Virus record (IMG/VR): IMGVR_UViG_3300046460_000424
Location: 1 to 51,537 of that record
Reading direction: 5' to 3' (one strand)
DNA from: a virus
DNA: 51,537 nucleotides
Shown: positions 1-51,537 of the stretch, in pieces
Numbering within the stretch: the first letter of the stretch is position 1
Layout of the letters: each line of letters begins with the position of its first letter
The notes under the pieces: model-generated
The model's input: the letters and a program-made list of their open reading frames with translations, nothing else
Database searches by the model: none
What the model was told of the DNA's origin: nothing
Made by a program: the position numbers and the translations under genes

Positions 1-1266
1 TCAAGCCGCAGAAATCTGCGCTTTCCGGGCCGGTTTGTCAACAACGACAACCGGCCCATTTCCTTTTTTGGTCCGCAGATGGTCCGCACGCCATTGGTCG
101 GCATGGGCCATCACTTCGGCGAATATCTTGGTCAGCGCCTTGCGCGCCTTTCCCAAATAAGCCGGATCGTAGTGCGCGTAGACAGCCGATGTGCGGCTCA
201 TGCCCGGCACCGGGTGCCCGAGAATGCCGCTGACTTCGGCGCCTGGGACGCCTCTCGCGCGCAGTTCGGTGGCGATGGTGTGGCGGATCGTCTTCGGCAC
301 AATGCTCTCGTCGAGCCCAATGGCGCGGCGGGCCGTCCTGAACGCCGATCGGCGCGTCCGTGCCGCCTTGTGAGGGGATGCCTTCCAATCGTCCAGCACG
401 GGCCTCAGGGAGGCAATCAGCGGCACGATCGGATTGACCTTCTTGGTGCGCGGCCATGCTGGCGGGTGAATGTCCACCACGGCGCCCTTGTCCTGAAGCT
501 CTGGATTGAAGGCGAGGGCGGCATCCGGGCGGCAGGCCGTGCCGATCATCAGAAGCAGCCAGCGAACCATGCCCGCGTCAGGCGCGATCTCGCTGCCGTC
601 CGACAACAGGGTAGGGGACTGCACGAATCCAACCACAGCCCCAAGCTGGTGCAGTGTGAGGCGCACGTCGCGCGGCCGGGAACGTAGCCCCGTCTTCACC
701 GATCCGACCTTTGGCGCATAGGGCACGCGGCTCTTGCTCACCGCGTGGTTGAGTGCCGCGCGGAAGTCTTCGATATTGCGCTGGACGCTCTCGCCTTTGA
801 TGCCGGCGCTGGCGTGGTCGTAGACCTTGCCGCACCACGGCACCGAATAGCTATGCGCCCCCATCCGCCATTTCTGGAAGCGCTCGCCGATCTGGGTGTT
901 GACCTGGGCGAACGTCACGTCCGGCCCCAGCTCGTCTTGCATGAAGAACCCGATCCATGCGCGCATAGAACTGGCGCTCTGGCCGGAATTGCGCGTGTCT
1001 TTGCCGTGCTCCTCATAATAGAGGATGAGGTGCGGCAGAACCTTGGCGTCGTCGGGCTGCTGCGGTTTCCGCGAAAGCTCCTTGGTGACGAAGGCATGGA
1101 TGATCGGCTTCGCATCCTCTACCTCACGGCGCTTAGTGCTGCGATAGACGACCGATCGAGACTTGGGAGCGTAGCTGGCGATTTGCCAGATATCGGGGCT
1201 GAGCCCGTCCCGGCGCTTGTCGAGCCAGTAGTCGCCGACGATGCAAGGTGACGTGTCGCGGCCCAT
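1..1266 (-). CDS. int: Tyrosine recombinase / phage integrase
   Basis: This 421-residue protein should catalyse site-specific integration and excision of the prophage. The C-terminal half shows the tyrosine-recombinase core: an Arg in TACRPDAAL (about residue 246), the IRHTIATELR box (328-337), GILGH (His about 351) and the likely nucleophile Tyr in VYAHYDP (about 366). The N-terminal 200 residues match the arm-binding/core-binding part by position. An in-frame TAG three codons upstream of the ATG limits the start. It is the last gene of the leftward operon and the outermost phage gene, so attL should lie just beyond its stop codon. The partner site is the tRNA-Val fragment at 50786-50835. 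Confidence 0.95.
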   Translation of the reverse strand: MGRDTSPCIVGDYWLDKRRDGLSPDIWQIASYAPKSRSVVYRSTKRREVEDAKPIIHAFVTKELSRKPQQPDDAKVLPHLILYYEEHGKDTRNSGQSASSMRAWIGFFMQDELGPDVTFAQVNTQIGERFQKWRMGAHSYSVPWCGKVYDHASAGIKGESVQRNIEDFRAALNHAVSKSRVPYAPKVGSVKTGLRSRPRDVRLTLHQLGAVVGFVQSPTLLSDGSEIAPDAGMVRWLLLMIGTACRPDAALAFNPELQDKGAVVDIHPPAWPRTKKVNPIVPLIASLRPVLDDWKASPHKAARTRRSAFRTARRAIGLDESIVPKTIRHTIATELRARGVPGAEVSGILGHPVPGMSRTSAVYAHYDPAYLGKARKALTKIFAEVMAHADQWRADHLRTKKGNGPVVVVDKPARKAQISAA

Positions 1267-1427
1267 TTCGTTCTAAGATCCTCTGTTTCTGCGTCCGTGA
1301 TAAGATTCCAGACGCCGCGCTCTACCAGCGCCTTCAGCTCGTCGAACGTCAAGCGCACGCCGGTTTCGTTACGCAGCGCCCGGCGTCCCTTGCGAGCGAT
1401 ATCGCCCATAGGGTCGCCTCTACCCAT
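1119..1427 (-). CDS. Hypothetical protein overlapping int
   Basis: Unrecognised 102-residue protein. Its ATG overlaps the stop of the upstream gene by 8 bases, the same spacing as other junctions here, which supports translation. The first 65 residues are basic then acidic and helical (LTFDELKALVERGVWNL), with a size fit for a small DNA-binding or excisionase-like protein, although no family is recognised. The last 50 residues overlap the start of the integrase by 148 bases in another frame and are Ser/Thr/Ala rich, so the C-terminal part may have arisen by overprinting. A link to excision is only suggested by position. Confidence 0.5.
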   Translation of the reverse strand: MGRGDPMGDIARKGRRALRNETGVRLTFDELKALVERGVWNLITDAETEDLRTKWAATRHLASSATTGSTSAGTGSAPISGKSPATLPSLDRSSIAALSAVR

Positions 1428-1782
1428 TCATTTTCTCCGGTGTGGTGGCGGCGGGGCGGGCGAGAGCGGTCATATGGGCGAGCAACGCCTCACGCTCAGC
1501 CAATTCGCGGCGAACGTCTTCAATGCGCCGGCGGATATGCGCCTGCACCGATGACAGGGGGAAAGGCTCGGTATCGCGATACTTCTTCGGCACCGGCCCA
1601 TCATAATGCTCGGCAGCCTTCTGGCGGTCGTATAGACCGGCCTGCGCGATATCGCTGGTGTAACCGCTACAGCCCGAGCGATACCAGCAATTCCACTTGT
1701 TCGACCATATCAGCCAGACGGTGTCCGGATAGCGTTGCAGGCGGTTCTTATAGACCGCGCTCGGTTTGCCATGATCTTTCAC
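1420..1782 (-). CDS. Hypothetical phage protein with aromatic W-rich core
   Basis: Unrecognised 120-residue protein. The core is rich in aromatic residues (TVWLIWSNKWNCWYRSGCSGYT), a pattern I know from small uncharacterised phage proteins, followed by a charged helical tail around residues 75-115 that could form a coiled coil. I chose the GTG at 1782 because it overlaps the stop of the 55-codon gene upstream (GTGA) and has a GGAGG sequence 3 bases before it. A longer reading from 1905 would overlap that gene throughout. It lies in the leftward operon two genes before the integrase. Confidence 0.7.
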   Translation of the reverse strand: MKDHGKPSAVYKNRLQRYPDTVWLIWSNKWNCWYRSGCSGYTSDIAQAGLYDRQKAAEHYDGPVPKKYRDTEPFPLSSVQAHIRRRIEDVRRELAEREALLAHMTALARPAATTPEKMNG

Positions 1783-1946
1783 TTCCCTCCCTCCCCGGCG
1801 AGCTTGCGGATGGCGGCAATCCGCGCAGCAAGGCGTGTCGATGAAACGTTGGTTCCGCAGCACGCGATGAAATGGCGAACGCCCGGCCGACGATGACATA
1901 TGCATGTGCAGCCATCGCGTGCCCGAGGAAGTGGCGACTTACTCAC
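1779..1946 (-). CDS. Small Cys/His-rich protein, 55 aa
   Basis: Short gene found from the junctions. The GTG start overlaps the stop of the upstream gene by 8 bases and is preceded by GGAGG at 6 bases; the stop forms a GTGA junction with the next gene. The protein has DGCTCICH (residues 11-18) and FIACCGT (26-32), so five Cys and nearby His residues could bind one zinc ion, followed by a basic helical C-terminus (LAARIAAIRKLAGEGGK). Function unknown; a zinc-knuckle protein that binds nucleic acid or protein is an inference. The spacing of coding signals at both ends makes it convincing despite its size. Confidence 0.72.
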   Translation of the reverse strand: MSKSPLPRARDGCTCICHRRPGVRHFIACCGTNVSSTRLAARIAAIRKLAGEGGK

Positions 1947-2448
1947 CGGTTGCCTCCATTATCCGATAGCGCTCGGCCTCGGTTTCCCGCAGCAAATCTT
2001 TCAGCGTGTCCACGTCGTTTGTGCTGGCGAGGTAGGCGCGATCACCTTCGTCCTCGATGGTCTCGACGACCCGGATAAGAACGTCATCCACCCGACTGAC
2101 CAGCGCACGTAACCGCGCGCATTCCTCGATCACGCCAGCCCGCCCATCGACGGGCAGCGCTAGGATGGCGTCTAGGAGAACCCCGTACAGCTTCCGGCTG
2201 TCTTGGCGTGACTTGGGCATCGAGGAAGGCCCATGACCGAGCATCGATCGGTGTGCGTCCCACATCGCCTGAAGGATTCTCTCCCGCGCACCGGCGGGGA
2301 CGGGAACCTGTAAGGTGGCGGGGGTGGTTGGGGCGAGCGCGAACTCGATCGCCGCTTGAACAACATCAGCGGGCCGCGCGGCGTTCGGATCATATGACGG
2401 GCTCAGATAGAACGCCTTCATGATCTTGTGGCTTTCCGAGACGCTCAT
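1939..2448 (-). CDS. Hypothetical protein, 169 aa
   Basis: Unrecognised soluble protein. The start makes an ATGA junction with the gene upstream and the end overlaps the 55-codon gene by 8 bases. The C-terminal half (about residues 90-165) is acidic and strongly helical, ending in a run of Glu, Arg and Leu residues. No signal peptide, membrane segment or catalytic motif is seen. It belongs to the leftward early operon. Confidence 0.75.
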   Translation of the reverse strand: MSVSESHKIMKAFYLSPSYDPNAARPADVVQAAIEFALAPTTPATLQVPVPAGARERILQAMWDAHRSMLGHGPSSMPKSRQDSRKLYGVLLDAILALPVDGRAGVIEECARLRALVSRVDDVLIRVVETIEDEGDRAYLASTNDVDTLKDLLRETEAERYRIMEATGE

Positions 2449-2768
2449 GCCCGAGACTCCCTGGATACTCGCGCGAGCAAATCTTCGAACGGTCTACGAT
2501 CCCCGCCAGCAGCGCTCAAAATACCCGGGCGCAGCATCTGCCAAAGCGTGTCCACCACATCTTCCGGAGACGGGTCGCTGCCAGTATCTCGCTTGACGAG
2601 CGCAGCCGCGTATCCGGCCGCGCTTGCTAGACTTCCCGACGCGGCGGAAATCGCTACCATCATACGGTCTGCCGGGTCGGGCAGTAGGGCCGCGGTCCGA
2701 TCGACTGTTGCCTGCACGTCTTCGCAAGCCTTACGACACAAGTCCTTGGTGATGTGGTCGTAGCTCAT
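2445..2768 (-). CDS. Hypothetical helical protein, 107 aa
   Basis: Unrecognised protein, mainly alpha-helical with an Ala-rich middle (residues 40-60, ISAASGSLASAAGYAAALV) that is hydrophobic but has too many small residues to be called a membrane span with confidence. ATGA junctions on both sides couple it to its neighbours in the leftward operon. Confidence 0.75.
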   Translation of the reverse strand: MSYDHITKDLCRKACEDVQATVDRTAALLPDPADRMMVAISAASGSLASAAGYAAALVKRDTGSDPSPEDVVDTLWQMLRPGILSAAGGDRRPFEDLLARVSRESRA

Positions 2769-3355
2769 TCCCCACCTCCCGCGACAGGGGTTGGCGAGAG
2801 GGCGGCGAGTGCGTGTTTCAGCCGCCAGAGTGCGGGATCAACATGCCCGCTATAGTCGTTCGCGAAGTCATCCATGTCCCGGCTGAAGTCGAGATTATCC
2901 AGCCGGTCACACAGGAATTGCGCCATGCTGGCGATCGATGCTTCTCCCCCACAGGTTGCCGGGATGGGCGGGGCGGAGGGCTTTGCCATCCATTCGCGCA
3001 GCAACCCGGCCTGCGGAGTTAGCCGAAGCACTTCCAGAAGCTCGGGCTCCCAAGTTTCCAGATCCATTACCAGTTCGCGCACCAATCGAAGCGCTCTGTC
3101 CTTGGGGCTTTCCTCCCCCACCCCCGCGCGTTCGGCGGCGAAGGCGAGCAGAATGTCCGCGCGCGCCTTGTTATGGATAGCCTTCGCCTCATCGAACGGG
3201 ACGGCTGGCGACAGATTCTCACCCGGCCAGTTGACATCAGGCTCGGCCTTGTTGGTGTCGAGGACGTAATAGCAATCGGCTTTCGGATCGATGCATTTGA
3301 GCTCGATCGCATTCGCCCGGGCAAGCGTTGTAAGCGCCCTGTCCAAATCGGTCAT
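2765..3355 (-). CDS. Hypothetical protein, 196 aa
   Basis: Unrecognised soluble protein. The N-terminus has a small beta-rich segment (DCYYVLDTNK) followed by long helical stretches rich in Ala, Leu and Glu. The ATG shares four bases with the stop of the upstream gene, and its stop shares four bases with the next start. It may be one of the many accessory proteins encoded around phage recombination genes; no specific role is supported. Confidence 0.78.
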   Translation of the reverse strand: MTDLDRALTTLARANAIELKCIDPKADCYYVLDTNKAEPDVNWPGENLSPAVPFDEAKAIHNKARADILLAFAAERAGVGEESPKDRALRLVRELVMDLETWEPELLEVLRLTPQAGLLREWMAKPSAPPIPATCGGEASIASMAQFLCDRLDNLDFSRDMDDFANDYSGHVDPALWRLKHALAALSPTPVAGGGE

Positions 3356-3627
3356 CGGTTTTCATCCTTGAGATGGGTGCGGACTTGCTCGCCGAGCGGG
3401 GTGAGGCGGTTCGATCGACGCAGATAGTCAGGCGTCAGGCGATAGCTGGTGAGCTTGAGCCGAACCCTTTTGTCGCCAGAAACATACCAACCCGCTGGGC
3501 TCCATGCCCCGCGCTTTTCTTGGTACGTCGCGGTTAGTACCGCACGCCGCTGCGCCTCGCTAAGCCTCGCAGCCAGGGTGGCGAGGTCGGGGGTGACCTC
3601 TGGCTTGCCTTCCTCACCCATGACCAT
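3352..3627 (-). CDS. Hypothetical protein, small winged-helix-like
   Basis: Unrecognised 91-residue protein, in ATGA junction with the next gene. Residues 13-30 form a helix (LATLAARLSEAQRRAVL) and the end reads LRRSNRLTPLGEQVRTHL, a pattern seen at the end of small winged-helix domains, where LTPLG precedes a final helix. A role in DNA binding is therefore possible but unproven. An alternative start is the second Met (third codon), which has a better position behind a GGAGGGG sequence. Confidence 0.7.
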   Translation of the reverse strand: MVMGEEGKPEVTPDLATLAARLSEAQRRAVLTATYQEKRGAWSPAGWYVSGDKRVRLKLTSYRLTPDYLRRSNRLTPLGEQVRTHLKDENR

Positions 3628-3766
3628 TCCCCTCCCCTCTCAAGCTGTCACCAGCCGGTAGCGGCTCGCTGCGTTGGCGGGCGAACGGCAGCGGGAATAC
3701 CGGCGTGCCGTCTCCGTGGCGCCGCTGAGAGCGCTGGTAGGCGAGGCTGTCTTTGTAGCTGCCCAT
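3614..3766 (-). CDS. Small basic protein, 50 aa
   Basis: Short reading frame supported mainly by its junctions. Its ATG shares one base with the TGA of the upstream gene (TGATG), and its end overlaps the next start by 14 bases. The peptide is Arg and Pro rich (SLAYQRSQRRHGDG near the start, LPFARQRSEPLPAGD later) with no membrane segment. It also contains the GGGGAGGGG sequence that serves as ribosome-binding site for the downstream gene, so part of its role may be translational coupling. Confidence 0.5.
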   Translation of the reverse strand: MGSYKDSLAYQRSQRRHGDGTPVFPLPFARQRSEPLPAGDSLRGEGNGHG

Positions 3767-3996
3767 CAGACCAGATCCATGTCGGATGCCTGGCGGTCAC
3801 AGCGCGCAACGCCGTCCTCGGGGTAAAGCCACGTCGTGACTTCCTTGCCCGGGCGCGTCTGCTCTTTCGGATCGGACGACGGGCGAGAGCCGTCGCGACA
3901 CATCATCACGCGTCGGCGGGTTTCGTACGGCACGGCAGGAAGCAAAATGCCCACCGACCCGCTCTTGGTCCGAAGATCGCTATTCCAATCAACCAT
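3766..3996 (-). CDS. Hypothetical protein, 76 aa
   Basis: Unrecognised small protein. The ATG at 3996 was chosen because GGAGAGAG stands just before it; a longer reading would run into the hairpin at 4017-4046. The sequence has a short beta-rich segment (GSVGILLPAVPYETRRRVMMC) and an acidic end. It is the first gene after recT in the leftward operon, separated from it by an 82-base gap. Confidence 0.7.
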   Translation of the reverse strand: MVDWNSDLRTKSGSVGILLPAVPYETRRRVMMCRDGSRPSSDPKEQTRPGKEVTTWLYPEDGVARCDRQASDMDLV

Positions 3997-4016
3997 GCTC
4001 TCTCTCCAGAATATGT

Positions 4017-4046
4017 GGCCGACCGCGGGGGATATGGCGGTCGGCC
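4017..4046. repeat. Perfect 10-bp inverted repeat downstream of recT
   Basis: GGCCGACCGC at 4017-4026 pairs exactly with GCGGTCGGCC at 4037-4046 around a 10-base loop. It sits in the only sizeable gap of this part of the leftward operon, after the recT stop. There is no T-run on the minus strand, so it is not a textbook intrinsic terminator. It could be an attenuator, an mRNA 3'-end stabiliser or a protein-binding site. Confidence 0.6.
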
Positions 4047-4078
4047 GGCGCCGGCGGGACTGCCGGGCGCTTGTTCGG

Positions 4079-5041
4079 TTAGCCGCCCAATTCCGCACGC
4101 CGGACAGCCGCTGCATCGCGCAGGGTCTGGCCGTCTTCGTCGGACATCAGCCCCAGGATCGCGTTCACCATCGGGTCGATGTCCTTGGCGGCATCGATCT
4201 TCTTCAGTTCTTCCAGCGCGTCGGCGAGGTTGGTGGATTCGCCGCGTTGGGTGTCGTCGGGGTCTTCCTGCACATCGTCGATGTGATGCTCCAGCGCATC
4301 GAGGCGTGACATTGGTACGACATCGCCTTCAGGCGCGAGGGTGGCGGGAACATCATGCGGCATCGTCTCGTCTCGCTCGAAGATCGCGTCGATATCGGTC
4401 GATTGCGGGAGCCGCTTGGCGTGATGCCGGATCACGGTTTTGACCGCGCCCTCGTCGTAGAACTTGGTCCACATCAGGCTGTTCGCGCCGATCGGGTTCT
4501 GCATGCGAGCTTTGTCGATGCGCCAGCGCGGGAGATAATCCTTGCTCTTGGTGCCGTCTTTGAACGTGACAATCGAATAGGCGCCTGTAACTTGGCCGGG
4601 GTCACCTTCCTCGTATGGCTCGTGAAAGATGCGCTGATCGTCCCCAAGCAGGCGCTGGAATTTGTCCTTTTCGAACACCGGGAAGGCGTCCCAGCTTGCG
4701 ATCTCGCCGCTGTTTCGCACCTTTTTCATGATGCCGGCGACCATCGGCATCCACTGCGCCTTGCCCTTGAATGGGATGACCGCGCCCTCGCGCCCATCCG
4801 GCAGCAAGCCATCCTGCGCGGCGCGGATGAGCGCGCCAAAGAGTGAGCGCTGATCAACCTTCGTTGGGTTGAGTAGATCGGGGTTCGTCTGCACCGCAGT
4901 CGTGGCGACGCGCATGAACTTGTCCTCGCTGATATGCGACGGCAGGGCCATTTTGAGTTGCTGGCGCATGCCGGGCGTGGCCAAGGTCTGACGGAAGACC
5001 GTCACGGGATCAGCGCGGCGCTCTGCAATTTGGGTAGCCAT
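4079..5041 (-). CDS. recT: RecT family single-strand annealing protein
   Basis: This 320-residue protein resembles the RecT family, which binds ssDNA and anneals complementary strands in phage recombination. Supporting segments are the N-terminal FRQTLATPGMRQQLKMALP, the region TNPDLL followed by LIRAAQDGLLPDGREGAVIPF (about 65-105, the most typical RecT segment), and the WRIDKARM ... MWTKFYDEGAVKTVIRHHAKRLP core (about 190-235). The C-terminal 80 residues are acidic and variable, as usual. The ATG shares one base with the TAA of the HNH gene (TAATG). Together with the YqaJ-type exonuclease at 5376-6299 it forms a two-component recombination system. Confidence 0.93.
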   Translation of the reverse strand: MATQIAERRADPVTVFRQTLATPGMRQQLKMALPSHISEDKFMRVATTAVQTNPDLLNPTKVDQRSLFGALIRAAQDGLLPDGREGAVIPFKGKAQWMPMVAGIMKKVRNSGEIASWDAFPVFEKDKFQRLLGDDQRIFHEPYEEGDPGQVTGAYSIVTFKDGTKSKDYLPRWRIDKARMQNPIGANSLMWTKFYDEGAVKTVIRHHAKRLPQSTDIDAIFERDETMPHDVPATLAPEGDVVPMSRLDALEHHIDDVQEDPDDTQRGESTNLADALEELKKIDAAKDIDPMVNAILGLMSDEDGQTLRDAAAVRRAELGG

Positions 5042-5379
5042 TAGTTCGCTCCTCTGTATTTCTGGGAAAAGCCGGAGACGTGCCGCCCTTTTGCGAGCAT
5101 GTCGGCCGTGTTGATCGCGGGCGTTCCCGCAAACAGGTGGTTGGGATTGACGCAGCTCGGCGTGTCGCAGCGATGGCAAATCAGCCAAGCGCGCGGGAAG
5201 TCGGCGTTCAGGAATTCGTAGGATAGCCGGTGCGCGCGTTCGAGCCGGTCGCCGAACCAGAGGTCGCCGTAGCCTTTCTCATTTACTGAGCCGAGCCATA
5301 GCCAGCAGCCACTATTGGGCTCCGGTGAAACCTTGTCCCAAAATCTACGCGACAGGCGGGCATCCCCGAAATGGATCAT
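5041..5379 (-). CDS. HNH endonuclease
   Basis: A 112-residue protein with an HNH (ββα-metal) motif: Cys25 in SGCWLW, RAHR (His50), then [19 protein letters not shown] (residues 68-86), with Cys68/Cys71 and Cys76/His81 as likely zinc ligands. Such proteins cut DNA; this version is common as a freestanding gene in phages. It lies between the exonuclease and recT genes and shares bases with both (ATGA at its start, TAATG at its end), so it looks settled in the operon rather than newly inserted. It may be a homing-type nuclease or part of DNA processing. Confidence 0.9.
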
Positions 5380-6299
5380 AGTGCTACCTCGCGAACATTG
5401 AACTGACGCCAGCCCTTGCGAGCGCCAACATGGGTTCCGACCATTTCGGGAGTGACGAGTGTGCCGGCAGAGCCCTTGGTCATGCCCGCGCCGATCCGGT
5501 ATCCTTCGAGCATCGCCGCGCCGTTCGTGCCGATCTTGTCGACCAGCTCAGCCTTGGCGGTTTCGGCTTCGACCTTGGCGGCTTTCTCGCGCTCCTTCGC
5601 GTCGAGGAACGTTGCCGCCAGGATTCCTGAGCGGTTATCGCGGCGCAGATCGATGACCGTATCGTCGGGTTCGCCGTAGACATCGGCCAGCGTTTCGCCA
5701 TCCCGGCTGTAATCCGGCTTCGGCGCCTTGCCCGCGCGGATCGACTGCCAGAAGGCCGCAACCCGAGCCTCGATATCGGCGTAGATCTTGGGGCGGAAAT
5801 CGTACTGGAAACGGCGCAGCTCGTTGCCACCGACAAGCACAATCACGTCGCCCCATGCGCAGCCATCGAGCCCTTGGTAGGACTGGTTCTGAAGCAGGTA
5901 ATTCAGCGGCGGCTCATCGCCCCATTTCTTGGCGACCAGCCAGTCCGCGGTCTTCACCTCAAGGATGCCGCGCGACTTGCGGACGGGGCAGAAGACGCGC
6001 TGGTCGGGATGCCCGCCAAGGCCCTTGCCGTTGTCGAGCCGCTTCGGGGTGTCGAGCAGCGAGTAGCTATAGCGGTCGCGCGCCGCCTCGATGATGACGC
6101 GCTCCAGCCGGATGCCCCACTCGATGCGCTCGTTGCCGCCGAAGTCCGGCGTGTCGATCGTGCCGTTTTTTCTGTGCCAGAGTTCGAATTTCGTCAGCCA
6201 GGGCGACGCGTCGAACAGCGCCGCAACCTCCGACGCACCGACAACCGAAGCCCGGAAAGCGTCGTCGCCGTCGCCAGCGATATTGATGGCCGGCGCCAT
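5376..6299 (-). CDS. YqaJ-type viral recombinase / 5'-3' exonuclease
   Basis: This 307-residue protein matches the YqaJ/lambda-exonuclease-like PD-(D/E)xK family, which resects dsDNA ends to make ssDNA for RecT. Seen motifs: [24 protein letters not shown] (about 17-40, typical family N-terminus), GGHPDQRVF (Asp about 107), and [10 protein letters not shown] (about 117-126), the catalytic Glu-x-Lys. The C-terminal third is helical and variable. ATG 6299 was preferred because it joins the stop of the 29-residue membrane peptide (TGATG); upstream sequence in the same frame is arginine-rich noise. Confidence 0.93.
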
Positions 6300-6388
6300 C
6301 ACGACACCCACCAAACCAGCGCGACAACCACACCCCCGGCGAGCACGGCCACCGTGTTCCAGATCGCCTGGATCTCGGCGCGGCTCAC
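6299..6388 (-). CDS. 29-residue single-pass membrane peptide
   Basis: Very short gene seen from the junctions. GTG at 6388 overlaps the stop of the upstream gene (GTGA) and its TGA overlaps the ATG of the exonuclease gene (TGATG). After a polar start (MSRAEIQAIW) the residues from about 11 to 28 are uniformly hydrophobic (Val, Ala, Leu, Gly, Trp), giving one likely transmembrane helix. It could be a small membrane effector or simply a coupling peptide. Confidence 0.55.
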   Translation of the reverse strand: MSRAEIQAIWNTVAVLAGGVVVALVWWVS

Positions 6389-6705
6389 AACGAAGGCTCC
6401 GTGCGGGCGAGAGAGGCGGCTTGCATGCCGTGGAAGGGATGCCCATCGTTGTTCGCGCGCGCGGCCTTGAAGTAGGCGATCTGCGTGCGGAGGGCGGAAA
6501 CCATGCGATCGTCACCGTCCTTGCGGGCGGCTTCGATGTCCTCGAATGTCTGCCGGATTTTGCGATCCAGCGCGGCACGGTTGCGCTCGGGGTATCCGTC
6601 CGTTGCGCACGGCACCGGCACCATCCCCTGCCTCACGATTGCAGCTTGAACGCTCATGCGAACCTCGTTTGCGATGCCTGGGTGGAAGGGGAGGGGCGCG
6701 GTCAC
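6385..6705 (-). CDS. Hypothetical protein, 106 aa
   Basis: Unrecognised helical, charged protein. The central part (about residues 42-80, RNRAALDRKIRQTFEDIEAARKDGDDRMVSAL) may form a coiled coil. The GTG at 6705 makes a GTGA junction with the upstream gene, in keeping with its neighbours. An internal ATG at 6657 has its own GAGG five bases before it and would give a 90-residue protein. Which start is used cannot be settled here. Confidence 0.65.
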   Translation of the reverse strand: MTAPLPFHPGIANEVRMSVQAAIVRQGMVPVPCATDGYPERNRAALDRKIRQTFEDIEAARKDGDDRMVSALRTQIAYFKAARANNDGHPFHGMQAASLARTEPSL

Positions 6706-6875
6706 TTTCCCGCCTCATGCTTGCCGACAAGAATGTGGTCGTGGGCAGTGAAGAGGGCGAGCGCCATTCCTTCCAGAACCATGCGCGCGGTTGGCGTCGA
6801 AGCCGCCTCAGCCTTTGCGGAATAGCTGTCCGCCAGCCTGTCGAGATACGACAGCACGTTTTCCCTCTCGCTCAC
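6702..6875 (-). CDS. Hypothetical protein, 57 aa
   Basis: Unrecognised small helical protein (ENVLSYLDRLADSYSAKA, then TARMVLEGMALALFTAHDHIL). The GTG at 6875 overlaps the stop of the upstream gene as GTGA and its stop forms another GTGA with the next gene, so the start is well fixed by context. Confidence 0.68.
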   Translation of the reverse strand: MSERENVLSYLDRLADSYSAKAEAASTPTARMVLEGMALALFTAHDHILVGKHEAGK

Positions 6876-7081
6876 CCTGCCGAGCCCCGCGCGGAGAGGA
6901 GGGCTGCGCGGGCGATTTCCCGGCAACGAGCGTGTCGGTCGCCGGAGTGCTCACCGTCCGACCCGAGCGCTTCAATCGCCTCCAGCGCTTCAAAGAGCGT
7001 GGCGATGACTTCGGCATCCTTGTTCTCTTTGGTTCCAACCAAGCGGGACGGACCCAACAACCGGGGTATGGTGGGGCTCAT
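6872..7081 (-). CDS. Hypothetical protein, 69 aa
   Basis: Unrecognised small protein with one amphipathic helix (NKDAEVIATLFEALEAIEALG) and a Cys/His/Arg-rich C-terminal half (GDRHARCREIARAALLSARG). ATGA junction at the start and GTGA at the end. The ALEAIEAL repeat resembles a helix in the downstream-operon gene at 7078-7455 (LLSALEAIDAEA), so the two may share ancestry. Confidence 0.68.
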   Translation of the reverse strand: MSPTIPRLLGPSRLVGTKENKDAEVIATLFEALEAIEALGSDGEHSGDRHARCREIARAALLSARGSAG

Positions 7082-7455
7082 GCTGCACCTTGGACCAAGG
7101 CGATGGCGGTGCGGGCAATCTGGGCAGCTTCCCAGAGACCGCGAGCGACACCTTCCCGGAAGGCCTCCTCGACAGTGTCGTTGCCGTCGTCCTGCTCAGG
7201 GTCGCTCGATGGCTGGAAGCCCACGGTCGGGCCGGCGCGCGGCTCCTTGTCGGGCGCTTCGGCGTCGATAGCCTCCAGCGCAGATAGCAGGGTGCTTTCT
7301 GTAGCGGGCTCGCAATCCTCACAATCGGACAGCGCGTTACGACCGTGCAGACACCAGTCCGGCTCTCCGAAAAACACCCCATCGGCCCGCATGCGAACGC
7401 CAGTGTTGCGGGCATGATCGCGCCAGTGGTCGCGGTCTGTGTGCTGCGTCGTCAT
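7078..7455 (-). CDS. Hypothetical protein, 125 aa
   Basis: Unrecognised protein. ATG 7455 was chosen over a longer frame because GGAGGG lies 8 bases upstream and the preceding gene ends 2 bases before it. A Cys/His cluster (WCLHGRNALSDCEDCEP, about 33-49) may bind zinc. The C-terminal half carries an acidic linker and the helix EEAFREGVARGLWEAAQIARTAIAL. Its Cys-rich region and ALEAI helix set it apart from the other small genes around it. Confidence 0.72.
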   Translation of the reverse strand: MTTQHTDRDHWRDHARNTGVRMRADGVFFGEPDWCLHGRNALSDCEDCEPATESTLLSALEAIDAEAPDKEPRAGPTVGFQPSSDPEQDDGNDTVEEAFREGVARGLWEAAQIARTAIALVQGAA

Positions 7456-7457
7456 GC

Positions 7458-7781
7458 TCAAAACCCTCCCACAAAAGTCTTCTGCCCAGCGAGCCGAGCC
7501 CGCCGGATCATGCGTTCCATCGGGTGCAGTGCATCGACCGGCCCGTGCGGTTTGCCGCCGCGCCATGCCTCGATCGTCTTGCGCGTCTGGAAGTCGTAGA
7601 TGCTGAACAGCGCGTCCCGGTTCGCCGCATTCGCGCGGGTGAACATCTCGTGCTGCAGCATCGCGCTATCGAGGCTGTCGGTGCGGTAGGACGTGCTGCG
7701 GCCGAGCGTCGTGCTGACCTCGTAGCGGCCCGATAGCCCCTCCGCGACCGGGGTGGGGAAGGCGAGGGGGGTGTGTTTCAT
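7458..7781 (-). CDS. Hypothetical protein, 107 aa
   Basis: Unrecognised basic protein. Residues 20-80 read like a small alpha/beta domain (RYEVSTTLGRSTSYRTDSLDSAMLQHEMF, then DALFSIYDFQTRKTIEAWRG). The start ATG 7781 makes an ATGA junction with the first gene of the operon. No catalytic motif recognised. Confidence 0.72.
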   Translation of the reverse strand: MKHTPLAFPTPVAEGLSGRYEVSTTLGRSTSYRTDSLDSAMLQHEMFTRANAANRDALFSIYDFQTRKTIEAWRGGKPHGPVDALHPMERMIRRARLAGQKTFVGGF

Positions 7782-7987
7782 GCGGGCACGACGCGGTATG
7801 CGACGATGTTGTCGCCCGGGTCCGAAGCCTCGCCAGCCCACCAGTCATTCCCAATGGACCACACCGCAGCTTCAAAGCCGCAGACTTCGATGCCAGCGCG
7901 ATCGCGGACGTCCACAATGGTTTTGGGATCGACCGGGCAAGGACCGCCGTCGTGATCGATCCAGTCAGTTGCAGCAGCACTCGCCAT
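7778..7987 (-). CDS. Hypothetical protein, first gene of leftward operon
   Basis: Unrecognised 69-residue acidic protein (pattern of beta strands around CGFEAAVWSIGNDWWAG). It is the first gene of the leftward operon and starts 42 bases from the nearest operator-like site (8029-8043). Its promoter should therefore lie within 7990-8100 and be controlled by those sites. No promoter with good -35 and -10 boxes could be picked out there. Confidence 0.75.
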   Translation of the reverse strand: MASAAATDWIDHDGGPCPVDPKTIVDVRDRAGIEVCGFEAAVWSIGNDWWAGEASDPGDNIVAYRVVPA

Positions 7988-8028
7988 CGTCTCAACTCCA
8001 AACGCCCGCTTGGGCTGTTGGGAGTGTC

Positions 8029-8043
8029 TTCACATATTGTGGA
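8029..8043. promoter_or_regulatory. Operator-like site, left operon, O-L1
   Basis: TTCACATATTGTGGA. Its exact reverse complement recurs at 8759-8773, upstream of the Cro-like gene, 700 bp away. A second copy with one change lies 34 bp further at 8063-8077. The site is an imperfect palindrome (TTCACA/TGTGGA), as expected for an HTH repressor dimer. It likely controls the leftward operon starting at 7987. Confidence 0.75.
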
Positions 8044-8062
8044 TGTCCTTGCAAGCTCTAAT

Positions 8063-8077
8063 TTCACAAATTGTGGA
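8063..8077. promoter_or_regulatory. Operator-like site, left operon, O-L2
   Basis: TTCACAAATTGTGGA, differing from the site at 8029-8043 in one base and centred 34 bp from it, a little over three helical turns, which would put two bound repressor dimers on similar faces of the DNA. It also lies upstream of the plus-strand HTH gene at 8150, so it may act on both. Confidence 0.75.
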
Positions 8078-8149
8078 GCCGCCGATTTCAGGACCGCGCG
8101 CAGTGTGAATTTGCGCTGGCGATTCCCGTGCGATTGGACATGATGCGTC

Positions 8150-8383
8150 ATGACCGCGACGACGGAACAAGTGCGCGTGACGCTGGAGAGGTTGGCGGCA
8201 GAGCGGGGCGACAGTCTCGCCGACCTGTCGCGGATGATCGGGCGTAATGCCGCCTATGTTCAGCAGTTCATCAGGCGCGGTACGCCCGCCCGCCTATCGG
8301 AAGACGACCGTCTGAAACTGGCGCAGTATTTCGGAATAGACGAGCGGGAACTAGGCGCCCGCGAACCCTGGATGCCAGGCTAG
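8150..8383 (+). CDS. HTH domain protein resembling a truncated S24-type repressor
   Basis: A 77-residue protein with an XRE-like HTH (ERGDSLADLSRMIGRNAAYVQQFIRRGTP, about 19-47). The segment RLSEDDRLKLAQYFGIDERELG is typical of the N-terminal DNA-binding part of S24-family LexA/CI-like repressors of sphingomonads. The protein stops a few residues later, where a linker and peptidase domain would follow. It ends tail-to-tail with the repressor gene at 8380 (4-base overlap). It may be a free-standing regulator that competes with the CI-like protein, or the remnant of an older repressor. Confidence 0.8.
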   Translation: MTATTEQVRVTLERLAAERGDSLADLSRMIGRNAAYVQQFIRRGTPARLSEDDRLKLAQYFGIDERELGAREPWMPG

Positions 8384-8688
8384 CCCGCGCGAACCAGCGC
8401 TTTCGCTACATCGACGAGCTGGCGCTTCTGGTCAGGGTCGGCGCTCATCCAAATCTCAAGGATGTCGGTCGGCAGATCGTTCGGATCGTGGTCAAGCAGG
8501 TGGCCGGGCTGGATATTGAGGGCCGGCGCCAGCTTGCGCAGCCATTTCGCCGATAGCCCGCGGTCGCCGCTCTCGAGCATGCTGATGACGGTCCCGGTAG
8601 TGCCGACCTTCGCTGCCAGCGCTTCCTGAGACAGCTTACGGAATTCCCGCCACGCTTTCAGGTTGTTGGGGCCGCCGTTCTTATCCAT
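8380..8688 (-). CDS. CI-like XRE-family repressor
   Basis: A 102-residue protein with a clear HTH_3 domain: LKAWREFRKLSQEALAAKVGTTGTVISMLESGDRGLSAKWLRKLAPALNI (about 10-60). The C-terminus (LPTDILEIWMSADPDQKRQLVDVAKALV) resembles the dimerisation tail of short XRE repressors. It is divergent from the Cro-like gene at 8783 across a gap with three operator-like sites, the classic lysogeny-switch arrangement. No S24 peptidase domain is present, so induction would not use LexA-type self-cleavage. I chose the ATG at 8688; operator site O-R3 begins two bases upstream, which would allow autoregulation. Confidence 0.88.
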   Translation of the reverse strand: MDKNGGPNNLKAWREFRKLSQEALAAKVGTTGTVISMLESGDRGLSAKWLRKLAPALNIQPGHLLDHDPNDLPTDILEIWMSADPDQKRQLVDVAKALVRAG

Positions 8689-8689
8689 C

Positions 8690-8704
8690 TCCACATTATG
8701 CGGC
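8690..8704. promoter_or_regulatory. Degenerate operator-like site O-R3
   Basis: TCCACATTATGCGGC matches the consensus TCCACAATATGTGAA at 11 of 15 positions, with a perfect left half. It abuts the start codon of the repressor gene, the position expected for a weak autoregulatory operator. Confidence 0.5.
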
Positions 8705-8723
8705 GGCGCACCACAAAGCGCTT

Positions 8724-8738
8724 TAGACAGACTGTGAA
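8724..8738. promoter_or_regulatory. Degenerate operator-like site O-R2
   Basis: TAGACAGACTGTGAA matches the consensus at 10 of 15 positions with a perfect right half (TGTGAA). It is centred 34 bp from O-R3 and 35 bp from O-R1, the same spacing as the pair in front of the leftward operon. Confidence 0.48.
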
Positions 8739-8758
8739 GATGGGCTCTTGCACACGCC

Positions 8759-8773
8759 TCCACAATATGTGAA
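8759..8773. promoter_or_regulatory. Operator-like site O-R1
   Basis: TCCACAATATGTGAA, the exact reverse complement of the site at 8029-8043. It lies 10 bases upstream of the Cro-like start codon, so a repressor bound here would block the rightward early promoter or ribosome access. Confidence 0.75.
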
Positions 8774-8782
8774 GGTACCGGA

Positions 8783-8989
8783 ATGAGCATCCCGACAGCC
8801 AGAGAGCTTTGCGACGCGACCGGCATTAGCCCGTCTTACGCCCACATGATCCTGAGCGGTGACCGGAAGCCGGCGCGACCGCTGGCGATCGAGATATTCC
8901 GAAAGCTCGACTGGCGGCACGCGGTGATCGCGGATCTGACGCCCGAAGAGATCGATACGCTGGAGCGGATCGAAGCGAGGGCAGCCTAA
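8783..8989 (+). CDS. Cro-like HTH protein
   Basis: A 68-residue protein made almost wholly of an HTH (TARELCDATGISPSYAHMILSGDRKPARPLAIEIFRKL, about 5-42) with a short helical tail. Size and fold match Cro/YdaS-type regulators. It faces away from the CI-like gene over the operator region and should be the first gene of the rightward transcript. Its stop overlaps that of the minus-strand gene at 8986. Confidence 0.82.
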   Translation: MSIPTARELCDATGISPSYAHMILSGDRKPARPLAIEIFRKLDWRHAVIADLTPEEIDTLERIEARAA

Positions 8990-9366
8990 TGGGCCAGCCG
9001 TCTCCTTCGCTTCCGGAACGCAATGATGTTGCCTCGGATCGCCTTGGCATAGGTGCGGGCGGCATTGCCCATGCCGATTGCCAGCAGCTCGCCGGGTCCG
9101 CGAAACCAATGCACGCGATCATCGGCGACGATCCGGCATGTGAACGTGTCGCGCTGGTGTCCGAATGTGGGCGCCTCATCCAGCCAGAGAGCGGCGGTTT
9201 CGTCGTCAACACCGTTGGCGGGCACGACGATGAAGCCAAGGACCTCGGCCGCTCGCCTGACCAACGTAAGGTGATCTTCAACCGAAACGTCCGTGAGCGT
9301 GTCGCCGTCAGCTTCCATCGTGACGCGATCGCCCCGGCGAACGAATATCGCCTGTTCCGCTCCCAT
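8986..9366 (-). CDS. Hypothetical protein on the opposite strand
   Basis: Unrecognised 126-residue protein, read against the rightward operon. ATG 9366 has GGGAGGGG three bases upstream, the best ribosome-binding site in this region, and the composition is protein-like (alternating beta and helix, then the basic tail RKRRRRLAH). The plus-strand frame over the same bases is low in helix- and strand-forming patterns and was rejected. Lying between the Cro-like gene and the replication genes and convergent to the former, it may be a lysogenically expressed gene; its transcript would oppose rightward early transcription. Confidence 0.68.
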   Translation of the reverse strand: MGAEQAIFVRRGDRVTMEADGDTLTDVSVEDHLTLVRRAAEVLGFIVVPANGVDDETAALWLDEAPTFGHQRDTFTCRIVADDRVHWFRGPGELLAIGMGNAARTYAKAIRGNIIAFRKRRRRLAH

Positions 9367-9456
9367 ACACCCCTCCCGACACCTGCCCAAAACACGGCAG
9401 AACGTTTGAGATTACAACCATTTCGGTCCGACCGTCCACTGATCCAGAACAATGAG

Positions 9457-9475
9457 CCGGCATTCACCATGCCGG
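9457..9475. repeat. 7-bp inverted repeat in the gap before the replication operon
   Basis: CCGGCAT and ATGCCGG pair around a 5-base loop in the 170-base gap between the minus-strand gene ending upstream at 9366 and the plus-strand gene at 9537. It could be a terminator without a strong T-run or a regulator site. Otherwise this gap shows no clear promoter to me; TTGTAA and TGTTTT 17 bases apart on the minus strand are the best candidate for the gene at 8986-9366. Confidence 0.4.
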
Positions 9476-9536
9476 TTTCCGTAGCGGCATGGCCCGGACT
9501 GGGTAGGGCGTTCGGCGTGGCGGAAGGGGTGGCGTG

Positions 9537-9761
9537 ATGGGGGCTTGGCAACCGATCGACAGCATTCCGCTGAATGGCGAACTCGTGCTGTTGTACCAGC
9601 CCGGCAAGGCGATCGTGGTCGGTTATCTGAGCCAAGCGCTCGGGTACGGTATCCGCACCGTCCCCGGCGACAAGGCTTGGCACCCAACCTTCTGGCAGCC
9701 ACTCCCCGCGCCACCAGCCGCCCCACCCGGTCAACACGACGCTCCGGCGGGGGAGGGTTGA
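9537..9761 (+). CDS. Small W-rich protein resembling phage DUF551-type proteins
   Basis: A 74-residue protein. The start WQPIDSIPLNGELVLLY and the later WHPTFWQPLPAPP follow the pattern of a widespread small phage family in which a Trp-Gln-Pro motif opens and closes the domain. Function unknown. A GTG three bases before the ATG could also serve; GGAAGGGG lies upstream. First gene of the rightward replication operon. Confidence 0.78.
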   Translation: MGAWQPIDSIPLNGELVLLYQPGKAIVVGYLSQALGYGIRTVPGDKAWHPTFWQPLPAPPAAPPGQHDAPAGEG

Positions 9762-10085
9762 GTGGGCACCGAGCAAAGCGAGCGTTCCGCGCTGGCAGTT
9801 ACCCGCAATCCATTGCTCGCGCTTCCGGGCGCTGTGGCGATGCAGTCTCTGCCGGTCGAAACACGGCAGGCGATGGCTAAGGCGTTGCGCGACATTCAGG
9901 TCGACGCGCGCGTCCGCGCTGAGAAATGCTGGCGGACACACAAGGCCCCGATGGCCGTCTATTGGAAGGCGGTCGGCGTCTATTCGGGACATCTTGCGCG
10001 CGTTCTTTCCGTTGCTCCGCCTAACGACCCCGCGCCGCTGTCGGCGATGTCGCAGGCTGAGGCCGAAGCCCGGGGACTGGCATGA
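9762..10085 (+). CDS. Hypothetical protein, 107 aa
   Basis: Unrecognised helical protein. It begins with GTG directly after the stop of the previous gene and ends in an ATGA junction. A basic central stretch (ALRDIQVDARVRAEKCWRTHKAPMAVYWKAVGVYSGHLARVL, about 41-81) suggests nucleic-acid contact, which is an inference. Confidence 0.75.
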   Translation: MGTEQSERSALAVTRNPLLALPGAVAMQSLPVETRQAMAKALRDIQVDARVRAEKCWRTHKAPMAVYWKAVGVYSGHLARVLSVAPPNDPAPLSAMSQAEAEARGLA

Positions 10086-10339
10086 CCACGCCCACCATCC
10101 TCGCGCTGGCCGCTGTCGGCACCGGTTACGCCGTCATCACTGTGGGCCTGCTCCGATTCCTCGCACGGATCACCCGCGAGACTGGCGCTCGCCTCGACCA
10201 AATCGCCGCCGACCTCAACGCAGAACGAGCCGGCGTGTTTGCCCAAACGCCACACAGCCACCGCGAGGGGCCAGGCGAAGGGCGATGGGGTGAGGAAGAT
10301 CATGGCCAAGCGAACTACATCATCACGGGAGCGGAATAA
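10082..10339 (+). CDS. Small membrane protein, 85 aa
   Basis: One likely transmembrane helix at residues 5-27 (TILALAAVGTGYAVITVGLL), then an amphipathic helix (RITRETGARLDQIAADLNAE) and a polar tail. Orientation with the C-terminus inside is suggested by the Arg residues after the helix. No function is recognised. ATGA junction with the gene before. Confidence 0.73.
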   Translation: MTTPTILALAAVGTGYAVITVGLLRFLARITRETGARLDQIAADLNAERAGVFAQTPHSHREGPGEGRWGEEDHGQANYIITGAE

Positions 10340-10776
10340 TGGCTGATCTTTCAATACCCGCGCGGAATTCCGTTGCAGCGCAGCAAGAGCTATTCGCCCG
10401 CGCCGCGTCGGACGAAGGCCTGTCGCTGGCGGCCATTCACGCGCTCGACAAGCACCTGCGCATGTCAACGATGCGGGGCTGGGCGAGCGGCGCCACACAG
10501 ATGCCGGCTTGGGCCATTGGTGCGCTCGGTGAAGTCGGCGTGCCCGATCATCTCCTGTCGCTCGTCACCGCGCCATGGATGCGCTCCGTCATCACCGACG
10601 AGGAAACCGACAGCGATCTGGACGATGCAGCGGACGCGGCGGCCGATGTCGTCACTGCGGTTCGCCGGGCTCGTCATCCGCAAAGCCCCGGTGGCGTTGC
10701 GATCGTCCACACCGAGACGGCGCAGATCAAGCCGCTGGTTCGCCGGGCGCATGCCAAGCTGCGGAGGGTGGCATGA
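10339..10776 (+). CDS. Hypothetical regulator-like protein, 145 aa
   Basis: Residues 15-75 (QELFARAASDEGLSLAAIHALDKHLRMSTMRGWASGATQMPAWAIGAL) read like a CII-like or other small HTH regulator, with a GWASG turn before the recognition-like helix. Similar proteins are found early in phage replication operons. The C-terminal half is acidic then basic. Assignment as a regulator is an inference from pattern and position. Confidence 0.7.
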   Translation: MADLSIPARNSVAAQQELFARAASDEGLSLAAIHALDKHLRMSTMRGWASGATQMPAWAIGALGEVGVPDHLLSLVTAPWMRSVITDEETDSDLDDAADAAADVVTAVRRARHPQSPGGVAIVHTETAQIKPLVRRAHAKLRRVA

Positions 10777-11060
10777 GCGAGGAAATCACCGCATTCGTCC
10801 GCCAAGTCGCGCAGTCCGCGCACGCGATCAGCCTGCAAGCTGGTGTCGGCGGGATGGAAACAGCCGGCGCGATTATCAGCTATCTCGCGGCGCATCCTGA
10901 ACACATCGCGACGTTCATGGAGAATGGCAGCACGATCGATCTGCCTGACGACTGGATCGATGGCGGGTGCCTGACGTGGCACGCCGCTAACGGCAAGATC
11001 GTCCACCCGAGCGAGGCTCGTGCTGCTCGTGAGGCTAAGCGCGCACAGGTGCAGGCATGA
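10773..11060 (+). CDS. Hypothetical protein, 95 aa
   Basis: Unrecognised mainly helical protein (ITAFVRQVAQSAHAISLQAGVGG near the N-terminus) with a basic C-terminal helix (EARAAREAKRAQVQA). The ATG overlaps the previous stop (ATGA) and the next gene begins in its own stop (ATGA). Confidence 0.75.
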   Translation: MSEEITAFVRQVAQSAHAISLQAGVGGMETAGAIISYLAAHPEHIATFMENGSTIDLPDDWIDGGCLTWHAANGKIVHPSEARAAREAKRAQVQA

Positions 11061-11338
11061 GGGCGCCCGTCCTCTTCCACCCATCCTGCGGCTCAGCCGG
11101 CGCCGACTTCATGGAAGACTGGTGCGGACGCTGCAAGCGCGACCAAGCCTTTCGCGACGACGCGGGCGATAGCTGCCCGATTGCGGCGAACACGATGGCG
11201 TATTCCATCACGGATCCAGAATACCCTCGCGAGTGGCGGCAGGATGGCCCTAGCGGCCCACGCTGCACCGCATTCGAGGCAATCGACGCGGCAGTGCAGC
11301 CGATCGATCCGGCCGCTGTTGTCAGGCCGCTCCTGTGA
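11057..11338 (+). CDS. Cys-rich protein, putative zinc binding, 93 aa
   Basis: Contains FHPSCG (Cys11), DWCGRCKRD (Cys23, Cys26), DSCPI (Cys40) and RCTAF (Cys70), with the pattern C-x2-C and two further Cys residues likely to hold a zinc ion. A common small gene in sphingomonad prophages in my recollection, of unknown function. Coupled to both neighbours. Confidence 0.77.
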   Translation: MRAPVLFHPSCGSAGADFMEDWCGRCKRDQAFRDDAGDSCPIAANTMAYSITDPEYPREWRQDGPSGPRCTAFEAIDAAVQPIDPAAVVRPLL

Positions 11339-11499
11339 ACCGCGACGACACAGACGGCGCGGGGGTGGGGCGCTCGGGGATCACGCGGCCGGCAACACCA
11401 CAGGAGCGCCTGTACGCGCGGCGCAAGGAGGCGATGACGGCGGCGTTGCGGAAGGGCGTTGCGGAGGGCGTTGTGGCTCCGTTGGGGAAGCGGTTGTGA
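11335..11499 (+). CDS. Small basic protein, 54 aa
   Basis: Short gene seen from GTGA junctions at both ends (with the gene ending 11338 and the gene starting 11496). The peptide starts with an acidic stretch and then forms a basic helix (PQERLYARRKEAMTAALRKG). No family recognised. Confidence 0.65.
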   Translation: MNRDDTDGAGVGRSGITRPATPQERLYARRKEAMTAALRKGVAEGVVAPLGKRL

Positions 11500-11657
11500 A
11501 CGACATGCAATCCATCCTGACCGGCCCGCACATCAAGACGCTGCTGCGCGGACCCGGGCCTCGCTACATCGAGGTCGATCCACTGTATTTCGTCGCCGTG
11601 CGTCGGGATATCCGCACGGGTGATGTGCGCGCTGTTCGTCGGCGGGGTGTGGGATGA
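11496..11657 (+). CDS. Small basic protein, 53 aa
   Basis: Short gene with GTGA junction at its start and ATGA at its end. The sequence alternates hydrophobic and basic residues (RYIEVDPLYFVAVRRDIRTGDVRAVRRR), a likely small beta sheet, which would fit an Arc-like or nucleic-acid-binding fold, though this is only an inference. Confidence 0.65.
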   Translation: MNDMQSILTGPHIKTLLRGPGPRYIEVDPLYFVAVRRDIRTGDVRAVRRRGVG

Positions 11658-11842
11658 ACCACGGCGCCAAAAAGGTCGCGCGGACCGAGATCAGCGCGCA
11701 AATGACCACGTTCCTGTATCAGGCTCGCATCGCTGCGGTGCGGGCGATCACGGTCGACGAATTGCTCGCGCGGCATGGTGGGCGCCGGCAGGAAGTCGAA
11801 TACGCGCTGATGATCGCGCTGCAGAAGCGGGCCGGCGAATGA
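11654..11842 (+). CDS. Small helical protein, 62 aa
   Basis: Unrecognised. The segment AVRAITVDELLARHGGRRQEVEYALMIAL (about 28-56) has the look of a helix-turn-helix with a GG turn. ATGA junctions on both sides. A DNA-binding role is possible. Confidence 0.7.
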   Translation: MNHGAKKVARTEISAQMTTFLYQARIAAVRAITVDELLARHGGRRQEVEYALMIALQKRAGE

Positions 11843-12288
11843 ACATGCTGGCCATCCTCGATGCGATGGAAACGCCGCTCAAGCCGGTGCTGGATCCGCG
11901 TGTCTATGTCGAGCCGAAGGACAAGAATCCTTCTTCCGAGCTTCAACGCCAAGGTCCGTGGATCAGCTTCATTCGGGTGCATGCCCGGGGTATCCTCGCT
12001 TTCGCGGTCCCGAACGGCACGCACATCGCCAGCCGGTGGGGCAGAAACAAGGCCGACAGGGAAGGGCGCTACACTGGCTTCCCCGATACCGGCGCCGCCT
12101 GGAGCGGCACGACGGCCTATCTGGAATGGAAAGACGGCCAGGGCAAAGCGGACCCCGCGCAGATCGAATGCCTCAACCGGCTGGTCGCGATGGGGCATCC
12201 CTGCGCGATCGTCCGCACGCGCGAGGGCGCCAATCGCTGGCTGCTGTCGCTTGGCGCGCCGATTCCGGCGAGGGAGGGTCGGCTGTGA
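11839..12288 (+). CDS. VRR-NUC domain nuclease
   Basis: A 149-residue protein of the VRR-NUC (PD-(D/E)xK) family. Visible motifs: an N-terminal Glu in SSELQRQ, the GRYTGFPDTGA segment carrying Asp about 81, and the catalytic TTAYLEWKDGQGK (Glu about 95, Lys about 97), then AQIECLNRLVAMGHPCAIVRTREG, typical for this family. Freestanding viral VRR-NUC proteins are linked with DNA repair or Holliday-junction processing. It stands just before the primase-helicase gene and is coupled by ATGA at its start and GTGA at its end. Confidence 0.88.
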   Translation: MNMLAILDAMETPLKPVLDPRVYVEPKDKNPSSELQRQGPWISFIRVHARGILAFAVPNGTHIASRWGRNKADREGRYTGFPDTGAAWSGTTAYLEWKDGQGKADPAQIECLNRLVAMGHPCAIVRTREGANRWLLSLGAPIPAREGRL

Positions 12289-12464
12289 ACATCGACGCCA
12301 TGCGCCTCCTGCCTGAGCATCTCGAGGCCCTGCAATCTCTCGTGGATCGCTGCCCGACCGCTGAAGACAAGAAATGGCTGATTGTCACCGCGGGCGCTTG
12401 CGAGGCGATCAGCCGCGAAGATGGCTGCCTGATGATCTCGGCAAACCAGCTGGAGACCGCATGA
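12285..12464 (+). CDS. Small hypothetical protein, 59 aa
   Basis: Unrecognised helical peptide (LPEHLEALQSLVDRCPTAEDKKWLIVTAGACEAISR). GTG start overlaps the stop of the nuclease gene; its own stop overlaps the start of the primase gene. Probably a small partner of replication proteins by position only. Confidence 0.65.
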   Translation: MNIDAMRLLPEHLEALQSLVDRCPTAEDKKWLIVTAGACEAISREDGCLMISANQLETA

Positions 12465-14521
12465 GCATGGCCGTAGATTTTGACGCGATCCGCCATGACT
12501 ATCCGCTCGACGCGGTCGTTGGTCAGTCGCGCAAGCTGGTTAAGTCCGGCCGCAACAAGCTCGCGGTTTGCCCCTTTCATCCGGACAAGTCGCCGAGCCT
12601 TGTGCTGTATCCGGACCAGACATATCATTGCTACGGGTGCGCCCAACATGGCGACGTGCTGGATTATATCGCCGGCACGCAGCACCTCACGATATCTGAG
12701 GCGATCCGCTTCCTGACCGGCGGCAACGCGCCGCGGCTCGATGATGTCGACCAGGCGCGGCGCGAGCGGGAAGCTCGGCACCGCGAGGCAGAGCATAAGC
12801 GCAAGCAGGAGAATGCCGTTCTCGCAGCTCGGGAGCGCTGGGCCCGGGCCCTTCCGGTCAATGGCGTCGGTAACGCCTATCTCGATCGCAAGAATGTCGC
12901 GCCATATGGCTGCCGCCGCGAAGGCGACAATCTGCTGGTGCCTATGTTCGGCGGCGACGGTCTCATCCAGTCCGTGCAGGCGATCACGCCCGATGGCGGA
13001 AAGCTGTTCCATGCCGGCGCCCCAGTCAAGGGATCCGTGCTGTCGCTCGGCCAAGCCGATCAGGGCCCCATCGTTGTCGCTGAGGGCTTTGCGACGGGCG
13101 CCACCATCCAGGCCGCGTCGGGCTTCGTGGTCTATGTCGGCTTCAGCAAAGGAGCATTGCTCGACACCGCGAAGATCGCGGCACTGCGCAACCCGGGCCG
13201 CGCGATCGTCGTGGCGGCCGATGTCAACGGCGTCGATGCCGCTGAGCGCGCAGCCAAGTCGGTAGATGGCCGTGTCATCATCCCTGACCTGCAGGGCGCC
13301 GAAGGAACGGACTTCAACGATCAGGCGGCGCACTATGGCCTGGATGACGTGGCGGCACTTTTCTCCACGTTGACCAGAGCAGTCGTCGCAGCCTCAGAAA
13401 AGCTGGTACGCGCGACACCGTTCGCGTGGCGCCCTACAGAAGCAATCCCCAAGCGCCAATGGCTCTATGGCAAGCATCTCCTGCGCAAATTCGTGTCTGT
13501 CGACGTGGCAGCTGGCGGCGTCGGTAAGTCGTCGCTCAAGATCGGCGAGGCGATGGCGATGGCATCCGGCCGCGACCTCTACGACAAGGGGTTGCCCGAG
13601 GGCGCTCTGTCGGTCTGGCTCTGGAATCTTGAGGATCCGGTCGAGGAAATGGAGCGCCGCCTCCACGCGACCGCGCAACGCTTTCGGATCGAACCCGCCG
13701 AATTGGGCGACCGCCTCTATGTCGACAGCGGACGCGACCAGCCGCTGGTCATCGCCACCGAAGGACCGGACGGCGCCATGATCGCGCGGCCTGTCGTCGA
13801 CGCCCTGATTGCCGAGATGATCGAGCGCAAAATTGACGTGCTGATCGTGGATCCGTTCATCAGCTCGCATGCCGTCTCCGAGAACGACAACAACGCGATC
13901 GACATCGTCGCGCGCGAGTGGAACGTCATCGCTGATCGCACGGGCGCGGCGATCAACCTCGTGCATCACGTTCGCAAGCAGAACGGCACCGAGGCTACCG
14001 CAGACAGCGCCCGCGGCGCATCGTCGCTGATCGGCAAGGCGCGCTCCGTGCTGGTCTACAACCGCATGTCCGACACCGAAGCTACATCGCTTGGCGTCGA
14101 CACGGCGGATCGCAAATTCTTCTTTCGCGTCGACAACGACAAGGCGAACCTCGCCCCACCCGACGCGACAGACTGGTATCGCATGAACAACGTCGACCTC
14201 GCCAATGGCGACTCTGTCGGTGTTGCGTGTTCGTGGACCCCTCCGAGTGCTTTCGAGGGCATTTCCACGTCGCATCTCTTGCGTGTGCAGTGCGGCATTT
14301 CCGAAGGGAAGTGGCGCGAAAACAGCCAGGCGAAAGCTTGGGCTGGGAACGTCGTCGCCAACGTCGTTGGCCTCGATCTGGACGACAAGAAGGACAAGGC
14401 GCGGGTCAAGAAATTGCTCGGCGCATGGATCAAGGAAGGCGTTCTGGAGGTGGTCAACGACCTCGACGAACACCGCGAAGAAAAGACGTTCATCGTCGTC
14501 GGCCGCTGGGTTGCCGAGTGA
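12461..14521 (+). CDS. Primase-helicase fusion (CHC2 zinc finger, Toprim, RepA-like ATPase)
   Basis: A 686-residue replication protein. Domains in order: CHC2 zinc finger with CPFH (37-40) and CYGC (57-60); a linker rich in Arg and Glu (95-130); a Toprim-like domain with VVAEGFATG (Glu208) and ADVNG (Asp254); then an AAA/RecA-type ATPase with Walker A GGVGKSS (352-358) and Walker B DVLIVDPF about 110 residues later. This build is that of phage primase-helicases, which open and prime the origin. It starts within the stop of the previous gene and is followed by a repeat cluster and ssb. Confidence 0.93.
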   Translation: MSMAVDFDAIRHDYPLDAVVGQSRKLVKSGRNKLAVCPFHPDKSPSLVLYPDQTYHCYGCAQHGDVLDYIAGTQHLTISEAIRFLTGGNAPRLDDVDQARREREARHREAEHKRKQENAVLAARERWARALPVNGVGNAYLDRKNVAPYGCRREGDNLLVPMFGGDGLIQSVQAITPDGGKLFHAGAPVKGSVLSLGQADQGPIVVAEGFATGATIQAASGFVVYVGFSKGALLDTAKIAALRNPGRAIVVAADVNGVDAAERAAKSVDGRVIIPDLQGAEGTDFNDQAAHYGLDDVAALFSTLTRAVVAASEKLVRATPFAWRPTEAIPKRQWLYGKHLLRKFVSVDVAAGGVGKSSLKIGEAMAMASGRDLYDKGLPEGALSVWLWNLEDPVEEMERRLHATAQRFRIEPAELGDRLYVDSGRDQPLVIATEGPDGAMIARPVVDALIAEMIERKIDVLIVDPFISSHAVSENDNNAIDIVAREWNVIADRTGAAINLVHHVRKQNGTEATADSARGASSLIGKARSVLVYNRMSDTEATSLGVDTADRKFFFRVDNDKANLAPPDATDWYRMNNVDLANGDSVGVACSWTPPSAFEGISTSHLLRVQCGISEGKWRENSQAKAWAGNVVANVVGLDLDDKKDKARVKKLLGAWIKEGVLEVVNDLDEHREEKTFIVVGRWVAE

Positions 14522-14677
14522 TGCCGTACCCCGAAAATCGCAGGTACGGCAAGGTACGGCAGGTGCGGCAGAATCCACATGGCAAATCTGCCGTACCACC
14601 CCCTTCCCCCTTTAGGGGGGAGGGGTAGTGCGGCAGGTGCGGCAACGCGAGACGGGTAGAAAATCACAGGTGCGGCA
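14522..14677. repeat. Iteron-like GGTRCGGCA repeats, candidate replication origin
   Basis: Eight copies of a 9-base motif occur in 156 bases. Direct copies start at 14543, 14553 and 14562 (GGTACGGCA, GGTACGGCA, GGTGCGGCA), 14627 (AGTGCGGCA), 14636 and 14669 (GGTGCGGCA). Inverted copies TGCCGTACC lie at 14522-14530 and 14589-14597. A GC-rich hairpin (CCCCTTCCCCC against GGGGGAGGGG, 14600-14625) stands among them. A 35-codon frame (14521-14628) is coupled to the primase stop but encodes the repeat and is not convincing. The place between primase-helicase and ssb suits an origin of replication; a terminator or mRNA structure is another option. Confidence 0.6.
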
Positions 14678-14698
14678 AATCCGCAGATTGGAACGAAC

Positions 14699-15157
14699 AT
14701 GGCAGGATCAATGAACCGGGTAACGCTCGTCGGAAACGTCGGCAAAGACCCCGAGAGCAAGAGCTTCACCAATGGTGGAAAGGTCGTGAACCTCTCGATC
14801 GCGACAGCCGAGACGTGGAAGGACAAAACGACCGGCGAGCGCAAGGAAAAGACAGAGTGGCACAATGTCTCGATCTTTCAGGATGGGCTCACCGGCATCG
14901 TCGAGCAGTACGTTCGCAAGGGGTCGCGGATCCTCGTCGAGGGCAAGCTGCAGACGCGCAAGTGGCAGGACCAGTCGGGCAACGATCGGTATTCCACCGA
15001 GGTCGTGCTGCAGGGGCCTGATGCACGGATCATCCTGCTGGACGGCAAGCCGAGCGGTGACAATGCCCGCGGTTCGACGCGGGAGCAGGCCGAACAGCGC
15101 GAGGGCCCGGGCAAGAGCAAGTTCGCCGACGACCTCGACGACGACGTGCCCTTCTGA
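14699..15157 (+). CDS. ssb: Single-stranded DNA-binding protein
   Basis: A 152-residue SSB with the typical N-terminal OB fold: MNRVTLVGNVGKDPE, then VVNLSIATAETW, KTEWHNVSIF, and GSRILVEGKLQTRKWQD. A polar linker follows (about 105-140), and the acidic C-terminal tip DLDDDVPF is the segment that binds partner replication proteins. Length is close to normal for bacterial and phage SSBs. It protects ssDNA made by the exonuclease/RecT pair and by the primase-helicase. An internal ATG five codons in is an alternative start. Confidence 0.95.
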   Translation: MAGSMNRVTLVGNVGKDPESKSFTNGGKVVNLSIATAETWKDKTTGERKEKTEWHNVSIFQDGLTGIVEQYVRKGSRILVEGKLQTRKWQDQSGNDRYSTEVVLQGPDARIILLDGKPSGDNARGSTREQAEQREGPGKSKFADDLDDDVPF

Positions 15158-15211
15158 TGCGCGCCGCACCAGCACCAGCACCTTCCTCCCCGCTTTTTGA
15201 GGAGAGGTAGG

Positions 15212-15454
15212 GTGGGGGAGGGCCAGACTCACGCCGAGATGCTTCCGGCAATTCGCGCCAGCAATCAGGCGTGGCGTGACGAGCATCTGGCGCGGCTGCG
15301 CGAACGGGATCGCATCCAGGCAGAACGACGGACGCTCGCAACATCGGCGGTCAGTCGCGGGCTCAACGCGATTGGCGCGACACAGGATGAGCGAGGGGCC
15401 GTTTTCGCCGTGTTCGGCATTCACACATCGGCAACATCCAGCAACAAACGATAG
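15212..15454 (+). CDS. Hypothetical protein, 80 aa
   Basis: Unrecognised basic helical protein (ASNQAWRDEHLARLRERDRIQAERRTLATSAVSRGL), probably one long helix. GTG 15212 was preferred because GGTAGG stands just before it; a slightly longer start at 15197 would lie within a GC-rich palindrome. The gene is separated from ssb by 54 bases that include the palindrome. Confidence 0.58.
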   Translation: MGEGQTHAEMLPAIRASNQAWRDEHLARLRERDRIQAERRTLATSAVSRGLNAIGATQDERGAVFAVFGIHTSATSSNKR

Positions 15455-15486
15455 TTTTATTATCATTTCCACCGGGCGGGGTTCAC

Positions 15487-16251
15487 ATGGGCAAGGCGAC
15501 ACACAGGCAACCGGCAAAGCACCTTGACGCACCCGAGGTGACCGGCATCGACGCGACCCCCGAACGGTTCGCCAAGGATGACAGCGATGTTGTTACGGCG
15601 TTGATCGACCGGGCAGGCGAGCGACCCGGCAAGGCGAGGCGGTTCCGGTCATCGCACCTCGACCGCATGCACAAGTCGGGGACGTTGAATTATTACCAGT
15701 GGTACGCGGGGGATTGGTACCGGAATACGCACAACCGGTGCCAGTTTCCGTTGTCGGTTGTTGCGTCGTACGGCGAGCGCTCGGGGGCGGGCGAGTATCC
15801 CGGGACGTTCGGCTACGGCCTGCCGCGTCAGGAGGCTCAGTTGCGGGCTCGTGATGCGCTGCGGATGGCCAGGGCGCAGTTTCCGCGCGACATGATCGGG
15901 TTCATGGACCGGCTGCTGATTCATGACAGCATGCCGCGGTATGGCGGGCGTGCGGCGATGCGGAACGTTGCGCAGATCCGGCGAGCCCTGGATACGCTGG
16001 CGGGGTATTTGCAGCTAGGGGCGGCGGGGAAGCGGAAGTTCGAGGATATCGAGCCGATCGTGATAGGCGTCGACGTGGCCAGCGGGCCTGTTAGCGCCAG
16101 CGTATCGGTCTTCGCCCTAGCCGCAGATGGCGCGGCCGAGGTGTACCGCGCATCGATGGACCCCGCCTTCCTCGACGATCGCGGTTTGATGCTGCCGGCG
16201 GAGGAGATTGCGGGTATCATTCGGGGGCGGATGGAGGAGGGCGAGACGTGA
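15487..16251 (+). CDS. Hypothetical protein, possible late regulator
   Basis: A 254-residue protein. The region LDRMHKSGTLNYYQWYAGDWYRNTHNRCQFPLSVVASYG (about 58-96) resembles the alpha-helical segment of DUF6456-type proteins, in which a residue pattern 'G-L-x-x-x-Q-x-A-G-x-x-Y/R' opens the domain. This is followed by an Arg-rich helix and a C-terminal beta-rich part. It is the penultimate gene before the terminator at 16531 and the late genes, the place where many phages put an antiterminator or late activator. Both the family and the role are inferences. Confidence 0.72.
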   Translation: MGKATHRQPAKHLDAPEVTGIDATPERFAKDDSDVVTALIDRAGERPGKARRFRSSHLDRMHKSGTLNYYQWYAGDWYRNTHNRCQFPLSVVASYGERSGAGEYPGTFGYGLPRQEAQLRARDALRMARAQFPRDMIGFMDRLLIHDSMPRYGGRAAMRNVAQIRRALDTLAGYLQLGAAGKRKFEDIEPIVIGVDVASGPVSASVSVFALAADGAAEVYRASMDPAFLDDRGLMLPAEEIAGIIRGRMEEGET

Positions 16252-16490
16252 CGATCCCGATCTTCACTCACCAGAGCAGCGTCGTCGTCGCGTCAAAAGG
16301 GTGGACAATCTTCATTGGCCCAAACCCTTTTGACGACCTCGTACGCGGGGAGGCGAGAGGAAGGCGGGTGTCGCACGAAGGCAGGGAGAAAGTCATCGTA
16401 GCGGTCGAGGCATTCGCGAAGGCGAGCGAGCCCCGCAAGGGCGAGGCCGTAGGTTTCGTATTCGAACCCGAGAGTGCGCGAGGGACTTGA
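16248..16490 (+). CDS. Hypothetical protein, 80 aa
   Basis: Unrecognised protein with an N-terminal beta-rich half (IFTHQSSVVVASKGWTIFIGPNPFDDL) and a helical second half. GTG start overlaps the previous stop (GTGA). It ends 40 bases before a terminator-like hairpin and so closes the replication operon. Confidence 0.7.
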   Translation: MTIPIFTHQSSVVVASKGWTIFIGPNPFDDLVRGEARGRRVSHEGREKVIVAVEAFAKASEPRKGEAVGFVFEPESARGT

Positions 16491-16530
16491 ACACCCCGGA
16501 AAACTCGGATACACAACCGCAATGATCTAG

Positions 16531-16558
16531 AGGCGCGTCCGGAAACGGGGGCGCCTTT
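16531..16558 (+). terminator. Terminator-like hairpin after the replication operon
   Basis: AGGCGC (16531-16536) pairs with GCGCCT (16551-16556), followed by a short T-run (TTT). The loop itself could pair further (CCGG/ACGGGG). It separates early from late genes, where antitermination would be needed if transcription continues into the late region. Confidence 0.6.
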
Positions 16559-16837
16559 CGCATTTCAGCGCCGGCTCCTCCCCTTGTCGAGCGCTGAGCC
16601 CCGCCAGCAGCCACCCAGACGCGCAACCCTGTAGCTCATCCTGGCACATCGCGGCCCGGCTCTGACTCGCTGGCGGGTATTCTTCATGGTGCCGCATTTC
16701 CGCGGGCGACCTCTGGCAGCGTACGTAACCAGTCCATGCTCCCGCGTCAGGGCAAACCGTGCGGCACGCCCTTTCGGGGGTTCGGAACGCGGTAAGCATG
16801 GGAATGCCAGAACCACTTTTCACGATCGGAGGCCGAT
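16559..16837 (+). other. Non-coding leader between replication and virion genes
   Basis: No convincing reading frame in about 280 bases. It should hold the late promoter, but I could not pick out clear -35 and -10 boxes. The last 100 bases form a GC-rich, likely folded leader (CGTGCGGCACGCCCTTTCGGGGG) ending in CGGAGGCCGAT before the start codon at 16838. The same GGAGGCCG sequence precedes the capsid gene at 24534. Confidence 0.5.
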
Positions 16838-17497
16838 ATGGCTGCAGCTATCACGGTGCCCGTTCGTCGCGGGCAGGGGTTCGAACTGCCGATTGCGGTC
16901 GTTCAGGTGAGCGGGCTCGGTATCGAGCTACCGACTGGCGCAACGGGCGCAACTGCAGCGTTCAGCAAGCCGACGAACACGGCGGGCGTGGCTGCTGGCA
17001 ACGCGACCTATCGCGCAAGCGGCGTCGGCTATGCCGGCTACGTTACCCCAACAGACATGATCGCGATAACTGGCTCGGCGACAAAAACCGTCGCCATCGT
17101 GAACTTCGGTTTGCAAATCCAGTCGACTGCAGCCGCTCTCCAGACGCTGTACTTCATCAAGCGCAGCGCAGCGAACACTGGCGGCACGGCGACCAACCCC
17201 ACGGCGTTCGCACTGGACAGCACCAACGCCGCAGCGACGGCCGTAGTCAACCTCTACAGCGCCGCGCCTGCTGGCCTTGGGGCCGCTGTCGGCACGGTGC
17301 TACCCCTTCAATTCTCATCCTCGACGCTTACCACTGCTGGCGCACAGACGTCGCTCGGTACGGCCACCAGCCTCCTCGACCTGCGCCAGCCCGTGATCCT
17401 TCGCGGAGTCGCGGAGAGCCTCGCCCTCAACTACAACGGCGCCGCACTCACGGCGGGCTTCGCGGCCACGTGGTTCGTCGAGTGGATCGAGTACTAG
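16838..17497 (+). CDS. Probable virion structural protein, 219 aa
   Basis: Composition rich in Ala, Thr, Gly and Ser with alternating hydrophobic residues points to a beta-sandwich structural protein, such as a head decoration or head fibre protein. A strong ribosome-binding site (GGAGG) and a structured leader suggest high expression. It is unusual that it lies before the terminase genes rather than beside the capsid gene. No family recognised. It resembles in style the protein at 18122-18646, and the two flank the small terminase gene. Confidence 0.7.
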   Translation: MAAAITVPVRRGQGFELPIAVVQVSGLGIELPTGATGATAAFSKPTNTAGVAAGNATYRASGVGYAGYVTPTDMIAITGSATKTVAIVNFGLQIQSTAAALQTLYFIKRSAANTGGTATNPTAFALDSTNAAATAVVNLYSAAPAGLGAAVGTVLPLQFSSSTLTTAGAQTSLGTATSLLDLRQPVILRGVAESLALNYNGAALTAGFAATWFVEWIEY

Positions 17498-17501
17498 GCT
17501 A

Positions 17502-18050
17502 ATGCCTGTCCTCAGCAACCCCCAACACGAGACGTTCGTGCATGGGTTGGCTGATGGCCTATCGAGGGATGCGGCCTACCAGGCGGCAGGGTTTGGCAAC
17601 AGCCGTGCGAATGCGTCGCGACTGGCGGCAAAGCCCGAGATCAAGGCGCGGCTGGCGGAGATCATGGGCGCTGCGGCTGAGCGGGTCGAGATCACGCAGG
17701 CGATGGTGCTGGCCGAGCTGGCGAAGATCGGTTTCTCGGATATTCGCAAGCTGTTCGGCCCCGGCGGCGCACTGAAGCGCGTCGAAGATCTGGACGACGA
17801 GACCGCGGCGTTCGTGTCCTCGGTCAAGGTCGTGACGCGGCGCCTGCCCGGCGGCGGCGAAGGCGAAGTCGAGCACGTTGCCGAGATCAAGCAGTGGGAC
17901 AAGCTGTCCGCGCTGGAGAAGATCGGCAAGCACATCGGCATGTTCAAGGAAGCGCCGGTTGAGGCGCCGGTCGTGAATTTCAACATCGGCGACCAGGACC
18001 TTGCCCGCCTGATCGTGTTCCAGCTCACCAAGGCTTCGAAGGAGGCCTGA
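17502..18050 (+). CDS. terS: Terminase small subunit
   Basis: A 182-residue protein. The N-terminus QHETFVHGLADGLSRDAAYQAAGFGNSRANASRLAAKPEIKARLAEIM is the helix-turn-helix of the Terminase_2-type small subunit, followed by helical oligomerisation segments (EITQAMVLAELAKIGFSD) and a C-terminal part that would contact the large subunit. It recognises phage DNA for packaging. The large subunit follows two genes later, after a structural protein and a small unknown gene. Confidence 0.9.
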   Translation: MPVLSNPQHETFVHGLADGLSRDAAYQAAGFGNSRANASRLAAKPEIKARLAEIMGAAAERVEITQAMVLAELAKIGFSDIRKLFGPGGALKRVEDLDDETAAFVSSVKVVTRRLPGGGEGEVEHVAEIKQWDKLSALEKIGKHIGMFKEAPVEAPVVNFNIGDQDLARLIVFQLTKASKEA

Positions 18051-18121
18051 CCGAACCCCGCGCGCGTCGGGCCTGAACGCGCACCTCCCAAGCAACAGCA
18101 CAAAAGCATGGAGTACCTTCA

Positions 18122-18646
18122 ATGGTAGATATCCTCACGTCCATCCGTGGCCGCCTCTTCGGCCTCGCGCCCGATGGCCGCTTCGTCTTCAATCGCTCCG
18201 GCGGTGGTCAGGACCTGCTCGGCCCCAGCCCGACCGTCACCGTCTCGTCGGCGCAGCTTCTGGCGCTCAACGCGACGCCGAAGACGCTGGTCGCCGCGCC
18301 TGGGGCCGGCTTCGCGATCATCCCGAAGCGTGTCCTTATCTACAAGCCCGCGGGCACGGCCTATGCAGGCGTCGCGGCCGGCGAAGATCTGGTGCTGAAG
18401 TACACTGACGGCTCCGGCGCGCAGTGCTCCAGCGTCATCGAGACGACGGGCTTCCTCGATCAGGCGACCGCACAGACGCGCGTCGCCCATGCGCCAGGCT
18501 CGATGACGACCGTTGCGGGCGACTATACGCCCGTCGCGAATGCCGCCCTCGTCCTGCATCTCCTGTCGGGTGAAATCATCACCGGCACGAGCCCGCTGTA
18601 CGTGAAGGTCTGGTACGATGTCGTCCAGACGGTGTTCACGGCGTGA
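18122..18646 (+). CDS. Probable virion structural protein, 174 aa
   Basis: An Ala/Gly/Thr-rich, likely beta-rich protein (VTVSSAQLLALNATPKTLVAAPGAGFAIIPKRVLIYKPAGTAY). The LLALNATPKTLVAAPGAG segment resembles repeats of phage head-fibre and decoration proteins. A leader of 71 bases with GC-rich pairing and GGAG before the ATG. It ends in a GTGA junction with the next gene. Confidence 0.68.
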   Translation: MVDILTSIRGRLFGLAPDGRFVFNRSGGGQDLLGPSPTVTVSSAQLLALNATPKTLVAAPGAGFAIIPKRVLIYKPAGTAYAGVAAGEDLVLKYTDGSGAQCSSVIETTGFLDQATAQTRVAHAPGSMTTVAGDYTPVANAALVLHLLSGEIITGTSPLYVKVWYDVVQTVFTA

Positions 18647-18879
18647 CGATCATTATGGGTGTTCCCGAGCCAAGTTCGGTCGGGGTCACTGTGCGCGATG
18701 GCCTGATACATCTCAGCACCTTCGGGGAATTCGAGGGGCAGCGGGCGCACTGCGTGACATCGTTTGCGGCCGATGTGGGCATGAGATTGTGCGACGCGCT
18801 TAATGCTGCACTACCATTCGCAGTGCAAGTAAGAGGCGGCGCGCCAGTCATTGCCTTCGTGGTGGCGCCCAAAGAATGA
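18643..18879 (+). CDS. Hypothetical protein, 78 aa
   Basis: Unrecognised small protein with a short beta domain (SVGVTVRDGLIHLSTFGEFEG) followed by the helix ADVGMRLCDALNAALPFA and a final strand. It is coupled by GTGA to the structural gene before it and by ATGA to the large terminase gene after it. Confidence 0.72.
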   Translation: MTIIMGVPEPSSVGVTVRDGLIHLSTFGEFEGQRAHCVTSFAADVGMRLCDALNAALPFAVQVRGGAPVIAFVVAPKE

Positions 18880-20459
18880 CCCTGCTCGACGAGGTCGCTG
18901 CAAAGATCGGGGGAATGGACCCTGACGAGCGTGCGGCCCTCGTCGAGCAGGTTGCGCCCCTGAAGGAGCGCATGCGGTTCGTGCCGTTGCCGGGGCCGCA
19001 GACGGAAGCGTATCTCTGTAAGGCGGATATCCTGCTGTACGGAGGGCAGGCTGGCGGCGGGAAGTCCTATCTCGTGATGGGGCTCGCCAGCCAGGAGCAT
19101 CAGTCCAGCATCGTATTCCGCCGTGAATCGTCGCAGACGGACGGCCTCGAGAGGGCTGGCAAGGAAATCATTGGCGACAGCGCCCGGTTCAACGGCACCG
19201 ACAAGGAATGGAGCTGGCTTACTGGCCGCTCGCTCAAGCTGGCGGGCATGCAGCTTCCGGGCGACTGGAACAAGCACGCCGGCCGTGAGCGCGACCTGAT
19301 GGCGTTCGATGAGGCAGGCGAGTTTCTTCGCGAACAGGTCGCATCGCTACTCGCATGGAACCGCGGGCCTGAGGGGCAGCGTTGCCGGGTCGTTCTGGCA
19401 TCCAATCCGCCACGATCGGCTGATGGCTACTGGATGACCGAATGGTTCGCCCCATGGCTGGATCCGCACCACGCCTTGCACGCCGAACAGGGCGAGTTGC
19501 GTTGGGCCGTCATGCTCGATGGCTCGGCCGGGCTCTATCCGAACTGGGTCGATGGGCCGGACGCCGAGTACATCGTCGATGGCGAGCGGCGGGAGGTGCT
19601 GTCATTCACGTTCATTCCCGCGTCGCTCAAGGACAATCCTTACCGCAACACGCCTGAGTACCGCGCCAAGATCGACAGCCTGCCCGAACCGCTTCGGTCG
19701 CAGCTCAAGCACGGCGACTTCGGAGCGGGCGTTCAAGACGACCTGGCGCAGGCCATCCCCACGGAATGGGTGAAGGCGGCGATGTATCGCTGGACCGAGC
19801 GCCGCCCGGTTGGAATCCCGATGTGTGCGATGGGCGTGGACGTTGCTCAGGGCGGCAACGACAAGACGGTCATCGCCACCCGCTACGACGATTGGTTCGA
19901 TAATCTGCTTGCTATCCCGGGGGCTGAAACGCCGGGCGGCTCGGATGTGGCGGGCAAGGTACTCGCGAAGCGCCATGACGGGGCAAAGGTGATCGTCGAT
20001 CTTGGCGGGGGCTGGGGCGGTGACGCGCTTGCTCATCTCGTCAAGAACGGCGTCGATGCAGTCGGCTACATGGGAGTGAAGGACTCGGTTCGCCGAACCC
20101 GCGACAACCAGCTTCGGTTCTGCAATGTTCGCACTGAGGCTTACTGGCGTTTCCGCGAGGCCATCGACCCATCGAACGTCGGTGGTGCCACGCTGGCGCT
20201 GCCTGACGACAAGGAATTGCTTGCCGACCTGACGGCCCCGACCTTCGAAACGAAGTCGGGCAAGGGCGGCATGGTCATACACCTCGAGCCCAAGGAAAAG
20301 CTGGTCAAGCGCATCGGCCGATCACCCGACAAGGGCGACGCAGTGGTGATGTGCTGGTGGGCGGGCGCCAAGGCAATCACCGATGCGGAGAACTGGCGGG
20401 CCGATCAGACAGGCCGGCCCGGCGGACGCGTCCCCAAAGTCATCACGAGGAAGCGGTAA
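18876..20459 (+). CDS. terL: Terminase large subunit
   Basis: A 527-residue packaging motor ATPase-nuclease. ATPase domain: Walker A YGGQAGGGKS (55-64), Walker B LMAFDEAGEF (141-150, with Asp145 and catalytic Glu146), and the coupling segment VVLASNPP (172-179). RNase H-like nuclease domain: MGVDVAQGGNDKT (Asp322), VIVDLGGGWGG (Asp about 379) and a likely third acidic residue near the end (PDKGDAVVM). It cuts concatemeric DNA and drives it into the head. The length is normal for the family. Confidence 0.96.
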   Translation: MTLLDEVAAKIGGMDPDERAALVEQVAPLKERMRFVPLPGPQTEAYLCKADILLYGGQAGGGKSYLVMGLASQEHQSSIVFRRESSQTDGLERAGKEIIGDSARFNGTDKEWSWLTGRSLKLAGMQLPGDWNKHAGRERDLMAFDEAGEFLREQVASLLAWNRGPEGQRCRVVLASNPPRSADGYWMTEWFAPWLDPHHALHAEQGELRWAVMLDGSAGLYPNWVDGPDAEYIVDGERREVLSFTFIPASLKDNPYRNTPEYRAKIDSLPEPLRSQLKHGDFGAGVQDDLAQAIPTEWVKAAMYRWTERRPVGIPMCAMGVDVAQGGNDKTVIATRYDDWFDNLLAIPGAETPGGSDVAGKVLAKRHDGAKVIVDLGGGWGGDALAHLVKNGVDAVGYMGVKDSVRRTRDNQLRFCNVRTEAYWRFREAIDPSNVGGATLALPDDKELLADLTAPTFETKSGKGGMVIHLEPKEKLVKRIGRSPDKGDAVVMCWWAGAKAITDAENWRADQTGRPGGRVPKVITRKR

Positions 20460-20690
20460 ATGGCGGGAAAGATTCTAGGAAGCGGCCTGTTCGGGCTGGC
20501 GGGCAAGGCATTGGCGCCAAAGCCAGCCGCAGTTGCCGACACGCCAACCCCCGCACCAACGCCCGTCATGCCGATTGCGGATGACGCGAAGGTCAGCGCC
20601 GCCCGCAAGCGCTCGATCGCCGCACAGAGGCAGCGCCAGGGTAGGCCCAGCACCATCCTGACCACCGATTCCGAAACGCTTAGGAGGTAA
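20460..20690 (+). CDS. Small virion-associated protein, STIL-motif
   Basis: A 76-residue protein. A glycine-rich start (MAGKILGSGLFGLAGKAL), a Pro/Ala linker and the ending ARKRSIAAQRQRQGRPSTILTT are the pattern of a small phage protein found next to portal genes in many tailed phages. Function unknown, probably assembly. It begins directly after the terL stop. The next gene looks like a diverged copy. Confidence 0.75.
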   Translation: MAGKILGSGLFGLAGKALAPKPAAVADTPTPAPTPVMPIADDAKVSAARKRSIAAQRQRQGRPSTILTTDSETLRR

Positions 20691-20693
20691 ATC

Positions 20694-20909
20694 ATGGCAT
20701 CGAAAATTCTCGGCGGCATCGGCAGCATCTTCGGCATCGGCGGCAAGAAGAAGGCTGCTGCGGCAACGCCGACCGCTGAGGCCGCGAGCGGGCCTATCAT
20801 CAAGTCGCTGAACCCCACGCAGGAGCAGATCAAGAAGATTGGTCTGAAGAAGCTGGTAGGCGGCAACGTTGGCGCGCCGACTATCCTGTCCGACAAGCTG
20901 GGCAACTAG
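20694..20909 (+). CDS. Small virion-associated protein, paralogue of the preceding gene
   Basis: A 71-residue protein with the same layout as its neighbour: MASKILGGIGSIFGIGGKKK, an Ala-rich linker, then GAPTILSDKLGN. The shared start (MA-S/G-KILG) and the PTIL motif near the end suggest duplication. AGGAGG stands before the ATG. Between them lie only 3 bases. Confidence 0.72.
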   Translation: MASKILGGIGSIFGIGGKKKAAAATPTAEAASGPIIKSLNPTQEQIKKIGLKKLVGGNVGAPTILSDKLGN

Positions 20910-20912
20910 CGC

Positions 20913-22577
20913 ATGGACGTGAAAGCGCTCATCGAACGCGGCGACACGCTGTTTTCGAAGCGCGGTACCCTGCTGTCCCTATGGCAGGAGACAGCGGATG
21001 CGTTCTACCCCGAGCGTGCGGACTTCACGATCACGCGCACGCTCGGTGACGATTTCGCTTCGCACCTGACGACCAGCTACCCGTTGCTCATCCGCCGCGA
21101 CCTGGGCAATTCGCTCGGGACCATGATGCGCCCGACCAGCATCGACTGGTTCCAGATGCGTGCCGAGCGCGAGGAATATGAGGACCAGCCGGCCAAGGCA
21201 TGGCTCGAATACGCGACGAGCATCCAGAAGCGCGCAATGTACGATCGCAAGTCCCTGTTCACGCGCGCCTCCAAAGAGAGCGACCACGACATTGCGGCGT
21301 TCGGCCAGTCGGTGAAGACGGTCGAGCTCAACCGCAATGCGGACGGCCTGCTCTATCGCTGCTGGCACCTGCGCGACGTCGCATGGTGCGAGAACAGCGA
21401 GGGCAAGATCGACACCGTCCATCGCAAGTGGAAGCCGACCTGCGCTGAACTTTGCCAGATCTTCGGCGACAAGGTGCATTCCAAGGTCAGGGACATGCTC
21501 ACCGGCCCGAAGAAGGAGCCGTACAAGCAACTCAACGTCCGTCACATCGTCATGGCGGCGGAAGAATATGGCGATGAGCGCTGGACGGCACGGCGCGGCG
21601 ACGGCGAACTGCGCACGCCATACGTGTCGATCTATCTCGATGTCGATAATCAGCACGTCATCGAAGCGACCGGCCAGTCCTATTTCATGTACGTGATTCC
21701 GCGCTGGCAGACGGTGTCGGGTTCGCAGTACGCCTTCAGCCCGGCGAGTGTGTGCGGGCTGCCCGACGCGCGGCTGCTGCAGGCGATGACGCGGACGCTG
21801 CTGGAGGCGGGCGAGAAGGCGACCAACCCGCCGATGGTGGGGGTGCAGGAGGCGATCCGGGGCGACATCGCGGTTTATGCCGGCGGCATCACTTGGGTAG
21901 ATGCGGCCTATGACGAGCGGCTCGGCGAGGTTCTGCGCCCGCTGACGCAGGACAAGTCGGGCTTCCCGATCGGCAAGGACGCGGCGCGCGATATCATGAT
22001 GACCCTGCGCGAGGCGTTTTTCCTCGACAAGCTGAGCCTTCCCGAGCGTGGCCCCGAGATGACCGCCTATGAGGTCGGCCAGCGGGTGCAGGACTATATC
22101 CGTCAGGCGTCGCCCCTGTTCGAGCCGCTTGAGGATGAGGACAACGGCGCCACCTGCGAAGTGACGTTCGAACTGTTGATGCGGCACGGCGCGTTCGGGC
22201 CGGCGGAGGAAATCCCGCAGAGCATTCGCGGCAAGGAGATCGGGTTCCGGTTCGAATCTCCGCTGCACGAGGCGATCGAGCGGCAGAAGGGCTCCAAGTT
22301 TCAGGAGGCGCTTGGGCTGCTCGGGCTGGTCGCCAACGTCGATCCAGCGGCTGCGCAACAGCTCGATATCGTCACCGCCTTCCGCGACACGCTCCTGTCG
22401 ATCGGCATGCCCGCGAAGTGGGCGCGCTCGGAAGAGGAGGTGCAGAAGCTGGTCGAAGCGGCCGAACAGGAGAAGCAGGCGGCTGGGCTGTTGGAAGCGC
22501 TCGGCCAAGGCGCTGACGTGGCGCAGAAGATTGGGGATGCTGGGCAATCGCTCAATGCGGAGGCGATGGCCGCGTGA
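20913..22577 (+). CDS. T7-like head-tail connector (portal) protein
   Basis: A 554-residue protein of the podovirus head-to-tail connecting family. Typical parts: LWQETADAFYPERADFT (24-40), RRDLGNSLGTMMRPTSIDWFQM (about 62-84), the R-A-M-Y-D-R-K-S-L-F-T-R-A-S-K-E-S-D region, the DARLLQAMTRTLLEAGEKATNPPM segment (about 285-308) and a C-terminal Glu/Lys-rich helix. The length is near that of T7 gp8 (536). Twelve copies would form the vertex through which DNA enters. It defines the particle as short-tailed. Confidence 0.92.
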   Translation: MDVKALIERGDTLFSKRGTLLSLWQETADAFYPERADFTITRTLGDDFASHLTTSYPLLIRRDLGNSLGTMMRPTSIDWFQMRAEREEYEDQPAKAWLEYATSIQKRAMYDRKSLFTRASKESDHDIAAFGQSVKTVELNRNADGLLYRCWHLRDVAWCENSEGKIDTVHRKWKPTCAELCQIFGDKVHSKVRDMLTGPKKEPYKQLNVRHIVMAAEEYGDERWTARRGDGELRTPYVSIYLDVDNQHVIEATGQSYFMYVIPRWQTVSGSQYAFSPASVCGLPDARLLQAMTRTLLEAGEKATNPPMVGVQEAIRGDIAVYAGGITWVDAAYDERLGEVLRPLTQDKSGFPIGKDAARDIMMTLREAFFLDKLSLPERGPEMTAYEVGQRVQDYIRQASPLFEPLEDEDNGATCEVTFELLMRHGAFGPAEEIPQSIRGKEIGFRFESPLHEAIERQKGSKFQEALGLLGLVANVDPAAAQQLDIVTAFRDTLLSIGMPAKWARSEEEVQKLVEAAEQEKQAAGLLEALGQGADVAQKIGDAGQSLNAEAMAA

Positions 22578-22891
22578 GTGTCATCAGCTTTGCGAAGGCC
22601 CGCGAAGAGCGGACTCCTCGTTGGGAGGGTCAGGCGGTTTGCCTCGGGTGCAGACATATTTGGGATGCAATCGCGCCGATTGGCACCAACGACAGCCTGG
22701 AATGCCCGTCTTGCGACCTGCCAAAAGGTGTCATCCGCAACCTTTTCGGCGCTCCGGCGGGCGCACTGGAGCTGCACTGCGACTGCGGCAGTCATGTGCT
22801 CACCGCGTACAAGCGCGCCTCGGACGGGTTATTTGTCGTTCGCTGCATTGGCTGTGGCGCCGATTTGACCAGCGCGTTCTTTGAGGGATGA
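22574..22891 (+). CDS. Zinc-ribbon protein, 105 aa
   Basis: Four Cys pairs: CLGC (23-26), CPSC (44-47), CDC (69-71) and CIGC (91-94), giving two likely zinc-binding ribbons. Such modules usually bind nucleic acid or proteins. It lies between portal and scaffold genes, where zinc-ribbon genes are unusual; it may be expressed late as an accessory protein. ATGA junctions on both sides. Confidence 0.78.
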   Translation: MSVISFAKAREERTPRWEGQAVCLGCRHIWDAIAPIGTNDSLECPSCDLPKGVIRNLFGAPAGALELHCDCGSHVLTAYKRASDGLFVVRCIGCGADLTSAFFEG

Positions 22892-23133
22892 CTGGCATGA
22901 TCGACGCACTAGAGCGCGAGCAGCTTCTAATCGCGGCAGAGGAGGGCGTTGAAGCCATATTCTCGCAGTTCCGCTCTGCAATGGCCGTGTTGTTCGCGGC
23001 CAAGCTAAGCACTGGGTTCGAGCAATGTAAGGAAGGTGACCGCGGGTCATTCCGCTATGCCCAGAAAGTGGCTGCGCACGGGCACGAGATCACGTTCGTG
23101 CATTGGATTCGGCCTATCGGAGTCGCGGCGTGA
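22888..23133 (+). CDS. Hypothetical protein, 81 aa
   Basis: Unrecognised helical protein (REQLLIAAEEGVEAIFSQFRSAMAVLFAAKL). The hydrophobic segment at residues 27-40 is too short to be called a membrane span. It is coupled to the zinc-ribbon gene by ATGA and to the next gene by GTGA. Confidence 0.72.
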   Translation: MTGMIDALEREQLLIAAEEGVEAIFSQFRSAMAVLFAAKLSTGFEQCKEGDRGSFRYAQKVAAHGHEITFVHWIRPIGVAA

Positions 23134-23414
23134 GGCAGGTAAAGCCACTGGCGCCGGCCGTTGCCGATCAGCCAGCCCTATTCGACCTCGCGACCGTGGC
23201 AGCCATCAAGGCGACCTACGCGGGCGCCGCCACCGAGCGCCAGCAAATCGTCGCGATGGAATGGGTAATCAGGGCCGCCGCGAACGTGCCAGGCATTAGC
23301 TACCGCGCTGGCGACAGTCACGCGACCGCATTTCTTGAGGGCCGCAGGTTCGTGGGGGCGCAGATCCTCAGCCTGATCGGCATGGATATCAACAAGCTGA
23401 AGGACGACAAGTAA
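23130..23414 (+). CDS. Bbp19-like phage protein
   Basis: A 94-residue protein. The C-terminal segment DSHATAFLEGRRFVGAQILSLIGMD follows the pattern of the small Bbp19-type protein of Bordetella phage BPP-1 and relatives ('T-A-F-x-E-G-R-R-x-V-G'), found between portal and scaffold genes of temperate podoviruses, as here. Function is unknown. GTG start in a GTGA junction. Confidence 0.75.
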   Translation: MRQVKPLAPAVADQPALFDLATVAAIKATYAGAATERQQIVAMEWVIRAAANVPGISYRAGDSHATAFLEGRRFVGAQILSLIGMDINKLKDDK

Positions 23415-24343
23415 TGGCGACGGCACCCGCAACGATCATCGAAGAACCGGCTGGCGAGCTAGAACCGGCCCCCGCTGCTGCGCCCGCTCCGGCACCAGCC
23501 GCAGCGCCGGCAAGCGCCGCTCCAGCCCCTGAGCCCGCGGCTAGCGAGCCGCCAGCGCCTGCCAACGACGACTGGCGCGCGCGCCTCTCCGGCGGCGATG
23601 ACAAGCTGCTCGGCTATCTCGCCCGCGTCCCGTCCGAAAAGGCGCTGGTGGAGCGCGTGAAGCGCCACGAGGACGATCTGAAGGCGGGTAAGTACGTCAA
23701 GCCGCTGCCCGACAATCCGACAGACGAGGAAGTCGCCGCACACCGCAAGGCGCAGGGCGTGCCGGACAAGCCGGAAGCCTATCTCACGTCGCTCCCTGAC
23801 GGGCTCGTGGTCGGCGAGGCGGACAAGCCTTTCGTCGATCAGTTCCTGACGAACATGCACGGCGCCGGTGCGCCGCCTGCGCTCGTGAATGCGGCGCTCG
23901 AAACCTATTACGGCATCGTCGAAGAGCAGGCCGCAGCGGAATCGCAGGCCGCGAACGAAGCCAAGAACGCCAGCATCGAAGCGCTGCGCGAGGAATGGGG
24001 CGCGGACTACAAGCGCAACCTCAACGTCATGACCGCACACCTCGACACGCTGCCCCCGGCGGTCGCTGAAGCGTTCAAGTTCGGCAAGGGCGCGGACGGG
24101 CTCCCGCTGGGCTACAATGCTGACGTGCTGAAGTGGCTGACGGCGCAGGCGCTGGAGACCAACCCGCTTGCGACCGTCGTTCCCGGTGCCGGCGCCAACC
24201 AGGCCAGCGCGATCGCCGACGAGATCAAGACGATCGACGATTTCATGCGCACGAACCGGGCGGCGTACAACAAGGACGAGAAGATGCAGGCCCGTTATCG
24301 CGAGCTTGTGGACGCGCGTTCGAGGCTTGAAGCGAAGGGTTGA
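23414..24343 (+). CDS. Capsid scaffolding protein
   Basis: A 309-residue protein with a long Ala/Pro-rich N-terminus (residues 5-50), charged helical middle (KRHEDDLKAGKY, VEEQAAAESQAANEAKNASIEALREEWG) and helical end (EKMQARYRELVDARSRLEAKG). Position just before the major capsid gene and this composition fit a scaffold that guides capsid assembly and is lost later. The DKPEAYLTSLPDGL segment is common in podovirus scaffolds. Confidence 0.85.
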   Translation: MATAPATIIEEPAGELEPAPAAAPAPAPAAAPASAAPAPEPAASEPPAPANDDWRARLSGGDDKLLGYLARVPSEKALVERVKRHEDDLKAGKYVKPLPDNPTDEEVAAHRKAQGVPDKPEAYLTSLPDGLVVGEADKPFVDQFLTNMHGAGAPPALVNAALETYYGIVEEQAAAESQAANEAKNASIEALREEWGADYKRNLNVMTAHLDTLPPAVAEAFKFGKGADGLPLGYNADVLKWLTAQALETNPLATVVPGAGANQASAIADEIKTIDDFMRTNRAAYNKDEKMQARYRELVDARSRLEAKG

Positions 24344-24533
24344 CAAACCCGCGACAGGTATCCTAATACCGTTCCTGCTGGCCCGGACTCCGTCTGTCCC
24401 AGCATCGACCGAGGCCCGTAGGCGGGCACACATCGCAGCCCCGCGGAAGGGCTCAAGGACCGCCCCTCACGGCTCGGTCTGAGATCCCCGCAACCGGCCC
24501 TGTGAAATCCCAACCGATTTCATGGAGGCCGTA
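24344..24533 (+). other. Structured leader of the capsid gene
   Basis: 190 bases without a gene. It contains pairing segments (for example GCCCCGCGGAAGGGC and CCGATTTCATGG near the start) and ends with TGGAGGCCGTA before the ATG at 24534. Such leaders often stabilise or enhance translation of the major capsid mRNA; a promoter for the capsid transcript may also lie here, but I cannot name its boxes. Confidence 0.45.
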
Positions 24534-25385
24534 ATGGCTGAGACCGCATTTCAGATTCAATATCGTCAGGAGTTCATTGCCGGGTTCGAAGCCCGCCAGT
24601 CGCTGCTCCGCCAGTCCACCACCACCGAGACGATGATCAAGGGCAATCAGGCCACGTTCCTTGTCGCGGACAGCGGCGGGGCCGAAGCCGTGACGCGCGG
24701 CGTCAATGGCCTGATCCCGGCTCGTGCCGACAATCTCTCGCAGCCAGTCGCCACCCTCGCGGAATGGCACGATCTGGTCCGCAAGACCGGCTTCAACGTG
24801 TTCGCCTCGCAGGGTGACCAGCGCGCGATCATGCAGCAGACCACGATGGGCGTCGTCAATCGCAAGATCGACAGCGACATCATCACCGAGCTGAACACCG
24901 GCACCCAGGACACCGGCGCAACGGCAGTCGCCACGCTCGGCATGGCCCTTCGCGCACAGACCATCCTCGGCAACAACGAAGTGCCCATGGACGGCAACCT
25001 GTGGGCGGTGATCACGCCGGCATTCCGCGCCTATCTGCTCCAGGTGCCCGAGTTCTCCAGCGCTGACTGGGTCTCGGTCAAGCCGATGGACACCGGCGCG
25101 CCCGCCTGGAAGGATCAGGTCGGCTTCTACCGCTGGCTCGACACCAACTGGATCGTTCACCCGAACCTTCCCGGTGTCGGCACGGCGGCCGAGAAGTGCT
25201 TCATGTACCACTCGACCGCGATCGGCCACGCCGTCAACACCGCCGGGCTCCAGACCCCGATCGGCTACGATGAGGAGCAGGATTACTCCTGGGCCCGCGC
25301 GACGATCTACATGGGTTCGAAGCTGCTTCAGAACGCTGGCGTCGTGGTGATGAACCATGACGGCTCCGCTCTGGTCGCCGAATAA
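24534..25385 (+). CDS. Major capsid protein
   Basis: A 283-residue protein that opens MAETAFQIQYRQEFIAGFEARQSLLRQSTTTETM and has the HK97-fold style: an E-loop-like region (SGGAEAVTRGVNGLIPARADNLSQPVATLAEW), then a regular alpha/beta core with QGDQRAIMQQTTMGVVNRKIDSDII and RAYLLQVPEFSSADWV. It follows the scaffold gene, as expected. The upstream in-frame ATG at 24522 overlaps the ribosome-binding site GGAGG, so I chose 24534. Length is typical of podovirus capsids of BPP-1-like phages. Confidence 0.9.
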   Translation: MAETAFQIQYRQEFIAGFEARQSLLRQSTTTETMIKGNQATFLVADSGGAEAVTRGVNGLIPARADNLSQPVATLAEWHDLVRKTGFNVFASQGDQRAIMQQTTMGVVNRKIDSDIITELNTGTQDTGATAVATLGMALRAQTILGNNEVPMDGNLWAVITPAFRAYLLQVPEFSSADWVSVKPMDTGAPAWKDQVGFYRWLDTNWIVHPNLPGVGTAAEKCFMYHSTAIGHAVNTAGLQTPIGYDEEQDYSWARATIYMGSKLLQNAGVVVMNHDGSALVAE

Positions 25386-25397
25386 GGAGGACAGACA

Positions 25398-25655
25398 ATG
25401 GCCTACGCAACCACCAATCCTCCGAAGCTGATGGCTCAGCCGATCGCTGGACCCCGTCTCTGGGTCTATGCTTCGGACGATGTCTCGACGCTGGTCGATG
25501 ACTCGGGGTATTTCACCAACGGCTACACGCTCGGCATGCGTGTCGGTGACATCATCCACGTCATCGAGAACGACAACTCCTATGCGCATACCGTGCATGC
25601 GGTGACTGTCGCCGTCCAGTCCACCGGCGCGGTAACGATCTCCGCCGCGACCTAA
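25398..25655 (+). CDS. Small capsid-associated protein, 85 aa
   Basis: An 85-residue beta-rich protein (GPRLWVYASDDVSTLVDDSGYFTNGYTLGMRVGDIIHVIEND). This pattern is typical of a small structural protein encoded beside podovirus capsid genes, perhaps a decoration or stabilising protein. AGGAGG before the ATG; followed by a terminator. Confidence 0.78.
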   Translation: MAYATTNPPKLMAQPIAGPRLWVYASDDVSTLVDDSGYFTNGYTLGMRVGDIIHVIENDNSYAHTVHAVTVAVQSTGAVTISAAT

Positions 25656-25680
25656 CCCTTTCAACCCCGTCGTCACCTCT

Positions 25681-25711
25681 AAGGGCTTCGCTTCACGGCG
25701 GGGCCCTTTTT
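25681..25711 (+). terminator. Intrinsic terminator after the capsid genes
   Basis: AAGGGC (25681-25686) pairs with GCCCTT (25703-25708) followed by a T-run to 25711. A larger alternative stem can form with the CCCCG just upstream. It allows partial termination, so capsid genes can be expressed more strongly than the tail genes downstream. Confidence 0.75.
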
Positions 25712-25741
25712 GTTGGCGCAGACAAAAAGAAGGACGACACA

Positions 25742-26176
25742 ATGGCGATCTCTCTTCCCCCGAACCGCCTTCAGCGCGCCGAGCATTACTGCGTGCAATA
25801 CTGCGTGCCGCTGCCCGATGACGTGACGGTCGATCAGGCGATGGCGCCGGAGTTCTGGGCCCATGTCGGTCGCCAGCTCAAGCGCTGGGATATCATCATC
25901 CTGCTGTCGGAAGCCGAGAACTCGCGCACCGAGACGGTCGTGACGAGCGCCGGCCCTGGCTTTGCCGCACTCAAGATCCTTTCGACCGTTTCGCTCGATG
26001 CGGACGAGCGCGCCGACAGCACGACACCGATCGACATCTTCGTGAAATACAACGGCCCGCACGACAAATGGACCGCCATTCGCAAGTCGGACGGAGAGAA
26101 GCTGAAGACCGGCTTCACGGCCAAGGTCGATGCCGAAAAGTGGCTGTCCGACCATGTGGCGGCACTGAACCGCTGA
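25742..26176 (+). CDS. Hypothetical virion-module protein, 144 aa
   Basis: Unrecognised protein with Cys residues near the start (HYCVQYCVPLP) and a regular alpha/beta pattern (KRWDIIILLSEAENSRTETVVTSAGPGFAALKIL). In BPP-1-like phages a similar-size gene sits between capsid and tail-tube genes. It may be a head completion protein, but this is inference. Confidence 0.7.
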   Translation: MAISLPPNRLQRAEHYCVQYCVPLPDDVTVDQAMAPEFWAHVGRQLKRWDIIILLSEAENSRTETVVTSAGPGFAALKILSTVSLDADERADSTTPIDIFVKYNGPHDKWTAIRKSDGEKLKTGFTAKVDAEKWLSDHVAALNR

Positions 26177-26400
26177 TGCCCTCGCTCCGCACGCGGCAGG
26201 CATATCAGAACATCATTCTGAGCACGGCGCAGGACGCGCTTGGCGATGCCGCCGCAGCGGTTGCTGACGCGACCGAGACTCTCGGCACGGTGCAGGACAC
26301 GATCACCGACATCCAGGCCGGCACACTCGACCTCGATGCCGTCACGGTCGGCGGGAAGAAGTTCATCAACGTCGGTGACGAACTGGTGCCAGAGCCATGA
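26176..26400 (+). CDS. Hypothetical protein, 74 aa
   Basis: Unrecognised small protein. Helical first half (QDALGDAAAAVADATETLGTVQDTITDIQAG) and a short end resembling a beta hairpin (AVTVGGKKFINVGDELV). The ATG shares one base with the previous TGA (TGATG), and its stop overlaps the next start (ATGA). Longer upstream reading is out of frame with known coding sequence. Confidence 0.7.
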   Translation: MPSLRTRQAYQNIILSTAQDALGDAAAAVADATETLGTVQDTITDIQAGTLDLDAVTVGGKKFINVGDELVPEP

Positions 26401-27041
26401 CAACGCAACTCAGCCTCTACAACGGCGCGCTCCGCATCCTGAAGGAGCGCAAGCTCGCCAACCTCGCGGAGAACCGTGAGCCGCGGCGCCTGCTCGACGA
26501 TGCGTGGGGCAACGGCCAGACGGAAGGCGCGGTCAAGTTCTGCCTCGAAATGTCGGAGTGGACCTTCGCGACACGCACCGTCCAGGCTGATTGGTCGCCG
26601 TCCGTAGAGCCAGCATTCGGGTATCGCTATGCGTTCGACCAGCCCGACGACATGGTGCGCATCTGCGGCATATGGTCGGATGCTGCCTGCACGCAGCCGC
26701 TGCTGCGCTACAGCGACGAGCGGCGGTTCTGGTATGCGGATCTGGAAACGATCTACGCCAGTTACGTCTCCAATGGGCTCGAATATGGCGCCGATCTGTC
26801 GGTCTGGTCGGAGACCTTCACGAAGCTGGTCGAAGCGTATCTCGCCAAGGAGATCGCCGGCAATCTCACCTCGAGCTACAACCTGATCGAACTGGCTTCG
26901 CGAGCATGGAAGGAAGCCAAGCTCGAATCCCGGTCGATCGACGCGATGAAGAAGCCGACCAAGTTCACGCCGCCCGGGTCGTGGTCGTCCTCGCGGCGCG
27001 GTGGCGACTTCCGGCGCAGCCGCTGGGATGAGCGTAGCTGA
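26397..27041 (+). CDS. Tail tubular protein A (T7 gp11-like)
   Basis: A 214-residue protein whose start MTTQLSLYNGALRILKERKLANLAENREPRRLLDDAW is typical for podovirus tail tubular protein A. The middle has WTFATRTVQ (about 59) and YRYAFDQPDDMVRICGIW (about 77-94). It forms the ring that links the connector to the nozzle. It is followed directly by tail tubular protein B with one shared base. Confidence 0.9.
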   Translation: MTTQLSLYNGALRILKERKLANLAENREPRRLLDDAWGNGQTEGAVKFCLEMSEWTFATRTVQADWSPSVEPAFGYRYAFDQPDDMVRICGIWSDAACTQPLLRYSDERRFWYADLETIYASYVSNGLEYGADLSVWSETFTKLVEAYLAKEIAGNLTSSYNLIELASRAWKEAKLESRSIDAMKKPTKFTPPGSWSSSRRGGDFRRSRWDERS

Positions 27042-29761
27042 TGGGCGCCGCAAATGTCGTCTTGAACGGTTTCAACAGGGGCCGGATTTCTCCGCTCGCG
27101 CTCGCCCGCACCGACTTCAAGCGCACGGCCATGTCGGCGGAGGTACAGACCAACTGGATGCCGCGCGCGCTCGGGTCGATGATGCTGCGCCCGGGGCTCG
27201 GCTATACCGGTGCGACCAAGGGCAATCTGCAGGCCGTGTCCTTGCCGTTCGTGTTTGCCACAGACGACACGGCTCGGTTGGAATTGACCGACCTGGCGAT
27301 GCGCGTGTGGGTCGATGACGTGCTGGTTACCCGTCCTGCGGTGACGAGCGCGGTCACGAACGGCTCGTTTGGCGCAGATATCGCCGGCTGGACCGACCTT
27401 GATTCGGGCGGGGCTGTCTCCTCCTGGGCCCTCGGTGGCTATATGTCGCTCGTCGGCACAGGGACTGCGGCAGCCAAACGGCGCCAGCAAGTGACGTGCG
27501 CCGGCCTCAACCTCGGGGTCAGGCATGCGCTCAACATCATCATCTACAGCGGCCCGGTGCTGCTCCGCGTCGGCGCATCCGCGGGCAGCGACGAGTATGT
27601 GACCGAGACGACCTTGCAGGCGGGTTTTCACTCGCTCGCGTTCACGCCTGCCACTGATTTCTACATCGATGTCTTCAATTTCGAAGAGGCGGCATCGTTC
27701 GTCAGCAGCATCGAGGTCGCCCCGGCCGGCGCCATGGAGGTAACGACACCCTGGATCGCAGCCGACCTTCCCTCGCTTCGGTGGGACCAGTCTGGCGATG
27801 TCGTGTTCGTCGCCTGCACAGGCTACCGCCAGCGCCGAATAGAGCGGCGCGCGGTCGATAGCTGGTCAGTTGTCGTGTATCAGAGCGACGACGGGCCTTT
27901 CCGCGTCCAGAATGTCGGGCCGATCACCATTCAGCCCTCCGCCACCTCGGGGGATATCACGCTCACCGCGTCGGAGCCGCTGTTCCATAGCGGGCACGGT
28001 GGGGCCCTGTTCAAGCTGACCCAGTCCGGTCAGTCACAGGATGTGTCGGTAACGGCCTCGGATCAGTGGTCGTCGCCTATCCGCGTTACCGGCATCGACG
28101 GGACGCGCGTGTTCTCGGTCTTCATCAACGGGACATGGTCGGGGACGGTGACACTGCAATATTCGGTCGGGGATCCGGGGGACTGGGTCGATGCGATCTC
28201 CGGTTCCTTCACGGCGAACACCGCGATTTCGTACGACGACACGCTCGACAATCAGGTCATCTATTACCGCATCGGCATGAAGTCCGGCGCATGGGTGTCC
28301 GGCACTGCCGAATGTCTGCTCGAATATTCATCGGGCAGCCAGACGGGTATCGCCCGCATAAATCAGTCCGGCGTCACGAACAGCACAACTGCGACCGCGG
28401 CGGTGTTGACCGAGTTCGGCAATACAGGCGCAACCTCCGACTGGTCGGAAAGCTACTGGTCGGCGTTCCGCGGATATCCATCGGCTGTCGCGCTCTATGA
28501 GGGGCGTCTGTGGTGGTCGGGCAAGGACCGGGTGTGGGGCTCGGTCTCCGATGCCTTCCACAGCTTCGATGACGGGTACGAAGGCGATGCCGGCCCGATC
28601 TCGCGCAGCATCGGCTCCGGCCCGGTGGACAAGGTCGGGTGGCTCCTACCATTGCAGCGGCTGCTCCTGGGTGGAGAGGGCAAGGTTTATTCCGCGCGCT
28701 CGTCCTCGCTCGACGAGCCGCTGACGGGCCTGAATTTCAATATCAAGGGCATCTCGACGCAGGGCTCTGCCGCGGTCAACGGCGCGATCGTCGATACGTC
28801 CGCAGTGTTCGTGCAGCGCTCGGGTGTCCGCATCTACGAAGCCGCCTATGATGCCGGAAGCTACGACTATGCGGTGAGCGAGCTCACGCAGCTCGTGCCC
28901 GAGATTGGCGAGCCCGGCATCGTCAAGATCGTCATCCAGCACCAACCCGAAAAGCGACTGCACTGCATCCGGGCAGACGGCACGGTGGCGGTCATGGTGT
29001 ACGACAAGCAGGAGGAAGTTACCTGCTGGATCGACGTCGAGACGGTGGGCGGGCTGATCGAGGACGCCGTTGTCCTGCCCGGCGGAGTCGAGGATCAGGT
29101 CTATTACACCGTCAAGCGCACGATCAACGGCGGGACGGTGCGCTATCATGAGAAATGGGCGATGGAGGCCGAGTGTCGAGGCTTCGCCTCTGCCAAGCTG
29201 TCGGACGCGCATGCGGTCTATAGTGGCGCTGCGACAACGACGATCGCCAGCCTGAGTCATCTGGAAGGCGAAGAGGTCGTGGTCTGGGGCTGGAACACGG
29301 CCACCCCGTTCACGAATGCGGATGGCGAAGCGATCGGGCGCGATCTGGGCACGTTCACGGTGGACGGCGGGGAGATCGAAGGGCTTGCCGACGAAGTGAC
29401 CAACGCAGTCGTCGGCCTCGCCTACGCCGCGCAGTTCATGAGTTCGAAGCTCGCCTATGCCGTCGAGGGTGGTGTCGCGCTGACGATGAAGAAGCGGGTC
29501 AGCCAGTTGGGGCTGATCGGTCGCTGGCTGCATGCGCTCGGGCTCCGCTACGGACCAAGCTTCGATCTTCTGGACGATCTGCCGATGATCGAGCGCGCGG
29601 CCGAAGTAGATCCGAACGATATGCGCTCAGCCTATGACGAAGAGCAATTTCCATTCCCCGGCAATTGGGACACTGACAGCCGCGTATGCCTTGAAGCTGC
29701 ATCGCCGCGGCCCTGCACCGTGCTGGCGCTGGTGATCGGCATGGAGGGTTCCGCAAAGTGA
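27041..29761 (+). CDS. Tail tubular protein B / nozzle (T7 gp12-like)
   Basis: A 906-residue beta-rich protein. The start LNGFNRGRISPLALARTDFKRTAM and NWMPRALGSMMLRPGLGYTG (about 40-58) are hallmarks of the podovirus nozzle family. Later WSGKDRVWGSVSDAFHSFDDGYEGDAGPISRSIGSG and DLSSL-type strands continue the family pattern. It forms the tip of the short tail and contacts the fibres. Slightly longer than T7 gp12 (794). Confidence 0.9.
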   Translation: MGAANVVLNGFNRGRISPLALARTDFKRTAMSAEVQTNWMPRALGSMMLRPGLGYTGATKGNLQAVSLPFVFATDDTARLELTDLAMRVWVDDVLVTRPAVTSAVTNGSFGADIAGWTDLDSGGAVSSWALGGYMSLVGTGTAAAKRRQQVTCAGLNLGVRHALNIIIYSGPVLLRVGASAGSDEYVTETTLQAGFHSLAFTPATDFYIDVFNFEEAASFVSSIEVAPAGAMEVTTPWIAADLPSLRWDQSGDVVFVACTGYRQRRIERRAVDSWSVVVYQSDDGPFRVQNVGPITIQPSATSGDITLTASEPLFHSGHGGALFKLTQSGQSQDVSVTASDQWSSPIRVTGIDGTRVFSVFINGTWSGTVTLQYSVGDPGDWVDAISGSFTANTAISYDDTLDNQVIYYRIGMKSGAWVSGTAECLLEYSSGSQTGIARINQSGVTNSTTATAAVLTEFGNTGATSDWSESYWSAFRGYPSAVALYEGRLWWSGKDRVWGSVSDAFHSFDDGYEGDAGPISRSIGSGPVDKVGWLLPLQRLLLGGEGKVYSARSSSLDEPLTGLNFNIKGISTQGSAAVNGAIVDTSAVFVQRSGVRIYEAAYDAGSYDYAVSELTQLVPEIGEPGIVKIVIQHQPEKRLHCIRADGTVAVMVYDKQEEVTCWIDVETVGGLIEDAVVLPGGVEDQVYYTVKRTINGGTVRYHEKWAMEAECRGFASAKLSDAHAVYSGAATTTIASLSHLEGEEVVVWGWNTATPFTNADGEAIGRDLGTFTVDGGEIEGLADEVTNAVVGLAYAAQFMSSKLAYAVEGGVALTMKKRVSQLGLIGRWLHALGLRYGPSFDLLDDLPMIERAAEVDPNDMRSAYDEEQFPFPGNWDTDSRVCLEAASPRPCTVLALVIGMEGSAK

Positions 29762-30126
29762 CCCTCACCGCGCGCGCCGCGACACCATCTGACCTCCGCG
29801 AGTTCTATCCCGACATGGTGTGTTCGTTCCGCGCATGGGTCTGCGAGCTAAACGGCGAGGTTCAGGGCATTATCGGGGTTGCGCTGCTGCGACCGCTCGC
29901 CTGCATGTTCTCGACCGTCCGCGAGCCGCTGAAACCGTTCCTGCGGCATCTGACGATCCTGCGCCTGATCAAGCGGGCGCAAGCGGCAGTGCAGGCGTCT
30001 CGGGTGCCGGTGATTGCCCTTGCCGAGCCGGGACTGGTGACGGCGCCGCGCATCCTTGAGCGGATCGGGTTCGAGCATGTCGGCACGTTCGACGACGGCG
30101 AGATTTACGGGTGGGGGTGGCGTTAA
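29758..30126 (+). CDS. GNAT-like virion module protein (T7 gp13-like position)
   Basis: A 122-residue protein. The pattern ARAATPSDLREF ... GEVQGIIGVALL ... RAQAAVQASRVPVIALAEPG ... APRILERIGFEHVGTFDDGEIYGW is that of a small acetyltransferase-fold protein; a gene with this fold stands at the same place (between nozzle and internal virion proteins) in many T7-like and BPP-1-like phages. The acetyl-CoA loop is weak (no clear R/Q-x-x-G-x-G/A), so enzyme activity is doubtful. Confidence 0.75.
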   Translation: MTLTARAATPSDLREFYPDMVCSFRAWVCELNGEVQGIIGVALLRPLACMFSTVREPLKPFLRHLTILRLIKRAQAAVQASRVPVIALAEPGLVTAPRILERIGFEHVGTFDDGEIYGWGWR

Positions 30127-30579
30127 ATGGCACAAGCGATTCCCTTTGCGATCATGGCGGCCGGCTCCCTGCTCAACGCTGGCGGGACGATCATCGGGGC
30201 CAACAGCGAGGCGAAGGAGCTTCGGACGCAGGCGGCGCAGCTTGACGCGCAGGCGGGAACCACGCGGGCGTCCTCCCAGCGCCAGGCCATGGAGGAGCGG
30301 CGACAGGCGCGGTTGGTGCAGTCGCGGCAACTCGCGCTGGCGGCGGCTGGTGGCGGGGCTGATGATCCATCCGTGGTCAATGCCATGGCTGATGTGGAGG
30401 GCGAGGGCTCCTACCGGGCCGCAGCCGCCCTGTACGATGGCGATACGCAGGCTCAGGGCTATGAGGCACAGGCCGCAGCCAACCGGCGCGGAGCAAAGTC
30501 GGTGAAGACTGCCGGCGCGCTTAAGGCGGCGGGCACGATCCTGTCCGCGGGCACCTCTCTATTCGGGAAGTATGGGTGA
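30127..30579 (+). CDS. Internal virion protein (T7 gp14-like)
   Basis: A 150-residue protein with a hydrophobic N-terminal stretch (IPFAIMAAGSLLNAGGTIIGA, residues 5-25), a long Gln/Ala/Arg-rich helix (LRTQAAQLDAQAGTTRASSQRQAMEERRQAR) and a small hydrophobic C-terminus (LKAAGTILSAGTSLFGKYG). This layout and its place before two very large genes match gp14, which is ejected with the DNA and forms an outer membrane pore. Four Cys-free, Ala-rich helices would fit that role. Confidence 0.78.
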   Translation: MAQAIPFAIMAAGSLLNAGGTIIGANSEAKELRTQAAQLDAQAGTTRASSQRQAMEERRQARLVQSRQLALAAAGGGADDPSVVNAMADVEGEGSYRAAAALYDGDTQAQGYEAQAAANRRGAKSVKTAGALKAAGTILSAGTSLFGKYG

Positions 30580-32630
30580 TGCCGCGGCTTCCCGATCTGA
30601 ACGCGCTCGGCGCCCGGCCTGTCCCCGTGTCGCGCCGCGGCGTTGCCGAAACTCCCGGCGTCAGCGCCGTGGGCCGTGCCGTCGAAGGCCTTGGGCAGAC
30701 GGTCGCCAAGGTCGGCGAGGACCTCGCTGAGCGCCACGACAAGGCGCAATATGCCATAGCCGCGACCGCCAGCCTGAAGGCGAGCAACGAGCAGATCGCT
30801 GGCTTCGACACCGACCCGGACTATGGGTCGTACGAGAAGCGCTATCGTGAGCGCATGGCGGCGACCAATCAGGAATCCGCCAAACTCATCGGCAACAATC
30901 AGGATCGGGAAGCCTTTCTCGCGCAGGGCAATGTCGAGATCGAGCGCAACCTTGCGAGCGTCGGGAGGATGGCCCGCGCAAAGCTCGAAAAGGCAGAGAT
31001 GAGCGCGAGTGAGTCCGCCATTGCTGATACCCGCAAGCTTGCCGTCGAAGCGGCCACGCCTGAGGATCGAGAGCGGGCAGTTCTACTCGGCGCGGCGACC
31101 TATGACGGGTTGGTCGCCAAGGGCTACATGGACCCGAACACCGCTCAACTGAGCAAGCGCAAGTTCGCGCAGGGCGTGTTCTACGACGGCATCGTTGCAA
31201 AGGTGTCTCAGGGCCAGCCGGATGAGGCTGAGGCGCTATTGAAGCAACTCGCCCCGCGCATGGACGAGAACGACGTTATCAGGGCTGGTGATGCCATCCG
31301 CGTCAGACGCGCGGGGCTGGAAGCTGAGACTCGACGCGTCGCCGCAGAGGCGCGCGCTGAGCAGGCTCACCAGACCGCAGTCCTGAAGGACCAGCTTGGC
31401 GCCGTCGAACAGGTTCTCAATGCAGGCGGCGGTAGTGTCGAGGACCGCTACAAGATCGCGCAGCAATACCGGGCGCTCGGTGACGTGTCGAAAGCGACCG
31501 AGTGGCAGATCAAGGGCGATTCCTATGTTGCCGTCCAGGGGACGCGCGATTGGACGCTGCCCCAGATGGACAGCCAGATCGTAGCGTTGACGGCCAAGCA
31601 GGGAAGCAAGGGCGGCCTGACCGCGACCGAGGCCGCGCAGTTGAACGGACTGAAGGAGCAGCGAAGCCAGAGCGCGTCACGCATCACGCAGCCGGGCGGG
31701 GCTCTGCTGCAATATCAGTACGCGACCGGCAAGCCTATTACGCCGATCGACCTTGAGGACCCGGCGACCCTCAGCCTACGCGCCAGCGAAGCGACTGCCG
31801 CAGCAGCGAAGTACGGACGCGCCGCAGTGGAGCCCTTGTTGCCGGAGGAGGTCGAGCCGCTAAAGGATCTGATCGCGACGGGCGACCCTGCGCAGAAGGC
31901 GAAGGCGCTGCAGATCATCGCAGGCTTCAAGAGCCCGCGCGCCATTGCGGGTGCCGCACGCCAGGTCACAGGCGAATCCGATGGCGCGTTCCGTGTCGCC
32001 GCAACCCGCGTGCTGGCGCCCAATGGCCGAGAGGTAGCGAACGCCATTCTCGGTGGCGGCGACGCGCTGAAGGCGAACCCCGGGCTCTGGCAGAAGCCAA
32101 ATGATGACGGGAAGCTGGTGACGGCCGAAGCTGATGCACAGGCACTGTTCGCCGAATACCTGCCCGCGCTTGCCGGGCTGGGGCCGAATGCCGCGAACGA
32201 CACGTACGAGGCCGCGAAAGCATTCTACGGGGCGAAAATGAACGCGGCAGGCCAGACACAATTCGCGGGTGGCGCATGGCGCAATGCGATCGAGACGGTG
32301 ATTGGCCGCTATTCGAAGGCCGGCGCGATGTACGGCGGGACCTCTCAGTTCCAGGGTCACCGCGTAGTCGTGCCTGAGGGCTGGACCGGCGAGGGCTTGT
32401 TCCGGCGCATTGCTCGAGCGACACCTGACGACTGGGCCAAAGCTGGTGGCGGCAAGGTCCCGGTCTGGCCCGATGGCAGCAAGGTCTATACCGGCCAGTT
32501 GCGCGAGCTTGTGCCGGTCTGGCTTGGCGGCACCTCGTACGGCTTCCGCTCGCCCAAGACCAACAGCTTCCTGCCCAAGAAGGACGGCGGACCCTTCATC
32601 ATCGACGCAGCCAAGGTGCCGTGGCGGTGA
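30579..32630 (+). CDS. Internal virion protein (T7 gp15-like)
   Basis: A 683-residue, mainly helical, Ala-rich protein (long segments such as DREAFLAQGNVEIERNLASVGRMARAKLEKAEM). By place and composition it corresponds to gp15, part of the ejected channel of T7-like particles. The C-terminal 100 residues are compact and beta-rich (YGGTSQFQGHRVVVPEGWTG). The ATG at 30579 shares a base with the previous stop; a GTG one codon earlier is possible. Confidence 0.78.
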   Translation: MPRLPDLNALGARPVPVSRRGVAETPGVSAVGRAVEGLGQTVAKVGEDLAERHDKAQYAIAATASLKASNEQIAGFDTDPDYGSYEKRYRERMAATNQESAKLIGNNQDREAFLAQGNVEIERNLASVGRMARAKLEKAEMSASESAIADTRKLAVEAATPEDRERAVLLGAATYDGLVAKGYMDPNTAQLSKRKFAQGVFYDGIVAKVSQGQPDEAEALLKQLAPRMDENDVIRAGDAIRVRRAGLEAETRRVAAEARAEQAHQTAVLKDQLGAVEQVLNAGGGSVEDRYKIAQQYRALGDVSKATEWQIKGDSYVAVQGTRDWTLPQMDSQIVALTAKQGSKGGLTATEAAQLNGLKEQRSQSASRITQPGGALLQYQYATGKPITPIDLEDPATLSLRASEATAAAAKYGRAAVEPLLPEEVEPLKDLIATGDPAQKAKALQIIAGFKSPRAIAGAARQVTGESDGAFRVAATRVLAPNGREVANAILGGGDALKANPGLWQKPNDDGKLVTAEADAQALFAEYLPALAGLGPNAANDTYEAAKAFYGAKMNAAGQTQFAGGAWRNAIETVIGRYSKAGAMYGGTSQFQGHRVVVPEGWTGEGLFRRIARATPDDWAKAGGGKVPVWPDGSKVYTGQLRELVPVWLGGTSYGFRSPKTNSFLPKKDGGPFIIDAAKVPWR

Positions 32631-35152
32631 GCGACCAGCGCGGACAGGCCGAGCCCGATTTCACGGATTTCTACGGTGACCAGCCGACGCTCCCGGTCAT
32701 GCGCAGCCGGGAGGACATGCCGGACCCCGACCCGTCCGGTTGGCTCGACACGGTCACCGCCAGCTTCCGTGCGGGCCGGCGCGACATCGGTGGCTACAAT
32801 ATCGAGCACGACACCCACGAGTACCAGCCTGTCGTGGATGCCGTCACTGCAGCGAACGGCAAGCCATGGACGCTGTACGTCAACCCGCAGACCGGCCAGA
32901 CCGACCGGGAAGGCGTCTGGCAGGAGATTGCCCGCATCCGCGCAGCCGAGCCTGGGGCATTCAAGGACCTTCCTGCTACACGCGCAGAGTTCGATAAGCA
33001 GGCAGCAGCCACCACCAAGGCGCAGGTCGAGCGCGACAAGACGACCATCGAACGCGGCGCTGGTTCGGCGTGGCTGATCGGCGGCATTGGCGCAGGCTTC
33101 ACCGACCCACTCAACCTTGGGACGATGTTCATCGGTGGCCCCGGCAAGACCATCGGTCAGCGCATCATTTCCGAGTCCATCCTCAACATGGGTATCGAGG
33201 CGATCGAACAGCCGCTTGTTGCCAAGGAGCGGGCAGAACGCGGCGAGAAGTTGACGATAGGCGAGGCTTCCGCGAACATCGGTGTCGCAGGCGTCGCCGG
33301 TGGCGCATTCCAGGGCCTGATCGCCGAGCCGATTGGCGCGCTCGTCAAGCGGTTCCGGGCGACTGTGCCGCTCGACCAGATGACTGACGCGGAGCGCGCC
33401 GCGGTCGATATGCTCCAGCGCGAGGTCGATGTCGCGGAGACGAGCCCGTTCGCCCCGGGCTTGGGCACCGAAGTCCATGCTCAGCGCCTGAACCAGTCGA
33501 TGGAGGCGATTGCGAACGGGCTGCCGGGTGCGGCGCCGACGCCGCGGACATCGCGCGCCGCCCTCAATTCCGGCACATCGCTTGGTAGCGGCGTCGTGGG
33601 CATGCCTACCGATGTATCGGGCTCGACCGCTCGCTCTGCCCTGAAGCAACGCATTGCCCGCGCCGAAAACGCGACCGGCAACCCGAATGCGCGCCCGATC
33701 GATCCGGCCTCGGGCAAGCCGCTGTCGAGCGCGCTCGGCAAATACCAGTTCACCGAAGGGACGTGGAAGCAATATTACACACGTCGCTATGGCCGCGGCG
33801 GGCTGACGGATGCGCAGATCGCGGCCAAGCGCACGGATGGCGCGCTACAGGACCAGCTTGTTGACGACCTGATTTCGGACAACGCTCGCGCGCTCAGCCG
33901 CATCGGCGCGAAGGAGTCGGCGGGGAACCTCTATCTCATGCATTTCGCTGGAGAGGGCGGGGGTTCTGCGATCCTGCGTGCGGCACCAGATACTCCGATC
34001 GAGCGCGTCCTGAAGCCAGAAGCGATTGCTGCGAACAAGTTCCTGCGCGGCAAGACGGCGGGCGAGGTGGTGGAATGGGCGCACCGCAAGATGGGCGAGC
34101 GTGTCGATGAGAGCCCGACCCTTCGCCGCGACGTGTTCCCTGAAGGCGACGATGGGAATGCCGCATGGCGCGAGGCGCAGCGGGCGAGCGATGACGCAGA
34201 GCTTCAGCTACAGCGCGCACAGGCCGACGAGGACCGCATGCGCATGGCCTATCTTGGCGATGGGGCTGAGCGCCAGGCAGCGCGCACTGAGGCCGCAGAC
34301 AGGCCAGCAGCGCCGGACGAGCCGGCCGTACCTTTCGCGCGCGACGACTTCGCAACGGCCTATGGTGAAGCCGGGGAACGACAGGCGGCACGCTCTGAGG
34401 ACGAAGGGCGAATTGATCCGGAGATTGAGCCGGTTCATGGCGACTGGGCCGATGCCGAGCAACCTACGACGGATGCGGAGCCTGCTACCGGGTTCACGAC
34501 CGAGAAGGGTTCGACTTACGCAATCGAGACGGATCGCGCGACACGCCGCAACCAAGCGGCCGAGCCTGCCCGCACGGTCTATCTGAGCGGGAGGGGCGCT
34601 GAACAATTGGAAGCAGCCCGTGCCCGCGGCGCGACGATCGAAGCGGACGACGTGAATGGCGCCATTCTCGCGCAGTCGGATCGAGGGGTCGAGTCTATCC
34701 CCTTTACTGCAGAACCCGGTTACGGGATGCGCCCGCTCCAGTTGGCCGCAGGCAAGCGCCCCTTGCTCGGGACCAAGATCGTCAGCATCGCTCGACCGAC
34801 CGCACGCAAGATCGCCGATGGGTGGGATATGGCGCTCAAGGAAGGGGCTGCGGTCGCTCGGCCAGCTTCCCGCGATATTACCGGCGCCAGCGGTACAGAT
34901 GGCCTGAAAAAGACCATCGGCGCCGAGTTCGGCGACCCGACCGGCCCGGCTGCGAAGGCGATGGCGGACGGCATCACACACGACATCAGCCAGGCGCTCG
35001 ACACTGGCGAGCTCGGCAACATCAGCTTCGCGGCGGACGGTGTTGAGGGCGGCTTGGGCGAGGTGGCTCCCCGTTACCGGAACGCCCGTGAAGTGCTGGC
35101 CGAACTCGACGCGGACGACGCCGCAATTTCAGCGATCGAGGCCTGTCTATGA
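32627..35152 (+). CDS. Internal virion protein with lytic transglycosylase domain (T7 gp16 N-terminal type)
   Basis: An 841-residue protein. A lytic-transglycosylase-like region starts around residue 345: NPNARPIDPASGKPLSSALGKYQFTEGTWKQYYTRRYG, then LYLMHFAGEGGGSAILRAAPDTPIERVL. It would cut peptidoglycan at entry. The rest is helical and charged. In T7 the transglycosylase is at the N-terminus of one giant gp16; here the gene ends and the membrane-active part may lie in the next gene. GTG at 32627 overlaps the previous stop (GTGA); GTG 32621 is an alternative. Confidence 0.82.
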   Translation: MSDQRGQAEPDFTDFYGDQPTLPVMRSREDMPDPDPSGWLDTVTASFRAGRRDIGGYNIEHDTHEYQPVVDAVTAANGKPWTLYVNPQTGQTDREGVWQEIARIRAAEPGAFKDLPATRAEFDKQAAATTKAQVERDKTTIERGAGSAWLIGGIGAGFTDPLNLGTMFIGGPGKTIGQRIISESILNMGIEAIEQPLVAKERAERGEKLTIGEASANIGVAGVAGGAFQGLIAEPIGALVKRFRATVPLDQMTDAERAAVDMLQREVDVAETSPFAPGLGTEVHAQRLNQSMEAIANGLPGAAPTPRTSRAALNSGTSLGSGVVGMPTDVSGSTARSALKQRIARAENATGNPNARPIDPASGKPLSSALGKYQFTEGTWKQYYTRRYGRGGLTDAQIAAKRTDGALQDQLVDDLISDNARALSRIGAKESAGNLYLMHFAGEGGGSAILRAAPDTPIERVLKPEAIAANKFLRGKTAGEVVEWAHRKMGERVDESPTLRRDVFPEGDDGNAAWREAQRASDDAELQLQRAQADEDRMRMAYLGDGAERQAARTEAADRPAAPDEPAVPFARDDFATAYGEAGERQAARSEDEGRIDPEIEPVHGDWADAEQPTTDAEPATGFTTEKGSTYAIETDRATRRNQAAEPARTVYLSGRGAEQLEAARARGATIEADDVNGAILAQSDRGVESIPFTAEPGYGMRPLQLAAGKRPLLGTKIVSIARPTARKIADGWDMALKEGAAVARPASRDITGASGTDGLKKTIGAEFGDPTGPAAKAMADGITHDISQALDTGELGNISFAADGVEGGLGEVAPRYRNAREVLAELDADDAAISAIEACL

Positions 35153-37656
35153 GCATTGCCGTTTGCATCGCGAAGCTGCTCGATGAGGGCAAGCTGGACA
35201 TCGAGCGGGCGCAGCGCTTCTCGGCGGAGTATGAGCGGCTGGCGCAGGACTATCGCGCACGGTTTGGCGACACGGCGGGCACTCAGCTCGCCACGACCGA
35301 CATGCTCGGGCGGATGAAGGCCGATGCATCCGAAGCGCGCCGCACCAAGATGATGCAGATCCAGACGCAGAAGAGCATCCTCCAGGGTCTGCTCGATTAT
35401 GTGGACGGAGGCGGTAAGGCCGGCCGTTATTTCATCTCGCTGTTCGACCATCACGAAGCCGTGCCGGGCGTATCGAATATCTCGAACCGGCATGCCGCCA
35501 TGCGTCAGCTCGCGTGGACGCGGATGGGCGACTTCCTGCTGAAGTTCAAACGCGACCTTGCGGGCAATCTGGATGAGGCGGCCGAGATCGATATTGTTCG
35601 CGCGCTCCACGGGGAGAAGGTCGAAAGCGCGTCCGCAAGGGAATTGGCCGAAGCTTTCGCCGACACTGCCGAATGGCTGCGGCTGCAGTTCAACGTTGCA
35701 GGCGGGCACATTGGCAAGATGGAGGGTTGGGCGCTGCCCCAGGCGCATGACAGCCAGATGGTCGCGCGCGCTGGCCATGACGAATGGGCGGCCTTCATCA
35801 AGCCGCTGCTCGATCGTGACCGCATGCTCGACTCCAGCGGTAAGCCCTTCACACGCGCGGGCATGGATGACGCGCTCAAGGCGTCGTGGGAGACGATCGC
35901 GAGCGAAGGGCTGGATAAGCTCGAGCCGGGGCAGGTGACCGGCTCAAAGGTCGCCAATCGCCGCACGGATGCGCGGTTCCTAGTGTTCAAGGATGCGGAT
36001 AGCTGGATCGCGTACCAGCGCCGTTTCGGGCTCGGCGATGCGTTCAACGCCATCACCGGCCATATCGACGGCATGACCAAGGACATCGCCTCGATGCAGA
36101 TCCTGGGGCCCAATCCCGGGCTGACTGTCCGCTGGATGAGCGACCTGTTGCGCAAAGGCGCTGCACCGACGCTCGATGGCGGCAAGAGCGTCCCGCTGGA
36201 AAAGGCGGCGGCAAAGGCGTCTCGCGAGGGCGACCGCATGTGGCGCTACTATCGCGGCGAGCTGACGCAGCCGGACCCGACCGACCGCGGTGTCGCGCGC
36301 TTCTTCGCCGGGCTGCGCAACTGGAATGTCGCATCGAAGCTTGGCAGCGCCTACCTGTCCGCCGTCGCGACGGACCCAGTGTTCGCCAGCATGACCGCGA
36401 AGTTCAACGGGCTCGACGCAACGAAGGTTATGGGCGCCTATCTCCGCGGGTTCAACCCAGCCGACAAGGCGCACCGCGAGGCAGCGGCCCACGCCGGGCT
36501 CATCTTCAGCGAGATGACGACGCGGGCCGAACGGATGTGGCGCGAAGATGCGGCGATGAAGCTCAACGTCCACGAAGTCAGCAGGCGGCTGTCGGATGCG
36601 GTTATGCGGGCGTCCCTGATCGCGCCGCATACGGTCGCAATGAAACAGGCAACTGGTCTCGGCTTCATGATGGACATGGCGAAGACGGCGGGGAAGTCGT
36701 TCGACAAGCTCGACCCAGCCGACCAGGCGCGGTTCAGCCGCTACGGCATCGACGCAGCGGACTGGGACTATATCCGCGCGACGCCATTGACGGATGAGGG
36801 CGGGTACAAGCTACTCCGCCCCGGCGATGTCGCAAGCCGCGAGGATGGGTTCGAAGGCCCTGCGCAGCGCGCGGCGTTGAAGATGTTCGAAATGATCGAT
36901 TCCGAGACGAAGTTCGCGACACCGGGAGAATCGCTGCGCGCGCAAACAATGCTTGCTCTCGGCGGGCGCGGCTCGTTTTTCCAGCGCGGCACGATCGCAG
37001 GCGAGCTTGCCAACTCGGCGACCCAGTTCAAGACCTATTCCGTCATCGCGATCATGACGCACATGCAGCGCGCGATCTATGGGCGTGGCGGCATTCCCCG
37101 CGCCGCCTATGGACTGTTGCTGCCCCTGTTCCTGACCTTGGGCGGGAGCATGGTTCTCCAGCTAAAGGCGGTCGCATCGGGCAAGGACCCCGAGGATATG
37201 GAGAGCCCGAAATTCTGGGGGAGGGCATTCGTCCAGGGTGGCGGCGCCGGTATGGCGGGCGACTTCATCAGCGCTGGCCTTGGAGGCCAGTCACGCACGG
37301 GCGGGACGCTATTGGGGTTTGTGTCCGGCCCGACCCTTTCGAACGTCGTTGATCCTGCAATATCGCTGACGCTGGGCAACGCGGGCGAGGCGATGGGCGG
37401 CAAGAAGACGAACATGGCGAGCGAGGCGACGCGGCTAGCGGAAAGCAACCTCCCCGGCTCGAGCATCTGGTATGCGAAGCTAGCGCTCAGTCGGCTGTTG
37501 CTCGACCAACTCGACGAAGCGGTTGACCCGAAGATCCACCAGCGGCGGCGACGGATGCGGCAGTTCGCCAAGGAGCAGGGCACGCAATTCTACTGGGAGC
37601 CAGGGCAGACGGCACCAAGCCGCGCGCCCGACTTAGGCAACGCGACCGGTCAGTAA
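35149..37656 (+). CDS. Large internal virion protein (gp16 C-terminal-like)
   Basis: An 835-residue, helical protein. The middle and end carry segments typical of the C-terminal part of podovirus gp16-like proteins: FFAGLRNWNVASKLGSAYLSAVATDP (about 383-408), RASLIAPHTVAMKQATGLGFMMDMAKT, FEMIDSETKFATPGESLRAQTML, ELANSATQFKTYSVIAIMTHMQRAI, and a hydrophobic stretch YGLLLPLFLTLGGSMVLQLKAV (about 652-673). It likely completes the DNA-ejection channel in the inner membrane. Its 3' end overlaps the opposite-strand membrane gene by 7 bases. Confidence 0.83.
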   Translation: MSIAVCIAKLLDEGKLDIERAQRFSAEYERLAQDYRARFGDTAGTQLATTDMLGRMKADASEARRTKMMQIQTQKSILQGLLDYVDGGGKAGRYFISLFDHHEAVPGVSNISNRHAAMRQLAWTRMGDFLLKFKRDLAGNLDEAAEIDIVRALHGEKVESASARELAEAFADTAEWLRLQFNVAGGHIGKMEGWALPQAHDSQMVARAGHDEWAAFIKPLLDRDRMLDSSGKPFTRAGMDDALKASWETIASEGLDKLEPGQVTGSKVANRRTDARFLVFKDADSWIAYQRRFGLGDAFNAITGHIDGMTKDIASMQILGPNPGLTVRWMSDLLRKGAAPTLDGGKSVPLEKAAAKASREGDRMWRYYRGELTQPDPTDRGVARFFAGLRNWNVASKLGSAYLSAVATDPVFASMTAKFNGLDATKVMGAYLRGFNPADKAHREAAAHAGLIFSEMTTRAERMWREDAAMKLNVHEVSRRLSDAVMRASLIAPHTVAMKQATGLGFMMDMAKTAGKSFDKLDPADQARFSRYGIDAADWDYIRATPLTDEGGYKLLRPGDVASREDGFEGPAQRAALKMFEMIDSETKFATPGESLRAQTMLALGGRGSFFQRGTIAGELANSATQFKTYSVIAIMTHMQRAIYGRGGIPRAAYGLLLPLFLTLGGSMVLQLKAVASGKDPEDMESPKFWGRAFVQGGGAGMAGDFISAGLGGQSRTGGTLLGFVSGPTLSNVVDPAISLTLGNAGEAMGGKKTNMASEATRLAESNLPGSSIWYAKLALSRLLLDQLDEAVDPKIHQRRRRMRQFAKEQGTQFYWEPGQTAPSRAPDLGNATGQ

Positions 37657-37913
37657 TCGGGGCCGTAGGTCCCGCTTTCGCAAAGTGATGGACTGGAAGC
37701 GCCGCGACATTTCGCCACGTTGAGACCCGCCATTGCCGGGGCGATTACCAGTCCGGCGAGCATGAAGATGGCAGCGCCGGCAGCCCATCCGAACAGAAGG
37801 CGTTTCGTCCTGAAGTACACCCACTGCCCGGCCTTGTAGCAGACGACTAGCAGCAATATGCCAATGACCAGATGCGCAAGCTCTGCGCCGGTTGCGGTGG
37901 CGTATTCGGTCAC
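37650..37913 (-). CDS. Membrane protein on the opposite strand of the late region (moron)
   Basis: An 87-residue protein with two likely transmembrane helices (AHLVIGILLLVVCYKAGQWVYF, about 13-34, and LLFGWAAGAAIFMLAGLVIAP, about 39-60). It lies tail to tail with the late gene before it (7-base overlap) and is transcribed against the late operon, the usual sign of a moron gene expressed in the lysogen. Possible roles include surface change or superinfection exclusion; no family is recognised. Confidence 0.78.
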   Translation of the reverse strand: MTEYATATGAELAHLVIGILLLVVCYKAGQWVYFRTKRLLFGWAAGAAIFMLAGLVIAPAMAGLNVAKCRGASSPSLCESGTYGPDY

Positions 37914-37965
37914 GGCGGAAGCGTTAATTCAAATCGGGCTGCAATTCAACCGCACGCCAAAAACC

Positions 37966-37994
37966 TTGACACCGGAAACGTTCAGACCCCATAC
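37966..37994 (+). promoter_or_regulatory. Promoter candidate upstream of the tail-fibre gene
   Basis: CTTGACA (perfect -35, 37966-37971 being TTGACA) is followed 17 bases later by CCATAC (37989-37994), a weak -10. The strong -35 fits the alphaproteobacterial consensus. The start would be near 38001, so transcription would run about 125 bases into the terminator at 38097-38124. Confidence 0.5.
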
Positions 37995-38096
37995 GTGCCA
38001 CACTGGCGCAGCGACCGTCTAGCGCGCCTCGCCCTATCTCAAAATCCACAGCCCGCCCGCCTAACCAGCGGTCGGCGTCGCACGTCCAACAGCCGC

Positions 38097-38124
38097 AAAG
38101 CCGCTCCTCACCGGGCGGCTTTTT
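38097..38124 (+). terminator. Strong intrinsic terminator before the tail-fibre gene
   Basis: AAAGCCGC (38097-38104) pairs perfectly with GCGGCTTT (38115-38122) around a 10-base loop, with a T-run to 38124. It ends 20 bases before the tail-fibre start codon, so tail-fibre transcription must read through it or start very close. It is the strongest terminator in the window. Confidence 0.85.
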
Positions 38125-38143
38125 GCGTTTGGGAGAACTGCCC

Positions 38144-41100
38144 ATGCCCGCAACGTACACTTCCCGGCTTGAGGGCTTGCAGACCAGCGTCGCCGTAAAG
38201 GCGCCATGCCGGGTTGCCACAACCGCGAATATTGCGCTGACTGGCCTGCAAGTTATCGATGGCGTGCAGCTCGTCGCCTATGATCGCGTGCTGGTGAAGG
38301 ACCAAACGGCCCCGATCGACAATGGTATCTGGGTTGCGGGCGCGGGCACATGGACGCGAGCGCTCGATTTCGACGGATCGCGGGACTGCGTCCCAGGGAC
38401 TGTCCTGTATGTGCTTGAGGGTTCGGCTGCCCGGCAAGCTTTCATGGCGGACGGCGTCTCCAGCAATTCCATTGCGATCGGCGTTGAGGCGATCACTTTT
38501 TCTGAGAATGTTTTCGCCAGCTTCTACCGGACAAGTCTTGCGTTCTCCACTTATGCGGCGCTCGCGGCTCTTGACGGCGAGCTTGAGGGGAAGTCCGCCG
38601 TAGTCTTCAGTGATGCGGGGGCGCACACGGACCCAGTCGTCGGTGGCACTGTGCAAAACGAGGGCGTCTACCGTTGGTCGGTTTCCCCCGCAGGGTGGGA
38701 GTGGCTGGCCAACCTGGAATCCGCAGACGCTGCCGCCAGCGCTTCCGCTGCGCTGGCGTCGAAAAATGCGGCTGAAGCGGCCCGGGATATCGCGATAGCT
38801 CAGGCCGAGATCGCCACGACAAAGGCCGGAGAAGCGAGCGCCAGCGCAGACGCAGCAGCCACCAGCGCCACGTCAGCCAGCGGGTCGGCCAGCGCAGCGG
38901 CAGGCTCGGAAAGCAACGCCAGCGCCAGCGCGGCAGCAGGCGCCATCTCTGCCGCATCCGCTGCAGGCTCAGCCGCCACAGCCCTCGCCGCGTCCAACTC
39001 GTCCGGCGATGTCAAATTCTTCACCAGCAAAGCGGCCTATAACGCCGCACTGGCCGCGCAGCCGAACCTTCAAACCTCCGAGGTGTACCCCGACGAAAGC
39101 CGCGATGGCCGCGTGGTGCGCTACCAGAAGATCAGCGGCGTGGCGACGTTCGTCCGCTACATGCCGATGCAGGCGGACGTCTATGTGGATCAGGTCCGCG
39201 GCAACAACGCCAGCGATGGCCGCACGGCGTCCACGGCGGTCAAGGACTTGTCGGCGGCGCTCCTGCTCGTCAGCTCGGCGACAGAGAATGTCTGGCTCGC
39301 GCGAGGCTCGACGTGGTTCGAGAAGAACACGCTATTCGGCAGTTGCCCGAACGCCCATATCCGCGCCTATGGCAATGGCCGCAAGCCCCGCATCACGCCA
39401 CGCTTCGCGTTCGTCGGGACGTGGACGCAGCCCGACGCCGGCACCTATCCCAATTACTGGGAGCTTCAGGCGCCGGCCTTTGCCGCCACGATCGTCAACA
39501 GCGCGTCGCTGATCTGGCAGCCGGCTCTCTACTGGGAGCGGACGGGCGTGCGGCTGGAGGACAGCGGAATCCCGCGCTATTTCTCGGGCGGGTCGATCGC
39601 CGCCAACCGCGCCTATTGCCAGGCGCATTTCGGCACCTTCACCTGTTACCAGAGCGCGACCAGCAACTGGAACCCGCAGGCGATCGGAACCTGGGGCACG
39701 CTCTACACCTATGGCCTGACCATGCCGGACGGCAGCAACCCGAACAGCATCGCGGCGGGCCAGTTCTTCTCGACAGTCGATCAGAGCTATGCGGCGACGG
39801 TCGGCTTCTCGCAGCGCCTGAGCGACATTCGTTTCGAATGCACCGGGTCGAAGGACATGATCTCGACCTATGTCGGCAACGGCACGACGACGGCGGGACT
39901 CGCGTGGAAGGTCGAGACGGTCACCAACTGCGAATGCGTCGAGGCGGCTATTCACGGTGGGGTATGGGGCGGCGTCAACTTCGTCGGGCACCGCGCGACG
40001 GCGGCCTATCACGGTGGCCCGGTCGCTTATGCCGGGGGTGGCATCCACGAGTTTCGCGCCAACAGTCAGGACGGGATGAGCGCGGGCTTTGAGATTCTCG
40101 GCAGCTACGTGCGCGGCTTCGGGATCGGCATCTATACCCATGGGAGCGGCGCCAACCCGGACGGAACTTTAGAGCAGCATGAATCGGTGACGGTCACGAA
40201 CACCGAACTGGTGAGCTGCAGTGCCGCGGTCGGACTCGGTTTGATCCGTCGCAGCGTCGTCTTTCGCGCGCTCAGCGCTTGGGATTGCAACAGTTTCACC
40301 GATGTAGGCGCGCCAACCCTGATCGCCGAGGATTGCCGCATCCGGCTTCGGGCGGGCACGTTCAGCGATCACCGCCAGCTATTCACCCACAACAACGATG
40401 GCGCTTCGGTCTACATGATCAACAGCTTCATCGACGCACCATCGACCGGGACCGCGATCGGCTACACGCATGTAGCGGTAGGCTCCGGCGCGCCGTCCAG
40501 TCAGGCGCAGGTGCTGAACATCTACCTGCAGGACTCGACGATCCGAGGCGTGTTCCAGTTTTCAAACACGACGCGGTCGGCCTTCAACATCCGCTCCACG
40601 CGGGGCATCTTCGGCGTCTATTTCGACCAGAACAATTCGCCCTGGGCATATGGCACGGCATGGACCGCCGATTCATCGAGCGTCATCGAGTGCAACAAGT
40701 ACACGGTCGCTGATCTCAGGACGGCCCACTCCACGAACATCGACACAGCGGTCCTGACCGGCATCTCGGCAGTCTCGGTCAGCCGCACGCTCGCCGAAGC
40801 GGATCTGACGATCGGCACGCAAGCGCAGGTAAGCAGCCGCCTCGTTACCTACGCGGGCACACACACGGGCACCCCCGGCGATCCGACATCGACGGCCACG
40901 GTGACGTTCAACAACAACGACCGGACCTATGGGCACGGGATTTATATCTCGGATGGCAACGGCGACGTTGCAGTGGTCACCGCCTCGATCGCGGCCAATG
41001 TCCTGACCGTCACGGCGGTCACAAGCGGGACGCTGGCGGTCGGTCACTCGTTGCGGGGCACGGGCGTCGGTTTCGGCACGATCATTACCGCACTCGGGAC

Positions 41101-41986
41101 AGGAACAGGCGGCACCGGGACCTATACGGTGAGCGTGTCGCAGACGACCTCAAGCACGACGGTAACCAGCGCGCTCCCCTATTACGGGCGCATTACGGAT
41201 ATCGGTACGGCCGGCGGTTCGGGAACGGCCACGATCTCCCCGGCACCGCTCGCAAACTTCACCTCCAAGTCGTTTGCGCGCACCCATTTTGGGCGCAAGC
41301 TGTTCGATGCGACCTATCTGGCGTCCTATGGCGGTTCGCCCACCATCGCCGCGGATGGATCGCAGATCCGCGTGACGGACGGCACGATGTTCCCGTTGGG
41401 CATGCCGCTGCGGCTGACGCTCAACGGCAAGACGGTGCTGCGGACGGTCTCTGCGGTGTCGGGCAATGTCCTTACGCTCAACCGAGCCTTCGAATGGAAG
41501 ACGCCGAGCGACGCGCGGACCTTCAACTCGGTGGACGGCACGACAGTCACGAACAAGGCGCCGCTCCCGACCGTCACCCTGTCGCTGGGCACGCCCTACA
41601 CCTATCGCGCAACCTTCCCGAAATGGACCGTCTCCAAGTTCGAAGGCGTGGCGAATGCCAACCCGACCGAGACGAACATCTACAATCAGGTGGGCGGCGT
41701 CTTCACGGGCGGCGCGGCGCAGGTGCTGGCGGGCTATACCACAGGGGCGGTCGCTTCCGCGCAGAACGTCGGCAACCCGGCGACGGCGGACTTCAGCGCC
41801 GGCACGTTCGACCTGGGGCTGACGGCCGGCGTCAGTGACACGGTGACGATGGATGCGCAGTTCACGATCGCGGAGCATCGCATGGAAACGGCGCTCGTCT
41901 CCGATCCTCAGGCGACCGGCGCGATGCTGATGGCCCTCGACCACGAGTTCACGCGCCGCGGCGCTGGCTACAAGAGCAGGACCTGA
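38144..41986 (+). CDS. Tail fibre / tailspike protein
   Basis: A 1280-residue protein. Residues 10-110 ([42 protein letters not shown] ... WTRALDFDG) match the repeated N-terminal domain of many phage fibres. Residues 175-285 form a long Ala/Ser-rich helix-like coil. From about 345 ([15 protein letters not shown]) the sequence looks like a right-handed beta-helix, as in tailspikes that bind or cut polysaccharide, with a Gly/Thr-rich C-terminal part (about 910-1280). It should set host range. GGGAG stands before the chosen ATG; an earlier start would lie in the terminator. Confidence 0.88.
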
Positions 41987-41988
41987 TC

Positions 41989-42312
41989 ATGGCCAAGGCA
42001 AACAGCATCCCGCCGGCGTTCGAGCATATCGGCGCGTCTGTCATGTTTCACGATGGCGGCGAATGGGTCGAGGCGACGATCTATTTCGCGATCGACGACG
42101 AGGACATGCACGCCTCGCTGACGGTCAGGCGGCCGAACGTCGAAGCCGAATATGTCGAGGACGTGCCGCATTCGTCGGCGACCAAGGGCAAGCGGTTCTG
42201 GATGTGGCCCCTGGAGGCTGACACGCTGCGGTCCGCACTGGACGCGGTTACTCCTCGCCCGGCGGCTCGCGGCGCTTCTGCTGCGAAATCTCCCACCGGG
42301 CAACGCGCATGA
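41989..42312 (+). CDS. Hypothetical protein, 107 aa
   Basis: Unrecognised protein right after the tail-fibre stop. Residues 10-80 look like a small beta-rich domain (IGASVMFHDGGEWVEATIYFAIDDEDMHASLTVRR), then an Ala/Pro-rich end. It could be a fibre chaperone or an accessory subunit, by position only. Confidence 0.72.
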   Translation: MAKANSIPPAFEHIGASVMFHDGGEWVEATIYFAIDDEDMHASLTVRRPNVEAEYVEDVPHSSATKGKRFWMWPLEADTLRSALDAVTPRPAARGASAAKSPTGQRA

Positions 42313-42373
42313 AGATCGGCAACAGGATCGTAACGCCGGTTGCGACGATCGCGGCTTGTATCAGGGAGGTCAT
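42248..42373 (-). CDS. Small antisense membrane peptide, 41 aa (candidate)
   Basis: A minus-strand frame with one good transmembrane segment at residues 3-23 (SLIQAAIVATGVTILLPIF) followed by a basic, then acidic tail (RVARWEISQQKRREPPGEE). Its third-codon-position GC (about 85%) is higher than that of the opposing plus frame (about 74%), which supports coding here. It has no clear ribosome-binding site. It overlaps the end of the gene at 41989 and the small plus frame at 42309. Confidence 0.45.
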   Translation of the reverse strand: MTSLIQAAIVATGVTILLPIFMRVARWEISQQKRREPPGEE

Positions 42374-42440
42374 GGCGCCGCATACCCTGCGCTGGGGCTG
42401 GGGTCTAGCTGCGCTTGCAACGTCGCGGGTCATTTCGTGA
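42309..42440 (+). CDS. Small frame, 43 aa (uncertain)
   Basis: A plus-strand frame coupled by ATGA to the gene before and by TGATG to the gene after. The peptide (MKIGNRIVTPVATIAACIREV, then GWGLAALATSRVIS) is weakly hydrophobic. It competes with the antisense membrane peptide at 42248-42373, and only one of the two is likely to be real. Its junctions support it, its codon use does not. Confidence 0.35.
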   Translation: MKIGNRIVTPVATIAACIREVMAPHTLRWGWGLAALATSRVIS

Positions 42441-42751
42441 TGCCTGAACCACTCGACACAACGGGGATGCTCTTGGGCGAGCTCAAAGGCCAGATGCGCG
42501 AGCTGATCCACAACATGAACAACATGTCGGCCAAGATCGACGGCCTTGGGGAGCGCGTCATAGGGGCGGCTGGCATTCCCGCAAAGGTCAAGGAACTAGA
42601 GGACCGGGTGGCGGTACTCGAGGCGGATAAGAACAAGCGCGACGGCGCGAGCGGAATCATCAACGCGCTCATGAAAAGCCCCGCGCTGGGCTGGCTCGTC
42701 GGCGCGGCCACGACCGCTTGGGCGGTGATAACCGGAAGGCTGCATTTATGA
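42440..42751 (+). CDS. Holin-associated membrane protein, XhlA-like layout
   Basis: A 103-residue protein with a helical N-terminal part (GELKGQMRELIHNMNNMSAKIDGL), a heptad-like coil (KELEDRVAVLEADKNKRD, about 53-70) and a single C-terminal transmembrane segment (ALGWLVGAATTAWAVITG, about 82-99). This layout, coil then one C-terminal membrane helix, is that of haemolysin XhlA-type proteins, which help holins. Directly upstream of the endolysin gene (ATGA). Confidence 0.75.
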   Translation: MPEPLDTTGMLLGELKGQMRELIHNMNNMSAKIDGLGERVIGAAGIPAKVKELEDRVAVLEADKNKRDGASGIINALMKSPALGWLVGAATTAWAVITGRLHL

Positions 42752-43224
42752 CCTACGCACTAGGCCCGGCATCGCGCCGTGAAATGGTGGGCGTCCACCC
42801 GAAGCTGGTTGCTGTTGTCGAGCGCGCGATCGTCATGACGGCGCAGGACTTCACCGTCCACGACGGCCTGCGCACGGAAGCCGAACAGCGCGAGTATGTG
42901 CGGCGCGGCGTGTCGAAGACCATGGCGTCGAAGCACATGAAGCAGGCGGACGGATTCGGCCACGCGGTCGATCTGGTGCCGTTCATCAACGGTCAGCTTC
43001 GGTGGGAATGGAAGCCGATCTACGTCATCGCCGCGGCGGTTCGAAAGGCCGCGATCGAGCAGGGCGTCGCGCTGATCTGGGGCGGGGTCTGGGATCGGCC
43101 GTTCGAACAGCTTCCGGGTACGCCGGCTGAGATAGAGGCCGCGGTGAATTCGTATGTCGCCAGGCGCCGGGGCATGGGGAAGACGGCGTTTATCGACGGG
43201 CCGCATTACGAGTTGGCGTCGTGA
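42748..43224 (+). CDS. Endolysin, M15-type L-alanyl-D-glutamate endopeptidase
   Basis: A 158-residue enzyme expected to cut the peptide stem of peptidoglycan. Motifs of the M15 zinc peptidases: SKHMKQADGFGHAVDLVPF (61-79), with His63 and Asp75 as zinc ligands, and the final GPHYEL (His153). The N-terminus opens VHPKLVAVVERAIVMTAQDF-T-V-H-D-G-L-R-T, typical for phage VanY-like lysins. No signal peptide, so it depends on a holin. ATGA with the gene before, GTGA with the gene after. Confidence 0.92.
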   Translation: MTYALGPASRREMVGVHPKLVAVVERAIVMTAQDFTVHDGLRTEAEQREYVRRGVSKTMASKHMKQADGFGHAVDLVPFINGQLRWEWKPIYVIAAAVRKAAIEQGVALIWGGVWDRPFEQLPGTPAEIEAAVNSYVARRRGMGKTAFIDGPHYELAS

Positions 43225-43484
43225 ACGTCCCGCACCTTCGCATCATCATCGCGTTCTGCGTCGCGGCGATCGTCGGCTACGCGATCTTCAGCGGCTGGGT
43301 CGTGTTCTATTCCGATGACGCCGCTCAGCGCGGCGATGTCATCGGCACATGGAAAAGCTTCGCGGTTGCCGCCTTCGCCTTCTGGCTTGGGTCGAGCAGC
43401 GGCGGGAAGGCTCAGCCTGTGCCCGCGCCAGCGTCCGGCAAGCCAGACGATCCTGTTCACACCATTGAGGAGCCGCAGCCATGA
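43221..43484 (+). CDS. Holin-like protein with two membrane segments
   Basis: An 87-residue protein with two likely transmembrane segments (LRIIIAFCVAAIVGYAIFSGWVVF, about 6-29, and GTWKSFAVAAFAFWLGSSSGG, about 42-62), a short polar hinge and a Pro-rich cytoplasmic tail. Size, two-helix layout and position directly after the lysin fit a class II holin or a related DUF-type membrane protein. Confidence 0.78.
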   Translation: MNVPHLRIIIAFCVAAIVGYAIFSGWVVFYSDDAAQRGDVIGTWKSFAVAAFAFWLGSSSGGKAQPVPAPASGKPDDPVHTIEEPQP

Positions 43485-43837
43485 AAGCCATAATCCTAGC
43501 CCCGCTCCTGCTGCTCGCGTCATGCGCGGGCCTCGGGTCACTTCTCACCCCGCCCGCATCCCCAGCCGCTGTCGCGAACACGACCACGCTTGATGAGCAA
43601 GCCGCACTCGGCGTCGAACTCGCATACAAGGCGGCGCGAACCGCGGTGGAAGTCGGCGTTGACGCCGGCCTGATCAAGGGCACCCGCGCCACCCAGTTCG
43701 CTGAGCTCGACAACAAGGCGTTCAACGCCGTTGTGATCGTGCGCCGGGCCTATCGGGCGGGCAATGCCACGGACTACGCCACAGGGCTCTCTCAGGCCCG
43801 TCTGGCGGTCGCCGATCTCCTTTCCCTCGTGTCGTAG
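43481..43837 (+). CDS. Small lipoprotein, o-spanin-like
   Basis: A 118-residue protein with a signal peptide and lipobox LLAS-Cys15 (MKAIILAPLLLLASC), so it should be lipidated and held in the outer membrane. The mature part is helical (DEQAALGVELAYKAARTAVEVGVDAGLIKGTRATQFAELDNKAFNAVVIVRRAYRAG). Its place after holin and lysin fits an o-spanin role, though no partner inner-membrane i-spanin is seen. Coupled by ATGA. Confidence 0.72.
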   Translation: MKAIILAPLLLLASCAGLGSLLTPPASPAAVANTTTLDEQAALGVELAYKAARTAVEVGVDAGLIKGTRATQFAELDNKAFNAVVIVRRAYRAGNATDYATGLSQARLAVADLLSLVS

Positions 43838-43846
43838 GACCTGGCC

Positions 43847-44059
43847 ATGTTCAACCTCTCAACGATCCTTGGCGCCCTCCCTGTCGTGGGGCCGATCATC
43901 GCGGCCGCGCCCGAGTTCAAGAAGCTGTTCGATGAAGCGGTGGCGACGCTGCATCCTCGCGATCAGGAGACGGCCAAGGCGGCGCTGGCGGATCTGATGG
44001 CCGACAACGATGCCGGGCATGCTCGGCTGCAGGAAAAACTGGCAGCGGCGGCCAGGTGA
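43847..44059 (+). CDS. Small phage protein, 70 aa
   Basis: A 70-residue protein (LSTILGALPVVGPIIAAAPEFKKLFDEAV then DQETAKAALADLMADNDAGHARLQEKLAAAAR). The first 25 residues are hydrophobic with Pro/Gly kinks; the rest is a charged helix. Similar proteins are found at the end of lysis modules of sphingomonad and other phages. Function unknown. AGGACC precedes the ATG. Confidence 0.7.
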   Translation: MFNLSTILGALPVVGPIIAAAPEFKKLFDEAVATLHPRDQETAKAALADLMADNDAGHARLQEKLAAAAR

Positions 44060-44127
44060 TGAGCACTGATAATGTGATGACCAGCGACGGCGGAAGCAGC
44101 TTCTAAATATCCGGACTTGGGCGCGGG

Positions 44128-44157
44128 CTCGACACGAACCGCGGTCCCGAATAATAT
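44128..44157 (+). promoter_or_regulatory. Promoter candidate for the small gene at 44183
   Basis: CTCGAC (44128-44133) and TAATAT (44152-44157) are 18 bases apart, with an AT-rich -10 in a GC-rich context. The start would lie near 44164, 19 bases before the ATG at 44183. This suggests independent transcription in the lysogen. Confidence 0.55.
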
Positions 44158-44182
44158 AGCCGCTCGCAACAAGGGTGTGAGC

Positions 44183-44359
44183 ATGATCGCCAAGGCAGTC
44201 GAGTATAACGTGAGCGGTACGGACGCGGCCGGCTACGCCGTCGAGCGGGCAGAGTGGAAGCTCACCGACGCCGGCATGAGCCGCAAATCCTCGCCCGTCA
44301 GCAAGCACGCGTCACTGGACGAGGCCAACGCCGCTCGGGGCAAGCTCGTCGCTGCGTGA
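44183..44359 (+). CDS. Small protein with own promoter, 58 aa
   Basis: Unrecognised protein (MIAKAVEYNVSGTDAAGYAVERAEWKLTDAG), probably a small beta-sheet followed by a helix (DEANAARGKL). I chose the second possible start (ATG 44183); a GTG two codons earlier is possible. Behind a promoter-like sequence, after the end of the lysis operon, it is likely a moron. Its last 48 bases overlap the end of the opposite-strand acyltransferase gene. Confidence 0.65.
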   Translation: MIAKAVEYNVSGTDAAGYAVERAEWKLTDAGMSRKSSPVSKHASLDEANAARGKLVAA

Positions 44360-45433
44360 CAGCCTGCGCTTGATCGCCCGGCGCACGCTGTTGGTGTGTC
44401 GCTCGAACGCCCAGTAGAAGGCATAGGCGACAATCAGGGCAACGCCGGCCTCGGTGAAATACGCGGTCACGCTCTCCGCATTGACGCCCTGCCCCGTGCG
44501 AAAGCCAAGATAGGAAAGCAGGCTCAGCGTCGGCCAGTGCGTCAGGTACAGGCTGTAGGAGAATGCGGCGAGGGCCGTGCCTGTCGTATTGATGCGGCTG
44601 GCCAAAGCGCCGCGCGGTCTCAGCAATACGAGCTGCTGAATCACCAGCGCCATGCCGGCCGATGCGATGATCTGGCCTGACCGCCAGCCACCAGGGCCGA
44701 CCGTGACCGCGCGCACGCTGGCGAAAACCTCGTTGCTCAGGAACAGCCCGGCGGCGGTCAGGACGATTCCAGCCGCCAGCAAGCGGTTCGATCGCGCAGT
44801 GTAGCGAGCCGCCAGAGCTCCAATCACCCAGCAGAACAACAGTCCCGCGTCCAGCACGCTGAACACGATCAGGCAGGCGATGATCGCCGCACTAGGCCAC
44901 GGCCGAAACGCCTTGTTCGCCATGACGATCGCCAGCGCGCCGCCAAGGACATAGAACCACGCTTCGTAATTCAGGCTCCAGACGACATTGTTATAGGGCG
45001 GCACCTCGACGGCTAGGCCCTGCAGGAAGGCCACGTTGCCGGCGAACAGGAGCGGATCGAAGGTCCCGAAGCGCAGATATTCAACCGCGGCGCCGTAAGC
45101 GAGGGCCGGCACCAGCGGGAGCATGAGCCGCGTCGCCCGGTCGATCGAATAATCCAGCGGCCGGAATGTGCCCGCTGCGGCGCGCTCGATTAGATTCCCG
45201 CCCACAAGGAAGCCGCTGAGCACAAAGAAGACGAGCACCGCCTCACGCCCGAAGTGCGTCGCACCGAACCACATGTTGACGATGACGGTGCGATCTTCCG
45301 GCGGAAGCTTCGGGTAGAGCGCGAAGACCCAAGGCCGCGTATGGTAGAGCAGCACTTCGAACGCCGCCAGGAACCGGATCCAGTCCAGCCACGGCAGTTC
45401 GCCCTTTACTTCGCGCGGTGCTGCGTCCCCCAT
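44312..45433 (-). CDS. Acyltransferase family 3 (OafA/YrhL-like) integral membrane protein
   Basis: A 373-residue polytopic protein of the acyltransferase-3 family, which O-acetylates surface sugars. Seen: LPWLDWIRFLAAFEVLLYHTRPW (about 13-35, with the catalytic-type His), GREAVLVFFVLSGFLVGG (about 62-79, family hallmark FFVLSGFL), VVWSLNYEAWFYVLGGAL (about 148-165), about ten membrane segments and a basic C-terminus. It is placed beyond the lysis module on the opposite strand and so is a strong candidate for lysogenic conversion of the host surface. I chose ATG 45433; ATG 45505 would add 24 residues. Confidence 0.9.
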   Translation of the reverse strand: MGDAAPREVKGELPWLDWIRFLAAFEVLLYHTRPWVFALYPKLPPEDRTVIVNMWFGATHFGREAVLVFFVLSGFLVGGNLIERAAAGTFRPLDYSIDRATRLMLPLVPALAYGAAVEYLRFGTFDPLLFAGNVAFLQGLAVEVPPYNNVVWSLNYEAWFYVLGGALAIVMANKAFRPWPSAAIIACLIVFSVLDAGLLFCWVIGALAARYTARSNRLLAAGIVLTAAGLFLSNEVFASVRAVTVGPGGWRSGQIIASAGMALVIQQLVLLRPRGALASRINTTGTALAAFSYSLYLTHWPTLSLLSYLGFRTGQGVNAESVTAYFTEAGVALIVAYAFYWAFERHTNSVRRAIKRRLSRSDELAPSGVGLVQ

Positions 45434-45519
45434 CCCCGGCCCATAACGGGGTTGGCGAGCGGCATCAACTGCGACCACACCCCTAGCCGAATCACCCAAC
45501 CCCATGCTCCAAGGCGGGC

Positions 45520-45813
45520 ATGTCCTCCGACAACACCACCATCAACATAGCCCTCGGAATCCTCCACGCCCAACTAGGCCGGTTCGCGGTCCATGATATC
45601 GGCACTCCAGACGTTCGCCTGGCCCTGCGCGTGCTGCACCGGCATATCCCCGAATGCGATGCGCTGGCCGAGTTCTGGCGGCAGGGGACTGCGGACCTGA
45701 AGCATCCGTGGGACAGCGGGCACGACCCCTATCGGCAGATACTGCGGGCGTTGGAGGCTAAGGGATGGGTGGTTGATCGGGCGTGGTCGGATTGGCCTTC
45801 GCCTCGGGATTAG
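45520..45813 (+). CDS. Hypothetical protein divergent from the acyltransferase
   Basis: Unrecognised 97-residue soluble protein (NIALGILHAQLGRFAVHDIGTPDVRLALRVLHRHIPE, then WRQGTADLKHPWDSGHDPYRQILRALEAKGWVVDRAW). Divergent from the acyltransferase gene over a gap of 86 bases that should hold both promoters. On the minus strand TTGATG and TTATGG lie 16 bases apart, with the acyltransferase ATG about 7 bases beyond, so that mRNA may be nearly leaderless. Confidence 0.68.
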   Translation: MSSDNTTINIALGILHAQLGRFAVHDIGTPDVRLALRVLHRHIPECDALAEFWRQGTADLKHPWDSGHDPYRQILRALEAKGWVVDRAWSDWPSPRD

Positions 45814-46166
45814 GGGTTGCCGGTCTTTCCCGGCGGTCATCGGTTTGCCCTTTCGGGCCGTCGAATATCTGCCGTTGCCGGTCCAGAGCCCTGAATTTCA
45901 GTACAGGGAGACATTCTACATGGGGCACCCAACCGAAACCCGCGCCCGGTTAAACTACGCGCGTTTGCATACTTTAGGCGCGTAAGGCAGTCAACCTACT
46001 CGGCCGTCTCGTCTTGGATTGAGGTTGCCGCGACTCGGCGGAAATGGTAGTGTTTTTGGGCATTCGCGAGAACCCCATAATATCTGGATAGTGTGGGCCA
46101 GGGAGACGAGAAGCACCGGATGGCTGTGCTCTGCGGGGAGTCGGGAAACTGGCTCCCCGTGTTGCC
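45814..46166. other. Intergenic region with hairpins, no clear gene
   Basis: 350 bases between convergent units. Near its left edge GCCGG/CCGGC (45819-45834) can end the plus-strand gene. At its right edge CGGGGAG (46134-46140) pairs with CTCCCCG (46153-46159), a likely end for the leftward operon although without a T-run. A 21-codon plus frame (45920-45985) has AGGGAG before it but no other support. I see nothing else. Confidence 0.5.
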
Positions 46167-46265
46167 TCACCACCTCCACCCCGACCCGCTCACCCCCAGC
46201 CACAGGTTCCACGCCAGCATCGCGGTGACGGCGGTTATGGCGATGAGGAGGGTGGTGCGCTTCAA
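46167..46265 (-). CDS. 32-residue membrane peptide, TTG start
   Basis: Short gene at the end of the leftward accessory operon. The TTG start overlaps the previous stop (TTGA), like the ATGA and GTGA junctions elsewhere. One transmembrane segment (TTLLIAITAVTAMLAWNLWLGV, residues 4-25) after a basic start (MKR) and before a Gly/Trp-rich end. It is likely a small membrane protein; function unknown. Confidence 0.5.
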   Translation of the reverse strand: MKRTTLLIAITAVTAMLAWNLWLGVSGSGWRW

Positions 46266-46423
46266 CGGGGAAACGGGTACGGTTCAACGGTGGCCTCTAC
46301 CCATATGCCGCGAGTTTTTGCCCACGCTCTGGCGTGCAGTCGCGCGACCCACTTCCATCGGTGCGTCGCCCGCAGGAACGTCTCGCGCTCTGGCATTGTC
46401 GTAATTCGCACCGCCCAACGCAT
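46262..46423 (-). CDS. Small basic Trp-rich protein, 53 aa
   Basis: Short gene with GAGGAGA eight bases before its ATG and a TTGA junction at its end. The peptide (MRWAVRITTMPERETFLRAT, then HRWKWVARLHARAWAKTRGIWVEATVEPYPFPR) is basic and rich in Trp, with alternation that suggests a small beta sheet and a helix. I recall similar small genes in sphingomonad phages. Function unknown. Confidence 0.6.
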   Translation of the reverse strand: MRWAVRITTMPERETFLRATHRWKWVARLHARAWAKTRGIWVEATVEPYPFPR

Positions 46424-46453
46424 CCGCGCATCTCCTCATATCGACAGGGCTTG

Positions 46454-46648
46454 TTAGGCGGGTCGTTTGGCCCGCGCTTCGAGTTCCTCAATCAGCGCAG
46501 CCGGGGAGGGGCCATAGCTTACCCATTCCCGTCCGAGTGCGGCGCAAAGCTGTTGCTCTATGCCTTGGGCGCATTCTTCCACGCCGGCGCGATAGGCTAA
46601 TTTTTCAGCCTTAGTTTTCAAAGCTGGGTAGCTGTTTCCCATCCCCAA
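46454..46648 (-). CDS. Hypothetical protein, 64 aa
   Basis: Unrecognised helical protein (LKTKAEKLAYRAGVEECAQGIEQQLCAALG, then SPAALIEELEARAKRPA). It is separated by 41 bases from the gene before and by 30 bases from the gene after. Part of the leftward accessory operon. Confidence 0.7.
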   Translation of the reverse strand: MGMGNSYPALKTKAEKLAYRAGVEECAQGIEQQLCAALGREWVSYGPSPAALIEELEARAKRPA

Positions 46649-46689
46649 TCTCCTACACGAAACACCCGCCCCGGGCTAGCGGGAGGGGG

Positions 46690-47109
46690 TTAGCGGTGCC
46701 CATGCTCGCCGTATTTCGCGCGCCGGGTTGCCCATGCCTGCTTGCGGACTTCGCTTATCGGGCGAGCGCTTTTCACGACCGGCACCTCGAACACATAATG
46801 CCCGCCACGGCGCCAGGTCAGCATCAATCGCTCCAGATCGACGCGTCGGTTGATCAGCGCGATGATGCTTTCCGCGCCAGACCATCCGCCCGTGCTGAAA
46901 TGGATCCGATGCACCGGCCTGTCCATAAGGCTCTTTCCGCGCGTGATGTGGCAGGAGCAGCACATATGCTCGCAGGCCCTCGGTAGCTCACGCAACAGCC
47001 ATTCGCCGGCTAGCGAGAACGATAAGGGCGGATCGGTGCTGGTCCAATCCGCGAAATCCTCATCGATCGGATAGGCCCCGTCATACTCGATCCCCGGCCA
47101 CGCGCTCAC
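46690..47109 (-). CDS. Hypothetical protein with CCSCH motif, 139 aa
   Basis: Unrecognised protein. The segment ACEHMCCSCHITRG (about 45-58) carries four Cys and two His residues in 13 positions, a likely metal site. Later RRVDLERLMLTWRRGGHYVFEVPVV and a basic end (RKQAWATRRAKYG). An enzyme or nucleic-acid-binding role is possible. ATGA junction with the gene upstream. Confidence 0.72.
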   Translation of the reverse strand: MSAWPGIEYDGAYPIDEDFADWTSTDPPLSFSLAGEWLLRELPRACEHMCCSCHITRGKSLMDRPVHRIHFSTGGWSGAESIIALINRRVDLERLMLTWRRGGHYVFEVPVVKSARPISEVRKQAWATRRAKYGEHGHR

Positions 47110-47621
47110 GACCCATCTCCGCCGGCCAGGGTGGCGCGGGCGAGGCGAAGGTCCTTGGCTCGCACTGAGTTGTAAGTCCGCTGCCCCTGCTCGTCGCGCG
47201 TATACCAGTCGAACGACGGACGCAGCGCGCAGCCATCGTCGGGGAAGCCGGGATCTTGGGCATCGATCGCCTCTGACGCGCTCGCAAACGGCTTCAGAGC
47301 AACCTCCAGAGCCTCGATACGGTCCAGCAGGGCGGGAACGTGGGTAGCCAGCACGATCGCGGACGGCGGCTCTTTCGCGAACCGCCAGCGCAGCACGTCG
47401 TTCGCCGGGTCTGGGTCATCCACGTACCCCTGAAGCTCCTCGGGCTCGACCCATGGCCAGCGCACAAAAGCGCTCGTCATCGCCAACTTCTTGCCATCGC
47501 GCGTCTCGATCTGGACGAAGCTCTTGGGCGGATGCGGACGACCCTTTCCTTCGTGATCCTGCCACGGTTGCTCTTCGCCGGGCGCCAACATCTCGCGCAG
47601 CTTCCGCAGTTCTTCACTCAT
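47106..47621 (-). CDS. Hypothetical protein, 171 aa
   Basis: Unrecognised protein with a polar, Glu/Pro/Lys-rich first third and a helical middle (IVLATHVPALLDRIEALEVALKPFASASEAI). The last part (SFDWYTRDEQGQRTYNSVRAKDLRLARATL) appears beta-rich. ATG 47621 was chosen because it lies 8 bases inside the previous gene; longer readings have an improbable Ser/Pro-rich sequence. It begins with MSEELR, like the gene at 47855, through an 18-bp repeat. Confidence 0.72.
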   Translation of the reverse strand: MSEELRKLREMLAPGEEQPWQDHEGKGRPHPPKSFVQIETRDGKKLAMTSAFVRWPWVEPEELQGYVDDPDPANDVLRWRFAKEPPSAIVLATHVPALLDRIEALEVALKPFASASEAIDAQDPGFPDDGCALRPSFDWYTRDEQGQRTYNSVRAKDLRLARATLAGGDGS

Positions 47622-47865
47622 CGGGTTGGTCCTTGGCGGGGAGGGAGGCGAGAAGCGCGGCCCCGAGGTCTGTGAGTTCGATCGGCGTCCAATTTGAAGT
47701 TGTCGATCCTGGGTAAGTAACGAGGCCCTCGATATAGTGCCGCGACCATTCGTCACGGTCCCCGACAAACGCGAAGCCGTCGTGATGCCCGCGCTGCCCA
47801 ACTCGGCCGCGCTCAACGTCAGACAGGAACGATCGATCGGCCGCGGTGACCGCACTATTCCCCAT
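47614..47865 (-). CDS. Hypothetical protein, 83 aa
   Basis: Unrecognised protein. The pattern FVGDRDEWSRHYIEGLVTYPGSTTSNWTPIELTDLGAALLASL is compact, with LTDLGAALLASL typical of the end of a small winged-helix domain, similar to the gene at 3352-3627. A DNA-binding role is possible. It overlaps both neighbours. Confidence 0.68.
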   Translation of the reverse strand: MGNSAVTAADRSFLSDVERGRVGQRGHHDGFAFVGDRDEWSRHYIEGLVTYPGSTTSNWTPIELTDLGAALLASLPAKDQPDE

Positions 47866-48064
47866 CGTCGTTTCCTTTGCTGGGAGGGGTGAGGCGGTCG
47901 CAAGTTCGCAGCAGCGCTCGCCACCAGAAGCGACCGGGCAGCCCGGCGTTCAGATCGCCGAAAGATGTCCCATCGATCTCGCCGACGCCCATCAGGAAGT
48001 CGTACAATTCGCGAGGGATCACGACCTCATCAGGACGGGCCAGCACACGCAGTTCTTCACTCAT
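47855..48064 (-). CDS. Hypothetical protein, 69 aa
   Basis: Unrecognised soluble protein (LARPDEVVIPRELYDFLMGVGEIDG then FWWRALLRTCDRL). GGAAGG stands 8 bases before the ATG. The first 18 bases of its coding strand, around the start, are repeated exactly at the start of the gene at 47106-47621. Confidence 0.68.
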   Translation of the reverse strand: MSEELRVLARPDEVVIPRELYDFLMGVGEIDGTSFGDLNAGLPGRFWWRALLRTCDRLTPPSKGNDDGE

Positions 48065-48091
48065 CCCGCTATTCCTTCCCGGGTTGCTGGG

Positions 48092-48481
48092 TCACGGCTT
48101 ATGGTCGGTGCGCGTGCGCTCGATCGTGATCGCGGCAATCATCTCGCCCGGGTCCGTGAAGTAGGTCGGATAGGTCGATCCGCGCATGAACATCGGCGCC
48201 GCGTCCGCCTTCGGGTTAGACGGGTTGGTCGCCAACACGCCATCGCGCGTCACCATCATGTGCGACACCCGGTGCATACCATCGTCGGAAAGCTGGATGT
48301 CGAGCAGCCGGTCGCCCTGCTTTACAGGGGTGCCCGCGGCGATGGGCAGGACGGGCGTGCTGCCACGGAACAGGCCGATTAGCGAGACGGTGCGCCCGCC
48401 CCCGGCAACGGTGTCGTAGTGGGGTCGCCAGGCGCCGGGATTAGCCTTGCGCAATGCGTCCTTGAATGGTCGAATATTCAC
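48092..48481 (-). CDS. Hypothetical beta-rich protein, 129 aa
   Basis: Unrecognised protein rich in strands (GRTVSLIGLFRGSTPVLPIAAGTPVKQGDRLLDIQLSDDGMHRVSHMMVTRDGVLA). No catalytic motif. GTG start overlaps the stop of the 23-codon frame upstream (GTGA). Confidence 0.7.
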   Translation of the reverse strand: MNIRPFKDALRKANPGAWRPHYDTVAGGGRTVSLIGLFRGSTPVLPIAAGTPVKQGDRLLDIQLSDDGMHRVSHMMVTRDGVLATNPSNPKADAAPMFMRGSTYPTYFTDPGEMIAAITIERTRTDHKP

Positions 48482-48549
48482 CTTCTCTCTCCTCCAAAAA
48501 CTTCGCCGACGAGCGGGTGGATTTCTTGATCGGAGAGGGTTTCACTCAT
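48478..48549 (-). CDS. 23-residue peptide, possible coupling leader
   Basis: A tiny frame (MSETLSDQEIHPLVGEVFG, then GERR) that starts 8 bases inside the upstream gene and ends by GTGA on the downstream start. It carries the GGAGGAGAG ribosome-binding site of that gene. Its junctions suggest that it is translated, if only to link the two genes. Confidence 0.42.
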   Translation of the reverse strand: MSETLSDQEIHPLVGEVFGGERR

Positions 48550-48970
48550 CACAGGTTCCTTGCTCGGGGTTGGGGATATGGGCGAGGGCGCGCAGAGCGG
48601 CGGCTGTGACGCTATTCTGAGCGGTCAGAGCGCAGAGGCTTCGCGACACCTCCTCCCATCGACGGTCCCATCGAACGATGATTGTCTGCGGCTGCGTAAA
48701 ATCGATCCGCGCAAACATGCCCTCCGGCACCAGCGACACCGCAGCGTCGAGCGAGGCGGTGTAGGCGGGCACATCGAACATGTCGGCAGTCCCCGCCCAG
48801 TTCGGACACATCGCAGGGTCGCCCCAACCATGCGCGTCGTTGGCGTGGGCGATAACCTCCATAGCGCTGAACTGGCCAGCGCCAAGGAGGCTGGCAATCA
48901 AGCCGTCCACCTCCCGATCCGCCCCCGACAACGCCTCGACACGGGCGGCAAGGGATAGCAACTCACTCAT
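48542..48970 (-). CDS. Hypothetical protein, 142 aa
   Basis: Unrecognised protein with helical halves (LLSLAARVEALSGADREVDGLIASLLGAGQ, VTAAALRALAHIPN) and a beta-rich centre (RIDFTQPQTIIVRWDRRWEEVSR). Start is uncertain: ATG 48970 has GAGAGG ten bases upstream; ATG 48979 or 48991 would extend it. It follows the methyltransferase gene after a 67-base gap. Confidence 0.7.
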   Translation of the reverse strand: MSELLSLAARVEALSGADREVDGLIASLLGAGQFSAMEVIAHANDAHGWGDPAMCPNWAGTADMFDVPAYTASLDAAVSLVPEGMFARIDFTQPQTIIVRWDRRWEEVSRSLCALTAQNSVTAAALRALAHIPNPEQGTCDE

Positions 48971-49037
48971 ATCATCCATTCCTCTCGGCAAGGTCTAGCG
49001 GGGGTGAGCTTCCCACGACTGCGGGGGTGCGCGGAGG

Positions 49038-49730
49038 TCATGCCGCTTCTCCGAACAGCGAGCCTTGGCGCTGAGCGTCCTCAATCCGCTTGCAGGCCAC
49101 ATCGAAGAACACGGGGTCGATCTCACAGCCGATGAACGCCTTGCCCTGAGCCGCGCATGCGACTCCGGTCGTTCCGCTGCCCATGAAGGGGTCAAAGACC
49201 GTCTCGCCGGCGATAGAGACGCGATCGACAAGCCATGACCATTGCTTGAGCGGCTTCGGGCACGGGTGAGGTGTGTCCCGGTCAATGTCGTTACAGTTGC
49301 GTCGGCTGTCTGGCCTAAGCCTGCCCTGGTACGGGTCGCGGCCATAATAGAGGATGGGCTGCCAATGCACCGGACCCCAGCAGCTCATCACAGTGGTGCC
49401 GGGATATTGGAAGCTGCCGATATGGGCGGGCTCCGGGTACAGGCTCATGTGGCGTATGCCGGGCGTCAAGGCGACGCGGCCGAAGCGCGCGATCATTGCA
49501 GTTGCGGCTGGCGCGCAGACGTTCTCGATGTAGGCCCGGTTGTCTTCGAACGCATCGCTTTGATAGGCGCTCTTGGCGGCTCGGGCAGAACCCTTGCGTA
49601 AGCCGCTACCCCATCCGCCGGCGACGCCATAAGGCGGATCGAACAAGGCAACGTCGGCCGACGCCTCTCCGATCACCTCGCGGCAATCAGCCAGGTACAG
49701 CACCGCGTTGCCGATTTTCTCGACCCTCAC
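49038..49730 (-). CDS. DNA methyltransferase, beta-class (N6-adenine/N4-cytosine)
   Basis: A 230-residue enzyme. The catalytic motif IV DPPYG (31-35) comes before the SAM-binding motif I FDPFMGSGTTGVAC (about 187-200), the order of the beta class, with EIDP (motif II) following. It should methylate adenine or cytosine N4 in phage DNA, probably to evade host restriction. Substrate site is unknown. ATGA junction with the second methyltransferase gene upstream. Confidence 0.9.
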   Translation of the reverse strand: MRVEKIGNAVLYLADCREVIGEASADVALFDPPYGVAGGWGSGLRKGSARAAKSAYQSDAFEDNRAYIENVCAPAATAMIARFGRVALTPGIRHMSLYPEPAHIGSFQYPGTTVMSCWGPVHWQPILYYGRDPYQGRLRPDSRRNCNDIDRDTPHPCPKPLKQWSWLVDRVSIAGETVFDPFMGSGTTGVACAAQGKAFIGCEIDPVFFDVACKRIEDAQRQGSLFGEAA

Positions 49731-50278
49731 AGCCCCTCACCCCCGATCGCGCGAAACCCCGGTGCCGTGGGTTGGGGTTCAGGGGGCGGGGTGGCGGCCT
49801 TCATGAAAACGAGCCAGTGCGATTTGGCCGTCTTGCCGCAGCGGTTGCCGAACAGCGGCTGGTACGGCGTCAGCTTCAGCACCTCGGACACAGGGATCTC
49901 ATGCTCGTTCCATTTGAAAACGAGCGTTCCTTCGGGGCGCAGGACACGGAAGCATTCGGCAAATCCGGCGCGCAAATCGTCACGCCAGTCAGCGCCGAGC
50001 TTGCCGTATTTCTTGGCGAGCCAGCCGGTCTTGCCATTGCGGACCAGATGCGGCGGGTCGAACGCTACCAGCGCGAAATGATCGTCAGCGAACGGCAGCG
50101 CGGTGAAGTCGGCCAGTACATCGGGCTCAATGACGAGCGACCGAGAACCGCCAGCGCTGGATATGTCGCGCAGTTCGTGGCGTTCGGATCGGTTATCGAC
50201 GAACACCGCGCCGGGATGCTGGCGATCAAACCAGAACATGCGCGAGCCGCAGCAGGCGTCCAGAACAATCCCACTCAT
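49727..50278 (-). CDS. Second SAM-dependent methyltransferase, DPPH type
   Basis: A 183-residue protein. Motif I-like VLDACCGSRMFWF (5-17) precedes AFDPPHLV (72-79), the gamma-type order, with EGTLVFKWNEHEIPVSEVLKL as the C-terminal part of the fold. DPPH replaces the common DPPY. Such small proteins recur in phages next to other methyltransferases; the target may be DNA, but this is unproven. Coupled to both neighbours by ATGA. Confidence 0.85.
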   Translation of the reverse strand: MSGIVLDACCGSRMFWFDRQHPGAVFVDNRSERHELRDISSAGGSRSLVIEPDVLADFTALPFADDHFALVAFDPPHLVRNGKTGWLAKKYGKLGADWRDDLRAGFAECFRVLRPEGTLVFKWNEHEIPVSEVLKLTPYQPLFGNRCGKTAKSHWLVFMKAATPPPEPQPTAPGFRAIGGEGL

Positions 50279-50727
50279 GCCGCACCGCCAGCGGCGAACG
50301 GGGCGGGGGAAGAGAGGCGAGCTATCTCTGCGTCGATCTTGGCGCAGCGGGTGAACCACTCGCCATTCAGGCGGCTTGACGAGAATTTGGCGTGGTAGAA
50401 TGCCTCGTCCCCAAGATTGCCTTCGACCATGGCGAGGATGCCCAGGCGCTCCCAGTGGGCAGTCTGTAGTGCCGCCAGACGCTCATATGGCGCCGAGCTA
50501 AAGCCTATCTTGACCGGGGTGTTCTTGCCGCCGATGAAATAGACGTAGCATTTCCCATCCCGCAGATCCTGGATGCACTGTGGCTTGGCGCGGTTCGGGG
50601 GAAAATCGCCGATGATCTCACCGAGCCTGTCCACGGTGTCGCAAGCCATCGCCCAGCTTTCGCGGGTGTGACCGGCCGGGGGATGGATGGTCCGCCGATG
50701 GTCAGCAGAATCACTGTCCGTTCGCAT
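50275..50727 (-). CDS. GIY-YIG-like MUG113/T5orf172 domain protein
   Basis: A 150-residue protein. The segment YVYFIGGKNTPVKIGFSSAPYERLAALQTAHWERLGILAMVEGNLGDEAFYHAKFSSSRLNGEWF (about 61-125) is typical of the MUG113/T5orf172 branch of the GIY-YIG superfamily, which is likely nuclease-like. It is the first gene of the leftward accessory operon, about 60 bases from attR, so its promoter must lie within 50728-50785 or beyond attR. Confidence 0.85.
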   Translation of the reverse strand: MRTDSDSADHRRTIHPPAGHTRESWAMACDTVDRLGEIIGDFPPNRAKPQCIQDLRDGKCYVYFIGGKNTPVKIGFSSAPYERLAALQTAHWERLGILAMVEGNLGDEAFYHAKFSSSRLNGEWFTRCAKIDAEIARLSSPAPFAAGGAA

Positions 50728-50785
50728 TTGTAGCCGCTCCGTTCTAAACGTGATCGGCTTGAAATGGAGTTTCTGACGCTATATC

Positions 50786-50835
50786 CCTCGTTTACACCGA
50801 GAATGTCGGCGGTTCGAGCCCGTCATCGCCCACCA
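50786..50835 (+). tRNA. tRNA-Val(UAC) 3' fragment: attR
   Basis: From the anticodon stem to CCA: stem CCTCG, loop TTTACAC with anticodon TAC, stem CGAGA, variable loop ATGTC, T-arm GGCGG-TTCGAGC-CCGTC (five pairs), acceptor strand ATCGCCC, discriminator A and encoded CCA. The D-arm and 5' acceptor half (which should read GGGCGAT) are absent upstream, where phage sequence begins. This is the split copy left at the far end of a prophage integrated in a tRNA gene. The rebuilt tRNA should stand left of the integrase, outside the window. Confidence 0.85.
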
Positions 50836-51030
50836 CCTCTCCGTTTCAGAACCATAGCCTTTCCCACGACCCCATTGGCGCATCACCACCTACGGATATT
50901 CGGGCCGGTAGGTACAAGTACGGCATCCATAGAGGGAGCATCGTTCATCAAGACGACGCATAATGGTGCCCGGGAGCGATGGCGCTCCCGATACCCGGCA
51001 GCTGCGCCGGGCCAGCGCGGAAACCGGCTG

Positions 51031-51537
51031 ATGGAACGATCCTTTTTGTACACGAGCCATGAGGCCATAGCTGCGGACAGCGAAGCGGTGGAGATCGGTG
51101 CGATTCCGGCTGTCGCGCGATCTGGAGGCGCGCCGGAACCTGAGGGCGAGTCGGCAGTGGACGGCACCGACACCTTGCAGGTGCGCTCGCCGCGTCAACA
51201 GCTCTTGCTCGGCGTTGAGATTGCCGCGCTCGGCCGTGGACCATCGACGAAACACCGGATCAAGAACCTGTCGGCGACCGGCGCGCGCGTGGACGGCGCC
51301 GCCTTTTTAAAGCCGGGGACGACCATATCGGTATCGATCGGCGCGCTCGAGGCGATCCAGGCCATGGTAGTCTGGGTCGACGGATCGGTGGCCGGGCTGA
51401 AATTTGCAGAGCCCATCGACCCGGATGCCGCGCGGTCGAAAACCATCGTTTCGAACAGCACGGCCATTCCTGTCCCCGTCAGTCGCGACCCGTCGGCGAC
51501 CGCTGGTTGGGTTGCCGATCTGGAAAGCCCCTATTGA
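51031..51537 (+). CDS. PilZ-domain protein (host gene)
   Basis: A 168-residue protein with a PilZ-type domain: KHRIKNLSATGARVDGAAFLKPGTTISVSIGALEAIQAMVVWVDGSVAGLKFAEPID (about 73-130). NLSATG matches the family's N/D-x-S-x-x-G motif; the Arg side of the c-di-GMP site may be the Arg of KHRIK. It may sense c-di-GMP, or be one of the many PilZ-like proteins of sphingomonads that have lost binding. ATG 51031 was chosen; longer readings start within the tRNA. It is the only host gene visible. Confidence 0.8.
   Translation: MERSFLYTSHEAIAADSEAVEIGAIPAVARSGGAPEPEGESAVDGTDTLQVRSPRQQLLLGVEIAALGRGPSTKHRIKNLSATGARVDGAAFLKPGTTISVSIGALEAIQAMVVWVDGSVAGLKFAEPIDPDAARSKTIVSNSTAIPVPVSRDPSATAGWVADLESPY

Follow-up and report, generated by a model that had tools for sequence, protein, structure and literature searches.

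The logic of a repressor-operated lysogeny switch is already known from lambda, from N15 and phiKO2, which work with a non-cleaving repressor, and from PY54, with its leaderless cI and cro. Neighbouring operator centres in lambda lie roughly 20-24 bp apart. The leaderless cI of lambda and the other features of its switch are described elsewhere (PMC3708714, PMC4488713) and are partly general knowledge. The immB region of N15 and phiKO2 contains five operators, three between the repressor gene and cro and two elsewhere; the repressor has no conserved self-cleavage residues, and the Cro of phiKO2 binds OR3 only (PMC4997575). For PY54, which is related to N15 and phiKO2, leaderless cI and cro mRNAs have been shown (PMC4488713). 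In Gifsy-1 and Gifsy-2, the repressor is a protein of 136 aa without a cleavage domain, and short repressors of this kind are removed by antirepressors (PMC3121763).

We analyzed a window of 51,537 nucleotides (the whole stretch of viral DNA available as IMG/VR record IMGVR_UViG_3300046460_000424), in which five related sites flank a short repressor gene. As judged from the sequence and from related loci, these sites are very probably the operators of a lambda-type OL/OR lysogeny switch, to which the short repressor CI and Cro would bind. The repressor family, the spacing of 34-35 bp and the many operator classes found on one scaffold appear to be new.

Five probable operator sites around a short repressor gene

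An earlier note on this DNA had claimed that the same 15-bp site recurs with a spacing of about 34 bp in two clusters, and that two weaker sites complete a set of three in the gap between CI and Cro. The 15-mer TTCACATATTGTGGA is indeed present at 8029-8043 (+), its exact reverse complement at 8759-8773, and a single-base variant, TTCACAAATTGTGGA, at 8063-8077 (+). The weak sites read TAGACAGACTGTGAA (8724-8738) and TCCACATTATGCGGC (8690-8704). The operator centres are located at 8036 and 8070 in the left gap and at 8697, 8731 and 8766 in the right gap, giving centre-to-centre distances of 34 bp on the left and of 34 and 35 bp on the right, and the general form of the operator is NNNNCA-N3-TGNNNN. 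The sites and the genes around them are:

8029..8043, minus strand: OL1, TCCACAATATGTGAA on this strand, just 3' of the PL -35; relatives have it at the same position with respect to TTGAC
8063..8077, minus strand: OL2, TCCACAATTTGTGAA, 34 bp upstream of OL1
8150..8383, plus strand: third HTH gene (77 aa), occupying the variable cI-OL slot and adjoining the left cluster
8380..8688, minus strand: cI, 102-aa SinR/P22-c2-like HTH repressor (Pfam HTH_3, HTH_19)
8690..8704, minus strand: O3, GCCGCATAATGTGGA, centre at -9 from the cI start, overlapping the PRM -10
8724..8738, minus strand: O2, TTCACAGTCTGTCTA, centre at -43 from the cI start, abutting the PRM -35
8759..8773, plus strand: O1, TCCACAATATGTGAA, 35 bp from O2
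8783..8989, plus strand: cro, 68-aa HTH protein with recognition helix 17-25 and a weak HTH_3 match

With at most 3 mismatches, TTCACATATTGTGGA was matched five times in the window against 0.31 expected, a number reached in 0 of 100 shuffles. The best 15-mer common to both gaps has 0 mismatches, and 200 shuffles of the gaps gave 2 mismatches at best. Two further 3-mismatch matches (4005-4019 and 14765-14779) are at chance level, and a scan of the whole window for the operator motif detected nothing above chance outside the five sites. For the two weak sites the window alone is insufficient evidence; every relative has conserved sites at those positions, which confirmed them as members of the set.

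The helices of CI are predicted at residues 10-16, 21-28, 32-40 (recognition helix), 47-56, 61-66, 74-82 and 85-101, the last two, C-terminal, with a pLDDT of about 70. The best full-length Foldseek match of the CI model was SinR (1b0n), with a TM of 0.60 over 97 columns; the phi106 repressor-AimX entry (PDB 9sf2) also reached a TM of 0.60, but the sequences are only 22% and 20% identical, respectively. HTH-only chains ranked at the top of a second structure comparison, so that the C-terminal helices are weakly placed. The folds nearest to CI are that of SinR over the full length and those of HTH domains such as P22 c2. Among 43 repressor homologues, none gave a Pfam match to the S24 peptidase. 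The CI of the window is thus not a truncated copy, and its description in the earlier note as a 102-residue repressor without the cleavable S24 domain is borne out. Against isolated phages and plasmids, a nucleotide search gave no match and the CI protein of the window gave matches of 29-45% identity, three of them limited to the HTH part and three extending over ~91-93% of the query; the CI of the related locus L019 had no match. Among 50,697 phage records, the CI family yielded nothing beyond generic HTH similarity.

The start codon of cro lies 17 nt from the centre of O1, as in most relatives. The third HTH gene, which the earlier note does not mention, is convergent with cI and overlaps its stop codon. 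Its product lacks an S24 domain but is related to the HTH segment of S24-type regulators. Its relatives are stand-alone proteins in other phages or, in plasmids of Sphingomonas, Sphingobium and Bradyrhizobium, the HTH segment of S24 regulators; this hints at a Sphingomonad as the host. The left operon carries genes for a tyrosine-integrase, RecT and YqaJ, and the right operon genes for a primase-helicase and SSB. The proposal that one switch ties both early operons together holds as sequence anatomy. Further along the window, the large terminase (18876-20459, +) is nearest to those of Bordetella phage BPP-1 and Acidovorax phage AP1, with about 41-42% identity.

Layout and promoter elements in 44 related loci

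Relatives were collected by the repressor protein pattern alone, so that the search was not biased toward loci with operators. The nearest repressor (L004, 73% identity) belongs to a locus that also has five sites, spaced by 35 and 34 bp on the right and 34 bp on the left, with operator letters GTCACA versus TTCACA in the window. An alignment of these two repressors used as query gave 21 more loci, and a larger repressor alignment brought the total to 44 different loci, window included (43 relatives). With Cro as query, the window protein alone gave no relatives and a two-row alignment 2 loci. An Afipia locus (L007) was rejected as a relative because, although the HTH family is shared, cro is missing and the upstream palindrome is another one.

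Operator positions refer to the site centre and are counted from where the cI start codon begins. The O2 centre is at -43 in 44/44 loci. The centre of O1 is at -78 in 34 loci, at -77 in 7 and at -79 in 1, and the O1-O2 distance is 34-35 bp in 41/44; in L069 and L073 it is 46 bp versus the usual 34, about one helical turn longer. O3 is centred at -9 in 25 loci and at -16/-17 in 14. Where O3 is displaced by 8 bp (L013, L015, L039-L043), O2 is still at -43 and the PRM -10 is unmoved, as expected if the position of O2 is set by PRM. In the half of the loci set aside before inspection, O1 fits in 19/22 and O2 in 22/22. Placed automatically, the two OL sites are 34 bp apart in 18 loci, 35 bp in 7 and 33 bp in 2; placed by hand, they are 32-36 bp apart except in L014 (25) and L031 (23). 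A de novo detector returned spacing triples of 19/50 and 19/16 in some loci, where the conserved GCAAG of a -35 resembles a half-site; anchoring on O1 resolves them.

The earlier note had proposed a comparison with related loci, in which the same repressor might have been found without the sites. All 44 loci keep the right-hand set, none being without it, and the left pair is present at every locus with at least about 1 kb of downstream sequence. When the pattern of the OL pair in the window was sought in viral contigs, there was no match, because the letters differ between phages and the layout is the conserved feature. The O1-OL1 distance varies among relatives from 450 to 2399 bp because the genes in the slot between cI and OL differ between phages; the third HTH gene is absent from this slot in the relatives examined. 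From the cI stop to OL the slot measures 0 to 1.3 kb (L013, L022, L024-L030, L038, L053-L055, L067, L070, L076), and its genes are varied, mostly of unknown kind and often membrane or secreted-looking. They are candidates for lysogen-expressed functions, e.g., exclusion. On the other side of the repressor gene, Cro is replaced in L031 (423-617), L044 (2710-2892) and L075/L076 (2674-2895) by an unrelated HTH protein, which we take from the appearance of its sequence to be YdaS-like, and the operators are kept. CI is thus the constant partner of the sites.

A scan of the window for consensus promoters and terminators found no site; promoters were read instead from conservation across the loci:

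8049..8054, minus strand: PL -35-like TTGCAA, starting 11 bp upstream of OL1 (TTGAC(C) in relatives)
8695..8700, minus strand: PRM -10, CATAAT, at -12..-7 of the cI ATG
8718..8723, minus strand: PRM -35 position, AAGCGC, with a 17-bp spacer and a poor consensus match
8748..8753, plus strand: PR -35-like TTGCAC, starting 11 bp upstream of O1

When the 44 loci are aligned on the cI start, the -10 hexamer stands at -12..-7, with 2.00 bits for the A at -11 and 1.84 bits for the T at -7, and the cI mRNA is therefore predicted to be leaderless. The PRM -35 position is weakly conserved across the same loci, and O2 ends directly beside it. Alignment on O1 showed a TTGC conserved over the 44 loci, which begins 11 bp upstream of O1 on the strand of cro, and alignment on OL1 a TTGAC(C), mostly 11 bp upstream. 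The prediction of a fixed 11-bp distance between TTGAC and OL1 for all loci failed in detail, the range being 8-12 bp with departures in several loci. A clear -10 is missing from both PR and PL, and the A at +6 also belongs to the operator. A hairpin often opens the PL leader, its 5' CUCC arm pairing with GGAG, the Shine-Dalgarno sequence of the first gene on the left (7988-8016 (-) in the window; immediately 3' of OL1 in many relatives, e.g., CCTCCATCACCCGATGGAGG in L025); it is strong in L023, L028, L039 and L040 (z -4 to -5) and weak in the window (z -1.3).

Operator letters and recognition helices

The half-site letters vary among loci (TTCACA, GTCACA, ATCACA, TTCGCA, TTTGCA, GTTACA) and can be grouped into the classes NNCACA, TTCGCA, TTTGCA and GTTACA. 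Within one locus the letters change together, while the positions of the sites stay. Among the CI columns, residue 37 is the best for bases 3-4 (score 0.67) and residue 32 for base 1 (0.41); among the Cro columns, residue 22 is the best for bases 3-4 (0.75, the next column reaching 0.28). In the predicted structures, CI residues 32 and 37 come first and sixth in the recognition helix 32-40, and Cro residue 22 is sixth in helix 17-25. Positions 1 and 6 of the recognition helix are known contacts in the lambda and 434 proteins. Rules linking residues to letters were fixed before 22 new loci were read: the CI rule was correct in 21/22, L054 breaking it, and the Cro rule in all 17 of the new loci that it covers, L051 lying outside it.

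On the tree of loci there are only 6 changes of operator class, forming 2-4 independent pairs, and the sign test for covariation is not significant; relatedness alone could yield much of the pattern linking residues and letters. The covariation of both recognition helices with the operators only suggests that CI and Cro both contact them. Also, it would not be safe to say that both proteins read all five sites, because in phiKO2, where five sites are arranged in the same way, Cro binds only OR3.

Proposed switch and comparison with known systems

In the switch that we propose, CI bound to O1 and OL1 would cover the DNA just 3' of the PR and PL -35 elements, thereby silencing both the right operon (replication) and the left one (RecT, YqaJ, integrase). 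A second dimer would be added at O2 and OL2, which lie 34-35 bp further upstream. The cI gene would be transcribed leftward from the leaderless PRM, with its good -10 and poor -35, and CI at O2, whose centre at -43 places it against the PRM -35, probably activates its own promoter, as the geometry suggests. Filling of O3 by Cro or by excess CI would then shut off cI, since O3 overlaps the PRM -10.

Neutral similarity of the two gaps, by chance or as an artefact of descent, can be considered negligible as the origin of the repeats: the shared ancestry of the relatives makes some conservation expected, but the spacers between sites carry little information whereas the sites and promoter elements do, the letters switch in step at constant positions, and the shuffles fall short of the observed repeat. 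It would be very surprising if the main reader of the sites were Cro or the third HTH protein (8150-8383) rather than CI. No CI column follows the operator letters as closely as Cro residue 22 does, and the third HTH gene directly adjoins OL; however, the layout is kept where an unrelated protein replaces Cro (L031, L044, L076) and in loci without the third HTH gene, and CI residues 32 and 37 likewise track the letters.

The role of O2 is more debatable. The sites could be CI operators among which O2 is a weak cooperative site only, so that PRM would not be activated and lysogeny would depend on repression alone. We regard this as possible, if rather doubtful: O2 is degenerate in the TTCGCA class, often with one good half-site, CI is without the C-terminal domain of lambda, and activation of PRM is suggested by geometry, but O2 is fixed at -43 in every locus, even with a shifted O3, and a poor -35 joined to a good -10 is the usual look of an activated promoter. 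The unmoved O2 is the strongest sequence argument that its role may be set by PRM, as for lambda OR2. Activation of PRM is part of a wider proposal that we make tentatively, rating it slightly short of an even chance: in a family of uncultivated phages with a fixed five-operator scaffold, the operator letters and the matching recognition-helix residues of CI and Cro would be exchanged together, giving several immunity classes, up to about six, and a CI without S24 would repress PR and PL and, by means of a C-terminal hairpin like that of SinR, activate its leaderless promoter when bound at O2.

Changes of phage immunity are hard to study, as they require joint shifts in the repressor, in Cro and in at least five operators. 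The 44 natural loci constitute ready-made pairs of repressor and operators for such studies, and their constant geometry, with few variable bases and residues, makes the question directly testable. Also, a small and simple repressor isolates which parts of the lambda switch require the large C-terminal domain.

The parallel with lambda OL/OR drawn in the earlier note holds as sequence anatomy, for the sites, for the left and right operons and for the layout in 44 loci. As in lambda, cI and cro diverge around three related operators, further operators stand at the left early promoter, the left operon serves recombination and integration and the right operon replication, PRM is weak with a middle operator near -42 (here O2, at -43 from the predicted start), and cI is leaderless (here predicted from the position of the -10). 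Unlike that of lambda, the CI described here has 102 aa and no S24 oligomerisation and cleavage domain, OL has two sites instead of three, and the operator centres are 34-35 bp apart; the OL-OR distance of 0.45-2.4 kb among relatives is a further difference. A small repressor without a cleavage domain is shared with Gifsy-type systems. Their antirepressor is under LexA control. No antirepressor gene was recognized in the window, and a search for a LexA box as an exact GTTC-N7-GTTC gave none; antirepressors share no common sequence. The three OR and two OL sites, together with a repressor without S24 match, recall N15 and phiKO2. Nevertheless, the operators of these phages are 16-bp T-A-(N)10-T-A sequences instead of NNNNCA-N3-TGNNNN, and their OL controls the plasmid replication gene repA, whereas here OL precedes the RecT and YqaJ genes. 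N15 and phiKO2 are telomere phages without an integrated prophage, whereas the window carries a tyrosine-integrase gene.
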